Assembly: GCF_002258785.1 (NCBI RefSeq)
Contig: NZ_NOYI01000009.1
Coordinates: 1 to 64,000, forward strand
From: Rhodococcus sp. 06-235-1A
GTDB lineage: Bacteria; Actinomycetota; Actinomycetes; Mycobacteriales; Mycobacteriaceae
DNA length: 64,000 bases
Direction: 5' to 3'
In this document: positions 1 to 64,000 of the stretch, one piece after another
How the letters are laid out: the number at the start of each line of letters is the position of its first letter
How positions within the stretch are numbered: the stretch's first letter is position 1
The notes under the pieces: generated by a model
Told to the model about the DNA's origin: nothing
The model's database searches: none
Seen by the model: only the letters and a program-made list of their open reading frames with translations
Translations under genes and position numbers: made by a program

Positions 1-486
1 TCCTCGACCAATACCTCGCCTCCAGTAACCGCCCCATCGAAGGCGGCGAACGCCCGCACCTGAACCTGCACATCGGCCTGCGCGATCTCACCGACCTCCA
101 GGGCAGCGCCGACACCGACGACATCACCGACGACATCACCGACGACGAGAACACCCGCACTGCAGCCGAATCCGATGAACCACCTGCCGCTGAGCGTGGC
201 GCGTATCGCGACTTGTTCGGCGACGGCACTTCGGTCGGGTGGCTGCCCTGGATGGGACCGCTCTCCCGCCATACTTCCCGCCAGTTGGCGTGTGATTGTG
301 TCCTCACTGCCATCGTGATGGACGAGAACGGTAACCCGATCAACCTTGCCCGCACCGCACGCACCGTCACCGCCACACAACGCAAAGCCCTCACCGCCCG
401 CGATCACGGCTGCGCCTTCCCCGGCTGCGGCAAACCCGCCGCCTGGACCGAAGGCCACCACATCTGGCACTGGGCAGACGACTCCA
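1..486 (+). pseudogene. 3'-truncated DUF222/HNH endonuclease (13E12-type) remnant
   Basis: The reading frame is already open at the left edge, so the 5' end lies outside the window. Its translation has the RPHLNLHIGL strand typical of DUF222 proteins, an acidic Asp/Thr linker, and then the start of an HNH domain (CAFPGC, followed by EGHHIWHWAD). In the family this continues with a Gly-Gly segment and a second Cys/His-rich half (LLCxxHH). Here that half is missing: just after HWADD the sequence becomes the terminator of the neighbouring opposite-strand gene. The frame stays open to base 911, but only as antisense of that gene. Without the second half of the HNH fold a nuclease is unlikely, so I call it a broken gene. 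The family is multicopy in Rhodococcus and Mycobacterium, so recombination between copies is a possible cause. Confidence 0.75.
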
Positions 487-514
487 GCCCCGCACCGAGA
501 ACACGGTGCGGGGC
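487..514 (-). terminator. Intrinsic terminator hairpin
   Basis: A perfect 11-bp stem (GCCCCGCACCG at 487-497, complement at 504-514) with a 6-nt loop lies about 15 bp past the stop of the leftward Pro-rich gene. No long T tract follows, as is common in high-GC actinobacteria. It also cuts into the HNH remnant. Confidence 0.7.
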
Positions 515-529
515 CGGACGAGGTTGGAC

Positions 530-1147
530 TCAGGAACCCGAGGTAGCCGCCGGCGGTGCGGGAGGGGTAGCGCCGTCAGCCGGAGCCGGCGGTGCAGGCG
601 GAGTTGAGCCATCAGCGGGGGCCGGCGGTGCAGGCGGAGTCGCACCATCAGCCGGAGCCGGCGGTGCAGGCGGAGTCGCACCGTCTTCCGGTGCGCACAC
701 AGCACCACCCGGGCCACCTGCACCCGGTCCACCTGCGCCTGGACCACCTTTACCCGGACCACCAGCGGGAGGAGCGGGCGGAGTTGCCCCATCACCCGGG
801 GCCGGCGGGGTTGCACCGTCTGCCGGTGCGGGAGCGGTCGACCCGTCGCCGGACTCCGGAGCTGCCGGGGCGTTGGGCGCATCGGACCCTCCACCGCCGT
901 CGGTGCGCTGACCGAGGGTGGACGACGATGCAACGGTGGACACCTCTGGCGATGCGTCCGGCCCGGTGGCCGCGAAGACCGCCGATGCGACAAGGGCTCC
1001 CACTGCTAGTCCCGCTGCTGCCGTTGCTACCAGTGGCACACGTCCCTTCCACCGCTTCTGCTTGTTCTGCTGCGGTGCCACGGCCTCCACGTTCGATTCC
1101 GGTCCCGGGTTCGATGCGGCGGGGATCGGTTGGGTCTGATCGTTCAC
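530..1147 (-). CDS. Membrane-anchored Pro/Ala/Gly-rich repeat protein
   Basis: About 205 residues. A polar, basic N-terminus (ending KQKRWKGR) precedes one hydrophobic segment at roughly residues 33-53, so it is probably an exported or membrane-anchored protein. The rest is low complexity: near-identical repeats of the type PADGATPPAPPA and a GGPG block. GTG at 1147 is chosen because AAGGAG lies 5 nt upstream; a GTG two codons earlier is the alternative. It is transcribed divergently from an OmpR-type two-component system, and the shared 128-bp gap carries a 44-bp symmetrical operator, which makes it a likely target of that system. No enzymatic domain is visible. A cell-wall spanning or surface role is inference only. 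Confidence 0.7.
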   Translation of the reverse strand: MNDQTQPIPAASNPGPESNVEAVAPQQNKQKRWKGRVPLVATAAAGLAVGALVASAVFAATGPDASPEVSTVASSSTLGQRTDGGGGSDAPNAPAAPESGDGSTAPAPADGATPPAPGDGATPPAPPAGGPGKGGPGAGGPGAGGPGGAVCAPEDGATPPAPPAPADGATPPAPPAPADGSTPPAPPAPADGATPPAPPAATSGS

Positions 1148-1210
1148 GTTCACTCCTTGTTCGGATCTGCTTCGTTCGTTTCGTTCTGTCACCGACACTG
1201 CCGCTGGTAC

Positions 1211-1254
1211 CTGAAGTGATCCTGAAGCCGCGCGTATCTTCAGGATCACTTCAG
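1211..1254. promoter_or_regulatory. 44-bp inverted-repeat operator, probable OmpR-type regulator site
   Basis: A perfect 17-bp inverted repeat, CTGAAGTGATCCTGAAG at 1211-1227 and its reverse complement at 1238-1254, is separated by 10 bp. Each arm itself holds two CTGAAG hexamers spaced by 5 bp, the 11-bp period expected for tandem binding of an OmpR/PhoB-family dimer. It lies 21 bp before the response-regulator start and 63 bp before the divergent Pro-rich gene. I infer autoregulation plus control of the divergent gene. Confidence 0.75.
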
Positions 1255-1275
1255 CCGGTGGGTGACAATCGAGGC

Positions 1276-1959
1276 ATGACATACAGTTCCGCTCCCCGAG
1301 TGATGGTGGTGGAGGACTCACTGCCCATCCGGGAAGCTCTGGTGGCGTCCTTCGAGGACGCCGGCTTCACCGTCGCGTCCTTGCCTGATGGAGTCGACTT
1401 CGAGACGACGATGGCAGGCTTCCGCCCCGATGTAGTGATTCTCGATGTCATGCTGCCCGGCTCACGGGACGGGTTCGCGCTCATCGACGTGGTGCGCCAG
1501 GGCAGTGACGCGGGGATCATCATGGTCACCGCCAAGGACCGGCTGGAAGACCGCCTGCGCGGACTGGGGGACGGCGCAGACGACTACGTGGTCAAACCAT
1601 TTCAGCTCGACGAGGTGGTCGCGAGGGCGCGATCGGTGCTGCGCCGACGTGGCCGATCGTCCGATGCGATCCAGGTGGGTGATCTGCTGGTCGACGAATC
1701 CGCCGGAATCGTCACTCGCGCCGGTCATGTCCTCGACCTGACGGCCACCGAGCTTCGCCTGGCCACGTTCCTCGTCGCACAGCGCGGACGCACCGTCTCC
1801 AAAACGTCCATCCTCGAATCGGTTTGGGGGTACGGCGCGTACGACGGCAACCTGGTGGAAGTTCACATCAGTGCGTTGCGTCGCAAGATGGAGGCCCATG
1901 GGCCGCGGTTGATCCATACCGTCCGGGGCCTCGGTTATGCATTGCGGGCTCCACAGTGA
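1276..1959 (+). CDS. OmpR/PhoB-family response regulator
   Basis: 227 residues. The receiver domain (about 8-120) has the acidic pair VVED at 11-14, phospho-acceptor Asp57 in ILDVMLPG, the Thr of MVTAKD and Lys107 in YVVKPF. A winged-helix Trans_reg_C domain follows (about 132-225; LTATELRL, ...VHISALRRKM, TVRGLGYAL). It acts as a DNA-binding transcription factor after phosphorylation by the kinase encoded next, whose GTG start overlaps its stop codon by 4 nt (GTGA). ATG 1276 gives the usual family length; the frame is open further upstream only as antisense of the neighbour. The 44-bp operator just upstream suggests autoregulation. Signal and regulon are unknown. Confidence 0.93.
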   Translation: MTYSSAPRVMVVEDSLPIREALVASFEDAGFTVASLPDGVDFETTMAGFRPDVVILDVMLPGSRDGFALIDVVRQGSDAGIIMVTAKDRLEDRLRGLGDGADDYVVKPFQLDEVVARARSVLRRRGRSSDAIQVGDLLVDESAGIVTRAGHVLDLTATELRLATFLVAQRGRTVSKTSILESVWGYGAYDGNLVEVHISALRRKMEAHGPRLIHTVRGLGYALRAPQ

Positions 1960-3422
1960 ACCGCACGCCGACCCCGTCGTTGCGTACGCGGGTGGTCGCC
2001 ACCGTTGTCGTCTTGTTCGCGGTGCTACTACTTGTGGTCGGCGCATCCGTCGATGTCGTTCTGGGGCAGCAACTCCGGCGTGATCTGGATGCCCGGTTGA
2101 CCGACCGGGCAGATCGCGCGGCCGAACTGGTCGACAGTGGCGTCGGGCCGGAGGACCTGGTGCAGGCGCTGCAGGGCGACGCCATCCGAGTTCGCGTCAC
2201 CACCGCCGACGGCACGGTCTACGGTGCGCCCGGTGGGGAATTCCGCGACGGTCCTCCCACTCAGGCCGATCGGCCCGCAGCACCTACTCCGCCCGCTGGC
2301 CCATCGAACGCACCCACTCCCCCGGGTCCTCCCAACCCGCCTGCCCCGCCGTCGGATTCGTTGGAGATCACGAAGCCGCTACCCGACGGGTCGACGCTGT
2401 CACTGCTGGGCGACACCACGGCCATCGCCGATGTCAGGCAGCAGCTCCGAATTCTGATGGTGGTCGCCGGAGCCGTGACGCTCCTGTTGGCCGCGGCCGC
2501 TCTCACCTACGCAGTGCGGCGAGCACTGTCTCCCCTGGACTCCATGACGTCCGTCGCCAGACGAATTACCAACGGCGACAGAGGAAAACGATTGCTGCCG
2601 TCGAAGCCGAAGACAGACCTCGGCCGCACTGCCTCGGCTGTCGACGAGATGCTCGACGCTCTGGAGGACGCCGAGCGCAAGGAGGCTGCGGCCGCGCAGA
2701 CGGCACGTCGAGCAGAGGAGGACATGCGCCGATTCCTCGCCGATGCCGCACACGAACTGCGTACGCCGGTTGCCGGGATCTCGGCGCTGGCGCAGTCGTT
2801 GCAGCGCGACGCCGAACAACGACCCGACCGAGTCGCACGCTGGAGCGAGTTGCTGGTCGGCGAATCCGCCAGGGCCTCGCGTCTGGTATCCGATATGCTC
2901 GATTCCGTTCGTGCAGAGAATACTTCGGACCTGGAGCCGACCGACGCGGACCTCGCCGACGTCGCCCGACGGACGGTGGAGAGAGCAGCTCTGCTCGCCC
3001 CTCAGATTCGGTTCGATATCGCTGCGGCGCAACCAGTTCCGGTTCGAGTAGACGTCGGGCGCATCGAACAGATCCTGTCGAACGTGCTCGACAACGCCAG
3101 TCGTTTCACGCCCAGTGGCGGCAGGATCACTGTCGCCGTGCATTCAGTGGGCAACGAGGCGGTCGTCACCGTCGACGACGAAGGGCCCGGCGTTCCAGAG
3201 GCCGACCGTGAGCGAGTCTTCGAGCGGCTCGTTCGACTCAACTCCGCGCGCGATCGCTCCTCCGGTGGCGTGGGGCTCGGACTCTCGATCGCGCGGACGC
3301 TCGCTCGCGCCCACAACGGTGAACTGGTCTGTGCCGCAGGACCTACGGGCGCACGATTCCGACTGACACTGCCTGGCCTTACCGGTCGTTCCGCGGGCTC
3401 CACTCCGGCGAATCACCGATAG
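1956..3422 (+). CDS. Sensor histidine kinase (HAMP-HisKA-HATPase)
   Basis: 488 residues. TM1 is near residues 12-34. An extracytoplasmic sensor of about 130 residues includes a Pro-rich stretch rich in PAP and PPG motifs. TM2 (ILMVVAGAVTLLLAAAALTY) leads into HAMP. HisKA carries His266 in DAAHELRTP. The ATPase domain has the N box (NVLDNASRF), G1 (DDEGPGVP) and G2 (GVGLGLSIAR). It is translationally coupled to the regulator through the GTGA overlap. The Pro-rich sensor loop resembles the low-complexity repeats of the divergent exported protein, suggesting, as inference only, that both sit in the same cell-envelope layer. It converges directly with the next gene; no terminator is evident. Confidence 0.93.
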   Translation: MNRTPTPSLRTRVVATVVVLFAVLLLVVGASVDVVLGQQLRRDLDARLTDRADRAAELVDSGVGPEDLVQALQGDAIRVRVTTADGTVYGAPGGEFRDGPPTQADRPAAPTPPAGPSNAPTPPGPPNPPAPPSDSLEITKPLPDGSTLSLLGDTTAIADVRQQLRILMVVAGAVTLLLAAAALTYAVRRALSPLDSMTSVARRITNGDRGKRLLPSKPKTDLGRTASAVDEMLDALEDAERKEAAAAQTARRAEEDMRRFLADAAHELRTPVAGISALAQSLQRDAEQRPDRVARWSELLVGESARASRLVSDMLDSVRAENTSDLEPTDADLADVARRTVERAALLAPQIRFDIAAAQPVPVRVDVGRIEQILSNVLDNASRFTPSGGRITVAVHSVGNEAVVTVDDEGPGVPEADRERVFERLVRLNSARDRSSGGVGLGLSIARTLARAHNGELVCAAGPTGARFRLTLPGLTGRSAGSTPANHR

Positions 3423-3908
3423 CTACTCGACGATCAGGTCCATCAGCAGACTGTCGTGCCAGCCGGCGGGGCCCTTCTCGTACTTGCGCATGATCCCGAC
3501 CGGCTCGAAACCCACTGCGCTGTAACACGCTATCGCTACCGCGTTGTCGGCAGCCGGATCGATCACCAGGCGGTGGTGCCCCAGATCGACTGTCAGGTAA
3601 CGCACGAGCGTCCCCACTGCATCTTTTCCGATGCCGCGACCGTGCACCGCCGGATCGAGGAAGATGTCTATCGAGGCGTGCCGGTACATCGGATCCGTCT
3701 CTTCGCCGTACTGGATCAATCCTGCTGTTGCACGGTCCAATTCGATCACCAAGCGGTGCTCGTCCGGGTTGTCGAACGGCCAGTTCTCGTCGGCATCCTC
3801 GTCACCCCACCGCGCATGTACCTCCGGTGTGTGCAGTATTCGACGTAACTCCGGCACGTCCTCGGCGGTGACGGGCCGCAACACCACCCGTTCACCGCGG
3901 AGGTTCAT
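3423..3908 (-). CDS. GNAT acetyltransferase, aminoglycoside 6'-N-acetyltransferase-like
   Basis: 161 residues, one GNAT fold. The acetyl-CoA P-loop is VHGRGIGKDA, followed by the conserved strand LVIDPAADNAVAIACYSAVGF and a C-terminal MRKYEKGPAGWHDSLLMDL. This ending, with GWHD, is typical of the actinobacterial AAC(6')-like branch related to RimJ/RimL enzymes. The family transfers acetyl from acetyl-CoA to an amino group; whether this member modifies aminoglycosides or a cellular amine cannot be read from sequence. Its stop codon directly abuts the stop of the convergent kinase gene. Confidence 0.85.
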   Translation of the reverse strand: MNLRGERVVLRPVTAEDVPELRRILHTPEVHARWGDEDADENWPFDNPDEHRLVIELDRATAGLIQYGEETDPMYRHASIDIFLDPAVHGRGIGKDAVGTLVRYLTVDLGHHRLVIDPAADNAVAIACYSAVGFEPVGIMRKYEKGPAGWHDSLLMDLIVE

Positions 3909-3917
3909 CGCGGTGGT

Positions 3918-4658
3918 CTACTCGGCCCGCTTGGCGGCACGCGCCGCGAGGTCCTTGGCGTCGAGCTTGTCGGCTTCCTCGAGGGTCGGGGCGCTTCCGC
4001 CCAGTCGCGCCGGAACCCAGTAGGCCCCCGGCTCGTGGTGGTAGTTCTCCTGCAGTTCGAGCAGCATCGTCTGCATCACCGTGCGCAGCCTGTCGGTCAG
4101 CTCGTTCGGTGGACCGACCGGCGGCAACGGCTCACCCACGGCAATGGAGATCGGAGTATTGGTGCGGCCCAATCGCTTCGGGTAGCCCTTGGTCCACACG
4201 CGCTGCGCGCCCCAGATGACCGTCGGGATGATCGGCACGCCTGCCTCGATGGCCATGCGCGCTGCACCGGACTTGAATTCCTTGATCTCGAAGCTGCGGC
4301 TGATGGTCGCCTCGGGATATACACCCACGAGTTCGCCGTTGCGCAGGCTCTGAACCGCCGACTTGTACGACTCCGCGCCGGCACCACGATCGACGGGGAT
4401 ATGCCGCAGCGCACGCATGATCGGGCCGGAGATCTTGTTGTCGAAGACTTCCTTCTTGGCCATGAATCGGATGTAGCGCTTCACCCGCCGCGGAGGCAGC
4501 CCGGCGTAGGTGAAGTCCATGTACCCGGTGTGGTTGACCGCGATGACGGCACCACCGGTGGCAGGGATGTGTTCCTCGCCCTCGACCTCGAACTTCAGGC
4601 CCTCGAACGCGAACACTGCACGAGCGATGCCGATGACTGATCGGTAGACGGGTTCCAC
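3918..4658 (-). CDS. 1-acyl-sn-glycerol-3-phosphate acyltransferase (PlsC family)
   Basis: 246 residues. The catalytic motif is NHTGYMD (the family's NHx4D box) near residue 42. The glycerol-phosphate binding block (...PVDRGAG) and YPEATIS motif follow, then VPIIPTVIWGAQRV. The family acylates lysophosphatidate, or related acceptors such as mannosides, at the membrane for phospholipid synthesis. The GTG start at 4658 gives the usual length. It lies 9 bp downstream of the GNAT gene start side, so the two may be co-transcribed leftward. The C-terminus has a charged tail (LDAKDLAARAAKR) common in actinobacterial members. Confidence 0.9.
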   Translation of the reverse strand: MEPVYRSVIGIARAVFAFEGLKFEVEGEEHIPATGGAVIAVNHTGYMDFTYAGLPPRRVKRYIRFMAKKEVFDNKISGPIMRALRHIPVDRGAGAESYKSAVQSLRNGELVGVYPEATISRSFEIKEFKSGAARMAIEAGVPIIPTVIWGAQRVWTKGYPKRLGRTNTPISIAVGEPLPPVGPPNELTDRLRTVMQTMLLELQENYHHEPGAYWVPARLGGSAPTLEEADKLDAKDLAARAAKRAE

Positions 4659-4759
4659 AGTCGGTTAGCGTAGTCGGTGGACGAGGCCGGAGAAAGGTGC
4701 GGCAGAGTGCGGTCGGGTCGTGCGCAGTTCGGTAGAAGATCTATGGGGGAGAGAAACAC

Positions 4760-5638
4760 GTGAAGAACAGAGCGGCACCAGCGCGGCGCAGCCGAGTCGG
4801 CCGAACCGCGCTGCCGCTGATCGCCACGATCGCGCTGGTCGGTGCCTGCGATTCCGCGGTCGGGATCCCATCCGATCAGGCCGCCTCGCCGAGCAACACA
4901 GTCGAGTCCACAGCCGACCGATCGACCACCCAGGAATCGGCGTCGACCACGGCCACCACCCCGACACCCCCGCCCATCCCACCGGGGCCACCCGTCGGCG
5001 AGGTCCCTGGCAATCCGGACGCTGCAATGGCGCTGCGACCCTTCGTCAACGACCTCACCGGAGGCGGGATCGGCGTCGTCACCGCGCGATGCTGGACGGT
5101 TCCACCCACCGAGATTCCGTCGATGTACGTCGACACCGCCGCGATCCTGTCCGCCGTTGCTGCCCCCGGCGTCGACGGCCAGTACGCCGTCACGTGGACC
5201 GGGCCCATCGCCACGGTCAGCGTCAAGCGCAGCGAGATCGCGTCGGGCTACTCGTGTCCGACCGTCTACCCCACCGGCACCGCCCCCGTGTTCGACGCCG
5301 CAGACGCGGTCCATACCGTCGATCGCTATCTGGGACGCATCGCCGGCATTCCGGTCAACCGGGACGATGTCGAGGACAACTACCCGCTGGTCTGCGACGC
5401 CCGACAGACATGGGATGCCCTCGGAACCGGCGCTCCCACGGCTCCGCCGTTGGTGGAGACCCCCGAGATCTTGCCCAGCATCACCTCGTTCGATCCCGAC
5501 AGCGTGTTCGTCACGGCTCAGAACGGCATCTACACGCAGGTCAACGCCGACATCATCGATGCCTCGGGGGCGTATCAGAACCGCACGTTCGTCCTGGCTG
5601 TCGGCGGCGAGGGCTACTGCATCGGCGATATCGCCTGA
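4760..5638 (+). CDS. Exported lipoprotein of unknown function
   Basis: 292 residues. An Arg-rich n-region and hydrophobic core end in the lipobox LVGAC, so the protein should be lipidated at this Cys and face outside. A Ser/Thr/Pro linker rich in TTATTPTPPPIPPGPP precedes a folded domain from about residue 85 (ALRPFVNDLTGGG...) that holds four Cys, possibly two disulfides. It ends at VGGEGYCIGDIA. GTG 4760 has a GGGGGAGAG ribosome site about 8 nt upstream. I do not recognise the domain. It converges on serS with a 10-bp gap and stands alone on its strand. Confidence 0.8.
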   Translation: MKNRAAPARRSRVGRTALPLIATIALVGACDSAVGIPSDQAASPSNTVESTADRSTTQESASTTATTPTPPPIPPGPPVGEVPGNPDAAMALRPFVNDLTGGGIGVVTARCWTVPPTEIPSMYVDTAAILSAVAAPGVDGQYAVTWTGPIATVSVKRSEIASGYSCPTVYPTGTAPVFDAADAVHTVDRYLGRIAGIPVNRDDVEDNYPLVCDARQTWDALGTGAPTAPPLVETPEILPSITSFDPDSVFVTAQNGIYTQVNADIIDASGAYQNRTFVLAVGGEGYCIGDIA

Positions 5639-5648
5639 GCCTGCGCTA

Positions 5649-6902
5649 CTACTTCAGGACGTCGGTCCCGACGAAGGGCACGAGGGCCTCGGGGACGCGG
5701 ACGGTGCCGTCGGCTTGCTGGTGGTTCTCCAGGATCGCGACTATCCAGCGGGTGGTGGCGAGGGTGCCGTTGAGCGTCGCCGCGGTCTGCGGTTTGCCGT
5801 TCTCGTCGCGGTACCGAACGCCGAGGCGTCGGGCCTGGAACGTCGTGCAGTTCGAGGTCGAGGTCAGCTCGCGGTAGGCCTTCTGGGTGGGAACCCAGGC
5901 CTCGCAGTCGAATTTGCGGGCTGCCGAGGAGCCGAGGTCACCGCCCGCAGTGTCGATGACGCGGTAGGGCACCTCGACGGCGGCGAGCATTTCCTTCTCG
6001 TACTCCAGCAGCTTCTGGTGCTCGGCCGCCGCGTCCTCGGGCTTGATGTACGAGAACATCTCGATCTTGTCGAACTGATGGACTCGAATGATGCCGCGCG
6101 TGTCCTTGCCGTAGCTGCCCGCTTCGCGACGGAAGCACGACGACCAACCGGCGTAGCGCTTGGGCCCGTCGGCGAGGTCGATGATCTCGCCCGAGTGGTA
6201 CCCCGCGAGAGCAACCTCGGAGGTTCCGACGAGATAGAGGTCGTCGGCTTCGAGGCGGTAGATCTCGTCGGCGTGGGCACCGAGGAAGCCGGTTCCCGAC
6301 ATGATCTCCGGGCGCACCAGCACCGGCGGGATCATCATCGTGAAGCCGTTCTTGACGGCCTTCTGCGCGGCCAGCTGCAGCAATCCCTGTTGGAGCAGCG
6401 CACCGTAGCCGGTCATGAAGTAGAACCGTGAGCCCGAGACCTTGGCACCGCGTTCCATGTCGATCAGGTTCAGCGACTCACCGAGCTCGAGGTGATCTTT
6501 CGGCTCGAAGTCGAACTCCGGGAGGTCGCCGACGGTCTCGAGCAGCACGAAGTCGTCTTCGCCGCCTGCGGGGGTGCCGTCCTGGACGATGTTGGAGATC
6601 GCACGGTGGGCCGTGTCGAGCGCCGCGTCGGCCTCGGCTTCTGCGGCTTGCGCGGCCTTGACCTTCGCAGCCAGTTCCGATGCCCCGGCGAGCAGCGCGG
6701 GACGGTCCTCGGCGGAGGCCTTGCCTACCTGCTTTCCCAGAGCCTTCTGCTCGGCGCGCAGCTGATCGCCCGCCAGCACCGCAGCGCGGCGGGAGGCGTC
6801 GGCGTCGAGAAGTGCGTCGACGAGAGCGGGGTCCTCGCCTCGGGTGCGCTGCGAGGCGCGGACGGCGTCGGGGTTTTCGCGCAGGAATTTCAGGTCGATC
6901 AC
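5649..6902 (-). CDS. serS: Seryl-tRNA synthetase
   Basis: 417 residues, normal bacterial length. The N-terminal tRNA-binding coiled-coil arm (about 1-110, starting [12 protein letters not shown]) is followed by the class II core. Motif 2 lies in [14 protein letters not shown], followed by QFDKIEMF. Motif 3 lies in the [19 protein letters not shown] block. It charges tRNA-Ser with serine in the cytosol and supplies the Ser-tRNA used for selenocysteine where that exists. Gene order downstream (septum protein and metallopeptidase on the opposite strand) matches the mycobacterial serS neighbourhood. Confidence 0.97.
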
Positions 6903-6913
6903 GAGAGGAAACC

Positions 6914-7312
6914 TTACTTGCCGAGCAACCCCAGGTAGTCCTCGCGTCCGAACATCGTGGCGGCATCGATGGCCGACGGGTGACCGCCGTGCGGATCGGC
7001 TCCACCGTCGACGAGCACCCGCACCACGTCGTCCTCGCCCTTGAAAACCGCGCCTGCGAGAGGGGTCTGCCCCTTGTCGTTGGGCCTGTTCACATCGGCA
7101 CCGCGATCGACCAGCGCGCGCACCGCATCGGCATGCCCGTGATACGCGGCCAGCATGACCAGCGTGTCGCCCGATTCGTTGTGCAGATTCACCGGAACAC
7201 CTGCGTCGAGGTAGCTCTCCAACGAGGCCGCATCACCGGTCCGCGCCATCGCGAACAGTCGGCCTGCCAGCTCGCTGAGGTCGTCGTCACCTGTCGGGTC
7301 GTTCATGAACAC
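6914..7312 (-). CDS. Ankyrin-repeat protein
   Basis: 132 residues made almost entirely of ankyrin repeats: [20 protein letters not shown], then [20 protein letters not shown], then [15 protein letters not shown]. The fold is a protein-interaction scaffold without catalytic residues. The gene starts 27 bp from the divergent septum-formation gene, and its stop is 11 bp from the serS start, so serS may be transcribed from the same promoter. Small actinobacterial ankyrin proteins like this are usually cytoplasmic. The partner is unknown. Confidence 0.88.
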
Positions 7313-7327
7313 CGAACATACTCGGGC

Positions 7328-8425
7328 ATGATGGAGGTGATGTCCGGATACGAACCAGAGCCCCCGACGAGCGAGAGAACTCGACGAACACTGTCTGCAA
7401 CCACCGCTCGACGTGGCCTAGCCATGGTTGCGGTCGGCGCAGTGCTGGCTGCGGGCGCAACGGTGTTTCTCTCCGGAGGATTCTCGACGCCGGAGAAGAT
7501 CACCACTCATTCGGCGACCAGTGGCCCCGTGACGGACGGTCCGGTGTCGGCGAAGTCGTTCGGTGCGGCCGATCCGGGCGCGTGCCTGCAATGGACGCCC
7601 ACCGACGACCCGGAGACGGACCGCCAGGATCTCACCGAAGTGTCGTGCGCCGATCCCCACCGCTTCGAGGTGGCTCGCGACATCGACATGAGCGTCTACC
7701 CCGGCGTCGAATTCGGTCCCGGCTCGCAGTACCCCGGCTCGATCCGGTTCAGCGAGCTACGCGACGAGCACTGCACAGCTGCCGTCGACGACTACGTCGG
7801 CGCGAAATTCGATCCGAACGGACGCTTCGGCGTCGGACTCATGTTCCCCAGTCAGGCCGGCTGGGCCAAGGGCGAGCGGACCCTGCGGTGCGGGGTGCAG
7901 ATGCCGTCGAACACCGGCTCACTCCAGGAGATGACCGGTTCGATCCTCGACCAGGACCAGTCCAAGGTCTGGCCGACGGGCACCTGCATCGGCATCAATC
8001 AGAACGTGCCCGCCGATCCGGTGGATTGCTCGGCACCGCACGCGTTCGAGGTGGCCTCGGTGATCAACCTGACGCAGCAGTTCCCCGGCGGCCACCCGTC
8101 GGAGGGAGATCAGGACGCATACCTGGAAGGCACGTGCACCGACGCCGTCAACGGCTATCTCGGCTCGGACACCGCACTGCGCGACAAGACGCTGACCCTG
8201 TTCTGGGACACCATCGATGTCGCGAGCTGGCTCGCCGGTAGCCGGCAGGTGACGTGCTCGGTGGGCAAGGAACTCGATTCCGGCGGGTTCGCGACCATCG
8301 TCGGTACCGCCAAGGGCGACATTCTCATCAACGGTGCAGCGCCTGTTCCGCCGCCGTCGGCTCCCGACGGTCGCGCTCTGCCGACGCCGCTGCCCGGTGC
8401 TGCTCCGATCACCACCGGAGGCTGA
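7328..8425 (+). CDS. Septum-formation family membrane protein (Rv3835-like)
   Basis: About 365 residues. A short cytosolic N-terminus precedes one transmembrane helix (GLAMVAVGAVLAAGATVFL, residues about 35-53). The extracytoplasmic part has two similar Cys-containing halves: GACLQWTP...VSCADPHRFEVA and GTCIGINQ...VDCSAPHAFEVA. The repeated C..PHxFEV pattern is that of the Septum_form family. The C-terminus is Pro-rich. Position next to serS matches M. tuberculosis Rv3835. The start is uncertain: ATG 7328 would suit a leaderless transcript, and an ATG at 7340 has GGAGG only 2 nt before it. A role at the septum or envelope is family-based. Confidence 0.85.
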   Translation: MMEVMSGYEPEPPTSERTRRTLSATTARRGLAMVAVGAVLAAGATVFLSGGFSTPEKITTHSATSGPVTDGPVSAKSFGAADPGACLQWTPTDDPETDRQDLTEVSCADPHRFEVARDIDMSVYPGVEFGPGSQYPGSIRFSELRDEHCTAAVDDYVGAKFDPNGRFGVGLMFPSQAGWAKGERTLRCGVQMPSNTGSLQEMTGSILDQDQSKVWPTGTCIGINQNVPADPVDCSAPHAFEVASVINLTQQFPGGHPSEGDQDAYLEGTCTDAVNGYLGSDTALRDKTLTLFWDTIDVASWLAGSRQVTCSVGKELDSGGFATIVGTAKGDILINGAAPVPPPSAPDGRALPTPLPGAAPITTGG

Positions 8426-8438
8426 CATCCCCACCCAG

Positions 8439-8771
8439 ATGACCCGCGTCGACTTCGAGGAAGCCGTGTCCGACGCGCTCGACACCCTGCCGCGCGAACT
8501 CACCGACTTCATGAACAACGTGGTCGTTCTCGTCGAGGAGGAACACCCAACCGAGGACATCCTCGGGTTGTACGAGGGCATCGCGCTCACCGAACGCTAC
8601 GAGTACAGCGGCCACCTACCGGACGTCATCACCATCTACCGCAAACCGATCCTCGAGATGGTCGACGACGAAACCGAGGCACGACGCGAAATCGCCATCA
8701 CCGTGGCCCACGAAATCGGACATCACTTCGGCATCGACGACGAGCGACTGCACCAACTCGGATTCGGCTGA
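8439..8771 (+). CDS. Small zinc metallopeptidase (Rv3836-like)
   Basis: 110 residues. The zincin motif HEIGHHFGIDDERL gives HExxH near residue 91 with a downstream acidic ligand. The region before it (LPRELTDFMNNVVVLVEEEHP, ITIYRKPILE) is the conserved core of the minimal MMP-like metallopeptidase family (DUF1025-type). It starts 13 bp after the septum gene, so the two form an operon conserved with Mycobacterium (Rv3835-Rv3836). The substrate is unknown. There is no signal peptide, so it acts in the cytosol. Confidence 0.9.
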   Translation: MTRVDFEEAVSDALDTLPRELTDFMNNVVVLVEEEHPTEDILGLYEGIALTERYEYSGHLPDVITIYRKPILEMVDDETEARREIAITVAHEIGHHFGIDDERLHQLGFG

Positions 8772-8817
8772 GCTCACTCGCTCATCGCCCGCTCCTCTCG
8801 ACCACACACCCCCGAAC

Positions 8818-8867
8818 GCGTGAATGGACCATCGCATACGTCTGAGCGATGCAATGGTCCATCCACC
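8818..8867. repeat. 50-bp palindromic intergenic element, copy 1
   Basis: Arms ATGGACCATCGCAT (8824-8837) and ATGCAATGGTCCAT (8849-8862) pair with one mismatch. The central core GCATACGTCT is shared with copy 2. It lies in the gap between two convergent genes, so it may also serve as a bidirectional terminator or mRNA-end hairpin. Confidence 0.65.
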
Positions 8868-8892
8868 CGGGCCGACCCGGGCCGGCCACACT

Positions 8893-8942
8893 GCGTCAAT
8901 GGCACTTTGCATACGTCTCGGCGGTGCAGTGGTCCATTGACG
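8893..8942. repeat. 50-bp palindromic intergenic element, copy 2
   Basis: Diverged second copy of the element at 8818-8867. The outer arms GCGTCAATGG and CCATTGACGC pair perfectly, and the core GCATACGTCT is identical to copy 1. Tandem placement at one convergent junction suggests a mobile or amplified repeat family rather than a simple terminator. Confidence 0.65.
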
Positions 8943-8953
8943 CGGACGCCGGG

Positions 8954-9769
8954 CTACGCCGCGACGGGCTCCTGGCGAACAGGTCGCACCGCGCGATCGG
9001 TGAGGAACGCGAATCCCAATCCCAGGGCCAGCCACAGCGTTGCCTGGGTGGCAAGTGACGACAGTCGGAATTCCCACAGCAGGGTTGCCGGGAAGTCCGA
9101 GCCCACCTCGTTCACACCGGGCAGCAGCGCGTAGCCGATGCCGATGATCACCAGGAACGCCACGATCGATGCGCCGACGCGGGCTGCCACCGAATGCTGC
9201 GACGCCACGATCTTCGCCACGTAAATTCCGGCTCCGACGGCCAGCAGACCCAGAATCACCGACGCCAACCACAGCCACGTGCGCTGGGTGATGGTCTCCG
9301 GATCTCCGACGGCAGGCGGATTGGCCGGGTACTTGAAGAACGGCACCGCTTCGATGGCCAACCACCCGGCACCGGCCCCGACGAGCGCGAGGATCGAGCC
9401 CGACAGGGAGCTGAAGCGTCGGGCATAGTGCAGTGCCGATGCGAAGATCGCGCCGAGTGCCAGGCCTGCGAGTCCGGTGGCGAGGAACAGTCCGACGCGT
9501 TGTCCGTCGCGACTGACGAGCGCCTCTTCGCCGTGCGAGTGCGCGGCAGGCGCGGCCTCGGTGTGATCGCTGCCGGAGTGCTGAGCTTCCTCGCCGGCAC
9601 CGGCTGCCTCTTCGATGGCGATGGCCGAATCGACGTGCGGCTCACCGACGACGAAGGCAACGGCTCCGGCGAGCAGGCCGGCGACGAGTCCGGCGAGCAG
9701 ACCTCGCACCAGCAGTTGAACGAATGTGCCCTGAAGCGTCGGGCGATGTGTGGTGTCGGTCAGTGGCAT
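8954..9769 (-). CDS. cbtA: CbtA-type cobalt transporter subunit
   Basis: 271 residues with about five to six transmembrane helices (GLLAGLVAGLLAGAVAFVVG first). A long loop after TM1 holds many Glu and His residues (...HSGSDHTEAAPAAHSHGEE), a likely metal-binding region. The rest has FFKYPANPPAVGDPETITQRT, a hallmark of the CbtA family. CbtA and CbtB together form a predicted cobalt uptake system tied to B12 synthesis. The gene overlaps the end of cbtB by 10 nt, so the two are translationally coupled, and both lie downstream of a cobalamin riboswitch. Confidence 0.92.
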   Translation of the reverse strand: MPLTDTTHRPTLQGTFVQLLVRGLLAGLVAGLLAGAVAFVVGEPHVDSAIAIEEAAGAGEEAQHSGSDHTEAAPAAHSHGEEALVSRDGQRVGLFLATGLAGLALGAIFASALHYARRFSSLSGSILALVGAGAGWLAIEAVPFFKYPANPPAVGDPETITQRTWLWLASVILGLLAVGAGIYVAKIVASQHSVAARVGASIVAFLVIIGIGYALLPGVNEVGSDFPATLLWEFRLSSLATQATLWLALGLGFAFLTDRAVRPVRQEPVAA

Positions 9770-9954
9770 GGCAGACCCAGCAGGTGGCGGCCGTCGTGCA
9801 TCAGTTCGTGCATGTACATGCCACTGCGGGAGATCGCGCCCTGATCGAAACCGACGAGATAGAGCACGACGAGAGCGAGCAGGATCGTTGCGGCGACGAT
9901 GACGGCAAGGGCAGCCGACTCCGTCGTATTACTGGGTGCGTGAATGATTGCCAT
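9760..9954 (-). CDS. cbtB: CbtB-type cobalt transporter small subunit
   Basis: 64 residues: a single transmembrane helix (LAVIVAATILLALVVLYLVG) and a short C-terminus ending MYMHELMHDGRHLLGLPCH, whose His and Cys match the metal-binding tail of the CbtB family. The start at 9954 has AGGAGG 5 nt upstream; the longer open frame runs only into the riboswitch. It is the first gene of the cbtBA operon. Confidence 0.92.
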   Translation of the reverse strand: MAIIHAPSNTTESAALAVIVAATILLALVVLYLVGFDQGAISRSGMYMHELMHDGRHLLGLPCH

Positions 9955-10010
9955 GGTGTCCTCCTGGGATATGCGTCCCGTAGTCCCTTCCGAAAAGAAG
10001 AGACGGCCAT

Positions 10011-10113
10011 GCGATGTACGAGTTTTCTGGCTCTCGACTTCGGACATGTGCCCGACGTCGATCACAGTGGCGCAACCGTTCCGGATTCTCACCGGATTAC
10101 CTGCATACATCGC
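10011..10113 (-). ncRNA. Cobalamin riboswitch controlling cbtBA
   Basis: Read on the minus strand, the closing stem pairs GCGATGTA (from 10113) with TACATCGC (to 10011). Inside are the conserved core AATCCGGTGAGAATCCGG, then GCGCCACTGTGAT, and a B12-box variant AGCCAGAAAAC. The end is about 56 nt before the cbtB start. Cobalamin binding should switch off cbtBA. At 103 nt it is a compact member of the class. Motif order and spacing are read directly; ligand response is family knowledge. Confidence 0.92.
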
Positions 10114-10126
10114 GTCCAACCTGCGA

Positions 10127-10192
10127 ACTGTGGCACCGAACGCGACGCTGTGTCAATCGCTGTCCTGACCTCCCGCAGCTCGGTGCCACAGT
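10127..10192. repeat. Inverted repeat with 13-bp arms
   Basis: ACTGTGGCACCGA at 10127-10139 is the exact reverse complement of TCGGTGCCACAGT at 10180-10192, with a 40-nt loop. It lies upstream of the riboswitch and abuts the 22-bp tandem repeat. It may be another palindromic intergenic element. Confidence 0.6.
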
Positions 10193-10298
10193 GACACGGG
10201 TGTCTGCGCCACAGCGACACGGTGTCTGCGCCACAATCACACGGTGTCTGCGCCACAATCACACGGTGTCTGCGCCACAATGACACGGTGTCTGCGCC
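10192..10298. repeat. 22-bp tandem palindromic repeat, about 4.7 copies
   Basis: Near-identical 22-bp units follow one another without spacers. Each carries the near-palindrome GACACGGTGTC followed by TGCGCCACAAT; the two middle copies are identical. The array ends exactly at the GTG start of the next rightward gene and starts behind the leftward cbt promoter region. It completes the 345-bp gene-free stretch from 9955 to 10299 together with the riboswitch. It could be a multi-site operator or a slippage repeat. Confidence 0.8.
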
Positions 10299-10299
10299 C

Positions 10300-10854
10300 G
10301 TGATCCGACTGATGCTGGTGAGCCACGCCAGAACCGCCGCGATGCGCACCGGCCGGTTTCCCGGCGACGAACCACTCGACGACGCGGGGCATCGCGATCT
10401 CGCCGCGGTCACCGATCTTCCGCGCGTCGACTGCATCCTGTCCGGCCCGGAAATCCGGTCGATCTCCACGGCGAGCATCTTCGGATCGGACATCTCGGTC
10501 GAGCCCGCGTTGGCCGACATCGACTACGGCCGGTGGTCCGGTCTCGAGATGACCGATCTGCCCGATGCCGACGCGATGGCCTGGCTGAGCGATCCGGCGT
10601 TCGTTCCGCCGGGCGGCGAGTCTCTGGACTCGCTGTTCTCGCGCGTGGAGACGTGGCTGAGTACGGTCGGTTCGATGCCCGGGCGCACGCTGGCGGTGAC
10701 TTCACCCGCTGTCGTGCGGGCCGTGGTGGTGCTGTTGTTGGGAGCTCCGATTCGCTCGTTCTGGCGGGTCGACGTTTCCCCACTCACGCGCACATCGGTC
10801 AGCCGCCGAGGCGGCGCGTGGACGATCGGTTCGGTGGCCGAGAAGTCGATCTGA
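10300..10854 (+). CDS. Histidine-phosphatase-fold protein with degenerate active site
   Basis: 184 residues starting at GTG 10300, directly after the tandem repeat. No ribosome site is visible, so translation may be leaderless. The fold resembles phosphoglycerate mutase/CobC proteins, but the family RHG box reads LMLVSHART (Arg and Gly replaced). The second catalytic His, usually in a SHGG-type motif, falls in TSPAVVRAV, where it is replaced. The first His is kept. It sits next to cbtBA, and members of this fold include the alpha-ribazole phosphatase of B12 synthesis, so a cobalt/B12-linked role is a reasonable but unproven inference. Confidence 0.75.
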   Translation: MIRLMLVSHARTAAMRTGRFPGDEPLDDAGHRDLAAVTDLPRVDCILSGPEIRSISTASIFGSDISVEPALADIDYGRWSGLEMTDLPDADAMAWLSDPAFVPPGGESLDSLFSRVETWLSTVGSMPGRTLAVTSPAVVRAVVVLLLGAPIRSFWRVDVSPLTRTSVSRRGGAWTIGSVAEKSI

Positions 10855-10942
10855 ACTTTTCTCGCGTCGAGGGGAACCGAACCGCGGACGGCGGCGTCCT
10901 ACCTACCGACAGCGGAAGTTCTTCGATCCAGGAGCGTGCCTC

Positions 10943-11254
10943 ATGACCGTCATCAAGGTGGATCCGGCGGCGCTGCAGCTCGCTGCCTCGGAACTGGATG
11001 CGGTCGCCGCTCGCTTGCAGGCAGCTGTCACTGCGACAGCAATCCCGGTGCGGCCACTACCGCCGGGCACCGACGAGGTCTCACTGCTCACCGAACGATT
11101 CTTCGGCACGGCCGCCGATACCTTCGGACCCGCTGCAACACAGGGTATTTCGGAGTTGCACCGGGCAGCCGAGGAGTTGCGGAAGCAGGCCGCCGACTAC
11201 GTGGCCACCGACGACGACACGGCCGGTGGCCTGCCCGGCCTGCCTGGCATCTGA
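10943..11254 (+). CDS. PE-family-like type VII secretion substrate
   Basis: 103 residues, two predicted helices in a hairpin. MTVIKVDPAAL occupies the position of the mycobacterial V.PE.L motif, DEVS (residues 44-47) matches the conserved DEVS of PE proteins, and YVATD (86-90) fits the YxxxD/E secretion signal. Length matches a bare PE domain. AGGAG lies 9 nt before ATG 10943. It is followed by a PPE-like gene and an EspG-like chaperone gene, the canonical arrangement for an ESX-secreted heterodimer. No ESX membrane component is in this window, so secretion must use one encoded elsewhere. Confidence 0.85.
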   Translation: MTVIKVDPAALQLAASELDAVAARLQAAVTATAIPVRPLPPGTDEVSLLTERFFGTAADTFGPAATQGISELHRAAEELRKQAADYVATDDDTAGGLPGLPGI

Positions 11255-11315
11255 CGCACCGAACTCGACCGCACCACAAGAAAATTCAGGGCTCGAACAT
11301 CATGGGGGCTAGAGG

Positions 11316-12506
11316 ATGACGCTCGGAGTGACAGGTGTGGTGTGGCTGCCACGCACGGCAACGGGAAATTCGACGCGATTGCTCGGGCCGGGCCCGGTGC
11401 CGTTGCACGTCGCCGGCGGCGCGTGGGGTTCGGTTGCCGCGGCGTTCACCGAGGCGTCGGCGAGCATCGCCGCCATCACCGCCGCGCTGACCGCCGGCTG
11501 GGAGGGCGAGTCGGCGCTACTCGCTCAGGCTGCGCTCGGCCGGTTCGCGACCTGGACCGCGGCCACCGCAGTCAAGGCGGCGGCGCTCTCGGTCGAAGCC
11601 CCGGCTGCCGGCACCTCGTACGGAGTCGCGCTGGCGACCATGCCCTCGCTCGTCGAGATCGGAGCCGTGCAGGCCGCCAAGGTCACCGCCGCCTCGACGG
11701 GTGGCGTGCTGAACGGCAGCTACGAGGCAGCCGAGGTGGCCGACCGATTGCTCGATATCCGCGCCGCCATGGTGATGGAGGGTTTCGAACTGGTCTCCTC
11801 GCACCGCATCGTCAAGACCACGTTCGATCATCCGCCCGCTATCGTCTCCGATTCCGGCAGCGGCCTCGGCAAATTCGCCAACGGCGCACTGATGACATCC
11901 CCGGTACAGGCCGCGATGGGCGGCTTGATGGCCGCGACCCAGAACCCCGGTGTGGCCGCGGCCGCAGGCCAGATCGGCAGCGCTGCCACGTCCATCGCCG
12001 GCACCGGCGTGTCCACCGTGGCCACTGCCGCATCGAACCTCGGGTCGACGGCGCTGTCCGGAACCGGCGGACACGGCTTCGCGCCCGGTGGTTCGACATC
12101 TCCTGCCGTCGGTCCGGCGTCCACCCGTCCGGTGTCGTTCGGGTCGGGTGCGGGGGCGAGCGGCGGGCTCGGCGGTCTCAGCGGTGTCGGCATGCCGGGT
12201 TCGGCATTGGGTTCTGCGGGCGGGTCGACGCTGGCCGGCACAGGCCAGAGCAGTCCCACCACCGCATTCGGCGCATCCGCCGGGACCGATGGTGGACTCG
12301 CTCAGCGTGGAACGGGCGCGGCGGGCGCTCCCGCCTCGGGCACGCGAGGGCAGGACGAGGACGACGAACACGAGACCCCCGACTACCTCAAGCAGTTCGA
12401 GCACTTCGCGGACGGTCGCACCGTCGCACCGTCCGTCATCGGCGCTGATCCTGTGTTGCCCGACACCACCCTTCCTGCGTCCGCTACCAACAGGAACGGC
12501 CGTTGA
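11316..12506 (+). CDS. PPE-family-like type VII secretion substrate
   Basis: 396 residues. The N-terminal ~180 residues are all-helical and PPE-like: GPGPVPLHVAGGAWGSVAAAF corresponds to the family's first helix region, and WEG at 62-64 is the WxG motif of the second. The Pro-Pro-Glu signature itself is not kept (the region reads LGVTGVVWLPRTA). The remainder is Gly/Ala/Ser/Thr-rich low complexity, ending in an acidic stretch (GQDEDDEHETPDYLKQFEHF). It should pair with the preceding PE-like protein and be recognised by the EspG-like protein encoded next, whose TTG start overlaps its stop. Confidence 0.82.
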   Translation: MTLGVTGVVWLPRTATGNSTRLLGPGPVPLHVAGGAWGSVAAAFTEASASIAAITAALTAGWEGESALLAQAALGRFATWTAATAVKAAALSVEAPAAGTSYGVALATMPSLVEIGAVQAAKVTAASTGGVLNGSYEAAEVADRLLDIRAAMVMEGFELVSSHRIVKTTFDHPPAIVSDSGSGLGKFANGALMTSPVQAAMGGLMAATQNPGVAAAAGQIGSAATSIAGTGVSTVATAASNLGSTALSGTGGHGFAPGGSTSPAVGPASTRPVSFGSGAGASGGLGGLSGVGMPGSALGSAGGSTLAGTGQSSPTTAFGASAGTDGGLAQRGTGAAGAPASGTRGQDEDDEHETPDYLKQFEHFADGRTVAPSVIGADPVLPDTTLPASATNRNGR

Positions 12507-13330
12507 TCGACTTGGGAACCGTGCCGGTGGGCCACACACTTCCGAACGCCACCCTCGGTGTCGACGAGATGGACTTCCTGGTCGACGAGCTGGCGATATC
12601 CGAACTGCCTGTGGTCCTCCACGTGTTCCCGCGCTTCGACGACGCCACTGCCCACGATGGTGCCCTCGGACGTGGCCGCAGTGCACTGGGCACCGCCGGT
12701 CTGCTGATCAGCGGGCGTGTCCACGAGGATCTTCAGCAGTGGCTGCGGGTCCTCGAACAACCGCACTGGTACGTCTCGGCCCGCGTGTTCGAGGTCGACA
12801 ACGACGTGCCCGGTCCTACCACCAGGATCTGCGTCGCGTCCGACGACCGGATCACGGTGTCGGCAGTGCGGCGAGACGACGTCATCACCATTCGGGTGGT
12901 CCACGGCGACCCGGCCCGAGACCTGGTTTCGACGATCGGCCCGGCCGCGCCGTTCCACCCGGGCGGCGTCAACGCACCCACCGACCTGCTGGCCGAAGCC
13001 CTCGATGCGGCACCGAGCGATGTCGGAGCAACCGCGGCTCGCCTACGCCGTATCGGAACACCGGCCGACCGCGCCGAGGCCCTCGCGTCGGCGATGGCCA
13101 CCTGCGCAGGCAGAACCGAAATCACGGCCGTGGCGCGCAGACACGGCACGCGGCACGTGGCCGGACGGCCCGTCGGCCTGTTCGACACCCGAGCCGGACG
13201 CATCGTTGCCACCTCGACCCTCGCGGCCGACGGCACGTCCTGGACCTCGATGACCGGCGCAACCGACCGTAAGGTGACGGCGGCCCTGACCGAACTGATC
13301 GCGTCGGCGCAGGGCCTGCTCGCTAGCTGA
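12503..13330 (+). CDS. EspG-family ESX secretion chaperone
   Basis: 275 residues, the usual EspG size. The N-terminus (LGVDEMDFLVDELAISELP) and the central block RGRSALGTAGLLISGRVHEDL with repeated beta strands fit the EspG fold. The family binds the tip of the PPE partner in the cytosol and directs the PE-PPE dimer to its ESX system. The start is TTG 12503 inside a 4-nt overlap with the PPE stop; a GTG slightly downstream (12520s) is an alternative. The 3' end overlaps the convergent phosphoglycerate-mutase gene by 8 bp. Confidence 0.8.
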   Translation: MIDLGTVPVGHTLPNATLGVDEMDFLVDELAISELPVVLHVFPRFDDATAHDGALGRGRSALGTAGLLISGRVHEDLQQWLRVLEQPHWYVSARVFEVDNDVPGPTTRICVASDDRITVSAVRRDDVITIRVVHGDPARDLVSTIGPAAPFHPGGVNAPTDLLAEALDAAPSDVGATAARLRRIGTPADRAEALASAMATCAGRTEITAVARRHGTRHVAGRPVGLFDTRAGRIVATSTLAADGTSWTSMTGATDRKVTAALTELIASAQGLLAS

Positions 13331-13988
13331 TCGGATTGTCGGCCTTTTCGCTGCCCTTGCCCTCGAACGGCGGCAGGAATGTGCCCCACCTCGCGCAGGC
13401 CCAACCCCCGTCGGGCAGCGGAAGCAACTCGACGGTGTGGGTGTTGTCGAGGTGGTTGTCGGCCGCGAACGTACCGTCGACGCTGGCCAGTACTGCCGAC
13501 ACCAATCTGATTGCAGCACCGTGGCTCACGACGACGACGTCGCCCGCTGTGTCATCGCCCAGGTATTGCGCACGGAGAGCGTCGAGCACCGGGACGTAGC
13601 GCTCCAGGACCGAGTGTCCGCTGTCGCCTCCGGGCACGGTCGCCGCCAGATCTCCGGCGTGCCAGCGACTGAATATCTCGGTGAACTCGCGGTGCGCATC
13701 CGGATCGTCGCGGTCCTCCAGATCTCCCGCGAACGTCTCCTGAATTCCCTCGGCCACCACCAGGGGAACACCGGTTGCGCGCTCGATGTAACCGGCAGTC
13801 TGCTTGGCGCGCAACGCAACCGAGGACACCAGGACTGCGGGCGGGTGTCCCACCCAGGTCTGCGCATACGCCTCGGCCTGCTGGTGGCCCAGTTCGGTCA
13901 GCTCGGCACCGGGTGGCGCAGTATCGAGCACCTTCGCGACGTTGGCTGTCGTCTGGCCGTGTCGCACGAGGATCAACTTGCCCATCAC
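13323..13988 (-). CDS. Histidine phosphatase / phosphoglycerate mutase family (Rv3837c-like)
   Basis: 221 residues with an intact active site: LVRHGQTTAN (phospho-His), LRAKQTAGYIE, Glu in QETFAGDLEDRDD and the second His in VVVVSHGAAIRLV. The family removes or transfers phosphate from small molecules; the exact substrate is not evident. It overlaps the end of pheA by 4 nt and is translated with it, the arrangement seen in Mycobacterium (Rv3837c next to pheA). Contrast the degenerate paralogue at 10300. Confidence 0.92.
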   Translation of the reverse strand: MMGKLILVRHGQTTANVAKVLDTAPPGAELTELGHQQAEAYAQTWVGHPPAVLVSSVALRAKQTAGYIERATGVPLVVAEGIQETFAGDLEDRDDPDAHREFTEIFSRWHAGDLAATVPGGDSGHSVLERYVPVLDALRAQYLGDDTAGDVVVVSHGAAIRLVSAVLASVDGTFAADNHLDNTHTVELLPLPDGGWACARWGTFLPPFEGKGSEKADNPIS

Positions 13989-14917
13989 AGATTACCGCGT
14001 CCGGTGCGAATATCGCTGAGCCACTGCACGTGTTCGTCGATCGGCGGCGGCACCGATCCGCCCGTTCCTGTCGCGATGGGCCACGACCCGAGGAAGCGGA
14101 GTGGCATCTTGCGATGAAATGCCGTCATCGCCTCGGCCACCAGCGGGTCGTCGATGTGGCCCGCGCAATCGATGAAGAATCTGTAGGTACCGAATTGTGA
14201 ACGGGTAGGCCGCGATTCGATGAAGGTCAGGTCGATGTTGCGAATCCCGAACTCGGCCAACGCCGCAGGCAGGGTACCGGGATCGTTCGGCGGTTCGAGC
14301 ACCACAGCAGTGCGGTCCGCACCGGTGCGAGGGGCCACCGCCCGCGGCGGCGTCACCAGCACGAAACGGGTCCGGGCACCGTCCACGTCGATGATGCCGT
14401 CGGCCAACGTCGGCAGAGACAGTCGCTCACCGGCCAACCGGGTCGATACCGCCGCGTCCACAATTCCGGCGGCAACATCCTCTGCCGCACCGGCATTCGA
14501 CGACGCCGACTGCACCGCCGCGCCGGGCATGGCGGCCTGCAACCACTGTCGCACCTGATTGAGAGCGATGGGGTAAGCGCTGATCGTGCGGGCCGAGTCG
14601 AGGGTGACACCGGGACCACCGAGGATGGTGAACGCAACCTCGATCTCCGTCTCGGCAACGATCTGCAACCGGCGACCCTCGGACAACGCGTCGAGAGTCG
14701 GTGGAACCGCCCCCTCGATGGAGCTCTCGATGGGGACCACAGCGGCATCGGCAGCGCCCGAGCGCACGGCCTCGAGCGCGGCGGGCGGGCTCGAAGCCGA
14801 CACCCTCTCCACGGCACCGTCGAGCCCGACGGCGGCGATGGTTCCGAGCTTTTCGAACTGCGCCAGCGCCATCTCGGTGAACGTTCCCGATGGGCCGAAA
14901 TAAGCGATGCGAGGCAC
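13985..14917 (-). CDS. pheA: Prephenate dehydratase
   Basis: 310 residues. The PDT domain (1-185) begins IAYFGPSGTFTEMAL and carries VVPIESSIEGAV. An ACT-type regulatory domain follows (GIRNIDLTFIESRPTRSQFGTYRFFIDCAGH), with the ESRP motif that binds phenylalanine. It converts prephenate to phenylpyruvate in phenylalanine synthesis and is expected to be feedback-inhibited. It lies third from the 5' end side of a leftward run: unknown gene at 14928, pheA, mutase-like gene. No chorismate mutase domain is fused, as in mycobacteria. Confidence 0.96.
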   Translation of the reverse strand: MPRIAYFGPSGTFTEMALAQFEKLGTIAAVGLDGAVERVSASSPPAALEAVRSGAADAAVVPIESSIEGAVPPTLDALSEGRRLQIVAETEIEVAFTILGGPGVTLDSARTISAYPIALNQVRQWLQAAMPGAAVQSASSNAGAAEDVAAGIVDAAVSTRLAGERLSLPTLADGIIDVDGARTRFVLVTPPRAVAPRTGADRTAVVLEPPNDPGTLPAALAEFGIRNIDLTFIESRPTRSQFGTYRFFIDCAGHIDDPLVAEAMTAFHRKMPLRFLGSWPIATGTGGSVPPPIDEHVQWLSDIRTGRGNL

Positions 14918-14927
14918 GCCCTGAAGG

Positions 14928-15650
14928 CTACGTTGCCGCGCCCGACTCGGCGATCAAACCGACCTCGACGAGCCGGGCGCGAGCAGTGACGGCGTCGGCG
15001 ATCTCGATCCCGAGCAGCACCTCGCGCACCGCCTCGGCGGCCTCGGGAATCAGTGCCCTCAGAGCGGCAACGTTCGGGTGAGCCAGTGCGGCTGCGATGT
15101 CGTCCCCACGCAGTGACGCCACCGTCGCCGCGAGGATCGAGAGCACCTCGTCGCCGTCGTCGGCACGGGCGACAAGACCGACATCGGCGTGCGAGACGAC
15201 AGCGAGCACGTCGGCGATGCGGCGCGGGGTGTCGGCGACGCCGATGCCCGGGGTCCGATGAGCGAAGACGACGGCCTCTGCCGTCTCGGCCACATCGATG
15301 GCGTCGAACACCGGGAAGACGACCAGGGGTGAGGGCAGCCGCAGCGCGAGCGCGTCGGCGAGATGTGCGGCGGAGGCATCCACATGGAACCGGACGGCCT
15401 CGTAGCCGCACGTGCGACCCGCTCGAAGCTCGTCGGGGTCGATGTCGAGGTGCACCACGACGCGTCCGAGATCGTCCGATTCAGCGGTGCCGAGCAGGCT
15501 CGATGCCCGGACGACGGGCGGGCCGTACTCGGCTCCACGCGGGGCTGCGGCCAGTGATGGGGCGTCGGCACACACCGGCTGCAGCAGTCCGTGGACGAGC
15601 GCGTTCGGGTCGGGTCGGTGTGGCACACCGAGGGTCAACGGAATCGGCAC
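14928..15650 (-). CDS. Uncharacterised protein upstream of pheA
   Basis: About 240 residues, cytoplasmic, no membrane segment or signal. It begins VPIPLTLGVPHRPDPNA and has alternating strand/helix character (RVVVHLDIDPDEL, SPLVVFPVFDAIDVAETAEAVVFAHRT), ending in a helical Ala/Val/Glu-rich half. I do not recognise the family. GTG 15650 is directly preceded by GAGGAG with no spacing, so the true start may be the in-frame TTG or GTG a few codons later. Its stop is 10 bp before pheA, so it is probably co-transcribed with pheA. It is divergent from the DUF2470 gene and might share the iron-controlled intergenic region. Confidence 0.7.
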   Translation of the reverse strand: MPIPLTLGVPHRPDPNALVHGLLQPVCADAPSLAAAPRGAEYGPPVVRASSLLGTAESDDLGRVVVHLDIDPDELRAGRTCGYEAVRFHVDASAAHLADALALRLPSPLVVFPVFDAIDVAETAEAVVFAHRTPGIGVADTPRRIADVLAVVSHADVGLVARADDGDEVLSILAATVASLRGDDIAAALAHPNVAALRALIPEAAEAVREVLLGIEIADAVTARARLVEVGLIAESGAAT

Positions 15651-15697
15651 CTCCTCACGGTAGTCCCGCGATGGTCTTGCGATCCTCGCCACACCGG

Positions 15698-15737
15698 TAT
15701 AACTTAGGGACACATTACTTAGGTATGCCTCACCTAC
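15698..15737 (+). promoter_or_regulatory. Promoter with tandem IdeR/DtxR-type iron boxes
   Basis: A -10-like TATAAC (15698-15703) is followed immediately by two overlapping box-like sequences: TTAGG-led at 15704-15722 (11 of 19 matches by eye) and TTAGGTATGCCTCACCTAC at 15719-15737 (14 of 19 matches to the IdeR consensus). Placement on and after the -10 predicts iron-dependent repression of the DUF2470 gene. From memory, the mycobacterial homologue Rv3839 is an IdeR target. Confidence 0.7.
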
Positions 15738-15773
15738 TGGACAACACCTGTACCGAACGCATCGGAGGAGCCC

Positions 15774-16544
15774 ATGCTCGGCGCAACCACCACCACCGGA
15801 CCGTCCACTGCCGAACGCGTACGCAGTGCCTGCATGCGCGCCGATGGTGCCGCCCTGGCCATCGACGGCAGCGACCCTGTGGTCACAACCCTGCACCACC
15901 TGCGGCCCAACGGCGAGATGATCCTGGCCGTCCCCACCGACTCTCTCGACGACGCGAATACCTGGCAGTCGTCCCGTGCCGGCATTCCCGCCGTCCTCGA
16001 ACTCACCGATCACGCACCGCTCGCACTGCGTGAGCCGGTGCGTTCGCTGGTGTGGCTTCGCGGCGACCTGCGTCCGGTCCCGGACTCGCTGATGCGTCCC
16101 ATGGCGGGAGCCGTAGCCGCCGAGCACCCGCATCCGGCCCTGCTCGACGTCGGTCACACCACGTCGCTGATGCGGCTGATCGTCGGTTCCGCAGTGGTCG
16201 CAGACAGTACCGGCGCGGAGCCGGTCGACATCGACACGCTACTGGCGGCCGAACCCGATCCGTTCTGGGAGATGGAGACCAGCTGGCTGGAGCACCTCGA
16301 TTCCGATCATCCCGACCTACTCGCCCAACTGTCCCGACGCCTCCCGCCGTCCCTGCGGCAGGGTCGAATCCGTCCGTTGGGTATCGATCGCTACGGAATC
16401 CGGTTGCGCATCGAGGGCGACTGCGGTGACAACGACGTTCGCCTGGGTTTCGCCGAGCCCGTCGACGACGTCCTCTCGCTCGGTCGCGCTCTGCGAGTAC
16501 TCGCCGGCTGCCCGTTCCTGAACGGCCTGCGCGCCCGCGGCTGA
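15774..16544 (+). CDS. DUF2470 domain protein (Rv3839-like), iron-regulated
   Basis: 256 residues. The N-terminal half looks like a split-barrel flavin/haem-binding fold (DGAALAIDGSDPVVTTLHHL, LALREPVRSLVWLRGDLRPV). The C-terminal DUF2470 part has HLDSDHPDLLAQLSRRLP and PLGIDRYGIRLRIEG. The same domain pair occurs in HugZ-type haem-utilisation proteins, so a role in haem or iron acquisition is plausible. The strong iron box upstream supports this. Gene order next to pheA and the LCP/ferritin genes matches Mycobacterium. Confidence 0.85.
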   Translation: MLGATTTTGPSTAERVRSACMRADGAALAIDGSDPVVTTLHHLRPNGEMILAVPTDSLDDANTWQSSRAGIPAVLELTDHAPLALREPVRSLVWLRGDLRPVPDSLMRPMAGAVAAEHPHPALLDVGHTTSLMRLIVGSAVVADSTGAEPVDIDTLLAAEPDPFWEMETSWLEHLDSDHPDLLAQLSRRLPPSLRQGRIRPLGIDRYGIRLRIEGDCGDNDVRLGFAEPVDDVLSLGRALRVLAGCPFLNGLRARG

Positions 16545-16577
16545 CCGACATTTCACGAAACAGGGCAGACTCGTGCG

Positions 16578-17387
16578 GTGATCGACTTCAAGAGCTGGTT
16601 GACGCCACCGCCGCCGGAGCGCACGGCTCCCCTGCCCGACGCCCGCGAACGTACGACCATCAAGGTCGAGATTGCGATCGTGCTGCTGGTGACGTTCGGC
16701 CTCAGCGGCATGAGCAGCGTCCTCTCGCTCGTCGAGGACGCACTGCAGACCGCCGCCCTGTCCGATCAGACCGTGGCACTGAACTCGTCGCGGTCGAGTT
16801 TCAGTCTCATCGATCTACTGTTCCAACTGCTGAGCATTCTGCGTCTGTGCGCCTGGGGCGGGCTGGGGTTGTACCTGCTGTGGCGAGCGGATCTGGCTCC
16901 CCGCGCGATTGGACTGGCGAGGCCGCGACTGAAGATCGACCTCGGGCACGGCGTCGGCCTTGCCGCACTGATCGGGCTGCCCGGCCTGGCGCTGTATCTA
17001 GTGGGCAACGCTCTCGGGTTCAATCTGAACGTCGTTCCCAGCGCCCTCGACGACCACTGGTGGCGCGTCCCGGCGCTGATTCTGTACGCGCTGGCCAATT
17101 CCGGCGCCGAGGAGATCATCGTCGTGGCGTACCTGATCTCTCGGCTACGCAGGCTCGGGCTCGGTGAGAACGCGTCACTGCTGTGGTCATCGCTGCTACG
17201 CGGGAGCTACCACCTTTATCAGGGCGTGGGCGGAGGCGTAGGAAACTTCCTGATGGGACTCGTCTTCGGCCGCTACTGGCAGCGCACCGGCAGACTCTGG
17301 CCGCTGCTGATCGCGCATGCGCTGATCGACATCGTCGCCTTCGTCGGCTACGCCCTCCTCCGCGAACATCTGGCGTGGCTCCCGTGA
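16578..17387 (+). CDS. CPBP-family intramembrane metalloprotease
   Basis: 269 residues, about eight transmembrane helices. The CPBP (Abi/Rce1) motifs are present in order: EEIIVVAYLISRL (EExxx(x)R), LLRGSYHLYQG with the conserved His, and LIAHALIDIVAF (HxxxD). These form the active site within the membrane. The GTG start at 16578 lies 33 bp after the DUF2470 gene, so the two are probably one transcript. Substrates of the actinobacterial members are unknown; some CPBP proteins process exported peptides. Confidence 0.88.
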   Translation: MIDFKSWLTPPPPERTAPLPDARERTTIKVEIAIVLLVTFGLSGMSSVLSLVEDALQTAALSDQTVALNSSRSSFSLIDLLFQLLSILRLCAWGGLGLYLLWRADLAPRAIGLARPRLKIDLGHGVGLAALIGLPGLALYLVGNALGFNLNVVPSALDDHWWRVPALILYALANSGAEEIIVVAYLISRLRRLGLGENASLLWSSLLRGSYHLYQGVGGGVGNFLMGLVFGRYWQRTGRLWPLLIAHALIDIVAFVGYALLREHLAWLP

Positions 17388-17439
17388 ATCGGCGCTCGAG
17401 GAACCTGGTTGTTTCCGTGGCGACGGTTACAGTCGACCC

Positions 17440-19203
17440 GTGAACGACGACGACGATCGGTACGGACGGCACGGCGCGCCCGACCGGCGCACGCCGCCTC
17501 CCGGTCGAACGCCGCCACCGAACCGCACGCCACCGGACCGATCGATGCCCAGCCGCCACGGCCGACCGGATCCAGCGCCCCGACCCGGCCAGGCCGGGGG
17601 CCATCCACCACCGCAGCAGCCACCTCGCCGGCAGCCTCCTGCCCAGCAACCGCCCGCTCAGCCGCGGCCCGGCCAACATTCCCCCGGCCAACATTCCCCC
17701 GGCAAGCAGCCACCTGCCCAACGGCCCTCCCGACAGCCGTCCGCCCAACCGCCGCCGCCTCCTCGCGGGTATCGCCCCGGTCAGCCGCCACCCGAGCGTG
17801 GGCCGCGCCAGTACAACCCCGAGCCTCCCCATCGTCCGGGACCGATGTCACAGCGTCCGGGACCGCCGCCCGAGCGTCCGGCGCGTGGCCTACCCATCCC
17901 ACCGGGCCACGTCCCGGAAGGCACCGAGTTCATTCGGCGCGACGGTCGGCCAGTCGCCGGACCGCCCCGCCCGGCCGCGGGCCAGCAGGCGTGGTCGCAG
18001 GCTCCGGAACCCGGTTCGGCACAGTCTCGTACGCCCCAGTCGAGTACACCCGATGCACCCAATTCGACGCGTCAGTACTCACGACCCACGGACGAGCAGC
18101 AGGGTCGAACCGGGTACGCCCCGCGCCAGCAGCCGGAACCGTTCACCGAGGAGCGCAGGCAACCGGCAGCACCTGCGCAACGAGCTCTGCGCCGCCCCGA
18201 ACCCGCTCGACCACAACGTGATTCGCGTCCCCCCAAGGTTGCGAAGCCGCGTAAGCGCAGACGTTGGGGTCGCCGTTTCCTCCTCGTGCTGCTCGTCCTC
18301 CTGCTGGGGATCGGCGGTGCCGTCTACTACGTCGACAGCTCGTTGACGCGGGTCGACGCGCTCGCCTCGTATCCCGGCCGCATCGGAGACACTCCGGGCA
18401 CCAATTGGCTTCTCGTCGGGTCGGATTCGCGAGCCGGTCTGACTCCCGAACAGGAAGCCGCGTTGGCGACCGGTGGCGAGGTGGGCCCGAGCCGCACCGA
18501 CACGATCATTCTGATCCACATCCCCGACGGCGGCGGCGCCACCACGATGGTCAGCCTGCCGCGCGATTCGTACGTGTCGATTCCGGGCAACGGTCAGGAC
18601 AAACTCAACGCGTCGTTCGCGTTCGGCGGTCCGTCGCTGCTGGTGCAGACCGTCGAGGGTGCAACCGGGGTGCACATCGATCACTACGCCGAGATCGGCT
18701 TCGGCGGCTTCGCCGGGATCGTCGATGCGGTCGGTGGGGTCAACGTCTGCGTGCAGAATGCGATCGACGATCCGTTGGCGGGCATCAACATTCCTGCCGG
18801 CTGCCAGGATCTCACCGGGTCCGAGGCACTCGGGTTCGTGCGGTCCCGCGCGACGGCGTTGGCCGATCTCGACCGGATGAACAATCAGCGCGCATTCATG
18901 TCTGCGCTCCTCGAAAAGGCCACCAGTGCATCGACTTTCCTCAACCCACTGAAGCTGTGGCCGCTGGTGTCCGATACCGCGTCGTCACTGAGCGTCGACG
19001 AGGGAGATCACATCTGGAATCTCGCCGCGTTGGCCTGGGCCATGCGCGGAGGTCCGGTGACCACGACGGTTCCCGTGGGCGGATTCCAGGACTCCGACGT
19101 CGGAAACGTACTGCTGTGGGACGACACTCGCGCTCCGGCATTCTTCGACGCCATCGCGCAGGATCGCGAGATACCTCCGGAACTGCTGACCGGCGGCCCC
19201 TGA
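17440..19203 (+). CDS. LytR-CpsA-Psr (LCP) family cell-wall ligase, long Pro-rich N-terminus
   Basis: 587 residues. The first ~275 are a disordered cytosolic tail rich in Pro, Arg, Gln and Gly (RTPPPGRTPPPNRTPP-type repeats). One transmembrane helix lies near 279-299 (FLLVLLVLLLGIGGAVYYV). The extracytoplasmic LCP domain follows: TNWLLVGSDSR, SRTDTIILIHI, VSLPRDSYVSI, DAVGGVNVCV and GFVRSRATALADLDRM, keeping the Arg/Asp residues that hold pyrophosphate and polyprenyl. The family transfers arabinogalactan or other glycopolymers to peptidoglycan. The position corresponds to Rv3840. The tail is unusually long and may be a phosphorylation or interaction platform. Confidence 0.92.
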   Translation: MNDDDDRYGRHGAPDRRTPPPGRTPPPNRTPPDRSMPSRHGRPDPAPRPGQAGGHPPPQQPPRRQPPAQQPPAQPRPGQHSPGQHSPGKQPPAQRPSRQPSAQPPPPPRGYRPGQPPPERGPRQYNPEPPHRPGPMSQRPGPPPERPARGLPIPPGHVPEGTEFIRRDGRPVAGPPRPAAGQQAWSQAPEPGSAQSRTPQSSTPDAPNSTRQYSRPTDEQQGRTGYAPRQQPEPFTEERRQPAAPAQRALRRPEPARPQRDSRPPKVAKPRKRRRWGRRFLLVLLVLLLGIGGAVYYVDSSLTRVDALASYPGRIGDTPGTNWLLVGSDSRAGLTPEQEAALATGGEVGPSRTDTIILIHIPDGGGATTMVSLPRDSYVSIPGNGQDKLNASFAFGGPSLLVQTVEGATGVHIDHYAEIGFGGFAGIVDAVGGVNVCVQNAIDDPLAGINIPAGCQDLTGSEALGFVRSRATALADLDRMNNQRAFMSALLEKATSASTFLNPLKLWPLVSDTASSLSVDEGDHIWNLAALAWAMRGGPVTTTVPVGGFQDSDVGNVLLWDDTRAPAFFDAIAQDREIPPELLTGGP

Positions 19204-19220
19204 TCGGCAGGCATGAGCGG

Positions 19221-19252
19221 TAGCCGGGAGAGGAGCCTGCGGAACTACCCTG
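19221..19252 (+). repeat. Single diverged copy of the 33-bp repeat found at 56761
   Basis: The block around GGAGCCTGCGGAAC, followed by ACCCTGG, matches the unit repeated three times at 56761-56857 with few differences. It lies between the LCP gene stop and the first ferritin start, so it is intergenic in both places. Confidence 0.6.
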
Positions 19253-19270
19253 GGTTGTAGATTGTGGACC

Positions 19271-19831
19271 ATGACATCGCCGTCTGCCCAGCCTGCCGCA
19301 ACACCCGGTCCGTCGTTCCACGATCTCCTGCGCGCTCAGGTGCGGCACGAGTTCACCGCATCGCAGCAGTACGTCGCGATCGCGGTGTGGTTCGACCGCA
19401 ACGATCTGCCGCAGCTGGCCACGCGCTTCTACGCCCAGTCCGCCGAAGAACGTCGGCACGCCATGATGATGATCCGCTTCCTTATCGACAATCGACTCGA
19501 TGTCGACGCGTCGGGCATCGACAACGTGGTGACGGCATTCGAGTCGGTGGTCGAACCGGTGGAATTGGCGCTGGCGCAGGAGACGACGGTGACCGAGCAG
19601 ATCACCGCGCTGGCGCGCGCTGCCAGGGCCGAAGGCGACTACATCGGTGAGCAGTTCACCCACTGGTTCCTCACCGAGCAGGTCGAGGAGGTGGCGGCGA
19701 TGCAGAGTCTGCTCAACATCGTCCGGCGGGCCGGATCCAACCTGTTCGACATCGAACAGTACGTCGCTCGCGAAATCGGCTCCTCGGTGATCCGCGCCAC
19801 CAATGCCCCGAAAGAGGCGGGTCGCGCTTAA
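19271..19831 (+). CDS. Ferritin-family protein (divergent paralogue)
   Basis: 186 residues, four-helix bundle. Ferroxidase ligands are in place: Glu in RHEFTASQQY, ExxH in AEERRHAMM, Glu in LAQETTVTEQ and GEQF. It stores iron as a mineral core after oxidising Fe(II). Compared with the downstream copy, it has an 11-residue longer N-terminus and a changed C-terminus (ATNAPKEAGRA). The two are tandem paralogues; Mycobacterium has only BfrB at this place. No clear iron box precedes this copy, so regulation may differ. Confidence 0.92.
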   Translation: MTSPSAQPAATPGPSFHDLLRAQVRHEFTASQQYVAIAVWFDRNDLPQLATRFYAQSAEERRHAMMMIRFLIDNRLDVDASGIDNVVTAFESVVEPVELALAQETTVTEQITALARAARAEGDYIGEQFTHWFLTEQVEEVAAMQSLLNIVRRAGSNLFDIEQYVAREIGSSVIRATNAPKEAGRA

Positions 19832-19856
19832 CGTGCGCCCAGCTCAGAGCGGACAT

Positions 19857-19936
19857 TTAGGATCCACTGTATTAGGCCACGTTCGCCTCAATAAGGTTCG
19901 ACTTGGATGACAATGCCCTCTGACCAGGCATATCGT
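19857..19936 (+). promoter_or_regulatory. bfrB promoter with upstream iron-box-like sequences
   Basis: TTAGG repeats begin at 19857 and 19872; the 19-mer TTAGGCCACGTTCGCCTCA (19872-19890) matches the IdeR consensus at about 12 of 19 positions. Downstream, TGACAA (19908-19913) and TATCGT (19931-19936) are spaced by 17 bp and would start a leaderless mRNA at the ATG 19944. Boxes upstream of the promoter would fit iron-dependent activation, as known for mycobacterial bfrB. Confidence 0.5.
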
Positions 19937-19943
19937 CCTCTGC

Positions 19944-20498
19944 ATGAGCGCAGACATCAAGGAAACCAGCCACACCAAGTTCCACGCACTTCTCCGCGAC
20001 CAGATTCGCAACGAGTTCAACGCTTCGCAGCAGTACATCGCCACCGCCGTCTACTTCGCGAATGTCGATCTGCCGCAGCTGGCCAAGCACTTCTACGCGC
20101 AGTCGGTCGAAGAGCGCAACCACGCGATGATGATCGTGCAGTACTTCCTCGATCGCGACATCACTGTCGAGCTGACCGGCGTCGACGCCTCGAAGTCCGT
20201 CTTCACCGACCCGCGTGAGGCCATCGCCCTGGCGCTCGCGCAGGAAGAGACCGTCACCGAGCAGATCATCGCTCTGGCGAGCACCGCACGCGAGGAGGGC
20301 GACTACCTCGGCGAGCAGTTCATGCAGTGGTTCCTCAAGGAGCAGGTCGAGGAAGTTGCCAGCATGAAGACGCTGCTCAACATCGCCGATCGCGCGGGCC
20401 ACAACCTGTTCGACCTCGAGCAGTTCGTTGCCCGCGAGATGAACACCAGCGTGGTCGCCGACTCGGGCGCACCCACCGTTGCCGGCGGATCGCTCTGA
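19944..20498 (+). CDS. bfrB: Ferritin BfrB
   Basis: 184 residues, very close to mycobacterial BfrB: KFHALLRDQIRNEFNASQQY, VEERNHAMM, ALAQEETVTEQI, EGDYLGEQFMQWFLKEQVEEV and NLFDLEQFVARE. These supply the ferroxidase Glu/His/Gln set. The tail ends APTVAGGSL, like the mycobacterial protein. It forms a 24-mer iron-storage shell in the cytosol. There is no ribosome site before ATG, consistent with a leaderless transcript from the TATCGT -10. A strong hairpin follows. Confidence 0.95.
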   Translation: MSADIKETSHTKFHALLRDQIRNEFNASQQYIATAVYFANVDLPQLAKHFYAQSVEERNHAMMIVQYFLDRDITVELTGVDASKSVFTDPREAIALALAQEETVTEQIIALASTAREEGDYLGEQFMQWFLKEQVEEVASMKTLLNIADRAGHNLFDLEQFVAREMNTSVVADSGAPTVAGGSL

Positions 20499-20549
20499 TT
20501 CGCACCGCAACATCCCACGAGTAACGCGCGAAGACTCTCGCGCTCATAC

Positions 20550-20592
20550 GGGTGGCCATCCGAACAAGCAGCCCTTGTTCGGATGGTCACCC
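20550..20592. terminator. Bidirectional hairpin terminator
   Basis: A 19-bp stem (20550-20568 with 20574-20592, one G-T wobble) and a 5-nt loop lie between the convergent bfrB and DUF5926 genes. The stem centre carries CCGAACAAG/CTTGTTCGG. Confidence 0.85.
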
Positions 20593-20602
20593 GGCTCGCG
20601 TT

Positions 20603-21514
20603 CTAGCGCAGGGTGACCTGACGGGCGCGCAGGCCGTCGCGCGAACGCAGCTGCGCCGCGGTCAGGGGACCGTCGACCGCCAGCGCCTCGCCGAGCTTGT
20701 CTCCGAATTCCTTTGTGGGCGCAGCCCATTCGGTGGGATGCATCTCGGGATCGAGATCGAACACCGGCACCAGCACTCCATGCGTACGGAACGAACCGGC
20801 GTAGCGTGAACCCTCTCCCAAGTGCAGATCGCCCGCAGCGTGCAGGCGTGCGAGAGCGAGCATCACGTCGTCCTCGCTCTCGGGGCGAACCCACCGAATG
20901 TGTGCCTTGTCGCCGGCATCCACCCACCATGCCGCGACGACGCCATCGGCCTCGATCCGCGCCGAGGGCATGATCGCCTGGTTCGCTCGTTCCACAGTGG
21001 CGGCCACATCGGCTGCGGGAGTTGCACTTTCGGGAATCCACCAGTTGAAATCCTGATGGACGGTGATGTCGAGCAGCGCAGAGGTGTCGAGCACCTCGGT
21101 CAGCGCGGGGGTGCTGTCGGTGATTTTCGCGGCTTCGAGGGACTCGCCTGCAGGGGCGGTCGACACCCAGCCGAGTGCGCTACTGATATCCGCTGCAACG
21201 TCTTTCGACTGCGTCTGCACCTGGAGGCCGACGAATCCCTCGACGGAGCCCGCGTCTTCGCGCACCAGCGCCGCGACGGCACCGGGCAGCACCGTTGCCA
21301 GCGTGATCGTGCGACCGTCCACGGTGATCGGCGCGGTGGCCGTCGCCGACGGAACGAACTCACGCAGCGCTACCAGGTCGCATTCGGCAGCGAGGCCTTC
21401 GAACGGGCGAGCCGACGACGATTCGATGCTCGCGCGTTCTGCTTCTCGCTGCGCCAGCTTCGCTGCTCGGTTGCTGTCCTGCTTCGGTCCACTGTTTCTT
21501 TTGCTCTTACCCAC
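20603..21514 (-). CDS. DUF5926-family protein
   Basis: 303 residues. The N-terminus is strongly basic and Ser/Asn-rich (MGKSKRNSGPKQDSNRAAKLAQREAER), followed by an all-soluble domain (LVALREFVPSATA, DFNWWIPES, AAWWVDAGDKAHIRWVRPESEDD, PVFDLDPEMHPTEWA). This is the actinobacterial DUF5926 pattern; biochemical function is not known. It is last in a leftward run of rhodanese, DUF4328, glpQ and this gene, with a 10-bp gap to glpQ, so it is probably co-transcribed. Confidence 0.85.
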   Translation of the reverse strand: MGKSKRNSGPKQDSNRAAKLAQREAERASIESSSARPFEGLAAECDLVALREFVPSATATAPITVDGRTITLATVLPGAVAALVREDAGSVEGFVGLQVQTQSKDVAADISSALGWVSTAPAGESLEAAKITDSTPALTEVLDTSALLDITVHQDFNWWIPESATPAADVAATVERANQAIMPSARIEADGVVAAWWVDAGDKAHIRWVRPESEDDVMLALARLHAAGDLHLGEGSRYAGSFRTHGVLVPVFDLDPEMHPTEWAAPTKEFGDKLGEALAVDGPLTAAQLRSRDGLRARQVTLR

Positions 21515-21524
21515 GCCCGAAAAC

Positions 21525-22298
21525 CTACACGTTCTTCGATTCGAGCCAGGCTCGCGTTCGGCCGGGGTGATTGGTTGCGATCCACCCGACGCCGAGCTCG
21601 CGGCACAGGTCCACGTCCTCCTTCTCGTCGACGGTCCACACGTAACTCGCCCGACCCGACGCAGCAGCTCGGTCGATGATGGCCGGGTGCTCGCGCAGCG
21701 CTCGGATCGACGGACCGACGGCGGTGGCCCCGACGGTCGTTGCCGCTCCCCCGCCGAGGTAATGCGAGCTGTCGCCCAGTAGGACGGTCGGGAGCATCGG
21801 TGCCGAGCGGCGTACGCGCCATACTGCCGACGGTGCGAACGACATGATGACCGCGCGGGAATGGTCCGCCGAGGCGGGCGCGCCGATGCCGAACTTGTGC
21901 AGCTCGGCGAGCACGCTGCTCTCGATCAACGAGCCGTAGCGGACCGGATGCTTGGTCTCGATGAAGAGCTTGACCGGCTTGCTGTTCCAGTCCAGTACCA
22001 GGGAGATGAGGTCGTGCAGCGTCAGGAGTTCGGCAGGTTCGTCCTCGTCGCCGTAGTTCAGCGCGGCGAGTTCGGCGAAGTCCATCTCGCTGACGATGCC
22101 GGTGCCGTTCGAGGTTCGATCGACGCGGCGATCGTGCACGCACACGATGTGGCCGTCCCTGGTGAGCCGGACGTCGCACTCCACCCCGTCCGCCCCCTCG
22201 CGCAGAGCGAGGTCGTAGGCCGCGAGGGTGTGTTCCTTCTTGGCCGCCGAGGCACCTCGGTGTGCGACGACGAGTGGCCCCCGGCGATCGGCACTCAC
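21525..22298 (-). CDS. glpQ: Glycerophosphodiester phosphodiesterase
   Basis: 257 residues, GDPD TIM barrel. The catalytic block is VVAHRGAS...KKEHTLAAYDLALREGADGVECDVRLTRDGHIVCVHD, with His, Glu and Asp ligands for the metal, and FIETKHP later. It hydrolyses glycerophosphodiesters to glycerol-3-phosphate and an alcohol. There is no signal peptide, so it is cytosolic. GTG 22298 overlaps the upstream TGA (GTGA), which fixes the start. The position matches M. tuberculosis glpQ1 (Rv3842c). Confidence 0.94.
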   Translation of the reverse strand: MSADRRGPLVVAHRGASAAKKEHTLAAYDLALREGADGVECDVRLTRDGHIVCVHDRRVDRTSNGTGIVSEMDFAELAALNYGDEDEPAELLTLHDLISLVLDWNSKPVKLFIETKHPVRYGSLIESSVLAELHKFGIGAPASADHSRAVIMSFAPSAVWRVRRSAPMLPTVLLGDSSHYLGGGAATTVGATAVGPSIRALREHPAIIDRAAASGRASYVWTVDEKEDVDLCRELGVGWIATNHPGRTRAWLESKNV

Positions 22299-23344
22299 GA
22301 CGCCGTCACCGCCTCGGGTTCCTGCTCTGCGGGCCGGTCCATCGGGGTGCGATCGGAGCCGGTGGTCTCGCTGCCGGTGGCCTTGTTTCCGGTAGCCATG
22401 ACCCAGCGGGTGGGCCGCGCCACGGTCGATCCGCGCAGTGTGCGGCCCTCGAAGCGGCGCATCACCGTCAGGGTCAGCACGGCAGAACCCGCAGCCACTG
22501 CGGCCACGAATGCCGACAGCAGAACTCCGTCCGCCCGAGCTTGCAGGGTGTTCTGCAGATTCCACAGCAGTTGGACGATCACCAGCGCATTGCTCGCGGC
22601 CCAGGTACCCCACCAGATACCCATCAGCGACCGTTCACGATGCACGTCGGCCCCGGAATCGCCTCGAAGACGGACCACCTCGGTGAGATACACCCCCGGC
22701 ATGACGATGCGCACCAGAGGAAGCATCGACAGCAGCAGCATCCATCGCACCGACCGCGGGTCGGTAGTGCCGACCGCGGCGAAGGCGAGCCGGCGTTGCT
22801 CGATCAGCCAGCACGCGGAGGCGATCAGGGCAAACAGACCGACGACGAGCCCACCGACCTGGGCGAAGTAGACCAGCGCATCGGATGCGGCCAGCGTGAT
22901 CGGTGAGACCAGCCGGGTGCGGTTGTACAGCAATATCGCGTAGCGGAACACCTCGGCGAACACGGCGAGCAGCAGCAACATCGCGGTCACGGTGACGAGC
23001 AGCGGAGCATGTGCGGCGTACTGCTCGACGCGACCCACGGGGCGATTCGCGGCCGGATCGCGCGGGATGTCACGTAGGCCCCAGGTGGGCGGCGACTCGT
23101 AGTGCGGCGTCGGAGTCGGGGCTGCCGTTCGAGTCGCACGAGCGGATGTCGAGCGCGACGTCGCCGGGCGTGCGACCCAACGGAAGTTTCGGCGGCCCTG
23201 AGCGGGTGCCCGAGTGGACACCGGCGACAGTAGGACGCCGTGGCAGCGGGGGCACCAGGTACCCGGCCGTGCGCCGACCGCCCAGCGGGTGCCGCAGCGC
23301 GCACAGACCTGGAACGCCTGCGCGCGTCCCTGCGGTGCCGACAT
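22295..23344 (-). CDS. DUF4328 membrane protein with N-terminal zinc ribbon
   Basis: 349 residues. A CxxC...CxxC zinc ribbon (VCARCGTRWAVGARPGTWCPRC) opens the protein, then a basic linker, then about six transmembrane helices typical of DUF4328, with QLLWNLQNTLQARADG in the last cytosolic loop. The role is unknown. The order with glpQ is conserved in mycobacteria (Rv3843c), and the stop/start overlap shows translational coupling with glpQ. Confidence 0.87.
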   Translation of the reverse strand: MSAPQGRAQAFQVCARCGTRWAVGARPGTWCPRCHGVLLSPVSTRAPAQGRRNFRWVARPATSRSTSARATRTAAPTPTPHYESPPTWGLRDIPRDPAANRPVGRVEQYAAHAPLLVTVTAMLLLLAVFAEVFRYAILLYNRTRLVSPITLAASDALVYFAQVGGLVVGLFALIASACWLIEQRRLAFAAVGTTDPRSVRWMLLLSMLPLVRIVMPGVYLTEVVRLRGDSGADVHRERSLMGIWWGTWAASNALVIVQLLWNLQNTLQARADGVLLSAFVAAVAAGSAVLTLTVMRRFEGRTLRGSTVARPTRWVMATGNKATGSETTGSDRTPMDRPAEQEPEAVTAS

Positions 23345-23695
23345 CTAGATGATTCTCGCTTCGTGGGAGTCGTCGTCGCGCTGGATCGGACGACCCGCGG
23401 CCTGCCAGGCGAGCATCCCACCGTCGACGTTGATGGCTTCGTAGCCAACGCGGTTGAGGTACTCGACGACGCGAGCCGAGCGACCACCGGCTTTGCAGAC
23501 GACGTAGACCTCGGATTGGTTGTCGATCTCGCCTGCGCGGGACGGAATGTCGCCCATCGGGATGTGCACGGCCTCGGGTGCGTGCCCTGCCTGCCACTCG
23601 TCGTCCTCGCGTACGTCGAGAAGCAGTGCCGTCTCGGGAAACGGCACCGGGAGTCGGTCGACGGTGACGGCGGGCGACTGCTCGGGGTGAGACAC
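23345..23695 (-). CDS. Single-domain rhodanese
   Basis: 116 residues, one rhodanese domain. The active-site loop is VVCKAGGRSARV with catalytic Cys followed by an AGGRS loop, and the domain has the conserved LLDVREDDEWQAGHAPEAVHIPMGD. It is a predicted sulfurtransferase. Its stop abuts the ATG of the DUF4328 gene, and it is the first gene of the four-gene leftward operon. Confidence 0.92.
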   Translation of the reverse strand: MSHPEQSPAVTVDRLPVPFPETALLLDVREDDEWQAGHAPEAVHIPMGDIPSRAGEIDNQSEVYVVCKAGGRSARVVEYLNRVGYEAINVDGGMLAWQAAGRPIQRDDDSHEARII

Positions 23696-23792
23696 ACCTC
23701 GATCTTGTCACGGTGTCGCGCGGGGCTGCCACCCGTGTCCCGACGACCGACGCGACACGCTGCTATGCCCTACGTCACTCTCGCCACAGAAG

Positions 23793-23853
23793 TTATCCAC
23801 AATATCCACAGGTTGATGCACAGAATCGGGGCCCGTGCCGGTTTCTATCCACA
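23793..23853 (+). promoter_or_regulatory. Cluster of DnaA-box-like 9-mers
   Basis: TTATCCACA (23793-23801, perfect DnaA box), ATATCCACA (23802-23810) directly behind it and CTATCCACA (23845-23853) lie in the 277-bp divergent gap. A reverse TGTGGATC follows near 23903. The gap holds no other recognisable feature. Confidence 0.5.
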
Positions 23854-23972
23854 GGTCAGGGCATCGAGTTCGTCTCGCGGTGTATCGAGTACCAACCCAG
23901 GCTGTGGATCGATGGTGATTTGACACAGCCGCCGTCTGCGGTCGGTCGAATCCGCTGTTTACGCTGACGAAC

Positions 23973-24908
23973 ATGACTTCCATCGAGCTACGCGTCTTCA
24001 CCGAACCGCAACAGGGCGCCACGTACGACGATCTACTCCATGTGGCGAAAGCTGCCGAGGAATTCGGCTACGGCGCATTCTTCCGATCCGATCACTACCT
24101 GGCGATGAGCGGCGATGGCGGCCCCGGCCCCACCGACGCGTGGATCACCCTCGCGGGCATCGCTCGCGAGACCTCGACCATTCGGCTGGGCACACTGGTC
24201 ACCTCGGCCACCTTCCGCTACCCGGGACCGCTCGCCATCAGCGTCGCGCAGGTCGACGCCATGAGCGGTGGTCGCGTGGACCTCGGCCTCGGTGCCGGCT
24301 GGTTCGAGGACGAGCACAAGGCGTACGGCATCCCGTTCCCGCCGCTCGGCGAGCGCTTCGACCGACTCGAAGAGCAACTGGCCGTCATCACCGGACTCTG
24401 GGACACACCGGTCGGCGACACCTTCTCGTACGCCGGTACGCACTACCCCGTCACCGACTCCCCCGCGCTCCCCAAGCCGGTGCAGACCCCACACCCGCCC
24501 ATCGTCATCGGCGGCGGCGGTAAGAAGCGCACCCCGGCGCTCGCTGCGAAATACGCCGACGAGTTCAACATCCCCTTCGCCTCGCTGGCCGATACCGAGA
24601 CCCAGTTCGGTCGCGTCCGCGCTGCCTGCACTGCCGCCGACCGCGATCCCGACTCCCTCGTCTACTCCAATGCCCTCGTCCTGTGCTGCGGCCGCACGGA
24701 AGAAGACATCGCTCGACGCGCCGCCGCGATCGGCCGCGAGGTGGCCGAACTACGCGAGAACGGTGCCGCGGGCAGCCCAGCCGAACTGGTCGACAAAATC
24801 GGTAGCTTCGGAGCCGTCGGAGCCACCCGCGTCTACCTGCAGACCATGGATCTCACCGATCTCGATCACCTCGAACTCGTCGCGTCCGAGGTTCTCCCGC
24901 AGCTCTGA
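23973..24908 (+). CDS. LLM-class F420-dependent oxidoreductase
   Basis: 311 residues, luciferase-like TIM barrel. ELRVFTEPQQGATYDDLLHVAKAAEEFGYGAFFRSDHYL, IRLGTLVTSATFRYPGPLA, GRVDLGLGAGWFEDEHKAYGIPFPP and PIVIGGGGKKRT are hallmarks of the F420 group in actinobacteria. It should transfer hydride between F420H2 and an unknown substrate. It is a single-gene unit starting downstream of the DnaA-box-like cluster, ending in a 50-bp palindrome. Confidence 0.88.
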   Translation: MTSIELRVFTEPQQGATYDDLLHVAKAAEEFGYGAFFRSDHYLAMSGDGGPGPTDAWITLAGIARETSTIRLGTLVTSATFRYPGPLAISVAQVDAMSGGRVDLGLGAGWFEDEHKAYGIPFPPLGERFDRLEEQLAVITGLWDTPVGDTFSYAGTHYPVTDSPALPKPVQTPHPPIVIGGGGKKRTPALAAKYADEFNIPFASLADTETQFGRVRAACTAADRDPDSLVYSNALVLCCGRTEEDIARRAAAIGREVAELRENGAAGSPAELVDKIGSFGAVGATRVYLQTMDLTDLDHLELVASEVLPQL

Positions 24909-24936
24909 TCCCACCGAACCCCGCCCGCCCGAGTCC

Positions 24937-24986
24937 ACTCAACGTGACATCGACCCCCGAAAAGGCCACTGAACGTCACATTGAGT
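24937..24986. repeat. 50-bp palindromic element at a convergent junction
   Basis: ACTCAACGTGAC (24937-24948) pairs with GTCACATTGAGT (24975-24986), one G-T wobble. Its size and its place between convergent genes resemble the 50-bp elements at 8818 and 8893, though the sequence differs. It could act as a terminator for both genes. Confidence 0.6.
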
Positions 24987-25003
24987 ACCCAGGGGGCCTC
25001 GGG

Positions 25004-26143
25004 TCAGGCGGCGGATCGGGCGCGCAGGCGTGAGTACGTCGCGCTGATGTGTCGTGCTGCGGGCAGTTCGATCCAGCGGTACATGATTTCGGCGAGAAAC
25101 GCGGTACCCGCCAGGAAGGCGAGGACGGCGGCGCTGGGGCCCAGGTGCGGTTCGACGGTGGCGTAGATGCGGTAGAGCACCAGGGTGTGGATGAGGTAGA
25201 TCGCGTAGCTGCGTGTTCCGATCCATCGGATGACGGGCCAGCGGGTGATGGGTCCGTCGTATCGGGCGAGGATCAGGACGGTTCCGGTGATGACCAGCAG
25301 GGTCCAGAGGTAGGTGTCGCCCATCCAGAAGGTGTGTACCTCGATGGCGAGTCGGATCACTTCGATCTGGGCGATGACGCCCACGACGACCCAGCGCCAG
25401 GTGACCAGTTTGGCCCATCCGAGGTAGATGATCTGGCCGAGGAACAGCGTCGGCAGTACGCCGGCGACTTTCGTCAGGAATGGAATCGTGTAGGGCTGCG
25501 GCAGGTAGAGGTTGTAGACGATGACCAGTGCGCACAGTGCTGCGCCGATCAGCGGTACAGCGATCGGCCTGCTGCGCAGTGCCCCGCGCATCGAAATGCA
25601 ATAGAGGTAGAACACGATCTGTACGACGAGCGTCCAGGTGACTCCCAGGACGGCGACTTCGGGGCGGAGGAAGAATCCGCCGAGGAAGAAGCTGAGCAGC
25701 GCTTCGCCGTTCGATATTCCGGGTTGACCGCTGAACATCCCGTTGAGGCCGAGCTTGACGAGAATGACGGCCATCGCGACGGCGAACCAGAGTGCAGGGA
25801 CGAGGCGGGCCAGACGCGCGACCATGAAGTCCCGACGTGAGTTCCGCATGGCCGATCGGGTGATCAGCAGGCCGGTGAGCAGCATGAACATACTGACGCC
25901 GACGAAGGACAGGTGGAGGTTCAGTCCCGCGTCCTCGATGAGTACTGCGTTGACCAGGTCGATCATCCACCAGCCGCCGCCGATGTCGTCGATCAGATAG
26001 AAAGAAATGTGTGAGTACAAGACCGCGAAAACGGCAATGACGCGGAGGAGGTCGGCACCGTCCATCTGGACTCGGGGCGCGGCGACCGGCTGTTCGGTGA
26101 CGGACTCGTCGACCGTGTTCTGGCCCGGCCGGTCCCCACTCAC
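25004..26143 (-). CDS. Membrane acyltransferase, OafA/Acyltransferase_3 family
   Basis: 379 residues, about ten transmembrane helices. The N-terminal block DLLRVIAVFAVLYSHISFYL has the family's R..A...V...H pattern, with the catalytic His in YSH. LSFVGVSMFMLLTGLLITRS and RRDFMVARLARLVPALWF are also typical. It should O-acylate a sugar or glycolipid at the outer membrane face or cell wall. The preceding 260 bp gap to sodA (26144-26403) shows only promoter-like AT-richer sequence. It stands alone. Confidence 0.88.
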   Translation of the reverse strand: MSGDRPGQNTVDESVTEQPVAAPRVQMDGADLLRVIAVFAVLYSHISFYLIDDIGGGWWMIDLVNAVLIEDAGLNLHLSFVGVSMFMLLTGLLITRSAMRNSRRDFMVARLARLVPALWFAVAMAVILVKLGLNGMFSGQPGISNGEALLSFFLGGFFLRPEVAVLGVTWTLVVQIVFYLYCISMRGALRSRPIAVPLIGAALCALVIVYNLYLPQPYTIPFLTKVAGVLPTLFLGQIIYLGWAKLVTWRWVVVGVIAQIEVIRLAIEVHTFWMGDTYLWTLLVITGTVLILARYDGPITRWPVIRWIGTRSYAIYLIHTLVLYRIYATVEPHLGPSAAVLAFLAGTAFLAEIMYRWIELPAARHISATYSRLRARSAA

Positions 26144-26403
26144 ACCCGCGAGTTTAGGTTCCGTTCATCTTTCGGACCAATCCGGAGCCGCTCCGCAACT
26201 GTTTCGTGATATTCGGAGCAGATTCTCAGCCTGACAATTCGACTGCGACGTTCACACGAATTTATTCCGAGAAAAGCATCTCGGTTACAACTGTTGCACT
26301 GGGGGTAGGAATGAGATTGGGTTGAACCCTACGAAAGATCCGCAGTAGGACGAACGTGCCCGCATCACACGATGGGTACGGCGTCGTTAGAGAAGGGAAC
26401 CAC

Positions 26404-27027
26404 GTGTCCGAGTACACCTTGCCCGACCTTGATTTCGATTACTCCGCCCTCGAGCCGCACATCTCGGGCGAGATCAACGAGCTTCATCATTCCAAGCACC
26501 ACGCCACCTACGTCGCAGGCGCGAACACCGCACTCGAGAAGCTCGCCGCAGCGCGCGACAACGACGACCACGCAGCCATCTTCCTGCACGAGAAGAACCT
26601 CGCGTTCCACCTCGGTGGCCACGTCAACCACTCCATCTGGTGGAAGAACCTCTCGCCCAACGGTGGCGACAAGCCCGAGGGCGAGCTCGGTGCCGCGATC
26701 GACGATCAGTTCGGTTCGTTCGACAAGTTCCGCGCACAGTTCACCGCTGCCGCCAACGGTCTGCAGGGCTCCGGCTGGGCCGTTCTGGGCTACGACTCGC
26801 TGGGCAAGAAGCTGCTCACGTTCCAGCTCTACGATCAGCAGGCCAACGTACCGCTCGGCATCATTCCGCTGCTCCAGGTCGACATGTGGGAGCACGCCTT
26901 CTACCTGCAGTACAAGAACGTCAAGGCCGATTACGTGAAGGCGTTCTGGAACGTCGTGAACTGGGCCGACGTCCAGGCTCGTTTCGAGGCCGCTACCTCC
27001 AAGACCCCCGGTCTGATCTTCCCGTAA
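26404..27027 (+). CDS. sodA: Superoxide dismutase (Mn/Fe family)
   Basis: 207 residues from GTG 26404 with AAGGGA upstream. Metal ligands are His28 (LHHSKHH), His76 (HVNHSIWW), Asp160 and His164 (DMWEHAFYL). Residue 145 is Gln (LYDQQ), where from memory the M. tuberculosis iron enzyme has His and manganese-type mycobacterial enzymes have Gln, so Mn is expected. It removes superoxide. There is no signal peptide; homologues are released in large amounts. Monocistronic, closed by a strong terminator. Confidence 0.96.
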
Positions 27028-27060
27028 CCGGAAGAGATTGCCGGACGTCGCGCAATCGCA

Positions 27061-27095
27061 GACAGGGCCACCGCAACGGATGCGGTGGCCCTGTC
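27061..27095 (+). terminator. Intrinsic terminator of sodA
   Basis: A perfect 15-bp stem (GACAGGGCCACCGCA at 27061-27075, complement at 27081-27095) with a 5-nt loop, followed by a short T-rich stretch. It lies 33 bp after the sodA stop and before the convergent next gene. Confidence 0.92.
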
Positions 27096-27106
27096 TCGTT
27101 TCGAAG

Positions 27107-28036
27107 TCATGCCCCGTCGGCTGCAGGTATCGACCGGATCGAGGTGCGGCCGTGGTCGGGCGTCGCGAACGCCTCGGAGCGGCAGGTCGTTCTGCGCGGG
27201 GGCTCGGGATTCGGAGTCACCTGCACCCGCAACGATCCCGATGCCGTCGCCACGACGACGTCGGCCACCCGACCGGACCACGTGACGTCGGTCGGGCGTA
27301 CGTCGTGGATTCCGGTGAGGCCGTACTCGGTGCGCACGGAGTGTTCGGCTATCTGAGCTGCCGTGTCGTCGGTGCATCGGCCCCGGTAGTGCTGCAGCGT
27401 CAGCTGTCCTCGGTCGTGGCGATCCACCACGGCCCCAGCATTCGCCGGCGTGAGGTTGCCGTAGTAGCTGCCCTCCGGCAGTGCCACCATTCCGGCTGCG
27501 AACCGGTCGCCACCGAGGTGCGTCGATGCCCACACCCGTCCGTCGGGCCGACTCAGAGCGGTCGCCACGGGACGACCGAACACCGCGCAGCAGGGATCCT
27601 TCTTCCCGTGCGTGCACACCAGGTACAGCGGCTGGTCGACGCTAGTCCCGGTGCCGGGTGGAGTGCTCTCGGCGGCGGCTTCGAGCGGTAGTCGAAGCAC
27701 CTCCTCGAGAGTGTCGATCGTGTATCGCTCCAGCCATGGACCGCGCCGACCCGAATGAACCAGAAACACCTGGCGCGTATCGGTGGACTCGCGCCTGCTG
27801 CGAGCGTCACGCACGAGCTGAGGGCGCACCCCTGCGGCCTTGCAACGACGCGCCAGTTCGACGCCGATTCGGCCCAGCGGACCGTCCGATCCCCACGGTT
27901 CTGTGCCCCACGGCCCTCGGTGCTCGATCAGCAGCCAGCCGTCGGCCCTGGCAGCCGTGCCGCGGAGAGACTCGTCGCTCTCGCGGGCCACGGCGGCGCA
28001 CCCGCCCCACCGTTCGGATGCAGGCATGTCAGCCAC
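27107..28036 (-). CDS. Sucrase/ferredoxin-like thioredoxin-fold Fe-S protein
   Basis: 309 residues. The thioredoxin-like [2Fe-2S] motif is CTHGKKDPCC followed by VWASTHLGGDRFAAGMVALPEG, the signature of the sucrase/ferredoxin-like family. The N-terminal part contains WLLIEHRGPWG. It overlaps the end of the siderophore-binding lipoprotein gene by 8 bp, so the two are co-translated. This pairing suggests the protein donates electrons to release iron from an imported siderophore, as inference. ATG 28036. Confidence 0.88.
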   Translation of the reverse strand: MADMPASERWGGCAAVARESDESLRGTAARADGWLLIEHRGPWGTEPWGSDGPLGRIGVELARRCKAAGVRPQLVRDARSRRESTDTRQVFLVHSGRRGPWLERYTIDTLEEVLRLPLEAAAESTPPGTGTSVDQPLYLVCTHGKKDPCCAVFGRPVATALSRPDGRVWASTHLGGDRFAAGMVALPEGSYYGNLTPANAGAVVDRHDRGQLTLQHYRGRCTDDTAAQIAEHSVRTEYGLTGIHDVRPTDVTWSGRVADVVVATASGSLRVQVTPNPEPPRRTTCRSEAFATPDHGRTSIRSIPAADGA

Positions 28037-28970
28037 CGATTCCGGCCGCCGTCTCCACCAGGGCCTGCGCAGTCAGTACGTTGCCGAACAGGTAGTCCTT
28101 CGACGGCAGTTCGGTCACTCGGGCGCCGAGTCCGGTGAAGAGCGGGTTCTGTCGTAGCTGTGCCGCGGCATCCTCCGTCCCGGCGTCGGTCAGCAGAAGG
28201 ATGTCGTCGGCCGCCAGTACATCGATCAATTCCGGACTGACGTCGACGGTCTGCACGGCGTCCGAACCGCGATCCTGCTGCGCGGGGGCGCGGTAGCCCA
28301 GGTCCGCCAGAACCGAGTACGGAAACGATCCGTCCTGGGTCATGTATCGCAACGAGTCGGCTCGCACGCGCGCGACGGTCAACGTGCTGTCGTCGCGAGG
28401 TGCGCGCGCCGCGGATTCGTCGACCGCTCGGCGATAATCCGCCAACAAGCCGTCAGCGCTCTCCCGCCGGTCGAAGATGTCCCCCACCTGCTCCAGAGTG
28501 TTCTGCCACGAGGCCGGGGTGTACTCCACGACGACGGTCGGGGCGATCGAGCGGACCTGTTCGTACAGCGCTCGGTTGTCCTCCCCCGTGGTGCGCATGA
28601 CGATCAGGTCCGGTTCGACGGCCGTCAGGGCCTCGACGTCGATGTCGGCGTCGGCAGATCCGATGTCGGTCGGTTCGGTGGCGAGCCTGGATCGGACGAC
28701 GGGCGCGTAGTCACCCGTCAACGGTGGCTTCACCGCCGCGATGGGCTGCACGTCCAGGGCCACGACGGCTTCCAGTGTGCGGTCTCCGTCGAGCACGGCA
28801 ACGCGCTGCGGATCCACCGGAATGTTCGTGTCGCCGAATGCGTGCTGCACGGTTCTGACATCGCCACTGCTCTCGTCGGTGCTCGACGCGTCCCGACTGC
28901 ACCCGGCGACCGCGACGACGCACAGCAGTGCTGCGACACCGACTCGCCGGCCGATTCTCTCGATTTTCAC
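28029..28970 (-). CDS. Ferric-siderophore-binding lipoprotein (FecB/FepB family)
   Basis: 313 residues. A signal peptide ends in the lipobox VAGCS, so the protein is anchored outside. The periplasmic-binding-protein fold of the iron/B12 class is shown by DPQRVAVLDGDRTLEAVVALDVQPIA, IDVEALTAVEPDLIVMRT and APTVVVEYTPASWQNTLEQVGDIF. It delivers siderophore to an ABC permease that is not in this window. The GTG start at 28970 is followed by a basic n-region. No clear IdeR box is visible in the 156-bp gap before the divergent gene. Confidence 0.9.
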   Translation of the reverse strand: MKIERIGRRVGVAALLCVVAVAGCSRDASSTDESSGDVRTVQHAFGDTNIPVDPQRVAVLDGDRTLEAVVALDVQPIAAVKPPLTGDYAPVVRSRLATEPTDIGSADADIDVEALTAVEPDLIVMRTTGEDNRALYEQVRSIAPTVVVEYTPASWQNTLEQVGDIFDRRESADGLLADYRRAVDESAARAPRDDSTLTVARVRADSLRYMTQDGSFPYSVLADLGYRAPAQQDRGSDAVQTVDVSPELIDVLAADDILLLTDAGTEDAAAQLRQNPLFTGLGARVTELPSKDYLFGNVLTAQALVETAAGIGG

Positions 28971-29126
28971 CGTGGGAGCCTATCGGGCGGCGGCCCCCGG
29001 CAGGTGCGCTACGTTTCGCTGGCACTCTCCCCATCTTGTGTGCCAGCCGCTTTCGGGTCATTCTCTTCTTTACCCAACGTCGTGTACCCGGCTAGCGCCC
29101 TGTACCTGTCTGGGAGGAATGACGAG

Positions 29127-29654
29127 ATGAACGAGCGAGATCTCATCGGTGTTTCACCGTTTCATGCCGCCGGTTTGCTCCGCGGATTCGTGATTTCCGG
29201 CCGTTGGCCGGACACCACCAAGGAATGGGCTCAGTTTCTGGCCCTTGCCGTGCGAGTTGCCTCGATGCCGGGCCTGTTGGCGACGTCGACCGTGTTCGGG
29301 GTCCGCGAGGAGTTGCCCGACGACCCGGAGCCGGGAACGGTGGGATTGGTCGTCGCCGAGGGGCCGGTGATCGGTGATTTCGCCTTGGCCCCCGGACGTT
29401 TCTCGGCCCATCAGCCGGCCGCACTGCTTATGTTGCATCCGCCGTCGGAGACGACGCCGACGCTGCCCGAGTGCGCGGGTGCGGCGTCGGGCTGCGTCCT
29501 GCTGCCCGGCCTTCCACACCTCGGTCTCGACCATCGGGCGGCCTGGGTGGAGGCGGAGTCCGACGGAACCGTGACCTCCATGGTCAGCAGAGTGGGGCTC
29601 GATCCCATCAGCGATCCCGACACCGCAGTTTTGGCCATGCTCCTCGCCTCCTGA
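29127..29654 (+). CDS. Conserved hypothetical protein (possible Rv3847 counterpart)
   Basis: 175 residues, soluble, no recognised domain. Contains GRFSAHQPAALLMLHPPSE and SGCVLLPGLPHLGLDHRAAWVEAE, and ends in a hydrophobic helix (AVLAMLLAS). ATG 29127 has GGGAGGAA 7 nt upstream, which decides the start. It follows sodA at the place and length of M. tuberculosis Rv3847, so I suspect it is the counterpart, without sequence proof. No function proposed. Confidence 0.75.
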   Translation: MNERDLIGVSPFHAAGLLRGFVISGRWPDTTKEWAQFLALAVRVASMPGLLATSTVFGVREELPDDPEPGTVGLVVAEGPVIGDFALAPGRFSAHQPAALLMLHPPSETTPTLPECAGAASGCVLLPGLPHLGLDHRAAWVEAESDGTVTSMVSRVGLDPISDPDTAVLAMLLAS

Positions 29655-29700
29655 CCGCTCCCCGCACACGAATTTTCGGGAACCCAAACTTATTGGCGCA

Positions 29701-29730
29701 TTGGACATTTCGCGAACATCCTCTTAAAGT
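29701..29730 (+). promoter_or_regulatory. Promoter of the Mn exporter gene
   Basis: TTGGAC (29701-29706) and TAAAGT (29725-29730) are spaced by 18 bp and lie just upstream of the manganese riboswitch. The surrounding region is AT-rich for this genome. Confidence 0.5.
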
Positions 29731-29737
29731 CGTCTGC

Positions 29738-29838
29738 AGCGAAGGGGAGTAGCCCCCAATCAACGTGTCGACATACTGGTTGCTCGAGAGCAACCCGGCA
29801 CCTGAACCGGCCAGTTCCGGTGGGCGAGACCTTCGGTC
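29738..29838 (+). ncRNA. yybP-ykoY manganese riboswitch
   Basis: The 5' hallmark GAAGGGGAGTAGCCCCC (29741-29757) and the 3' hallmark GGCGAGACCTTCGG (29822-29835) flank two hairpins, including GTTGCTCGAGAGCAAC. The AAGG and CCTT ends form the closing stem. The element ends about 25 nt before the TMEM165-family gene, its usual partner. Manganese binding should permit expression of the exporter. Confidence 0.92.
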
Positions 29839-29862
29839 CGTTCGACGACCGAGGAGTCTGCT

Positions 29863-30564
29863 GTGCTGTCCGCATTACTGTTGAGTTTCGCTGTCATTTT
29901 CGTCGCCGAGCTGGGTGACAAATCCCAGCTCATGGCCATGACATTCGCCCTGCGCTACAAGTGGTACGTCGTCATCGGCGGCATCACCGTTGCCACCACC
30001 GTCGTGCACCTGGTCTCGGTCGCGGTCGGCCACTTCCTCGGCGTGTCCATCCCCACCGAGCTGATCTCCATCGTCGGCGGCATCGCGTTCGTCATCTTCG
30101 GACTCTGGACGCTGCGTGGCGACTCCCTGTCCGACGACGAGGGCGCGAAAGCCTCCCGCGTCACCAAGTCTGCCTTCCTGGCGATCGCCTCGGCGTTCTT
30201 CCTCGCCGAACTGGGCGACAAGACGATGCTGGCCACCGTCACTCTCGCTGCCGACAACGACTGGGTCGGCGTGTGGATCGGCTCGACGGTCGGCATGGTC
30301 GCGGCCGACGCGCTCGCCATCGTGGTCGGCGCGGTGCTCGGAAAGCACCTGCCGGAACGCATCATTCAGTACGGCGCGGCAATACTGTTCTTCGTCTTCG
30401 GTGCGGTCCTCTTCTTCGAGGGTCTGATGCCGGGCACCGCCGCCCCGTACATCGCGGCCGGGGTGGTCGTCGTGCTCTCGGCCGTCGTCGTTGCGTTCGT
30501 TCGACACTCTCGCACGAGGGCAGCGCAGAAAGCCGAACGGCAGACTGCCACCGAAGACGTCTGA
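29863..30564 (+). CDS. TMEM165/GDT1-family manganese exporter
   Basis: 233 residues, six to seven transmembrane helices. The duplicated signature ELGDKSQLMAM (near residue 16) and ELGDKTMLATV (near 117) marks the TMEM165/UPF0016 family, whose bacterial members (MneA/Mnx) export Mn(II). GTG 29863 has GAGGAG 6 nt upstream. The upstream yybP-ykoY riboswitch strongly supports manganese as substrate. A cytosolic linker with SDDEGAKAS separates the two halves. Confidence 0.93.
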   Translation: MLSALLLSFAVIFVAELGDKSQLMAMTFALRYKWYVVIGGITVATTVVHLVSVAVGHFLGVSIPTELISIVGGIAFVIFGLWTLRGDSLSDDEGAKASRVTKSAFLAIASAFFLAELGDKTMLATVTLAADNDWVGVWIGSTVGMVAADALAIVVGAVLGKHLPERIIQYGAAILFFVFGAVLFFEGLMPGTAAPYIAAGVVVVLSAVVVAFVRHSRTRAAQKAERQTATEDV

Positions 30565-30596
30565 CCTTCGCTTACACTCCTCCTCCGGAGGGGTGA

Positions 30597-31781
30597 ATGG
30601 ACAACCAGAAGCAGGTCGCCGGTACCGATGCCGCGCATCGATCGACCGACCGATTGATCAGAATTTTCGGCCGGTTCGTCGGTACCGGCTATCTCATCTA
30701 CCTCCTGTTGTTGATCCCGGACATCGTGCGCAGCAGCGCAGTGGTGCCCGGCTGGTGGACTCCTGTCACCGTGATACTCGTGTTCGGCAGCGGTTTCGCG
30801 TTCGGGGCCTTGACCTTTCATCCGAGTATCACGGTCATCAGGATCGCCGGTTCCGTCGCGGCGTCGACGTTCCCGGTCATGGCTCTGTTGTGGTGGGCGG
30901 CCTGGGACGGCGTGACATTCGATCAGGCCGGGACATTTCTCGCGGTGTTCCCCGGTCTCGCTGCACTCGCGGCGGCGACGGTGTGGGGTCCCGTCCCGGC
31001 ATTCGCCCACATGACCGTCAGCGTCGTCATCGTGCAGCTCATCAATCAGGCTGTGCGAGAACCGTTCCCCCGCAGCAATGTGATCGCGGAGATCTTCTTC
31101 GCGATGATGTTCTGCACGGTGTTCGTGGCGGCGACACTCGCCGCGATGCGCACCGGACGCATACTCGATGCCACCATCTCCTCGGCGCACGACGATGCCG
31201 CCCGGGCAGCAGCGGCCACGGCCAGGGAAGTCGAACGGGAACGGTTCGACGCGTTGATCCACGACGAGGTCATGTCGTCCCTGCTCGCCGTCGCGCGTCA
31301 CGGTCGTACCCCCAGCCTGGCTCGCCAGGCCAGCTCGGCTCTCACCCATCTGGACGACCTGACCACCGGCACCGTCTCCGAAACGTTCTCCGCGGACGAG
31401 GCACTCGCTCAGCTTCGTTCTGCCGCAACGACGGTCGACGAGTCGATCGAGTTCGTCGTCCGAGAAGAAGGTCGGGAACGATCGGACGACTACCCAGCAG
31501 ACGTCGTCCGCGCTGTCGCTGCCGCACTCGCAGAAGCATTGCGCAACAGTCGGATTCACGCCCAGGCGTCGACCCACTCGGTCACCGTACGGCTGGCCCC
31601 GTCGACCCTGCAGGTCGTCGTGCAGGACGACGGCATCGGCTTCGATCGACGCTCGGTACCGCCGCACCGGCTCGGCGTCGCCGTCAGCATCGAAGGCCGG
31701 ATGCGTCAGCTCGACGGCGGATCGGCCGACATCCGATCCTCCGCCGCCGGCACCACCGTGCAGTTGGGTTGGAAGCGATGA
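30597..31781 (+). CDS. Membrane sensor histidine kinase, NarL/DesK-like type
   Basis: 394 residues. About six transmembrane helices fill residues 20-200, then a coiled linker (ARAAAATAREVERERFD). The phospho-acceptor region is FDALIHDEVMSSLLA, with His in IHDEV. The ATPase half has LAEALRNSRIHA (N box), VVVQDDGIGFD (G1) and HRLGVAVSIEGRM (G2-like). GGAGGGG precedes ATG 30597. The adjacent gene overlaps by ATGA. No response regulator is nearby, so the partner is elsewhere or the pair works otherwise. Confidence 0.87.
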   Translation: MDNQKQVAGTDAAHRSTDRLIRIFGRFVGTGYLIYLLLLIPDIVRSSAVVPGWWTPVTVILVFGSGFAFGALTFHPSITVIRIAGSVAASTFPVMALLWWAAWDGVTFDQAGTFLAVFPGLAALAAATVWGPVPAFAHMTVSVVIVQLINQAVREPFPRSNVIAEIFFAMMFCTVFVAATLAAMRTGRILDATISSAHDDAARAAAATAREVERERFDALIHDEVMSSLLAVARHGRTPSLARQASSALTHLDDLTTGTVSETFSADEALAQLRSAATTVDESIEFVVREEGRERSDDYPADVVRAVAAALAEALRNSRIHAQASTHSVTVRLAPSTLQVVVQDDGIGFDRRSVPPHRLGVAVSIEGRMRQLDGGSADIRSSAAGTTVQLGWKR

Positions 31782-32794
31782 ACGGTCAGGACATCCGCGA
31801 CCTGCTGTCGATGAAGTCGACGGCCGCGTACGCCGTCGCCGTGTTCTTCGTACTCGCGTGCGCGGTCTGTGCGACAGCGACTCTGGACGGCGTGTCCTCG
31901 GTGTGGCCGCCGTACGCGGCGGTGCTCGTGTTCGCCGGAGCCGTCGCCCTGTTGCTCGGCGCTCCGGGCGATCCGCTGAGCACACGGTCGACGGTCCTGC
32001 TGACCGCATCGGGTCCGGTGGCGGGGGCGTTCGTCTTCGCGGTGCTGCCGGTGCCACTGACGGGAAGTCTGCAGACCTGGCCACTGGGGATGTCGGTGGT
32101 GATCTACACCTTCATGTGCGTCCGCGGCCGCACACCGGCTGCGTGGGTCGGACTGACGCTGAGCATGTCCGTTGCCATCGGGTGGGCTGTGCTGACGGAT
32201 CAAGGGGTGCTGTACGGGCTGTCGTTCAGCGCCATCAACGTCGCGCCGCTGTTGATGTCGACGTTCTTCGCCTTCACCATTCGGCCGTTGGCCGCAGCCA
32301 TCTTCGAGCTACGCGAGCAGTCGACGGTGCGCATCGCGTCTCGGGCTGCAGCGGCCGCCGTCCTCGAGGAACGAGACGCCCGCCTGGCCAGCCTCGATGC
32401 GTTGGCCCGTCCACTGTTGCAGCGCATCGCCGACGGTCCCGACCTCACCGAGGAGGAGATCCTCCCGTGCGTGTTGCTCGAAGCCGAGCTTCGCGACTCC
32501 CTGCGCGCCCGCGGTCTGGTGCGACCCGACCTCGCTCGCGCTGCGCGATCGGCCCGGGCCCGCGGGGTCGAGGTGATGATGCTCGACGACCGAGCCCCGG
32601 CCGAGCTGAACGACGATGTGCGTGAGCGCATCGTGGCCGCCGCATCGAGCACACTCGACGGGGCCGACGGTGGCTCGGTGACGGTCCGGCTGCTACCTCC
32701 CGGCCGTCCCGTCGCGGCAACCATTCTGCTCGACGACTTCGGCGACGGCGCGCAGCGAGTCGAGTACGACGACACCGGACACCACCGAGGCTGA
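31778..32794 (+). CDS. Membrane protein with kinase-like cytosolic region
   Basis: 338 residues. About six transmembrane helices (first AYAVAVFFVLACAVCATATL) mirror the preceding kinase, then a helical cytosolic domain with ERDARLASLDALARPLLQRIADGPDLTEEE and RDSLRARGLVRPDL. This resembles a dimerisation region, but neither a phospho-acceptor His in an H-box nor full ATP-binding boxes are visible. It may be a degenerate kinase or a sensor partner. ATG 31778 overlaps the kinase stop (ATGA), so both proteins are made together. Confidence 0.75.
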   Translation: MNGQDIRDLLSMKSTAAYAVAVFFVLACAVCATATLDGVSSVWPPYAAVLVFAGAVALLLGAPGDPLSTRSTVLLTASGPVAGAFVFAVLPVPLTGSLQTWPLGMSVVIYTFMCVRGRTPAAWVGLTLSMSVAIGWAVLTDQGVLYGLSFSAINVAPLLMSTFFAFTIRPLAAAIFELREQSTVRIASRAAAAAVLEERDARLASLDALARPLLQRIADGPDLTEEEILPCVLLEAELRDSLRARGLVRPDLARAARSARARGVEVMMLDDRAPAELNDDVRERIVAAASSTLDGADGGSVTVRLLPPGRPVAATILLDDFGDGAQRVEYDDTGHHRG

Positions 32795-32881
32795 CGGCCG
32801 GGTTTGGGCGCAGACCGTCGTGGTTACCCTGCGGCGGACCAGTTGGTCTGCGCAGCCGCAGCCGGTGAACGGAGCCCCGCA

Positions 32882-34177
32882 ATGCCTCTCGATCGTCGAT
32901 CCTTCCTCATCGGATCCGGTGCCGCCGCAGTACCGTTGCTGCTGGCGGGGTGCGGCTTCGTCAAGTCCAACCAGTCGCAACAGGCCGAGGGCACGCTGAC
33001 GTTCACCACATGGGGAACCGACGCCGAGTTGGCCGGCTTCCGAGCCTCGATCAGCGCATTCGAGGCGGCCAATCCCGGGTCGACGATCACCCTCAACGCA
33101 GTGCCGTACGAGCAGATGTTCACCAACATCGACGCCCAGCTCCAGGCGGGCAATCCGCCCGACATTTTCCGTGTTCCGTACTACACGTTCGGCGCGTATG
33201 CCGGCCGAGGCCAACTGCTGGATCTGTCGCCGCTGTTGGCGTCGGACACGCGTGATCAGTTCACGCCGACGGCGTGGGCCGCGGTGCAGAACGGCGGAAT
33301 TCCCTATGGCCTGCCGCACCATACCGATACGTCGGCAATTCTCGTCAACCGAAACCTGTTGTCGCAGGCTGGTATCGACTCGGTCCCGACAACCCTGGAC
33401 GAAGCCTGGACGTGGGACGAGTTGGCGTCGATCGGCGATCGACTACGTTCCTCGCTGCCGGCCGACAAGTATCCGTGGGCCTACAACTGGCAGGGCAACG
33501 GTGTCACCCGTTGGCTGAGTCTGCTGTTCCAGGCCGGCGGATCCTTCCTGGCCGAGGACCAGAAGACGCCGTTGATCGACTCCGACGAGGCTCGTCGGGC
33601 CGTCGAATTCTCGTCGTCCTTCTTCTCGAAGGGCTACGTGCCGGCCAACAACACCATCGCGTCGTCGAGTTACGCCAGCGAGGCCTGGTTCTCGCAGTCG
33701 GTGGCCATGGTGTGGTCGGGTGCGTTCCAATTGCCCGACGCCGATGCCACGGCCAGTTTCGATTGGACGGCCACCTACGCGCCGCGAGATCGCCGGGGCG
33801 GCGGCGACTTCGGCGGCAATGCACTCGTGGCGACGTCGCAGACCGCACAGCCGGAGCTGGCGGCGTCGTTCCTCGAGTTCGTCACCCAGCAGGAGCAGAT
33901 GCGCAACTTCTGCAGAGCCGCGTCGCTGCTGCCGACGCGCACCGACCTGCTCAACTCCGACCTCGAGTTCGATATCCGCTCGGAGCTGGCCCCGATCTTC
34001 GCGGCGCAGGCGACCACGGTGCAGCCGCAGGATGCAGCTCAGGTGGCGTCACCGTCGATGTCGGCGATCATTCCGGTTCTGAAGGAGCAGCTCGATCTCG
34101 CCTTCGCGGGTTCGCAGGATGCCGCCGCCACCGTCTCCGCCTTGCAGACCGGCATCGCCGGGGTCACCGGCGCATGA
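32882..34177 (+). CDS. Sugar ABC transporter substrate-binding lipoprotein (family 1)
   Basis: 431 residues. The N-terminus MPLDRRSFLIGSGAAAVPLLLAGCG combines a twin-Arg motif (DRRSFL) with a lipobox (LAGC), suggesting Tat export and lipidation. The mature part is a family 1 solute-binding protein: LTFTTWGTDAELAGF, QLQAGNPPDIFRVPY, WTWDELASIGDRLRS. It likely binds an oligosaccharide. It starts a three-gene operon with two permeases, and neighbouring genes overlap by 4 nt. No ATPase gene follows, as is usual for sugar importers that share an MsiK-type ATPase. Confidence 0.92.
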   Translation: MPLDRRSFLIGSGAAAVPLLLAGCGFVKSNQSQQAEGTLTFTTWGTDAELAGFRASISAFEAANPGSTITLNAVPYEQMFTNIDAQLQAGNPPDIFRVPYYTFGAYAGRGQLLDLSPLLASDTRDQFTPTAWAAVQNGGIPYGLPHHTDTSAILVNRNLLSQAGIDSVPTTLDEAWTWDELASIGDRLRSSLPADKYPWAYNWQGNGVTRWLSLLFQAGGSFLAEDQKTPLIDSDEARRAVEFSSSFFSKGYVPANNTIASSSYASEAWFSQSVAMVWSGAFQLPDADATASFDWTATYAPRDRRGGGDFGGNALVATSQTAQPELAASFLEFVTQQEQMRNFCRAASLLPTRTDLLNSDLEFDIRSELAPIFAAQATTVQPQDAAQVASPSMSAIIPVLKEQLDLAFAGSQDAAATVSALQTGIAGVTGA

Positions 34178-35115
34178 CGGCCACACCGATCACCCAGGCC
34201 GAGCAGAAAATCAAGGCCGAGCAGAAACCCAAGACCAAGCGCGCCGGCGCGAGGAAAGAAGCATTCGCGGCCGCCGGGTTTCTGGCTCCCAGCTATGCCC
34301 TCTTGGCCGTGTTCGTGCTCGTTCCCCTCGTCGCCGCGTTCGTCGTCAGCCTGCAGCAGACGGACGGATTCGGGGCCGGCGAGTTCGTCGGCGCGGCCAA
34401 TTACGCACGGCTGGTGGAGGATCCGCTGTTCTGGCGGGCACTGATCAATACGCTGGTGTTCACAGCGCTGGTTACTCCGCTGTCGATGCTGTTCGGTCTG
34501 ATCGCTGCGGTACTGCTCAATTCCGCGTTACCTGCCCGGCCGCTGTGGCGCTCACTCGTGATCCTGCCGATGGCCGTCTCGGGCGTTGCGACCGGACTGA
34601 TCGGCGTTCTGGTGTTCGACCAGAACTCCGGTGTGCTCAACAATCTGATCGGTTTCCTCGGTCTGCCCGCCATCGACTGGCAGTCCTCTCCCGGGCCCGC
34701 GTTCGCATCGATCGTCATCGCCACCGTGTGGTGGCGTACCGGGCTGAACATGCTGATCTACCTGGCCGGCCTTCAAGGTCTGGGTCCCGATCTGTACGAG
34801 GCTGCCCGATTGGACGGCGCGAACGCATTTCAACGCTTCCGCAACGTGACGGTGCCGCTGCTGGGTCCGACGTCGTTCTTCCTACTGGTACTCAACGTCA
34901 TCTACTCGTTCCAGGTGTTCGATCTGGTCTTCGTCCTCACCGGCGGCGGACCGGGCGGGGCAACATCGGTGCTGGTCACCTACGCCTACGAGACGGGCTT
35001 CGTCACCCGCGACCAGGGTTACGCCGCGTCGATCGGCATGGTGCTGTTCCTGTTCGCCCTCACGTTCGCCGCCGCGCAGTGGCGCGCGAGCCGAACGAAG
35101 GACCTGGTCGAATGA
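34174..35115 (+). CDS. Sugar ABC transporter permease, MalF/UgpA type
   Basis: 313 residues, six transmembrane helices after a Lys-rich cytosolic start (EQKIKAEQKPKTKRAGARK). The EAA loop YEAARLDGANAFQRFRNVTVPLL is the contact site for the ATPase. Conserved blocks such as PSYALLAVFVLVPLVAAF and VLTGGGPGGATSVLVTYAYE are typical of the first permease. ATG overlaps the substrate-binding gene stop by 4 nt. Confidence 0.94.
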   Translation: MTATPITQAEQKIKAEQKPKTKRAGARKEAFAAAGFLAPSYALLAVFVLVPLVAAFVVSLQQTDGFGAGEFVGAANYARLVEDPLFWRALINTLVFTALVTPLSMLFGLIAAVLLNSALPARPLWRSLVILPMAVSGVATGLIGVLVFDQNSGVLNNLIGFLGLPAIDWQSSPGPAFASIVIATVWWRTGLNMLIYLAGLQGLGPDLYEAARLDGANAFQRFRNVTVPLLGPTSFFLLVLNVIYSFQVFDLVFVLTGGGPGGATSVLVTYAYETGFVTRDQGYAASIGMVLFLFALTFAAAQWRASRTKDLVE

Positions 35116-35951
35116 GCGGGCCGAGGAACGCGTCCGCTCGCCGGGCACTGGTGCTGCGCACCGTGATCATCGCCGTCATCGGGTTGATCACCATAGCGCC
35201 GCTGTATTGGATGCTCGCCGTGGCGTTCTCGACTCGAGGGGAGTTGCTGGGCGGCGGCGAGTTGCGGCTGTGGCCACGGCAGGTGACGTGGGAGAACGTC
35301 ACCCGCGTCTTCGATTCGTTCCCGGTCGCGACGTGGCTGGGCAACTCGATCGCCATCGCCGTCGTCGTCACGATCATCACCGTGGTCACGAGCTTGCTGG
35401 CCGGATATGCTTTCGCGCACTTGAGGTTCCGGTTTTCGACGCCACTGTTCTTCATCGCGCTGGCAACGTTGGTGCTGCCCGTGCAGGTGATCATGGTGGC
35501 GCTGTTCCGCATCGTCGTCGGCCTCGGCCTGTACGGCACGTACTGGGCGGTGATCCTGCCGAGTTCGGCGTCGGCATTCGGGCTGTTCCTCGCACGCCAG
35601 TTCATGCTCGGCATTCCGCGTGAACTGCTCGAGGCGGCGCGACTCGACGGTGCCGGACACTGGCAGATCTTCCGGCGCGTCGTGCTACCCCTGTCGGGAC
35701 CGCTGATCGCCGTCCTCGCCTTCATGAGCCTGCTGCAATCGTGGAACGACTTCGCGTGGCCCTTGATTGCACTGCGGGAGAACGAGCTGTTCACGCTGCC
35801 CATCGGACTGCTGTACCTGCAGGGCCAGGCGAACAGCGACTACGGTGCCACGATGGCGTTCGCGCTGATCAACGTCGTGCCGATGGCACTGCTGTTCCTG
35901 TTCTTCCAGAAGTACTTCATCGCCGGATTCGCGCGCAGCGGGATCAAGTAG
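35112..35951 (+). CDS. Sugar ABC transporter permease, MalG/UgpE type
   Basis: 279 residues, six transmembrane helices. The EAA loop LLEAARLDGAGHWQIFRRVVLPL and the end LFLFFQKYFIAGFARSGIK are classic for the second sugar permease. It starts inside an ATGA overlap with the first permease. The channel forms with the two permeases and an external ATPase. A terminator follows. Confidence 0.94.
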   Translation: MSGPRNASARRALVLRTVIIAVIGLITIAPLYWMLAVAFSTRGELLGGGELRLWPRQVTWENVTRVFDSFPVATWLGNSIAIAVVVTIITVVTSLLAGYAFAHLRFRFSTPLFFIALATLVLPVQVIMVALFRIVVGLGLYGTYWAVILPSSASAFGLFLARQFMLGIPRELLEAARLDGAGHWQIFRRVVLPLSGPLIAVLAFMSLLQSWNDFAWPLIALRENELFTLPIGLLYLQGQANSDYGATMAFALINVVPMALLFLFFQKYFIAGFARSGIK

Positions 35952-35952
35952 G

Positions 35953-35980
35953 CCCCCTTCAGGGCGCCTGAGGGTGGGTG
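35953..35980 (+). terminator. Terminator hairpin after the sugar ABC operon
   Basis: CCTTCAGG pairs with CCTGAGGG across a 3-nt loop (one wobble), immediately after the permease stop. Short, no T tract. Confidence 0.45.
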
Positions 35981-36067
35981 AGGTGTCCCGCCGGTTATGG
36001 TGCAAGCGACTACGAGGCCGCTGCCTGTGCCGCGGCCCGCCACCGTGAACGAAGGGGATCGTACGAC

Positions 36068-36835
36068 GTGGAGATTTCAGGAACAGCAGCACTTGTCACC
36101 GGTGGAGCGTCGGGCCTCGGTGCCGCAACGGCCGCACGTCTGGCCGCCGCAGGCGTCACCGTGTTCGGGCTCGATCTGCCACAGTCGATCGAGCGCGCCG
36201 GAGACAGCGTCCCGGCCGGGGTGACTCTGCTGCCCGCAGATGTCACCAGCGAGGCCGAGGTCGAGGCCGCACTGGACACCATCGTCGAATCCGGTGTGCC
36301 GCTGCGCATCGTCGTCAACTGCGCGGGCGTGGGCTGGGCGGGCCGCATCCTGTCCAAGAAGGGACCGCACGATCTCGAGCTGTTCCGCACCGTCATCACC
36401 ATCAACCTGCTGGGCACGTTCAACGTGATGCGGCTGGCCGCGAACCGGATGCAGTCGCAGTCGACCGTGGACGACGCAGGCCAGCGCGGCGTCGTCATCA
36501 ACACCGCATCGGTCGCGGCGTTCGAGGGCCAGATCGGTCAGATCGCCTACACCGCCTCCAAGGGCGGCGTGCACGCGATGACCATCACCGCTGCCCGCGA
36601 CCTCGCGCAGGTCGGTATCCGCGTCAACACCATCGCCCCCGGCATCGTCGACACCCCGATGTTGGCCGGCGTCACCGAGGAATACCGTCAGGGCCTCGAG
36701 GCGTCGGTACCGTTCCCGTCGCGTCTGGCTCAGCCCAGCGAGTACGCGCAGCTGGTCCAGATGATCGCCGAGCACGACTATCTCAACGGTGAGACCATCC
36801 GCATGGACGGCGCAATCCGTATGGCTCCGCGTTAA
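36068..36835 (+). CDS. SDR-family dehydrogenase, 3-hydroxyacyl-CoA/17beta-HSD10-like
   Basis: 255 residues, Rossmann fold. Cofactor motif TGGASGLG (11-18), NCAG at 83-86 and the catalytic Ser147, Tyr160 and Lys164 (NTASVAAFEGQ, AYTASK). IAPGIVDTPMLAGV and GETIRMDGAIRMAPR at the end are typical for the NAD-dependent 3-hydroxy-2-methylbutyryl-CoA dehydrogenase-like subgroup. It is predicted to oxidise a 3-hydroxyacyl-CoA or a hydroxysteroid. GTG 36068 is preceded by AAGGGG. A stand-alone gene. Confidence 0.9.
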   Translation: MEISGTAALVTGGASGLGAATAARLAAAGVTVFGLDLPQSIERAGDSVPAGVTLLPADVTSEAEVEAALDTIVESGVPLRIVVNCAGVGWAGRILSKKGPHDLELFRTVITINLLGTFNVMRLAANRMQSQSTVDDAGQRGVVINTASVAAFEGQIGQIAYTASKGGVHAMTITAARDLAQVGIRVNTIAPGIVDTPMLAGVTEEYRQGLEASVPFPSRLAQPSEYAQLVQMIAEHDYLNGETIRMDGAIRMAPR

Positions 36836-36850
36836 CCACTGACCACTCCG

Positions 36851-36880
36851 CGTGGCCCCGCCGAACGGTGCGGGGTCACG
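36851..36880. terminator. Convergent hairpin terminator
   Basis: CGTGGCCCCGCC (36851-36862) pairs with GGTGCGGGGTCACG (36867-36880), with a wobble and a one-base mismatch. It lies between the SDR gene and the leftward TM0106-type gene, overlapping the latter's stop codon. Confidence 0.65.
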
Positions 36881-38474
36881 CGCGAGCGCGCAGGTCCGCC
36901 ACCGTCGGGATCTCCTTCTCCGCCCGGTCGGACATCCACTCGCGCAACACTTTCGTCGCGAGTACGTCGTCCTCGTTGTAGACCAGTAGCCGCTCGCGCT
37001 GGGTGAGGTCTGGCTCCGCGTCGTATCCGACGGCCTCGCGGTACCAACCCATCGACGCCTCGCCGCCTGCCTCGTCGTCACGCCAGGCGAATCCTGCCAC
37101 CGGCGCAATCTTCTTCAGGCCCTTGCCGTTCGGGCAGATGAACTGATCACTGACGGCCTGATAGATGTCCACCCACTGCTCACTGTCGATGAACTCGCGG
37201 ATCTGCGCCTCGGTGGGCACCCCGGGAATATCGGCGAAGCGACGGGCCGAGTCGAGCAACCACTTGTCCTCGGCCTGACGCGAATAGCAGTACGCCGCAA
37301 AGGTTTTGCCGCGTGCGGCCGCGTCGGCCCTGGTGTCCATCAGCCACTTCCAGAACACCGCGAACGAGCGCCCCTCGTCGACGGTCGGCAGCGGATCCCA
37401 CGTGACGAAGCCCCGGTAGGTCGGCGGCGGACCACCCGCTTCGGTGAGCAGAGTGCCCCACAGATACGCGCCGTGTTCCTGGTAGCTCTCCATGTCCACG
37501 TCCACCTCGACGTCGGCGCGGTGCACCGAGACGGTCTCCGAGCGCCGCAGCAAGGGCACATCGGCTCGCCAGGCCAGCGCCGCGGACACCGCGTCGTCGA
37601 AGTTCCCGAACGGCCACTCCTCGGGAGCCGGACCGGTCCATTGCGCCAACTCGTCGATGGTGCGCACACCCGCGCTGCGGAGCACGTCCGCGCGGGAGCC
37701 GGAGGCGACCAGCGAGACGTCGCGAACGGCCTCGAGTTGCGGCTTGCAGTCGAACCACCACGCACACGAACGACATTCACTCACCTGAGAGGGAACGGTG
37801 AACGCGCTGCCCTGCGCGACGGCGAGCCGATCGGCGAAGCGGGTGTCGTATTCGGCCAGGACAGTCGTCAGGTCGTGCACCAACATGCATTCGCCTCGAT
37901 AGCCCACCGCGCCGCCGACGGGTGTGGCCGTGGCCCATCCCTCGTGCGCCAGCATGCGATACAGGTGGGCGAGCCGAAGCTGGTCGCGAAGCTGACTACG
38001 CACCTTGCGGGTCTCGTCCACGCCCGGAGCCCAACGGTCAAGCGGGGTGGTTCTCGCGCCCCGGCCCGGATCGGTGACCTTGTGGTTGACGACGATCACC
38101 GGGATGTACCCACCGGCCGCGTCGCGCACCAGCAGTTCGCTGCGTCCGCGTCGACCGGTATCGCGTTCCAGAGGCAGTACCGCATTCCAGATGCGCTCGA
38201 CTCCGGCCCGGCAGGCAGCGATGGTCGCATCGGCGGCGGCATGGGCAGTGGGTTCGTCGATTTCGATCCACTTCGTCGGATCGGGCCCAGCCAACTGCGC
38301 GCGGACGTTCTCACGATGCGCCTGAGCGGCTTCCCGGCGCTGGCGTACCCCGGGGTTCTCCGGTTCTCCGCGGAGCAGCGATCCGTAGGCGGTATCGAGG
38401 TAGAGCCGATGACGACACCGCGTCAACGATCCGGCGTCGAGCAGCACGGGTGCAGGAGCTCGTCGACCGTTCAC
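36876..38474 (-). CDS. TM0106-family RecB-like nuclease with RNase H-like tail
   Basis: 532 residues. The N-terminal RecB/PD-(D/E)XK-like half has LLDAGSLTRCRHRLYLDTAYG, GYIPVIVVNHKVTD and a Cys cluster ECRSCAWWFDCKPQL, as in RecB-type nucleases with an iron-sulfur or zinc site. The C-terminal half carries a ribonuclease H-like fold (VDVDMESYQEHGAYLWGTLL, CYSRQAEDKWLLDSARRF, YNEDDVLATKVLREWM) with conserved Asp/Glu. It is a predicted DNA processing enzyme of unknown physiological role. ATG at 38474. Not in an operon with neighbours. Confidence 0.87.
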   Translation of the reverse strand: MNGRRAPAPVLLDAGSLTRCRHRLYLDTAYGSLLRGEPENPGVRQRREAAQAHRENVRAQLAGPDPTKWIEIDEPTAHAAADATIAACRAGVERIWNAVLPLERDTGRRGRSELLVRDAAGGYIPVIVVNHKVTDPGRGARTTPLDRWAPGVDETRKVRSQLRDQLRLAHLYRMLAHEGWATATPVGGAVGYRGECMLVHDLTTVLAEYDTRFADRLAVAQGSAFTVPSQVSECRSCAWWFDCKPQLEAVRDVSLVASGSRADVLRSAGVRTIDELAQWTGPAPEEWPFGNFDDAVSAALAWRADVPLLRRSETVSVHRADVEVDVDMESYQEHGAYLWGTLLTEAGGPPPTYRGFVTWDPLPTVDEGRSFAVFWKWLMDTRADAAARGKTFAAYCYSRQAEDKWLLDSARRFADIPGVPTEAQIREFIDSEQWVDIYQAVSDQFICPNGKGLKKIAPVAGFAWRDDEAGGEASMGWYREAVGYDAEPDLTQRERLLVYNEDDVLATKVLREWMSDRAEKEIPTVADLRARA

Positions 38475-38606
38475 ACTTCAAGACATTAGGTCAGCCCTCC
38501 GACAGCCGGTGCAGATCACCGCCCGTCGGCCTGCGAACACCACCGCCCGATAAGGTGTGTGAAACGCACCGTTTCCGCCTAGCAGCACATGTCAGGAGCC
38601 TTGTCG

Positions 38607-39257
38607 ATGGGTTTGTTCCGCAAGCGTAAGGGTCGTGCCACTCGCAAGGCAGAGGCCAAGGCCCTCAAGCACAAGGCCACGTTGGAAGCGAAGCTCGGCG
38701 CGAAGAACGAGCGCAAACAGTTGAAGTCGATCGCCAAGGCGCAGCGCAAGCTCAGCGCTGTGGAGGCAAAGTCGCAGAAGAACGTCGAGAAGGCGCAGGT
38801 CTCGGCTCTGCGGGCGCAGCAGAAGGCCGCTGCGCAGGGCACTCTCAGCGTGGCGCAGATCCGCAAGTACCTCGGCATCGCTCGACTGCTGCTGCCGGTG
38901 CTGGCTCCGATCGCCTACCGCGCGGCCACTGTCGTTCGGGGGCAGCTGGACAACCGCAAGGCCCAGCAGCTGGGTATCGCTCCGGATCAGCTCAGCGAGT
39001 ACACCGGACACGGCGGCAGGCTCAGTGCCCGCATCGCCGGTGCCGAGAAGTCGCTGAACACCATTGGGGAACGCCGTTCGGATCCCGAGACCAAGAGTTT
39101 CGGTGCGGCCATCAGCGAGCGTCTGGACGATCTGACCACCGCTGTGCGTGCGTCCGAGCAGATGCCGCCCGCTCGCCGTAAGACCGCCCACGCCGCTATC
39201 TCCGCGGAGCTCGACGGCATCGAGGCCGATCTGCTCGCCCGTCTCGGCGTGCGCTGA
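38607..39257 (+). CDS. DUF6474-family basic protein
   Basis: 216 residues. Residues 1-80 are a Lys/Arg/Ala/Glu-rich helix, probably coiled (RKRKGRATRKAEAKALKHKA, KNERKQLKSIAKAQRKL). A hydrophobic stretch follows (LGIARLLLPVLAPIAYRAATVV), then a soluble helical C-terminus. This matches DUF6474. ATG 38607 is chosen because AGGAG lies 8 nt upstream; the in-frame ATG at 38589 has none. The function is unknown. It starts a rightward run into the copper cluster with a 13-bp gap. Confidence 0.82.
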   Translation: MGLFRKRKGRATRKAEAKALKHKATLEAKLGAKNERKQLKSIAKAQRKLSAVEAKSQKNVEKAQVSALRAQQKAAAQGTLSVAQIRKYLGIARLLLPVLAPIAYRAATVVRGQLDNRKAQQLGIAPDQLSEYTGHGGRLSARIAGAEKSLNTIGERRSDPETKSFGAAISERLDDLTTAVRASEQMPPARRKTAHAAISAELDGIEADLLARLGVR

Positions 39258-39270
39258 ACCCACTGAACAC

Positions 39271-39798
39271 ATGACGACCGACGCTTCTGCCGCACCGCTT
39301 CGCGGCGGAGCTGTCGGAACCGTCACCGCCGCGCTCGCGGTGGCCGCACACGGCATGGCCGGGGGCGGGTATCCCGACGGTTCCGCACTGGCCCTGCTGG
39401 CCGTCGTCAGCATCGGCATCGGTGCCATGACGGCGCTGCCCCGGCGTTCGACCGTTCTGTTGCTCCTGGCTCTGATGGCAGGCCAACTTTTCACCCACAT
39501 CGCGCTGAGCCTGAGCGACATGACCGGCATGCTGCACAGCCACTCGCTACTGCCCAGCACGGCGATGATCGGTTTCCACGCAGCCGCCTCGGTGGTCGCC
39601 GCGCTGATGATCGCCAGCGCCGAACGCCTCTACGGCCCGATCACCTCCATCGTCCGCGCCGTTCTTGCGCTTCTCACTCCCCTGCCCGACGGTACCGCCG
39701 TCGGTCGCGTATCCATGTCGGTTGCGGTTCCCTCGGTGCACGGCGCCGCCCTGGACTGGGCCATTTCTCGTCGCGGACCCCCGATCTCGGTGTACTGA
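39271..39798 (+). CDS. Small membrane protein at the head of the copper cluster
   Basis: 175 residues with about four transmembrane helices (VTAALAVAAHGMAGGG, LALLAVVSIGIGAMTAL, TVLLLLALMAGQLFTHIAL, AMIGFHAAASVVAALMIAS). His and Met residues cluster around the membrane segments (AHGMAGG, HIALSLSDMTGMLHSHS), which would suit copper handling. I do not recognise a family. It lies 13 bp after the DUF6474 gene and 46 bp before ycnI, with copC and copD next, so a copper-linked role is inference from context. Confidence 0.7.
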   Translation: MTTDASAAPLRGGAVGTVTAALAVAAHGMAGGGYPDGSALALLAVVSIGIGAMTALPRRSTVLLLLALMAGQLFTHIALSLSDMTGMLHSHSLLPSTAMIGFHAAASVVAALMIASAERLYGPITSIVRAVLALLTPLPDGTAVGRVSMSVAVPSVHGAALDWAISRRGPPISVY

Positions 39799-39844
39799 CC
39801 GACATCCTTTCCGCACTTCTCCACACAGAAATGACCCAATACCC

Positions 39845-40510
39845 ATGAAGAGCTCTCTTTCCCGTGCCCTGTTCGTCTCCGGGGCAACCGTCGGCGCGCT
39901 GCTGATCGGCGCAGGCGCAGCGTCTGCACACGTCGTCGTCTCTGCACCCGACGCCGAGCAGGGCGGCTACTCGGTTCTGACGTTCCGCGTTCCCACCGAG
40001 TCCGACACCGCCTCGACCAATTCGGTCAAGGTCACCCTGCCCGGCCTCAATTCCGCTCGTACGCAGCCCATTCCGGGTTGGACGTCCACCGTCGAGAAGG
40101 ACTCCGCCGATCTCGCGGTATTGGTGACGTGGACGGCGAATCCCGGTGCCGAGGTCGGCCCTGGGCAGTTCCAGCAGTTCCTGCTCTCGGCGGGTCCGCT
40201 GCCAGAGGAGGAGACCGTCTCGTTCCCGGCCACCCAGACCTACACCGACGGTGAGGTCGTCGAGTGGAACGAGCCCATGGCACAGGACGGCAGCGAACCC
40301 GAATTGCCCGCGCCCACTCTGACTCTCGCCGCAGCCAGCGGCGAGGCTCACGGCGGAAGCCACTCGGCGACGACCGAGACCGCCGAGGCATCGTCGGAGG
40401 CGTCGTCTACCGACAACACCGCTCGCTGGATCGCCGGCGTCGGACTCGTACTCGGGGCCGTCGGCGCAGGTCTCGGCATCGGCGCGACGATCCGGGCGCG
40501 GCGCTCGTGA
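39845..40510 (+). CDS. YcnI-family (DUF1775) copper-binding membrane protein
   Basis: 221 residues. The signal peptide ends ASAHVVVSAPDAEQGGYS, leaving an N-terminal His after cleavage, the copper-binding site of YcnI. The DUF1775 domain has FRVPTESDTASTNSVKVTLP, PIPGWTS, and W/E motifs. A C-terminal transmembrane helix (WIAGVGLVLGAVGAGLGIGA) anchors it outside. GTG of copC overlaps its stop by 4 nt. Likely a copper chaperone delivering to CopC/CopD or cytochrome oxidase. Confidence 0.92.
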   Translation: MKSSLSRALFVSGATVGALLIGAGAASAHVVVSAPDAEQGGYSVLTFRVPTESDTASTNSVKVTLPGLNSARTQPIPGWTSTVEKDSADLAVLVTWTANPGAEVGPGQFQQFLLSAGPLPEEETVSFPATQTYTDGEVVEWNEPMAQDGSEPELPAPTLTLAAASGEAHGGSHSATTETAEASSEASSTDNTARWIAGVGLVLGAVGAGLGIGATIRARRS

Positions 40511-41052
40511 GGTCGCTGGTCCTTCCCGCGAAAGCACTGGTCGTCTCGGTGATGGCGCTGCTGGCGCTGGTGATCGCGGCACCCGTCGCGTCGGCGCATT
40601 CGCAGGTCACCGGCTACAGCCCGGCCGACGGTTCCGCGCTCGACTCGTCTCCGGCGACGGCATCGGTGTCGTTCAACGAGGTACCGCAGGCGCAGTTCGC
40701 CACGCTCAACGTCGTCGGACCCGACGGCAACATCTGGTCCAAGGGCGACGCCCGCATCGAGGGCCAGAGCGTGGTGGTCGATGTCGGCGAGCTGGGCCCG
40801 ATCGGCGAATACACCCTTGCGTATCGCATCACCTCGGCCGACGGCCATCCGGTGAGCGGCACCGCGACGTTCACGCTGACTCAGGAAGGATCCGGGACTC
40901 CAGGGGCACCGGCCGACGCCTCGGGCACCGCCGAGGAGTCCGAGTCCGGGTTCCTCGGCGGCTACGGCCACATCGTGTTGATCGTGGTTGCGGTTCTGGC
41001 CTTCGCAGGGGCATTGGGATTCGCCCTGCGTAAGCCGAAGACCCTGAAGTAG
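40507..41052 (+). CDS. copC: CopC-family copper-binding protein
   Basis: 181 residues. Signal peptide, then ASAHSQVTGYSPADGS with the mature N-terminal His. The CopC beta-barrel includes FNEVPQAQFATLNVVGPDG and YRITSADGHPVSG, where His and Asp complete the Cu(II) site. A C-terminal helix (HIVLIVVAVLAFAGALGFAL) anchors it. GTG 40507 overlaps the ycnI stop. It precedes copD by 7 bp, and the two form a copper uptake or delivery pair. Confidence 0.93.
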   Translation: MRSLVLPAKALVVSVMALLALVIAAPVASAHSQVTGYSPADGSALDSSPATASVSFNEVPQAQFATLNVVGPDGNIWSKGDARIEGQSVVVDVGELGPIGEYTLAYRITSADGHPVSGTATFTLTQEGSGTPGAPADASGTAEESESGFLGGYGHIVLIVVAVLAFAGALGFALRKPKTLK

Positions 41053-41059
41053 GACCGAC

Positions 41060-42013
41060 GTGGCTGCGGTGGGCGAGAGAAGCGTTCGGCTCGTGCTCGC
41101 CGCCGCAGCCTCGGGGTTGGTGGGGGTCGCGGCAGCGTTCGCGCTGGCGTATCCCACCTTTCCCGGCGGGTCGTCGTGGCTGCGAGTCATCGCGGTGGCG
41201 ACGGGTTCGGTGGTGTTGGGGTTCGGAGTTCTCGCCGTCATGGACGCCAATTCCGAACCCCGACGCCCCGCAGTCGACCCGCTGGTGATGTGGCGTGCGA
41301 TCGGATTCCTGTCGGGGCTGTGGGCGGTGGCCGAGTTCGTTCTGCTCGCGGCTGCCGCTGCAGATTCTTCCGGTAGTACGCCGCTGACGTTGTCGCCGAG
41401 CGCATTCGCAGCATTCGCCACCGAGATTTCGGTCGGCCGACTCGGAACGGCGACGGTGATCCTGGCGCTCGCTCTGTGCGCGATCGGGGTGGCCGGATAT
41501 CGAGGCGCAGCGAGCTGGTCTCCGGTTCCGGTGATCGTGTTGGCGTCCCTCGCCCTGGTGGCGCGACCGATCACCGGGCACATGTCGCAGTTCGCGTTCG
41601 GCTCCATTGCCGTTGCGATGCATGTGGTGTGCGCCTCGGTGTGGCTCGGGGTTCTCGGTGCGATGGCGCTGAGTCTGCGGAGCAAGTCCGCCTGGGCGAC
41701 GCTGCTGCCGGTGTATTCCAGGATTGCCTTCTGGTGCGTGGTCGGGGTCGCAGGCACCGGTGTGCTCGACGCAGTCCTGAAGCTGGACAGCGTCGCGGCA
41801 ACGGTCGAGACCGGTTACGGCCGAATCGTTCTCGCCAAGATTGTGATCACCGTGATCCTGGTCGTCGTGGCTCACCGAATCCGTGGGACGTGGTTGCCGA
41901 CCGTGTCCGGGCATCGATCCACTGTGGAGCAGTCGGTGGGCCGAGCGGCCGCGCATGTGTGCCTGCTGGCGGTGGCATTCGGCTCGGCTGCGGCGCTGGC
42001 GACCACGGCGTGA
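41060..42013 (+). CDS. copD: CopD-family copper-transport membrane protein
   Basis: 317 residues, about eight transmembrane helices. CopD-type features include LVARPITGHMSQFAFGSIAVAMHVVCASVWLG with conserved His/Met and a Trp, and ARIAFWCVVGVAGTGVLDAVLKL. It imports or shuttles copper in partnership with CopC. GTG 41060. The cluster ends here, 48 bp before the methyltransferase gene. Confidence 0.9.
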   Translation: MAAVGERSVRLVLAAAASGLVGVAAAFALAYPTFPGGSSWLRVIAVATGSVVLGFGVLAVMDANSEPRRPAVDPLVMWRAIGFLSGLWAVAEFVLLAAAAADSSGSTPLTLSPSAFAAFATEISVGRLGTATVILALALCAIGVAGYRGAASWSPVPVIVLASLALVARPITGHMSQFAFGSIAVAMHVVCASVWLGVLGAMALSLRSKSAWATLLPVYSRIAFWCVVGVAGTGVLDAVLKLDSVAATVETGYGRIVLAKIVITVILVVVAHRIRGTWLPTVSGHRSTVEQSVGRAAAHVCLLAVAFGSAAALATTA

Positions 42014-42061
42014 GCCGGCAGTAGCCGAAACCTTGTCGGGAGTCTGTACTAGCCTGAGTGA

Positions 42062-43252
42062 ATGCCGAAGTTGACTGTGGTGCCGGGTGGTTCTTCGGCA
42101 CCTGCGCTCGGTCGGATCCACACTGTCGCGGAGTTCTTCGCCGGTATCGGCTTGGTGCGAATGGGCTTGGAGCAGGCCGGCTTCGAGGTCTCGTGGGCCA
42201 ACGACATCGAGCGCGACAAGCACCACATGTATCGCCAGCACTTCGGTGACGATGCCGGCCATTTTCAACTCGGCGATGTTGCCCGCACCCGGGGAGAGGA
42301 TCTGCCCGAGGATCTGTCGTTGGCGTGGGCGTCGTTTCCGTGCACCGACTTGTCGTTGGCCGGCGGCCGGGCCGGTCTCGCGGGTAAGAACTCCTCGACG
42401 TTCCGGCATTTCACGCGGGTGTTGAGCGAGCTCGGTGATGCTCGACCCGAGGTGGTGGCACTAGAGAACGTCGTCGGGCTGGCGACCAGTCACGGCGGCG
42501 ACGATCTGGCCGCAGCGGTCCGGGAACTCAACGAGCTCGGCTATTCGGTGGATGTCCTCACCATCGACGCTCGACGCTTCGTTCCGCAGTCGCGTCCACG
42601 CCTCTTCCTGATCGGTGCGCAGAATCCCCCCGAGGACGCACGCGATCCCAACAGCGAGCTACGACCCGATTGGTTGCAGGCGGTGTACGGCGATTCGACG
42701 TTACTGACGCATCGAGCACCACTGCCGAGCCCGCCGATCCCGTTGACCAGCGGCCTGAGTGATCTGGTCGAGCGCATGGACTACCGCGACGAGCGGTGGT
42801 GGGATACCGCCCGTACTGCGGCGTTCGTGCAGTCACTGTCGCCGATTCAGTTGCAGCGCATCGAGATTCTGAGGAAGGCCCGCAAGGTCAGCTACCGTAC
42901 CGCCTACCGCCGCACCCGCAACGGCGTCGCGGTGTGGGAGGCTCGACCCGACGACATCTCCGGCTGCCTGCGCACCGCACGGGGTGGCTCGTCGAAGCAG
43001 GCGGTGGTCAAGATGGGCAACGGGCGCTTGCAGGTGCGCTGGATGACGCCGGTCGAGTACGCCCGCCTGATGGGTGCGGGTGAGTACACACTGGACGGCC
43101 TGCGAAACAATCAGGCGCTCTTCGGTTTCGGCGATGCCGTGTGCGTTCCCGTGGTCGCGTGGCTCGCCGAGCACTACCTGATGCCGCTGGTCACCGGAAC
43201 GCTGGACTCGACTGCAGCGAAAACAACTGCGGCGCATGTCCAGTCACGGTAA
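42062..43252 (+). CDS. C5-cytosine DNA methyltransferase
   Basis: 396 residues. All family motifs can be read: I FFAGIG (25-30), IV FPCTDLSLAG with catalytic Cys94, VI ENVVG (135-139), VIII QSRPRLFLIG (176-185) and X GFGDAVCVPVVAWLAEHYL. The target recognition domain lies between about 200 and 310. The product methylates cytosine at position 5 in a short DNA site. Its 3' end overlaps a GIY-YIG nuclease gene by 17 bp, so it is the protective half of a restriction-modification pair. The recognition site is not predictable from the sequence. Confidence 0.93.
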   Translation: MPKLTVVPGGSSAPALGRIHTVAEFFAGIGLVRMGLEQAGFEVSWANDIERDKHHMYRQHFGDDAGHFQLGDVARTRGEDLPEDLSLAWASFPCTDLSLAGGRAGLAGKNSSTFRHFTRVLSELGDARPEVVALENVVGLATSHGGDDLAAAVRELNELGYSVDVLTIDARRFVPQSRPRLFLIGAQNPPEDARDPNSELRPDWLQAVYGDSTLLTHRAPLPSPPIPLTSGLSDLVERMDYRDERWWDTARTAAFVQSLSPIQLQRIEILRKARKVSYRTAYRRTRNGVAVWEARPDDISGCLRTARGGSSKQAVVKMGNGRLQVRWMTPVEYARLMGAGEYTLDGLRNNQALFGFGDAVCVPVVAWLAEHYLMPLVTGTLDSTAAKTTAAHVQSR

Positions 43253-44078
43253 GTCCTCGCTGCGGTCGTCAGCCGTCGCGCCCCGCAAGAGCTCTCTTCC
43301 CGCGGACGACGTGCAGTCCTTTCGCACGGCACTGCGAGAAGTGCTGAGCGAGAAGGACGATCAGGGCCGGGTGTGGTCGGCGGCCAAGTGGGGCGTGTAC
43401 GCGTTCTACGATTACGACGGCGAGCCGATCTACGTGGGGCAGACCAAGGAGAAGCTCAGCGTCCGGGTGCAGCGTCATCTGACGAACCAGCGGACCGACG
43501 CCGTTGCGATGCGGGTGCTCGATGTGTTCGAGGTCGCCGAGATCGAGATCTGGCCACTGTGGCAGTACGAGGACCTCAAGAAGTCCGATGGCGCAGAGCA
43601 CTTCCGCGCCGCCGAGCGAGATCTCAACGCCCACGAGTACACGGCGTATCTCGAGGCCATCGACAAATCGCGGCACAAGGCAATCCTCAACGAGAAGATC
43701 CCGCCGGTCTCCGAGCCCATCGCGCTCCCCGCGTCGCTACGTCGGTCGCTGATCTCCGAGCAGACCCGCCGCGAGCGCGGCCATCCTGACATCCGCATCG
43801 CTCGCCGCGCCGAGACGATCTCGCGCTTGGCAGCGGTCACTCGCGAACGCGGTGAAGTCTCCGAGGGTCTACGACGCGTCCTCGTGGTGCAGGCGGTGCG
43901 CCTGGCGTACCTGTCGGCCGAGCGGCTCGCCTTCGTCGAGGGGCACCCCATCCCCGATCCCGCCGCGATCGACGTCACCGCGTTGGTGGGCTCGGTGCTG
44001 CACGAGCGGAGCGACCCGGACGAAGCCGAGGACACCGCCGAGCCCGAGGGCGAGCTGGATCTGTTCAGCGAATACTGA
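43236..44078 (+). CDS. GIY-YIG nuclease, Eco29kI-like restriction enzyme candidate
   Basis: 280 residues. The GIY-YIG core reads GVYAFYDYDGEPIYVGQT (53-70), with Arg77-x3-His81 in RVQRH, Glu126 in AERDLN and Asn151 in ILNEKIPP. The Tyr, Tyr, R-x3-H, Glu, Asn set is that of GIY-YIG restriction enzymes such as Eco29kI. A helical, acidic C-terminus (DPDEAEDTAEPEGELDLFSEY) follows. ATG 43236 lies inside the methyltransferase gene, so expression is coupled. A repair nuclease of the UvrC type is less likely because other UvrC domains are absent. Confidence 0.82.
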   Translation: MSSHGKSSLRSSAVAPRKSSLPADDVQSFRTALREVLSEKDDQGRVWSAAKWGVYAFYDYDGEPIYVGQTKEKLSVRVQRHLTNQRTDAVAMRVLDVFEVAEIEIWPLWQYEDLKKSDGAEHFRAAERDLNAHEYTAYLEAIDKSRHKAILNEKIPPVSEPIALPASLRRSLISEQTRRERGHPDIRIARRAETISRLAAVTRERGEVSEGLRRVLVVQAVRLAYLSAERLAFVEGHPIPDPAAIDVTALVGSVLHERSDPDEAEDTAEPEGELDLFSEY

Positions 44079-44096
44079 CGAACGTAGGCTCGCTCT

Positions 44097-45011
44097 GTGC
44101 CGCTTCCCCCTCACGTCGCCGATCTCACCAGCATCGATCTGTTGCTGTCGGTGGCCGAGCTCGGCAGCATCGGCCGAGCGGGGCGGGCTCACGGCATGTC
44201 TCAGCCTGCGGCAAGTTCCCGCATCCGTGCGCTGGAGCGTCGCGTCGGCGCGCCATTACTGAAACGAGGCGCTCGCGGAACGGTGCTGACCGAGTTCGGC
44301 GAGCTCGTCGCAAGTTGGGCAGCGCCTGTCGTCAGGTCGGCCGAAGACCTGGCGACCGCCATCGCGACGTTGCACGCCGAACGCATCGGCCATGTGCAGA
44401 TCGCGGCGAGTCAGACTGTTGCAGAGTATCTTCTGCCACGCTGGCTGGTCACGCTGCACACACTTCTCCCGCACATCGTCCCGACGCTGAGTTCGGGCAA
44501 TTCGGCGGTAGTCGCCGAGAAGGTGCTGGCCGGTGGCGCAGACATCGGTTTCATCGAAAGCCCCAGTGTGCCTGCCGGTCTGGATCAGCGGACCGTGGCC
44601 ACCGACGAGTTGATGCTCGTGGTGCCGCCGGGGCACGCGTGGGTCAGTTCCCCACCCACCGCGCCCGAGATCGTCGCCACCGCATTGGTGACGCGGGAGG
44701 CGGGTTCGGGAACGCGCTCGGCCTACGAAAGTGCCTTGACTGCAGCGGGTCTCGGGCAACCGATGTCGCCGCTCCTCGAGGTCTCGTCGACGACGGCGAT
44801 CAAATCGGCTGTCGGAGCGGGCATCGGCGGCGCTGTTCTGAGCTCACTGGCCGTCGCCCCCGAGTTGGCCGCCGGGACCCTGGTCCGAGTGCCGATCCCA
44901 GGACTGACCTTGCGCCGCGAATTGAGGGCGATCTGGCCGTCCGGCCGCGCGCCGAGCGGTCCGGCCGCAGAACTGCTCACCGTGGCCGCGAAGACCCACC
45001 GACAGCCATAA
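44097..45011 (+). CDS. LysR-family transcriptional regulator
   Basis: 304 residues. N-terminal winged helix: SIDLLLSVAELGSIGRAGRAHGMSQPAASSRIRALERRVGAPLLKR. The C-terminal half is the effector-binding domain (VQIAASQTVAEYLLPRWLVTLHTL, VAEKVLAGGADIGFIESPSVP). GTG 44097. It is followed, in the same direction after 68 bp, by a TDT-family exporter, its likely target. The gap carries an inverted repeat ACCGG-N8-CCGGT near 45024-45041. Confidence 0.92.
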   Translation: MPLPPHVADLTSIDLLLSVAELGSIGRAGRAHGMSQPAASSRIRALERRVGAPLLKRGARGTVLTEFGELVASWAAPVVRSAEDLATAIATLHAERIGHVQIAASQTVAEYLLPRWLVTLHTLLPHIVPTLSSGNSAVVAEKVLAGGADIGFIESPSVPAGLDQRTVATDELMLVVPPGHAWVSSPPTAPEIVATALVTREAGSGTRSAYESALTAAGLGQPMSPLLEVSSTTAIKSAVGAGIGGAVLSSLAVAPELAAGTLVRVPIPGLTLRRELRAIWPSGRAPSGPAAELLTVAAKTHRQP

Positions 45012-45079
45012 CCCCACGTTATGACCGGTGAACAAACCGGTACCTACCGAGCGGGCACGCCACCGCGCAGGCTGAACAC

Positions 45080-46198
45080 ATGACCGTGACCGCCCCCGCC
45101 CCGATCTCGACCGGGACCGAGACGCACCGCCGGACCTTCGAGCACATCACCCCCAACTGGTTCGCCGTGGTGATGGGGACCGGCATCGTGGCTACCGCAG
45201 CGGCCACGTTGCCCGTGCAGTTTCCTGCTCTCCACGTCTTCGCCGTTGCGGTGTGGGTGATCGCAGCTACAGCGCTGGTCGCGATCGGTGGAGCATTCGC
45301 AATGCATTGGATCGGGCACCGCGACCAGGCCGTCGCCTACGCCCGGCATCCGGTGATGGTGCAGTTCTACGGCGCTCCGCCCATGGCGATGCTCACCGTC
45401 GGCGCGGGAGCAGGTCTCCTCGGATCGGATCTGCTCGGATCCACCGCAGCGACCGCACTGTTCGCTGCGCTGTGGATCGCCGGGACGATCGCCGGTCTGC
45501 TCACCAGCGTCGTCGTGCCGTATCGGATGATCACCGCGGCCCATCACCGCGACGTCGCGGCCCTGCCGGCGTGGCTGATGCCCGTCGTTCCGCCGATGGT
45601 CTCGGCATCGACCGGGGCATTGCTTCTCCCCCACGTGCCCGACGGCCAGTGGCGACTCGCTCTGCTCTGCGCCTGCTACGCGATGTTCGGGCTGTCGCTG
45701 ATCGTCGGGATGATCACGCTGACTCTGATCTACGGACGTCTGGTGCACGGCGGTCTGCCGCCCGTCGACGCGGCTCCGACCGTGTGGATCACGCTGGGGC
45801 TGATCGGCCAGTCGATCACCGCGGCGAACTTACTCGGCACCGATGCATCGTTGGTGTTCACCGGCGCACAATCGTCGATTGCGGTCGGACTGCATGTCTT
45901 CGGCATCGGCTACGGGCTGATCATGGGCGGCTTCGGAGTGCTGCTGTTCGCGCTCGCCGTCGCTCTCACCGTGCACGCGGCGCGCAGGAACCTGGGATTC
46001 TCCCTGACGTGGTGGTCGTTCACGTTCCCCGTCGGTACCTGCGTCACCGGAGCCACCGCTCTGGGACATGCGCTGGACTTCGGCGCGGTGCAGGCTCTGA
46101 CCGTCGCCCTGTACGTCCTACTCCTCACGGCCTGGGTCACCGTCGCCACCCGCACCCTTCGCGGCCTTCGGCGCGGAAACCTCCTGCACCCCGCCTGA
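45080..46198 (+). CDS. TDT-family transporter (SLAC1/TehA-like)
   Basis: 372 residues, ten transmembrane helices. NWFAVVMGTGIVATAAATLP at the start is the family signature. ARHPVMVQFYGAPPMAMLTVGAGAGLLG and FHVFGIGYGLIMGGFGVLLF follow the expected pattern. TDT proteins carry sulfite, malate, or tellurite-linked anions. Which one is unknown; the LysR gene upstream suggests an inducible exporter. Stop codon 2 bp from the convergent VOC gene. Confidence 0.92.
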   Translation: MTVTAPAPISTGTETHRRTFEHITPNWFAVVMGTGIVATAAATLPVQFPALHVFAVAVWVIAATALVAIGGAFAMHWIGHRDQAVAYARHPVMVQFYGAPPMAMLTVGAGAGLLGSDLLGSTAATALFAALWIAGTIAGLLTSVVVPYRMITAAHHRDVAALPAWLMPVVPPMVSASTGALLLPHVPDGQWRLALLCACYAMFGLSLIVGMITLTLIYGRLVHGGLPPVDAAPTVWITLGLIGQSITAANLLGTDASLVFTGAQSSIAVGLHVFGIGYGLIMGGFGVLLFALAVALTVHAARRNLGFSLTWWSFTFPVGTCVTGATALGHALDFGAVQALTVALYVLLLTAWVTVATRTLRGLRRGNLLHPA

Positions 46199-46200
46199 TC

Positions 46201-46551
46201 TCACATGTGCGAGAGAACGTTCACCACATTGCCGCCCGCATCTCGGAAGAAGAATCGGCGTACGCCCCATTCCTCGTCGGTGATCTCGTAGACGATCTCG
46301 AGGTCCGCATCGACGGCAGCTCGGTAGGCCGCATCCACGTCGTCCACCTCGATCGATGCGGACGGGTTCACCGGTCCGGTGGGGTCGGTGGTGATCAGGC
46401 TCAGCTGCGCCGAGCTGTCCCCGGACGGTGCGAGCGTCGCGATCCAACCGTGGTCCATGACGACCTCCATGCCGGTGACCTGGACGTACTTCTCCAGCGT
46501 CGCCTCGAGATCGGTGACCGTGAGCAGGGGCATCGCACGCACAACGTCCAT
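46201..46551 (-). CDS. VOC-family (glyoxalase-like) protein
   Basis: 116 residues, one VOC fold: MPLLTVTDLEATLEKYVQVTGMEVV, HGWIATLAPSG, ASIEVDDVDAAYRAAVDADLEIV and RRFFFRDAGGNVVNVLSH. The metal ligands His/Glu are partly kept. The family includes glyoxalases and bleomycin-type binding proteins, so no substrate can be assigned. ATG 46551. Divergent from the ferric ABC operon. Confidence 0.82.
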   Translation of the reverse strand: MDVVRAMPLLTVTDLEATLEKYVQVTGMEVVMDHGWIATLAPSGDSSAQLSLITTDPTGPVNPSASIEVDDVDAAYRAAVDADLEIVYEITDEEWGVRRFFFRDAGGNVVNVLSHM

Positions 46552-46690
46552 GTTCGGACTGTATAGCCGAAAACGTCCCCGCGTGGACGTCCCTTCTCCA
46601 CAACCGCCACACCGGCCCGACTGCTCGTTCACCCCGGCGACATGTGCAGTTCGGGCAACACACGTCCGCGCGTCGGTTACGGTCGGAAGC

Positions 46691-46732
46691 ATGAGCAGCT
46701 TCCGTGCTCGGTATTTCTCAGGAGAAGTCTGA
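46691..46732 (+). CDS. Possible 13-residue upstream ORF (weak)
   Basis: ATG 46691 opens MSSFRARYFSGEV and stops with TGA one base before the GTG start of the next gene. The AGGAGA ribosome site of the next gene lies inside it. It could couple or modulate translation of the substrate-binding gene, but it may be chance. Confidence 0.3.
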   Translation: MSSFRARYFSGEV

Positions 46733-46733
46733 A

Positions 46734-47756
46734 GTGAACATCGTTTCTCGCGTCGCCGCCAGTGGAATCCTCGGTCTCGCAGCTGCTCTCACCCTTGCGT
46801 CCTGCTCCGAGCCTGCGGCCCCCGAGGCCGGTGGAGACGGTGCCAGCGGCACCCTCACGGTGTACACCTCGGAGCCACAGGCCAAGATCGATGCCCTCAA
46901 CGCCGAGTTCACCGCCGAGAATCCGGGCATCGACGTACAGGTGTTCCGCGCGGGAACCGGCGATCTCAATGCCCGCATCGCCTCCGAACGGCAGACAGGT
47001 TCCATCGGTGCCGACGTACTACTCGCAGCGGACGCACCGACGTTCGAGAAGTACAAGGCCGACGACCTCCTGCTGCAGTACACCCCGGCCGATGTCGATG
47101 CGCTCGATCCCAACGTCGTCGATCCCGACGGCTACTACGTGGGCACCCGCATCATCCCGACGGTCATCGCGTACAACACCGGGGCCGTCTCGCAGCCTCC
47201 GACGTCGTGGAAAGACCTGGCCGATCCGCAGTACAAGGGCCGGATCACGCTGCCCAATCCCGACGTGTCCGGCGCGGCAGCGTTCAACACCGCGGTGTGG
47301 CTAGGACAGGAAGACCTCGGGCTTCCGTGGCTCACCGACCTCGTCGCCAACGAGCCCGTGGTCGCCGAGAGCAACGGCCCCGTCGCTCAGGCCGTCGCGG
47401 CAGGCACCCAGCCGGTCGGGATAGTCGTCGACTACCTGGTGCGCGAGCTGGCCGAGAAGGGCTCGCCCATCGCGGCGTCGTATCCCACCGACGGTGTCCC
47501 GTACATCTCCGAGCCGGCCGGCATCTTCAAGGACTCGGCCAACCAGGAGGCTGCACAGAAGTACGTGGACTTCCTGGTCAGCAAGCGCGGTCAGGAGATC
47601 GCCGTCGAGCAGCAGTACCTGCCGGTCCGGTCCGACGTCGGTACGCCCGAGGGCGCGCCCTCTCTCGACGACATCGCACTGCTGAACCCGGATCTCGACA
47701 CGATCACCGCCTCGCAGCCCGATGCCGTCGCCACGTTCAACGATCTTCTTGGCTGA
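46734..47756 (+). CDS. Ferric-type ABC transporter substrate-binding lipoprotein (AfuA/FbpA family)
   Basis: 340 residues. A signal peptide ends in LASC (lipobox). The mature part has the family fold: GTLTVYTSEPQAKIDALNAEFTAENPGIDVQVFRAGTGDLNARI, DGYYVGTRIIPTVIAYNTGAV, and QYLPVRSDV at the end. GTG 46734 with AGGAGA about 9 nt upstream. The permease gene starts within it. Substrate is probably Fe(III), but this family also includes phosphonate and thiamine-related binders, and no iron box is visible upstream, so iron is not certain. Confidence 0.88.
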   Translation: MNIVSRVAASGILGLAAALTLASCSEPAAPEAGGDGASGTLTVYTSEPQAKIDALNAEFTAENPGIDVQVFRAGTGDLNARIASERQTGSIGADVLLAADAPTFEKYKADDLLLQYTPADVDALDPNVVDPDGYYVGTRIIPTVIAYNTGAVSQPPTSWKDLADPQYKGRITLPNPDVSGAAAFNTAVWLGQEDLGLPWLTDLVANEPVVAESNGPVAQAVAAGTQPVGIVVDYLVRELAEKGSPIAASYPTDGVPYISEPAGIFKDSANQEAAQKYVDFLVSKRGQEIAVEQQYLPVRSDVGTPEGAPSLDDIALLNPDLDTITASQPDAVATFNDLLG

Positions 47757-49380
47757 CCGCGTCACCTGGGTACGCGCCTGCCTGTGGCTGGCCGTCCTGG
47801 CTCTGATCGGCGCACCGGTGGCCGCCGTTGTCTCGATCGGTTTGGGCGGCAACCATATTCAGGAGCTGGTCGACGGCGGAATCGCCTCGGCGGCGGTCAA
47901 CAGCGTCGTATCTGCAGGTCTGTCGGCGGCCGCGGCGGTGGCGATCGCGACCGTCATGGCGCTCGTTCTCGATCGCACCGATCTGCCCGGTCGTTCGGTG
48001 CTACGTCTGATTCTGCTCAGCCCGTTGCTGATTCCGCCGTTCGTCGGCGCGATCGCGTGGACGGGCCTGCTGGGCCCGAGCGGAATAATCAACTCGTTCT
48101 GGAACGAGACGTTCGGCGGCGGTCCGCTGTGGAACATCTACGGCGGTGACGGCGTGATCTTCCTGCTGACCGTGCACTCGTATCCGCTTGCGTACCTGAT
48201 CATCTCGGCAGCGCTGCGACGAGTGCCGGGCGATCTGGAACAGGCGGCTCGTATTGCCGGAGCATCTCCGTTCCGAGCCATGCGCGACGTCACGCTGCCA
48301 CTGCTGCGACCGGCCCTGCTGGCGTCGCTGACGTTGACGGCCGTATCCAATCTTGCGGATTTCGGCATTCCTGCCCTGATCGGCTTGCCCGAGCGCTACG
48401 TCACGCTCTCGACCATGGTGTACCGATACATCCAGTCGGGCACCGTCGATCGACCGCTCGAAGTGGTCTCGACCATCGGCATCGGACTCCTCGCACTCGC
48501 CGTGGTCGCAGTCGCGATCGATCGAATTCTCGGCCGCCGATCGATTCAGTTGGACGGCGCAGTCACGGCCCCACAGTTACTTCCGCTGGGTGGCAGTCGA
48601 ATTCCGGCAGGAGTCGCTGCATGGATCCTCGGCCTGGCCCTGACGGTACTGCCGATCCTGGCGCTGGCAACTCAGGCATTGTTGCCTGCCCCCGGCGTAC
48701 CGCTCACCTGGGGAAACCTCACGCTGCAGAGTATCGAAAGTGCCGTCACCGCACCGGGAACCCTCGTGGGCATTCAGAATTCGGTGACATTGGCGCTCGG
48801 GGCCGCAGTTGTCTGCGGATTTCTCGGCTTGGCCATCGGCGTCCTCACCACCCGCACCCGATCCCGCGACAACGTCGGCCTCGACCTGGCTGCCATGCTG
48901 CCGCAGGCAATTCCCGGCCTGGTCATCGCCGTCGGTTGGTTGATCATCGGACGCTACACCGGACTGTTCGACTCCAAGTGGGTCATCCTGTGCGCCTACG
49001 TCATGGCGTTCCTTGCGATCGTCGTCCAAGCCGTTCGAGCGCCACTGAGTTCCACGCCTACGGCCCTAGAAGAAGTCGCAAGATCCTCCGGCGCATCACA
49101 TCTTCGGTCGTTGTGGGACGTGCCGTGGAAGATGGCGATCCCCGCCGCAGTCACCGGAGCGGTGCTCGTTGCCCTCACTGCAGTGCGGGAGTTGACCATG
49201 TCGGTGCTGCTCGTCGCGCCGGGCACACAGACCCTCGGCGTGTCCATATTCAACCTGCAGCAGGCCGGCGACTACAACGCCGCCTCCGCCCTGTCCCTAC
49301 TCGTCGCGCTCGTCGGATTCGCCGGCTTGGGCCTGGTCGCCTCCACCCGAGCCGGACGCCCGCAAGTCCGACGCCGATAA
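47722..49380 (+). CDS. Ferric-type ABC transporter permease (fused, FbpB/AfuB family)
   Basis: 552 residues, 12 transmembrane helices, two inner-membrane permease domains in one chain. The two EAA loops are DLEQAARIAGASPFRAMRDVTLPLL and ALEEVARSSGASHLRSLWDVPWKM. ATG 47722 lies 35 bp inside the upstream gene; a TTG at 47749 is an alternative start. Fused permeases are usual for this family. It overlaps the substrate-binding gene and is followed by the ATPase after 11 bp. Confidence 0.9.
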   Translation: MPSPRSTIFLADRVTWVRACLWLAVLALIGAPVAAVVSIGLGGNHIQELVDGGIASAAVNSVVSAGLSAAAAVAIATVMALVLDRTDLPGRSVLRLILLSPLLIPPFVGAIAWTGLLGPSGIINSFWNETFGGGPLWNIYGGDGVIFLLTVHSYPLAYLIISAALRRVPGDLEQAARIAGASPFRAMRDVTLPLLRPALLASLTLTAVSNLADFGIPALIGLPERYVTLSTMVYRYIQSGTVDRPLEVVSTIGIGLLALAVVAVAIDRILGRRSIQLDGAVTAPQLLPLGGSRIPAGVAAWILGLALTVLPILALATQALLPAPGVPLTWGNLTLQSIESAVTAPGTLVGIQNSVTLALGAAVVCGFLGLAIGVLTTRTRSRDNVGLDLAAMLPQAIPGLVIAVGWLIIGRYTGLFDSKWVILCAYVMAFLAIVVQAVRAPLSSTPTALEEVARSSGASHLRSLWDVPWKMAIPAAVTGAVLVALTAVRELTMSVLLVAPGTQTLGVSIFNLQQAGDYNAASALSLLVALVGFAGLGLVASTRAGRPQVRRR

Positions 49381-49391
49381 GAAGGAACCCG

Positions 49392-50408
49392 ATGTCTGCC
49401 ATCACGATCGAACATCTCGGCCTCCGGTACCACGACGGCACGGTCGGTGTGGACGGTATCGATCTCGACATCGCCGACGGAGAGTTCGTCGCACTCGTCG
49501 GACCGTCGGGTTCGGGAAAGACCACGCTGCTGCGTACTGTCGCCGGCTTCCTGACGCCGACCGCCGGTTCCATCTCCATCGGCCCGGATGTGGTGGCAAG
49601 CGAACACGTTTCGACGCCTCCGGAGTCTCGCAGGCTCGGGATGGTGTTCCAGCAGCATGCACTGTGGCCGCACCGCACCGTCGGTCGAAACGTCTCCTAC
49701 CCGCTCGAATTGGCCAAGGTATCCAAGGCGGAGCGCACGAGGAAGGTCGCCGACATTCTCGAACTCGTCGGACTTCCGGGGCTGGAGAAGAGAGACCCGG
49801 CCACTCTCTCCGGTGGCCAGCGGCAACGCGTTGCGCTCGCTCGCGCTCTGGTCTCGTCGCCGCGGGCACTGCTCCTGGACGAGGCACTGTCGGCGTTGGA
49901 CGAGCCACTACGAGACCGCCTGCGCCTCGAACTCCGATCTCTCACGCGCGCAGCGGGATTGACTGTCGTACATGTGACACACGATCGCACCGAGGCCCTC
50001 GCCCTCGCAGACCGGGTGGTCGTCCTCGATCAGGGCACCGTCGCACAGATCGGTACACCCGAGGACGTGGTGCGCGCTCCGAAATCGGCGTTCGTCGCGC
50101 GTTTCCTGTCCGACGCCACCCTCGTCGACGGCACCGCCTCGCACGGTGCCTTCACGTCGGGGGCGCTCACACTGGCCTCGGACGGCACCGGACCTGGGAC
50201 GCTCGCGATCCTGCCGGCCGATATCGAGATCGTGTCCGACGGCGACATCAGCGGCACAGTGACGTCCTCGTTGTTCGGCCGCGACGCCAGCGATGTCCTG
50301 GTGCGTTCCGGCGATGTGGACTTCCGCTGTTCGGTACGCGGGCCGCGTCCCCAGGTGGGTGAGGCCGTCGCCCTGACCGTCCGGCGGTCGTTCTTCTACG
50401 CGCACTAG
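49392..50408 (+). CDS. Ferric-type ABC transporter ATPase (FbpC family)
   Basis: 338 residues. Walker A GPSGSGKTT, Q-loop VFQQHALWPHRTV, signature LSGGQRQRVALARALV, Walker B ALLLDEALSALDE, and switch His in VTHDRTEAL. A TOBE-type C-terminus follows (GTLAILPADIEIVSD...). It powers the upstream permease. ATG 49392 with GAAGGAA upstream. The three genes 46734-50408 make a complete importer. Confidence 0.94.
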   Translation: MSAITIEHLGLRYHDGTVGVDGIDLDIADGEFVALVGPSGSGKTTLLRTVAGFLTPTAGSISIGPDVVASEHVSTPPESRRLGMVFQQHALWPHRTVGRNVSYPLELAKVSKAERTRKVADILELVGLPGLEKRDPATLSGGQRQRVALARALVSSPRALLLDEALSALDEPLRDRLRLELRSLTRAAGLTVVHVTHDRTEALALADRVVVLDQGTVAQIGTPEDVVRAPKSAFVARFLSDATLVDGTASHGAFTSGALTLASDGTGPGTLAILPADIEIVSDGDISGTVTSSLFGRDASDVLVRSGDVDFRCSVRGPRPQVGEAVALTVRRSFFYAH

Positions 50409-50470
50409 CCGCTCTCGACCGCAGATCGGCAGCCTGTCCCCCACTCTGTGATCCACCAGACAGGAATATT

Positions 50471-50520
50471 ATTTGCTTAGCGCATGTATGTATATATATG
50501 GTTGCAGACAGCAAGTAAAT
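50471..50520. promoter_or_regulatory. Putative MarR operator/promoter region
   Basis: ATTTGCTT (50471-50478) and AAGTAAAT (50513-50520) form an inverted repeat with one mismatch over an AT-rich core (TATGTATATATATGG). This is the most AT-rich stretch nearby and precedes the MarR start by 22 bp. Control of the MarR-MFS operon by its own regulator is inferred. Confidence 0.45.
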
Positions 50521-50542
50521 CGAACTCATCGTTGGAGTACTC

Positions 50543-51028
50543 ATGGCAGTTCAATCCACGACAGCGGAGTCGCTGGTCGAAGAGGTTTTCCTCTTCGGGC
50601 GCACGCTGAAGCGGGCCGTGACCACCGGAGTCGAGGATTCACCGTTGCCGCAAGCGCTGACCGGAGTTCTGGCCATCCTCGCGACCGAAGGTGAATGCAG
50701 ACAGACCGACCTCGCCAGCAGGCTCTGCGTCAGCCAGTCCGCCCTCAGCCGGCAGATCGCGGACCTCGTCGACCTCGGCTACATCGATCGGCATCCCGAT
50801 CCGGACGACCGAAGGGCGTCCCGGGTCTGCGTGTCGGACCAAGGTCAGGCTCGACTGAAACAGATTTGGGACAGGCGAGCACGACGCCTGGCAGAGATGT
50901 TGAGCGAATGGAGCGAGACGGAGGCACTCGATGCGCTCGATTCGATCCGCAAGCTCAACGACACATTCACCGAAGACGCCCACGCCCAGCACCAGGACGT
51001 GGCCCGCATTGAATTGATTGCGAGATAA
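50543..51028 (+). CDS. MarR-family transcriptional regulator
   Basis: 161 residues. The winged helix is LAILATEGECRQTDLASRLCVSQSALSRQIADLVDLGYIDRHPDPDDRRASRVCVSDQG, with the wing DPDDRR. It is followed after 3 bp by an efflux pump gene, so it probably represses it until a toxic ligand binds. Two Cys residues (in ECRQ and RLCVS) could also serve as redox sensors. Confidence 0.92.
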   Translation: MAVQSTTAESLVEEVFLFGRTLKRAVTTGVEDSPLPQALTGVLAILATEGECRQTDLASRLCVSQSALSRQIADLVDLGYIDRHPDPDDRRASRVCVSDQGQARLKQIWDRRARRLAEMLSEWSETEALDALDSIRKLNDTFTEDAHAQHQDVARIELIAR

Positions 51029-51031
51029 GAC

Positions 51032-53047
51032 ATGACAACAGCAGCGGAAAATCCGCCCAATCAGGCAGTCGTCGATCCCGACGCGATGTCGCATCGCCAG
51101 ATCCTCGAAGCCCTCACCGGACTGCTGGCCGCGCTGTTCACGGCGTTGCTCAGCACCACCATCGTTTCGACGGCACTGCCGACCATCATCGGTGATCTGA
51201 AGGGCTCGCAGACCGCGTACGCCTGGGTCATCACCACCGCACTGCTGGCCAACGCCGCATCGACGCCCATCTGGGGCAAGCTCGCCGACCTGTTCAACAA
51301 GAAGGTTCTGGTTCAGAGCGCGATTCTCATCTTCGTCGCAGGCTCGCTGATCGCAGGCTTCGCGCACAACGTTCCGCTACTGCTCGCCGCACGCGTGGTG
51401 CAGGGCATCGGCATGGGTGGTCTGACGGCACTGGTCATCGCCATCATCGGAACCATCGTCTCCCCGCGTGATCGTGGCCGATACTCGGGTTACACCGGTG
51501 CCGTCATGGCCGTGTCGATGTCCGGTGGCCCCATCCTGGGCGGCGTCATCGTCGACAGCCCCCTCGGCTGGCGCTGGTGCTTCTTCGTCTGCGTGCCGCT
51601 GGCCGTTATTGCCCTCGGACTGCTGCAGAAGACCCTGCACATCAAGACCGTCCGCAAGGACAACGTCTCCATCGACTGGCTCGGCGCACTTCTGCTGACC
51701 GCAGGCGTTTCCGTTCTCCTCGTGTGGGTTTCGTTCGCAGGCAAGGCGGACTACTACGACTGGATCTCCCGTGAGACCGCCTACCTGGTCGGCGGCGGAG
51801 TTCTGCTGCTCATCCTGACGGTCATCGTCGAGGCTCGGCACAAGTCGCCGATCATCCCGCTCAAGATCGTCACCGAGCGCACCACCGGCCTGGCCATCAT
51901 CGCCTCGATCGCCGTCGGTGTCGGCCTCTTCGGAGCCACCACCTTCCTCGGCCAGTACTTCCAGACCGCTCGCGGCTACACCCCCACCGAAGCCGGATTG
52001 CTTTCCATCCCACTGGTGTTCGGCATGCTCGTCGCCTCCGTCGGCTCGGGTCAGCTCATCACCAAGTTCGGTAAGTGGAAGCCGTTCATCGTCACCGGTT
52101 CCGTCCTGCTGGTGGTCGGATTCCTGCTCCTGGGCACCATCGACCACGCGACCAGCCTGGTCACCGTCGGAATCTTCATCACCATCGTCGGCCTCGGTAC
52201 CGGCATGCTGATGCAGAATCTCGTTCTCGCAGTGCAGAACACGGTCAGTGTGCAGAACGTCGGTGCAGCATCGTCGACGGTTGCTTTCTTCCGTACCTTC
52301 GGCGGCGCGATCGGAGTCTCGGTTCTCGGTTCCCTCTTGGCAACCCGGGTCGCCGAGAAGTCGGCAGCCGGCCTGGCTCAGCTCGGAGTGGACGGCTCGG
52401 CCAGCGGCGGTGGATCACTCGATCTCACGTCACTGCCCGCACCGATCGTCAGCGTCATTCGGACCGCCTACGGTGATGCGACCGGACGCATCTTCATGAT
52501 CGCCGGCTTCGTTGCGATCGTCACGTTGATCGCAGTGATCTTCATCCCGAATCGTCCACTGCGCCAGACCATCGACATCGCGTCGACTCCCGCAACAGGA
52601 CCGGTGGACGAGTCGAAGGATCAGCTCGCCGAGATCCCGTCCTTCGGTGCGACCCAGGAGTACGTCTCGACCGACTACGAGACCGAGTACGAAGCCGATC
52701 GCCGCTTCGAGAGCAGCCGTGTCGAGGGTCGCCACGAGGCTCAGCCGGGCCAACGTCCCTTCGAGGGCCTGAGCACCGATGCGCGTGATCGACTGCTCGC
52801 GCTGCTGCTACCCGAGCCCAAGGACACCTTGGCTGCACTCGACGAGGCCGAGACCATTCGCGCCGAAGTTGTTGCACTGCAACAGGAACTCGACGCGAAG
52901 ATGATCGACTTCGACGCAGTGTGCGAGCGACTTCGTCGCCTCGGGCTCAGCGAGGACCAGATCGCTCGGGTGTTGGGAGACAGTCACATTCCCGACAGTC
53001 GCAATCACTACGCGCACGCCGGACTGAACGGCCACAGCGTCAACTAG
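51032..53047 (+). CDS. MFS drug exporter, DHA2 (14-TM) family with cytosolic tail
   Basis: 671 residues. 14 transmembrane helices; motif A GKLADLFNKK, motif C GGPILGGVIVD, and STTIVSTALPTIIGDL near the start mark DHA2/EmrB. The last ~150 residues are soluble and charged (EYVSTDYETEYEADRR, QRPFEGLSTDARDRLLALLLPEPKDTLAALDEAE) with a helix pair near the end, unusual for the family. It likely exports organic cations or antibiotics and is controlled by the adjacent MarR protein. Confidence 0.92.
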   Translation: MTTAAENPPNQAVVDPDAMSHRQILEALTGLLAALFTALLSTTIVSTALPTIIGDLKGSQTAYAWVITTALLANAASTPIWGKLADLFNKKVLVQSAILIFVAGSLIAGFAHNVPLLLAARVVQGIGMGGLTALVIAIIGTIVSPRDRGRYSGYTGAVMAVSMSGGPILGGVIVDSPLGWRWCFFVCVPLAVIALGLLQKTLHIKTVRKDNVSIDWLGALLLTAGVSVLLVWVSFAGKADYYDWISRETAYLVGGGVLLLILTVIVEARHKSPIIPLKIVTERTTGLAIIASIAVGVGLFGATTFLGQYFQTARGYTPTEAGLLSIPLVFGMLVASVGSGQLITKFGKWKPFIVTGSVLLVVGFLLLGTIDHATSLVTVGIFITIVGLGTGMLMQNLVLAVQNTVSVQNVGAASSTVAFFRTFGGAIGVSVLGSLLATRVAEKSAAGLAQLGVDGSASGGGSLDLTSLPAPIVSVIRTAYGDATGRIFMIAGFVAIVTLIAVIFIPNRPLRQTIDIASTPATGPVDESKDQLAEIPSFGATQEYVSTDYETEYEADRRFESSRVEGRHEAQPGQRPFEGLSTDARDRLLALLLPEPKDTLAALDEAETIRAEVVALQQELDAKMIDFDAVCERLRRLGLSEDQIARVLGDSHIPDSRNHYAHAGLNGHSVN

Positions 53048-53063
53048 GCCCAGCACGACGAAC

Positions 53064-53097
53064 AATTCCCCGCACCCCATCGGGAGTGCGGGGAATT
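53064..53097 (+). terminator. Intrinsic terminator of the MarR-MFS operon
   Basis: A 12-bp stem (AATTCCCCGCAC at 53064-53075 with 53086-53097), 10-nt loop and a TTTT tail. Textbook rho-independent form. Confidence 0.92.
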
Positions 53098-53213
53098 TTC
53101 GTTCTCTATGCTGGCAGAACAGACTGCCCACCTTTTTCCCGGGAGCACCTTCCCTGACACGTCGTTTCCAGGTGTCCGCCGCCGCGGTGGTACAGGCAAC
53201 AACCCTTGCATGA

Positions 53214-53818
53214 GTGTCGTGCGCAGCCGAGAAATCGCCGCCACCTGCGGAGACCCCGGTCGTCACCCTCCTCGGACGTCTCGACGGACGAGAGTACGTC
53301 GACGCCACCCTGGTCGGTCTCGACATCGCCGACGGGGTGGTGCGCTGGCGTGTTCCCGCGGACGGCGTCGTCGGCCGTGGCGAGGAATTCGTCGCCGGGC
53401 AGGTTGTCTGCTACCGCGGTTCCAGTGGCTCGGCAACGCTTCGCTCGACGGCACGGTCCGAGTCTCGCGCACCGACTGCACCGACCCCAGCACGGTCACG
53501 GGTTCGGTGGCCCTGCTCCGCAACAACGACACGGCCACCGAATCCGGCCTCGATCTCGACACCGGGAACATTCTGTGGAGTCGAGAGGCGGGGAGCTTCG
53601 CGGAGGTCGGCGCACTGGACGGTGACATCGCCACACTCTTCGGACCCGAGGTACTGCGAGGCATCGACGTCAGGACCGGAAACGTCGTGTGGGACATCCC
53701 CACGACCGCACTCGACGACGAGGGAATCGATCTGCAGTCGTGGCCGATGGTAGATCGAGTCGGAACCGACTCGATCTACACCAGGGCACTGAGCATCTCG
53801 GCCCTACGAGCTACGTAG
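53214..53818 (+). pseudogene. PQQ-like beta-propeller remnant with frameshift
   Basis: Two overlapping frames give consecutive parts of one protein. The first has VDATLVGLDIADGVVRWRVP. From about 53430-53450 the second continues with SLDGTVRVSRTDC, GLDLDTGNILWSREAG and GIDVRTGNVVWDIP. The DxxTGxxxW repeats are those of PQQ-binding-like beta-propeller proteins. The frame change and missing N-terminus (no signal or start) indicate a decayed gene. The stretch 53098-53213 before it holds no recognisable gene. Sequencing error at the shift is the alternative. Confidence 0.7.
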
Positions 53819-53851
53819 AACATCCCCCGTCGTCGATGCTGCGGGTCCGCT

Positions 53852-55405
53852 CTACCGACCCGGGATGTACTTCAGCGCCTTGACGAAGGGCGGCATGATC
53901 TTTGCCCACAGTTTCGGCGGAAGTCCGCGCGGACCACCGAGATTGAGCAGGCGTGTCGTCGCGATCGTCTGCGGCTCGGTGAACTTGAGCAGCCCCTCTG
54001 TGCCGTGCCTGCGTCCGACGCCGGAGACACCCATGCCGCCCATCGGTGCGCCGGTGGTGCCCCAGGTCGGCGCGTAGCCCTCGTCGACGTTGACGGTGCC
54101 CGAATGCAGCCGCGCTGCAATGGCTTCGCCCTGCGCCTTGGTCTTGGCCCACACGCTGGCGTTGAGTCCGTACTCGGTGTCGTTGGCCTTCTCGATCGCC
54201 TCGTCGACGTCGGTGACCGGGTAGATCGAGACCAGCGGCCCGAAGGTCTCGGTTGCGGCACACTCCATGTCCTCGGTGACGTTCGCGAGCAGCGTCGGCT
54301 CGTAGAACAGGGGGCCGATGTCGGGACGAGCCTTGCCGCCTGCGATCACGGTTGCACCCTTGACCTTGGCGTCGTCGACGTGGGCCGACACGGTCTTGAT
54401 CTGGTCCTCGGAAATGAGGCTGCCCATCTCGATGCCGAATTCGTAATCGGCACCGAGAGTCATGTTGCGTACCCGCTGACCGAACTTCTCGGTGAACTCC
54501 GCGGCGATCGACTTCTCGACGTAGATCCGTTCGATGGAGATGCAGAGCTGACCGGAGTTGGAGAAGCAGGCCCGCACGGCCGCGTCGGACACTTCCCGCA
54601 GGTTGGCACCCTTGGCCACGATCATCGCGTTCTTGCCGCCGAGCTCTGCGGAGAATCCGATGAGTCGACGCCCGGCCTGCTCGGCCAACAGCTGACCGGT
54701 GGCGGTGGAGCCGGTGAACATGACGTACTCGGTGTTCTCGACGATCGCGGTTCCCACCACCGACCCCGGGCCGGGCACCACGGCGAACAGGTCACGGGGC
54801 AGGCCGGCCTTGTAGAGCAGCTCGACGCAGGCGAGCGCGCAGTACGGAGTCTGACTGTCGGGCTTGAGCACCACACCGTTGCCCGCCAGCAGCGCAGGGA
54901 TGGCGTCGGACACTGCGAGGGTCATCGGGTAGTTCCACGGGGAGATGATCCCGACGACGCCCTTGGGCTGGTACCGGATCCGGGTCTTGGTCAGCACGGG
55001 CAGCATGCCGGTGACCTTCTTCGGAGCCAGCAGCTTGGCGGCGGTCCGCGCGTAGTGCCGTGAGGTCATCGAGATGTCGAGAACCTCTTCGAGGGCAGCG
55101 GCGCGAGACTTGCCGGTCTCGGCCTGCGCCATGTCCATCAGCTCGTCGCGGTGCGCGAGCACCAGGTCGCGGTAGCGGTGGAAGATCTCGGCGCGCTCGG
55201 ACACCGGGCGCTTGGCCCAGGCCACCTGAGCGGCGCGTACGCGGGCGATGGCATCAGTCGCATCGGCAGCGGTACCGACCGGGATGGTCGCCAGATCCTT
55301 GCCGGTGAACACCTCGGTGATGGTCTTGGTCGGCCGCGATTCGGCGTCGGGAATGGCGATGAGATCGGCGAGCCGGGTGAAGGTCGCAGCTGACGGTGCT
55401 GGCAT
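53852..55405 (-). CDS. gabD2: Succinate-semialdehyde dehydrogenase (NADP+), GabD2 type
   Basis: 517 residues, aldehyde dehydrogenase superfamily. NPWNY-type motif ISPWNYPMTLAVSDAIPALLAGN, catalytic Glu in SAELGGKNAMIV, and catalytic Cys in CFSNSGQLCISIER. The end VGRRHGTEGLLKFTEPQTIATTRLLNLGG is characteristic of the mycobacterial GabD2 (Rv1731) group. It oxidises succinate semialdehyde to succinate in the GABA shunt or alternative TCA route. Not in an operon with neighbours. Confidence 0.92.
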   Translation of the reverse strand: MPAPSAATFTRLADLIAIPDAESRPTKTITEVFTGKDLATIPVGTAADATDAIARVRAAQVAWAKRPVSERAEIFHRYRDLVLAHRDELMDMAQAETGKSRAAALEEVLDISMTSRHYARTAAKLLAPKKVTGMLPVLTKTRIRYQPKGVVGIISPWNYPMTLAVSDAIPALLAGNGVVLKPDSQTPYCALACVELLYKAGLPRDLFAVVPGPGSVVGTAIVENTEYVMFTGSTATGQLLAEQAGRRLIGFSAELGGKNAMIVAKGANLREVSDAAVRACFSNSGQLCISIERIYVEKSIAAEFTEKFGQRVRNMTLGADYEFGIEMGSLISEDQIKTVSAHVDDAKVKGATVIAGGKARPDIGPLFYEPTLLANVTEDMECAATETFGPLVSIYPVTDVDEAIEKANDTEYGLNASVWAKTKAQGEAIAARLHSGTVNVDEGYAPTWGTTGAPMGGMGVSGVGRRHGTEGLLKFTEPQTIATTRLLNLGGPRGLPPKLWAKIMPPFVKALKYIPGR

Positions 55406-55559
55406 GGACGGGTCCCTACTGGTGAGTAGTGTTCGGAGTAACAGACAACCTACCTGGTCTTCGGCTCAGTTCACAGGGCCGAAAGTGCCGAACCCTGTGG
55501 CACGATGGTCAGTGGTCTGCCGGACGTCGGGGCGTACGGAGCTACAGGGTGGGAAATAC

Positions 55560-56762
55560 ATGCGCAAGGCAATCGTTCTGGCCGGAGCCGCAGCACTGAT
55601 GCTGTCGTTCGCAGGGTCGGCCCAGGCAGATCCACTCCAGGACTTCATCTCGCCGCCCAGCGATCCCGCTGCGTATCTCCCCACCTCACTCGGTGATCCA
55701 TGGTTCGATCCGCCTGCCGGCTACGAGAATCTCCAGCCCGGCGCGGTCCTCGACCGACGAGACGTCGCAGTGACGCCCGGGGCGTCGTCGGTGCAGTTGC
55801 TCTTCCGCTCGACCGACTCCAAGAACCAGCCCATCGCGGCGTCGACGACGGTTCTGACTCCCGACGCGCCGTGGACCGGAGGCGGTGAACGGCCCGTCAT
55901 CGCGTACAACGAGGCGACGGACTCGCTCGGAAACAAGTGCGCGCCGTCGTACACCCTCCCGCGGGGCAACAACAAGGAGATCGATCAGGTTCGGATTCTG
56001 CTCGATCGCGGCTACACCGTGGTCGTCACCGACTATCAAGGCCCTCGGCAGGCCTACTCGGCTGGTCTCGTCTCCGGACACACCGTGCTCGACGGCCTCC
56101 GCGCCTCCCGGAGCACAGGGGTGAGTGCGGACGCTCCGATCGGCATCACCGGCTACTCCGGTGGCGCCATCGCCTCGGGTTGGGCCGCGCAGTTGGCTCC
56201 CGAATACGCACCGGAGTTGAACATCGCAGGCGTCGCGTTCGGTGGCCCGCCGACCGACTACAAGATTCTGCAGACCTCGTTGAACGGTCAGATCGGATCG
56301 GGCCTGTTCACTGCGGCGACGATCGGACTGTCCCGGGAGTACCCCGAGATGCGGCAGCTCGCCAACGACAACGGCAAGCGGTTGGCTCTGGCGCAGAAGG
56401 ACCAATGCGTAGATGTGTTGTCCTACACGGGACTACTTCTGTTGGACCAGCGAAACCTCTCCGTCCCCGATGTCTTCGAGCATCCGATCACCAAGGCAGT
56501 CATCGAGGAAAACCGGATGGGCCAGAAGAAGCCGGACGCGCCCGTGTACATCTACCAGGGCCTACAGGACTTCCTCATTCCCAAGGAAGGTGCCGAGGCC
56601 GTGCAGGACCAGTGGTGCGCTGCCGGCGCTTCGGTCCATCTCGAAGAGGTCCCGGGAGACCACACACTTGCCCAGTCCAACGGCCGTCCCGGCGCATATG
56701 ATTGGCTCGCGCAGCGCCTCGCAGGCGTGCCGACCTCCGGCTGCGAACGCGTCATCAACTAG
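55560..56762 (+). CDS. Secreted lipase, LIP family
   Basis: 400 residues. A cleavable signal peptide (MRKAIVLAGAAALMLSFAGSAQA). The alpha/beta-hydrolase nucleophile is in ITGYSGGAIASGW, with the acid and His expected in YIYQGLQDFLIP and VPGDHTLAQ. Cys pairs (KCAPS, QCVDV, QWCAAG, GCERV) suggest disulfides. The LIP family includes secreted triacylglycerol lipases of Candida and actinobacteria. ATG 55560, followed at once by the 33-bp tandem repeats. Confidence 0.92.
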   Translation: MRKAIVLAGAAALMLSFAGSAQADPLQDFISPPSDPAAYLPTSLGDPWFDPPAGYENLQPGAVLDRRDVAVTPGASSVQLLFRSTDSKNQPIAASTTVLTPDAPWTGGGERPVIAYNEATDSLGNKCAPSYTLPRGNNKEIDQVRILLDRGYTVVVTDYQGPRQAYSAGLVSGHTVLDGLRASRSTGVSADAPIGITGYSGGAIASGWAAQLAPEYAPELNIAGVAFGGPPTDYKILQTSLNGQIGSGLFTAATIGLSREYPEMRQLANDNGKRLALAQKDQCVDVLSYTGLLLLDQRNLSVPDVFEHPITKAVIEENRMGQKKPDAPVYIYQGLQDFLIPKEGAEAVQDQWCAAGASVHLEEVPGDHTLAQSNGRPGAYDWLAQRLAGVPTSGCERVIN

Positions 56763-56857
56763 GAGTGGAGCCTGCGGAACGACCCTGGAGGCCAGGAGTG
56801 GAGCCTGCGGAACGACCATGGAGGCCAGGAGTGGAGCCTGCGGAACGACCCTCGAGG
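56761..56857 (+). repeat. 33-bp tandem repeat, about 2.9 copies
   Basis: Units start at 56761, 56794 and 56827 (the last incomplete), each containing GGAGTGGAGCCTGCGGAACG; unit 2 differs by one base. They begin at the lipase stop codon and end about 40 bp before the TipA-like gene. A diverged single copy is at 19221-19252, also intergenic. No spacers, so not CRISPR. Confidence 0.85.
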
Positions 56858-56894
56858 CTCGCAGCTTGACCCTCACGCCACGGGAGGCAGCACA

Positions 56895-57689
56895 GTGTCC
56901 TTCGTGAGTGATTCGTCCGCGAACGATTCGGCAGGCATGCAGGTGGGCGCGGTCTCGAAGTTGGTGGGTGTCAGCGTCAGGACGCTGCATCATTACGACG
57001 AGATCGCGTTGGTGGTGCCGTCGGGGAGAACCCCGAAGGGCTATCGGACGTATTCGTCGGCCGATGTCGAGCGGCTGCATCAGGTACTGACCTACCGCGA
57101 GCTCGGGTTTCCGCTCGAGGTCATTGCAGCGTTGCTCGACGATCCGGCGGTCGATGCCATGGCGCATCTGCGTCGGCAGCGAGAGTTGTTGAACGAGAGG
57201 ATCGATCACTTGCACGCAATGGCTGCGGCCGTGGACAAGATGATGGAGGCGAAGAAGATGGGCATGCAATTGACCCCCGAGGAACAGCGCGAGATTTTCG
57301 GCGACAACTGGCCGGGCGAGGAGTACGCAGAGGAGGCCGAGCAACGCTGGGGCGAGACCGACGAGTGGAAGCAGTCGCAGGAGCGAACGGCGTCGTTCAC
57401 GAAGGACGATTGGAAGGCCGTCAAAGAGGAGACGGACCTACTGGAAGCGGATCTCGCGGCCGCATTGCAGCGGGGTGTGTCGCCGGACTCCACCGAGGCC
57501 AGGTTACTGGCCGAGCGTCATCGGGCATCGATCGAGCGGTACTACGACTGCGGTTACGAGATGCAGGTGAACCTGGCGGAGATGTACATCGCCGACGAGC
57601 GGTTTGCCAAGCACTACAACGATATTGCCACCGGACTGGCGCAGTACCTTCGCGACGTCATCGTCGCGAACGCTGCTCGTCAGGGGTGA
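56895..57689 (+). CDS. MerR-family regulator, TipA-like (TipAS domain)
   Basis: 264 residues. N-terminal MerR winged helix: MQVGAVSKLVGVSVRTLHHYDEIALVVPSGRTPKGYR. A coiled linker (LRRQRELLNERIDHLHAMAAAVDKMM) and a C-terminal TipAS domain (EEQREIFG, EEYAEEAEQRWGETDEWKQSQERT, YYDCGYEMQVNLAEMYIADERFAKHY). TipAS binds thiopeptides in Streptomyces. GTG 56895 has GGGAGG 7 nt upstream. It overlaps the convergent whiB gene by 32 bp. Confidence 0.92.
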   Translation: MSFVSDSSANDSAGMQVGAVSKLVGVSVRTLHHYDEIALVVPSGRTPKGYRTYSSADVERLHQVLTYRELGFPLEVIAALLDDPAVDAMAHLRRQRELLNERIDHLHAMAAAVDKMMEAKKMGMQLTPEEQREIFGDNWPGEEYAEEAEQRWGETDEWKQSQERTASFTKDDWKAVKEETDLLEADLAAALQRGVSPDSTEARLLAERHRASIERYYDCGYEMQVNLAEMYIADERFAKHYNDIATGLAQYLRDVIVANAARQG

Positions 57690-57951
57690 CGCGAACCATC
57701 GCGGACCGCTCGTGTGCGGTCGATCCACCCCACACTCCGTGCCTTTCGTTCGAGTCGAGTGCGTGCTGAAGGCACTGCGATACGACGGGGCATCGAGCGC
57801 ACACGAGCTTGGCCTGCCGCTCGAGATTTCTCAGCGAGTACCCCCTGGTCGCCAGAGGTGGGTAGAACATCGAGACCGGCATCGAGCGGCAGGCCGCATT
57901 CATCTGCCAATCCCAGTGTTCGGATATCGGTTGCGGTGCTTGCGCTTTCAT
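57658..57951 (-). CDS. WhiB-family iron-sulfur transcription factor
   Basis: 97 residues. Four Cys ligands at 21, 51, 54 and 60 (NAACRS, CARCPVVSQC) hold a [4Fe-4S] cluster, followed by HGVWGGSTAHER, the beta-turn motif that contacts the sigma factor. The C-terminus is basic and short (DEQRSRR), where other WhiB proteins have an AT-hook. Subtype not assigned. The stop lies inside the convergent TipA-like gene (32-bp overlap). Confidence 0.93.
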   Translation of the reverse strand: MKAQAPQPISEHWDWQMNAACRSMPVSMFYPPLATRGYSLRNLERQAKLVCARCPVVSQCLQHALDSNERHGVWGGSTAHERSAMVRVTPDEQRSRR

Positions 57952-57965
57952 TCATCCCCCACTGG

Positions 57966-59024
57966 TCAGATCCTCAGCAGCGCGCGAGCATTGTTCGACG
58001 TCGCCGCTCGCCAGTTCTCGAGGCCGCCGTTCGCCGCTCCGGCATCCAGAGACCGAAGTTGTTCGTGCACAGCGGCGATCGGCGTGAAGCAGTAGTCGCT
58101 GCCGTACACCAGGCGATCGGAGCCGACGGCGGACAACAACGCGGGCAGTTGCCGCGGGAGCGGGGTCCCAGCGAGGTCGAACCACAAGCCCTGCAGCACA
58201 TCCGGCGTCGTCGGCGTCCCAAGACCCACCTGGGTTCGGAAGAAATCGACGCGATCGGCCAACAGTGGCAGAACTCCGCCGCCGTGCGTGAACACCCAAC
58301 GAATATTCGGGAATCGATCGATCACGCCCAACAGAATCAGGTCGACGACGGTTCGCGCTGTGTCGAAGAGGAATTCGATCATCGGTGCCGGGCGCCCGAG
58401 CGACACTGCGGCAGAATTCGGCGGCGACGTCGGATGCACGAACACGACTGCCGATCGCGCATCCAGCGCGGCCAACAACGGCGTCAGTACGGCGTTGCCC
58501 AGGTACATGCCGCCGGCGTTGGACATCACCGTCACGCCGTCGGCACCGAGCTGATCGAGAGCACGAACAGCCTCGATCGTCGAGTCCACGACGTTCGGGA
58601 GTGGCAGCGACGCGAAGAACCCGAGTCGGGGCTGACCCTGCACAACCCCGGCCCCGAAGTCGTTGACGCGTCGGGCAAGATCGGCCGCCTTGCCGTCGTC
58701 GCCGAAATGCACTCCGGGCGATGAGACGGACAGGATCGCACTGTCGATGCCGCTGCCGTCCATCATCTGCAGGTGTCCACCGACCGACCAGGACGGCCAC
58801 TTCGGCATACCGTCGGGGAAGGCGATGCCCGACGCGAGGGCTTCGCGCAGGTAGAAGTCGGGAACCATGTGCGAATGGACATCGATCACCCCGGCTGCGG
58901 CCGGACCGGTGGATGCCGATGCCATGGCGGAGGTCAGTGTCGTAGCGGAGGTCAATGTCGAGAGGGCAACCCCGGAGATCGTCGCGGCACCGAGGGTGCC
59001 CAGCAGGGTTCTGCGATCGATCAC
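57966..59024 (-). CDS. Exported amidohydrolase, ACMSD-like family
   Basis: 352 residues. A Tat-like signal (VIDRRTLLGTLGAATISGVALS) starts at GTG 59024, chosen because AAGGA lies 8 nt upstream; an ATG at 59075 is an alternative. The amidohydrolase barrel has VIDVHSHMVPDF (HxH), VVFVHPTSPP, VFTHGGGVLP and VYGSDYCFTP (Asp). Metal-dependent decarboxylases and hydrolases share this fold. The export signal is unusual for the family and points to an outside substrate. Confidence 0.85.
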   Translation of the reverse strand: MIDRRTLLGTLGAATISGVALSTLTSATTLTSAMASASTGPAAAGVIDVHSHMVPDFYLREALASGIAFPDGMPKWPSWSVGGHLQMMDGSGIDSAILSVSSPGVHFGDDGKAADLARRVNDFGAGVVQGQPRLGFFASLPLPNVVDSTIEAVRALDQLGADGVTVMSNAGGMYLGNAVLTPLLAALDARSAVVFVHPTSPPNSAAVSLGRPAPMIEFLFDTARTVVDLILLGVIDRFPNIRWVFTHGGGVLPLLADRVDFFRTQVGLGTPTTPDVLQGLWFDLAGTPLPRQLPALLSAVGSDRLVYGSDYCFTPIAAVHEQLRSLDAGAANGGLENWRAATSNNARALLRI

Positions 59025-59137
59025 AGTGAAAGTCCTTCTCGTCGATGCCACCGACTCAACTGACGTTATCGTCACATATGAGATAAACCGCAGTCAACGG
59101 TGAGATCTACCAACGAAGACCGGACTAGCATTGCGCG

Positions 59138-59521
59138 ATGACCACCGAACGCACGACGCCCACCCCGCTGCAGTTTCTGGGGTATTCGTTCGGACGCACC
59201 CTGCCCGAGTCGATGCAGGATTGGGTTCGCAAGGATCTCGTGGGCAACGGCGCCCAGGTCCGCTACATCGCACGATTCATCGTGCCGATCATTCCGCTAC
59301 TGCTGCTGTTCCTGCTGATTCCGGGTCCGCTGTGGATGTCGCTCGCGATGATGTCGCTGCTGTTCATCCCGCTGGTGTACTTCTCCATTGCCCTGATGAA
59401 CGTCTACCGGCGGCATCGCCTGTTGATCCACGGTCTCGACCCGCAACTGATCAACGCCAAGGCGCAGAGCCGCGTCGACCGCACCCGCGACGACTACGAA
59501 CGGCGTCACGGCCGGGGCTGA
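59138..59521 (+). CDS. DUF5313 small membrane protein
   Basis: 127 residues. N-terminal soluble part (PTPLQFLGYSFGRTLPESMQDWVRKDLVGNGA), two transmembrane helices (FIVPIIPLLLLFLLIPG, SLAMMSLLFIPLVYFSIALM), and a basic end (RVDRTRDDYERRH). Matches DUF5313 of mycolate actinobacteria; function unknown. It precedes rraA by 24 bp, so co-transcription is likely. Confidence 0.88.
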   Translation: MTTERTTPTPLQFLGYSFGRTLPESMQDWVRKDLVGNGAQVRYIARFIVPIIPLLLLFLLIPGPLWMSLAMMSLLFIPLVYFSIALMNVYRRHRLLIHGLDPQLINAKAQSRVDRTRDDYERRHGRG

Positions 59522-59545
59522 TGTCCGGGCGATAGTCTGTGCCGC

Positions 59546-60025
59546 ATGACTTCACCTGTGGAATTCAAGGCAACCGCTGATCTGGCCGACGAGATCGGTC
59601 CCGAGATCCGCAGCTGCGACACCCAGTTCATCCAGTTCGGCAAGCACACCGAGTTCGCGGGACCCATCACCACCATCCGCTGCTTTCAGGACAATCTTCT
59701 GGTCAAGCAAACGCTCAGTGAGCCCGGCAACGGTGGTGTTCTGGTGGTCGACGGCGATGCCAGCGTGCACACCGCCCTCGTCGGCGACATCATCGCCGGA
59801 CGCGGCGTCACCAACGGTTGGGCTGGCGTCATCGTCAACGGTGCGGTGCGCGACTCCGCGATCCTGCGCACGCTCGACATCGGCGTCAAGGCACTGGGCA
59901 CGAATCCGCGCAAGAGCACACAGACCGGATCGGGTAAGAAGAACGTGCCGGTCAGCTTCGGCGGCGTGACGTTCAATCCGGGCGAGATCGTCTACAGCGA
60001 CCACGACGGCGTAGTCGCGGTCTAG
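59546..60025 (+). CDS. rraA: RraA-family protein (RNase E inhibitor / HMG aldolase-like)
   Basis: 159 residues. Conserved: ELxxx-like region [48 protein letters not shown] with Arg-Asp, and [13 protein letters not shown]. The family either inhibits RNase E or acts as a 4-hydroxy-4-methyl-2-oxoglutarate aldolase/oxaloacetate decarboxylase; the GD..AGR..WAG..vNG.vRD core needed for the enzyme is present. In M. tuberculosis this is Rv3853, consistent with the synteny. Confidence 0.94.
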
Positions 60026-60034
60026 CAGCCCACT

Positions 60035-60062
60035 CGGCGGCAGGCCTGAATGCCTGCCGCCG
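60035..60062. terminator. Bidirectional terminator hairpin
   Basis: A perfect 11-bp stem CGGCGGCAGGC (60035-60045) with its complement at 60052-60062 and a 6-nt loop, between rraA and the convergent hydrolase gene. Confidence 0.88.
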
Positions 60063-60070
60063 TTGTGCTC

Positions 60071-61574
<1,504 letters not shown>

Positions 61575-61619
61575 CGCAACCCTGGCGCAGGCGCCGCTGG
61601 ACATGCCACACTCGATGCC

Positions 61620-61988
61620 ATGAAGGCATTCGGCTCGGCAGTTCCGATTCTCCGCATCTTCGACGACGTCGAAGCGCGCGCGTTCTATCTGGACTATCTG
61701 GGCTTTTCGGTCGAATGGGAACACCGATTCGAACCGGATCTTCCGCTCTACATTCGCATTTCGCGCGGGGACTGCACCCTGGATCTGTCCCAGCACTACG
61801 GCGACGGCACTCCGGGAACATCGGTGTGGATACCGATCCCGGACGTCACGTCCTTCAATGCCGAACTGCTACAGAAGAACAGCCCACGCAGCCGACCCGG
61901 AATCGATCACGACGCACCGGGCGGGCCGACCATGACGGTCATAGACCCGTTCTCGAATCATCTCAATTTCTGTCAGGTGAATCACTGA
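61620..61988 (+). CDS. VOC/glyoxalase-superfamily protein
   Basis: 122 residues: VPILRIFDDVEARAFYLDYLGFSVEWEHRFEPD, LYIRISRGDCTLDLSQHYGDGTPGTSVWI and MTVIDPFSNHLNFCQ. This is the bleomycin-resistance-like branch of glyoxalase/VOC proteins, which bind or modify small molecules. ATG 61620, 45 bp after the TetR gene. The ThrRS leader begins 43 bp after its stop, so it may share a role in resistance, as inference. Confidence 0.83.
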   Translation: MKAFGSAVPILRIFDDVEARAFYLDYLGFSVEWEHRFEPDLPLYIRISRGDCTLDLSQHYGDGTPGTSVWIPIPDVTSFNAELLQKNSPRSRPGIDHDAPGGPTMTVIDPFSNHLNFCQVNH

Positions 61989-61994
61989 TATCTC

Positions 61995-62024
61995 TTGCCA
62001 GCCGTCACTCGATCGTTGTACCGT
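61995..62024 (+). promoter_or_regulatory. Promoter for the threonine leader
   Basis: TTGCCA (61995-62000) and TACCGT (62019-62024, TANNNT type) are 18 bp apart. Transcription would begin near 62031-62032, exactly at the ATG of the leader peptide, so the leader mRNA is predicted to be leaderless. Confidence 0.55.
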
Positions 62025-62031
62025 CCAAGCC

Positions 62032-62088
62032 ATGATGCACCTGCAGCCACTGACGACGACGCCGGTTTTCTTCCGGCGTCCGAAGTAG
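62032..62088 (+). CDS. Leader peptide with three consecutive Thr codons (thrS2 attenuator)
   Basis: 18 residues: MMHLQPLTTTPVFFRRPK. The three ACG codons (62053-62061) are the hallmark of a control peptide that reads charged tRNA-Thr. No ribosome site precedes it; the promoter geometry predicts a leaderless start. A GACGCCGG/CCGGCGTC hairpin (62058-62065, 62073-62080) begins inside the Thr codons. The stop codon TAG (62086-62088) lies 24 nt before an intrinsic terminator. A second ATG at codon 2 is an alternative start. It is a regulatory peptide rather than a functional protein. Confidence 0.78.
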   Translation: MMHLQPLTTTPVFFRRPK

Positions 62089-62112
62089 GCCTGCAAAGCC
62101 CCTGTTTCGACG

Positions 62113-62139
62113 AACCCCGGGAGTTGTTCCCGGGGTTTT
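62113..62139 (+). terminator. Attenuator terminator upstream of the ThrRS paralogue
   Basis: AACCCCGGGA (62113-62122) pairs with TCCCGGGGTT (62128-62137), 5-nt loop, followed by a TTTT run. It sits between the leader peptide and the synthetase gene. An alternative pairing of 62071-62084 with 62106-62122 would sequester its 5' arm (antiterminator). Confidence 0.85.
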
Positions 62140-62186
62140 GACGTTTCTGGGCACTTCTTCTGGGCCACAGCAGAAGTGGAGCACCC

Positions 62187-63404
62187 ATGAAGTTCGACCA
62201 CAGCCAGCTCGGGCGCGAGTTGGATCTCTTTGCAACCAGCCCGGCCATCGGTGCCGGTCTACCCGTCTGGCTCCCAGACGGCGCAATCATCAGAGCGGAG
62301 TTGGAGAAACTGGCGGCCGAGGAATCGGCTCGATCGGGATGTCTCGGCGTCTACACCCCCGTCCTGGCCAAACGCTCGCTGTTCGAGAGATCCGGGCACT
62401 GGGACAAATTCTCGGCCGATATGTTCCCCCCGATGCGCATCGGGGGCGAGGAATACGTTCTGCGACCGGCCAATTGCCCTCATCACACCCAGGTCTTCGC
62501 AGCACGCGGACGCAGCTTTCGTGACCTTCCGTTTCGAGTATCGGAGCTGGGGTCGATGTTCCGAAGCGAACTGTCCGGTGTACTGGGCGGATTGACCAGA
62601 GTTCGGCAGATCTCACTCGACGATGCGCATGTGTTCTGCACCCCTGATCAGGTCGGAGACGAAGTCCGACTGGCTCTCGCCTCCATCGAAAGATGTTATC
62701 GCGTAATGGGACTCGTTCCCTCGTTCAGGCTCTCGCTTCGGGGCAGGACTGGACGCTACCTGGGTGACGCCGCGCAGTGGAGTACCGCCGAGGGGCAGCT
62801 ACGCGCGGCACTGGGTGATCGTGAGTTCACCGTCGGCTATGGAGATGCCGCCTTCTACGGGCCGAAAATAGATGTACAGGTCGCCGGTCATCAGGAGACT
62901 GTGTCGACCGTGCAGGTCGATTTCAATCAGCCCGAGCGGTTCGGCCTCGACTACACCGGGTCCGACGGTGAGAAGCATCGACCGGTGATGATCCACCGCG
63001 GCGTGCTCGGTTCGATGGAGCGTCTGACCGCGATGCTGATCGATCGCCACGCAGGTCGAATGCCACCATGGCTCGCACCTCGGCAATTGGCGGTGATTCC
63101 GGTGAGCGCGTCGGATTCCCCGCCGGCGAACGCGCTGGTCGACCGACTGCACGACGCATCAGTACGTGCCGAGATTCTCGAGGACGGTTCCCTGGGCGCA
63201 CGTATCCGGAGTGCAAGACTGCATCGCGACTCCTACATCGCGGTCATCGGCGAACGAGAGCGAGACAGTGATGCGGTCTCGGTCTCGTATCCTGCACTGA
63301 ACGCGACAGCTGTACTCGGTAGGCACGTTTTCGTCGCGGCGGTACAGCACGACATACATTCTCGCGCTCTGCTTCCCACTGTCCCGGACACGGAGAATCA
63401 CTGA
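62187..63404 (+). CDS. Short threonyl-tRNA synthetase paralogue (no TGS/editing domains)
   Basis: 405 residues against about 640-690 for bacterial ThrRS. It starts directly at the class II catalytic core and keeps Zn ligands Cys97 (ANCPHH), His148 (DDAHVFC) and His270 (VMIHRGVLGSMERL). Motif 2 region LGSMFRSELSGVLGGLTRVRQ and YGPKIDVQV are also present. The anticodon domain follows (PPWLAPRQLAVIPVS). The N-terminal TGS and editing domains are absent, and the position of E. coli Gln381 is Leu144. It should charge threonine without self-editing. GTGGAG precedes ATG 62187 by 5 nt. The upstream Thr-codon attenuator predicts induction when charged tRNA-Thr is low. Confidence 0.88.
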   Translation: MKFDHSQLGRELDLFATSPAIGAGLPVWLPDGAIIRAELEKLAAEESARSGCLGVYTPVLAKRSLFERSGHWDKFSADMFPPMRIGGEEYVLRPANCPHHTQVFAARGRSFRDLPFRVSELGSMFRSELSGVLGGLTRVRQISLDDAHVFCTPDQVGDEVRLALASIERCYRVMGLVPSFRLSLRGRTGRYLGDAAQWSTAEGQLRAALGDREFTVGYGDAAFYGPKIDVQVAGHQETVSTVQVDFNQPERFGLDYTGSDGEKHRPVMIHRGVLGSMERLTAMLIDRHAGRMPPWLAPRQLAVIPVSASDSPPANALVDRLHDASVRAEILEDGSLGARIRSARLHRDSYIAVIGERERDSDAVSVSYPALNATAVLGRHVFVAAVQHDIHSRALLPTVPDTENH

Positions 63405-63450
63405 CATTTGACACTGAAATCATTCGCCGAACGACGATAGCGTCGAGGAC

Positions 63451-64000
63451 ATGAGCAAGCTACGAATCCTCGCCGCCCTCACAGTCTCGACATCCCTGCT
63501 GGTCAGTGGGTGCTCGTCAACGGACGAACCGTCTACCGTCGAGCCGACCACCACGACGCCGTCGAGCGGGAACATCAGGACCGACGACGTCCAGGCTGCC
63601 CTGGACGCTCTGGTCGACGCCGGATCCGTGGCCGCTGTTGCGCAGGTACGCGACGGTGAGGATTCCTGGTCGGGAGCGGCCGGTCTGGTCGAGCGCGGGG
63701 GCACCGAGGCTGCGTCCGCCGACGACCCGGTCCGTATCGCCAGCGTCACCAAGGCAATGGTTGCCGCAGTGGTGCTGCAGCTCGTCGACGAGGGAAAGCT
63801 CGAGCTCGATCAGCCGGTAGACGAGCTGCTACCCGGCCTGCTGCCCAAGCCGGTCACCGTCCGTCAGTTGCTCGATCACACCAGTGGCGTGCCGGACTAC
63901 TTCACCGGATTCGACTCTGCGGAGCAGATTGCATCTCGCTCCGCCGATTCCATTACCGACGACGAGTTGATCTCACGGGCGTTGGCGATGCCCTGGACGA
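63451..64000 (+). CDS. Serine hydrolase, beta-lactamase/DD-peptidase family (cut by window end)
   Basis: The first 183 residues are seen; the gene continues beyond the window. A signal peptide with lipobox VSGCSS, a Thr/Pro linker, then the class C beta-lactamase/DD-carboxypeptidase fold with catalytic Ser-x-x-Lys in RIASVTKAM and later HTSGVPDYF (Tyr of the YxN-like region). Substrate unknown: peptidoglycan, esters or beta-lactams are all possible. ATG 63451 lies 47 bp after the ThrRS paralogue. Confidence 0.88.
   Translation, partial: MSKLRILAALTVSTSLLVSGCSSTDEPSTVEPTTTTPSSGNIRTDDVQAALDALVDAGSVAAVAQVRDGEDSWSGAAGLVERGGTEAASADDPVRIASVTKAMVAAVVLQLVDEGKLELDQPVDELLPGLLPKPVTVRQLLDHTSGVPDYFTGFDSAEQIASRSADSITDDELISRALAMPWT

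Follow-up and report, generated by a model that had tools for sequence, protein, structure and literature searches.

Putative threonine attenuator ahead of a short, editing-less threonyl-tRNA synthetase gene in Rhodococcus and other actinobacteria

The locus

The window, a 64,000-nucleotide stretch from the 6.1 Mb genome of Rhodococcus sp. 06-235-1A, carries near its 3' end a gene for a short threonyl-tRNA synthetase (ThrRS) behind a small leader, all on the forward strand. Reading the sequence gives a -35 element, TTGCCA (61995-62000), and, after a spacer of 18 nt, a -10 element, TACCGT (62019-62024), which lies 7 nt 5' of the start codon of a putative leader ORF, MMHLQPLTTTPVFFRRPK (62032-62088). 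This ORF appears to have a leaderless start at the ATG at 62032 and holds 18 codons before the stop at 62086-62088, among them three consecutive Thr codons, ACG ACG ACG (62053-62061), identified as control codons from the sequence and by comparison. Upstream of the -35 element, at -32 from the -10 element, is GATATC (61987-61992), one mismatch from the WblC/WhiB7 box GAAAWY.

RNA folding places an 8 bp hairpin, 1:2, at 62058-62080, in which 62058-62065 pair with 62073-62080 around a loop of 7 nt. Folding and comparison define segment 2 (62071-62084), the 5' side of a candidate antiterminator, and segment 3 (62106-62122), its 3' side, whose 3' portion doubles as the 5' arm of a predicted intrinsic terminator, 3:4 (62112-62139; 11 bp, 62112-62122 with 62128-62138, followed by a U tract). 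An RBS-like GGAG (62178-62181) was read ahead of the synthetase gene (62187-63404), which encodes 405 aa comprising a class II core and an anticodon-binding domain. A glyoxalase gene lies upstream, and terminator 3:4 also sits 3' of it. An earlier note, made from the letters of this DNA alone, had described the promoter, leader ORF, Thr codons, hairpin, terminator and ThrRS gene, and each was found as described, base for base.

The short enzyme and its relatives

The short ThrRS scored 396.3 bits against TIGR00418, above the cut-off of 383.65, and Pfam reported PF00587 and PF03129 and nothing else. The zinc ligands C97, H148 and H270 are present and the editing domain is absent. A single full-length ThrRS, scanned as 707 aa, is encoded elsewhere in the same genome and does carry tRNA_SAD, so the short gene is a second copy beside a housekeeping enzyme, as expected of an attenuated auxiliary synthetase. 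No tRNA_SAD domain was found in the 16 short proteins scanned. The protein is therefore an editing-less paralogue, as the earlier note had proposed, and the full-length thrS that it had wanted confirmed elsewhere in the genome exists. Its further claim that the TGS domain is missing stands only in part: the protein is too short to contain one, but TGS went unreported even in the full-length ThrRS at the E-value used, so the lack of TGS is a length-based statement.

The closest named orthologues are in Rhodococcus sp. IEGM 1381 (89%) and Leaf278 (86%). Within the genus, the gene occurs in 8 other genomes of 37, plus a broken copy in a further one (G010), and it was also found in R. globerulus, two Microbacterium, Nocardioides, Intrasporangium, Antribacter and Kribbella. 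In a sample of the class, at least 61 of 394 genomes carry it at more than 510 bits, the genome of the window counted, with four candidates scored per genome and the remaining listed matches at 445 bits or less. One more genome, G124, has an additional short ThrRS with an insertion, located via its leader. Among 80 homologue loci, the other 70 (L047-L116) include 68 with an N-terminal in-frame extension of more than 150 aa or a contig run-off; the two without an extension (L068 and L069) are from Patescibacteria. In a tree of 61 cores, 21 short ThrRS fall on one side of a branch with support 100/100, separate from the actinobacterial housekeeping ThrRS, which suggests that the short enzymes form an old separate lineage and are not a recent truncation; the tree took in one Firmicutes row only and does not settle the nearest relative of the short group.

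Conservation of the leader

The leader was compared across 76 short-gene loci, made up of the window, 8 congeners, 7 named genomes and 60 class loci. Counts use 74 of these, L176 and L177 having been dropped at contig ends. All 74 readable upstream regions have a leader ORF with Thr-Thr-Pro (TTTP in 73, ATTP in one), a hairpin and a terminator-like hairpin, and the common leader peptide is MQRAxxTTTPExVPAR. Attenuators typically have a short leader peptide in which codons for the cognate amino acid follow one another; a putative ORF of this sort, with Thr codons, is present at every readable locus, and the retention of Thr codons and stems among relatives, on which the earlier note had let its reading stand or fall, is complete across the 74 readable regions of the 76 loci. 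The first Thr codon is ACG in 69 leaders, ACC in four and GCC (Ala) in one. The second and third are ACG in 74/74 and the Pro codon is likewise invariant, even synonymously, so codon sense and nucleotide constraint are inseparable at these positions. With leader starts picked by a distance of 5-8 nt from TAnnnT, a TAnnnT lies 6-7 nt before the start codon of all 74 leaders and in 16 of 6660 control windows, a geometry that fits a leaderless start.

These counts bear on the possibility that the arrangement is accidental, with an unused small ORF, a GC-rich hairpin and a terminator that belongs to the upstream glyoxalase gene. The position of the terminator 3' of that gene is in keeping with such a reading, but the leader is conserved at short thrS genes of several actinobacterial genera and families, and the motif ACGACGACGCCGG-N3-9-CCGGCG matches once in the window and never in 100 shuffles. 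Chance is scarcely credible here. A second reading takes its model from E. coli thrS, which is under autogenous control, ThrRS binding its leader as a mimic of tRNA(Thr). The short ThrRS would likewise bind its own leader, and the small ORF would be a by-product. Hairpin 1:2 of the window does have a 7-nt loop, but the loops differ among leaders in both length and sequence, and no conserved Thr anticodon was seen in them. What is conserved is the coding ORF, the spacing of the promoter and the terminator, which makes autogenous control very improbable.

Folding and covariation

Folding of 62032-62140 gave a minimum free energy of -49.4 with a z score of -4.81 (0/200 shuffles equally good) and returned both claimed hairpins, of 8 bp and 11 bp. 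A stalled ribosome was simulated by omitting the RNA through 62070 and halting transcription before the 3' arm of the terminator. Under these conditions 62071-62076 paired with 62117-62122 and 62077-62080 with 62109-62112, and the mean pairing probability of segments 2 and 3 was 0.96. A comparison of masked and unmasked folding, of the kind that the earlier note had called for, therefore yields hairpins 1:2 and 3:4 unmasked and the antiterminator masked, and the masked fold recovers the antiterminator that had been paired by hand. A generic scan of the window reported neither promoter nor terminator, which we ascribe to its E. coli-like criteria. In the window no Rfam family scored as high as its gathering threshold, and the T-box covariance model was not matched.

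The same geometry was evaluated in the 74 leaders. In 69 of them a ribosome at the Thr codons is predicted to occlude segment 1 while leaving segment 2 open. One at the stop codon would cover the whole of segment 2 in 68, and at least part of it in 70. The antiterminator has a probability of at least 0.5 under the stall mask in 71/74; hairpin 1:2 reaches that value without a ribosome in just 38/74.

The earlier note had asked for covarying stems, and the answer differs by stem. Across an alignment of 49 leaders fitted to the model, the terminator helix shows 92.6% pairing, 9 of its 13 pairs carry two-sided changes in at least one leader, and all 61 doubly changed cells of 1:2 plus 3:4 lie in the terminator (12.8 when shuffled, 0/500 as many). 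An intrinsic terminator before the structural gene is thus predicted in the window, and its helix covaries strongly among the 49 leaders. Hairpin 1:2 has 99.3% of its cells paired and 4 of 6 pairs invariant; being nearly invariant, it gives no covariation information. For the antiterminator the signal is modest. Bases flanking CCGG in segments 2 and 3, anchored by hand over 16 unique combinations from 72 of 74 leaders (L118 and L119 omitted), were paired in 34 of 48 cases against a permutation mean of 27.5 (p 8.5e-4), or in 28 against 17.6 when restricted to Watson-Crick pairs (p 1e-4), the first flanking base alone giving p 0.047. On the fitted alignment of 49 leaders the antiterminator is 92.1% paired against 90.8% when shuffled (41/500 as high); its doubly changed cells number 5, where shuffles give 2.2 (14/500), and its covariation score is reached by 87/500 shuffles; slid versions of the pairing are 30-73% paired. 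Its fold energy is unremarkable against shuffled segment 3 (median z -0.81). With the hand-anchored and stall-mask tests on one side and the weak fitted alignment on the other, the 2:3 antiterminator is supported but not proven.

Many terminator hairpins at the class loci lack a U tract. Two other structures near the synthetase gene were considered and are not claimed: a hairpin at its RBS, for which folding of 70 loci (four left out) gave a median z of -1.50 with z < -2 in 20/70, and a GGTC...SD...GACC pairing, present in 34/74 loci with a flank covariation p of 0.21.

Coupling of leader and gene

A covariance model, R1, was trained on 29 leaders (31 chosen, L138 and L171 dropped). Of the 61 class genomes that carry the short gene, 59 have a strong leader by this model, a co-occurrence that includes some leaders used in training, and the other two genes end at contig edges. 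A recheck for leaderless short genes in five class genomes that have at least two ThrRS but lack a strong leader (G074, G197, G207, G268 and G342) turned up none that looks short, every ThrRS match there falling in a frame of 642-875 aa. R1 gave four further strong hits in the class. One is G124, with its inserted short ThrRS. In G411 and G276 the leader precedes a full-length ThrRS that is the sole ThrRS matched in each genome; around the G276 gene ten proteins were scanned, giving HIT, PdxS-like and YebC neighbours and one AMP-binding/glycosyltransferase fusion, and no PKS or condensation domain was found among the ten. In the last, G269, an intact-looking leader stands at a contig end, and no short ThrRS was found in that genome. 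Eight of the 21 weak class places of R1 (L213-L220; weak places have E 2e-5 or worse) have no Thr-run leader before a synthetase gene and were rejected. Outside the class, one genome (G655) has a strong leader before a short ThrRS.

Within Rhodococcus, strong leaders (E 6.7e-6 or better, a line drawn after the matches were seen) occur in all 10 genomes of the 37 with the gene, nine intact and one broken, and in no other; three weaker matches, at E 4e-5 to 2.5e-4, fall in G005, G012 and G034. In another genus, g27, which appears to be Streptomyces, a leader match with E no higher than 1e-5 is present in 102 of 199 genomes; one of these matches is apparently false (L255, E 8.5e-6, rejected as a leader). 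Eleven g27 stretches, among them L255, L260 and L261, were picked for second copies and low scores and read. Four (L253, L256, L257 and L258) have a short ThrRS behind the leader. In four more the short ThrRS is missing or broken: the terminator is lost in L252, the -10 element and part of the terminator in L254, and the leader stop in L259, while L251 has an intact-looking leader and no visible ThrRS ORF. At the sequence level, then, the readings and comparisons establish the leader ORF, its codons, the stems, their geometry and the link to the gene.

Promoter and translation stress

The TTGCCA -35 element recurs in the Rhodococcus relatives L008-L013 and is absent from L014 and L015. In 21 of 74 promoters an exact GAAAWY is positioned at -32 to -34 relative to the -10 element, and 46 of 74 have a box with at most one mismatch near that position, compared with 3.7% for controls. 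In S. coelicolor the WblC site is placed upstream of the -35 element and thrS2 is listed among the WblC-activated genes, in the part of that report available to us (PMC7157823). For ethanol-stressed cells, the portion seen of another report places a binding site for sigma-E at SCO3778, which is a threonyl-tRNA synthetase (PMC10771440).

The frequency of the box and the WblC activation of thrS2 would suit a leader that serves as a general sensor of translation stress, in which ribosomes stalled by drugs do the work, the Thr codons are incidental and the gene belongs to the WblC/WhiB7 stress set. Yet the codon run is Thr in 74/74, a ThrRS stands behind all of those and the two full-length cases, and the exact box is absent from the window and its congeners. 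We regard this reading as unlikely, and since WblC activation and attenuation can act together it would complement attenuation and not replace it. The GATATC of the window is not kept in its Rhodococcus relatives, which have the TTGCCA -35 element instead, and it is probably not functional; control by two inputs is thus likely in some members and not in the window.

A model of attenuation by threonyl-tRNA charging

The most probable account, and one in which we place high confidence, is ribosome-mediated transcription attenuation that senses the charging of Thr-tRNA(Thr) and gates an auxiliary, editing-less ThrRS. The conserved Thr codons, hairpins and geometry and the full-length thrS all support the trp/his-type attenuation that the earlier note had put forward. 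The switching itself and its signal we infer as follows. Judging from promoter geometry, RNA polymerase would start at 62032 or an adjacent position, with the ribosome initiating directly on the 5' AUG. With ample Thr-tRNA, the ribosome would reach the stop codon and cover segment 2, segment 3 would pair with segment 4, and transcription would terminate at about 62139. With scarce Thr-tRNA, whether from Thr starvation or from an inhibited housekeeping ThrRS, the ribosome would stall on ACG ACG ACG and cover segment 1, leaving segment 2 to pair with segment 3; this would block the terminator, and the short ThrRS would be made. Any Ser-tRNA(Thr) produced by the editing-less enzyme might be cleared in trans by the housekeeping ThrRS.

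Enzyme residues and the purpose of the second copy

Residues were surveyed in human numbering in 77 short proteins (the 76 loci and L209), 33 actinobacterial full-length ThrRS and 56 others; some housekeeping loci had no usable core, L075 (Rubrobacteraceae) is counted among the other phyla, and the 56 include two short Patescibacteria rows. The catalytic and zinc residues checked (C413, H464, H590, R442, D462, Y540, T560, Q562 and D564) are kept in 77/77 short proteins. Contacts of borrelidin, as named in the part of PMC4389257 that we had, are partly replaced. M411 is S, A or G in 77/77 short proteins and M in 33/33 full-length and 56/56 others. Q460 is L in 77/77, and Q in 33/33 full-length and 53/56 others, with L in S. 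aureus. A592 is S or G in 74/77 and A in 33/33 full-length, with V or T in 26/56 others, and L567 is Q or K in 74/77, with Q also in 14/33 actinobacterial full-length ThrRS. The glycine changed in the resistant ObaO is unaltered in the short enzymes.

With borrelidin contacts partly replaced and the catalytic and zinc residues kept, an inducible, inhibitor-tolerant backup is plausible. The pocket changes are partly shared with other ThrRS and the ObaO glycine is unaltered, so tolerance is something we infer from the residues, and a backup role under ThrRS inhibition is plausible, strengthened by the altered contacts. A real possibility, if a somewhat doubtful one, is that the attenuator works as modelled and the enzyme serves plain threonine or zinc economy instead of inhibitor tolerance. 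This differs in purpose and not in mechanism. It would fit the finding of no PKS/NRPS condensation domain in four neighbours in the window and ten neighbours of the G276 full-length thrS, and duplicate ThrRS for another stress are described in the part seen of PMC4787780, but all three zinc ligands are kept, and the borrelidin-contact replacements and patchy distribution fit inhibitor tolerance better. A broader suggestion, which we offer tentatively and consider close to evenly balanced, is that the attenuator and enzyme form a widespread actinobacterial module of inducible tolerance, in which a Thr-charging attenuator releases an editing-less ThrRS with replaced inhibitor contacts, often stacked with WblC/WhiB7. 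Many members of such a module would respond to two inputs, translation stress and uncharged tRNA-Thr, and fidelity would be traded for survival once the main ThrRS is poisoned.

Relation to known systems

A precedent for the Thr attenuator reportedly comes from Streptomyces coelicolor, where Vecchione and Sello in 2010 are said to have described ribosome-mediated attenuation of trpRS1, the gene of an auxiliary, antibiotic-resistant TrpRS. Both systems would place an auxiliary synthetase gene under ribosome-mediated attenuation with the logic of an inducible backup. They differ in that the amino acid there is Trp and not Thr, and that resistance is said to be known there and only borrelidin-contact residue changes are seen in the Thr enzyme. 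The loss of the editing domain has no known counterpart in trpRS1.

The earlier note had been aware of no described example, a hint of novelty that has to be amended: a 2021 reannotation of S. lividans TK24 lists a leader, thrL (SLIV_19412), before thrS SLIV_19410 (PMC8079986, Table 4). In the parts of that paper available to us, thrL is leaderless with two Thr codons, and its termination is called 'not clear'. Like the present leaders it is a leaderless Thr leader peptide before thrS, and its sequence, MKRVRPFLETTPGFVPAR, resembles that of the L127 leader, MKRAQPFLTTTPDSVPAR; it differs in coming from one species and having two Thr codons, and whether the gene is a short paralogue is unstated in the sections seen. 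Classical attenuators on trpS2 and leuS of Streptomyces resemble the Thr leader in preceding aminoacyl-tRNA synthetase genes in Actinobacteria, and the portion consulted of that survey reports none for threonine (Seliverstov 2005, PMC1262725). Anabaena has, as far as the excerpt goes, a second, editing-impaired ThrRS, T2, used under stress with T1 supplying editing; unlike the short enzymes, T2 still has an editing domain, though a degenerate one, and its control is by Zur (low-zinc induction), with no attenuation in what was seen (PMC4787780). Among self-resistant ThrRS, ObaO carries G463S and L489M (PMC11252418, seen in part) and the S. parvulus ThrRS differs at H391, F539, Q566 and L567 (PMC4389257, likewise). 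Each is a second ThrRS or that of a producer, and they share with the short clade alterations at inhibitor contacts, including L489 (human L567). In the short clade, by contrast, the equivalents of G463 and F539 are unchanged and the altered positions are M411, Q460, A592 and L567.

A search that lay mostly outside subscription papers found no published account that treats the leader as a family or connects it with an editing-less ThrRS. Within the literature searched, the family-wide anatomy and the editing-less paralogue link are new, as are the leaders on two full-length thrS genes and the positioned WblC/WhiB7 box. If the model is right, many actinobacteria carry a dormant second ThrRS that is on only when Thr-tRNA is short, and ThrRS inhibitors such as borrelidin and obafluorin would be limited in these genera. 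It would also pose the question of how cells tolerate or clear Ser-tRNA(Thr) from an enzyme without an editing domain. The leader could then serve as a simple RNA reporter of ThrRS inhibition, and, being conserved, it is a candidate Rfam family.

Sequence conservation in the leaders

Thr codons 2 and 3 (62056-62061 in the window) are ACG in all 74 leaders, with no synonymous codon in any of them, and codon 2 is fixed as ACG even though it lies almost entirely outside hairpin 1:2 (62058-62065 with 62073-62080). One guess is that the leader senses the CGU isoacceptor. According to Table 4 of PMC8079986, the S. lividans metL leader, located upstream of metNIQ, also includes ATTTPGAR, and to that extent resembles the thr leader.

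The box of the activator WblC/WhiB7, GAAAWY, was found in 21 of the 74 leader promoters at a fixed spacing of -32 to -34 relative to the -10, and all 21 are class loci, from genomes drawn across the host's class. The window sequence has a one-mismatch version at 61987-61992.

An inverted repeat adjoins the ribosome-binding site in the window (62149-62181), with equivalents at other loci. At locus L012 the repeat keeps its pairing capacity although its bases have changed. A GGTC/GACC repeat flanks the site at 34 of the 74 loci; covariation was sought in these flanking repeats and did not reach significance.

Association with ThrRS genes

The same leader that precedes the short genes also precedes full-length ThrRS at two loci, L210 (genome G411) and L211 (G276), and no other ThrRS was matched in either genome. 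The enzyme of G276 differs from most in carrying YYAPK and in having Met at position L489 (human L567, an inhibitor-contact residue). Five other genomes (G074, G197, G207, G268 and G342) carry two to three full-length-sized ThrRS genes and no strong leader; these extra genes are second copies of another kind.

Beside six leaders, L178 (G010), L212 (G269), L251, L252, L254 and L259, the short ThrRS gene is broken or unseen, and in L252, L254 and L259 the leader is damaged too. One genome beyond the class (G655, locus L266) holds a strong leader and short ThrRS, possibly through horizontal transfer or misplacement.

The window locus is neighbored by a Glyoxalase_7 protein (61620-61988), a TetR-type regulator (61014-61574) adjoining a divergent alpha/beta hydrolase gene (60071-61003), and a beta-lactamase-fold serine hydrolase (63451-64000) cut by the window end.
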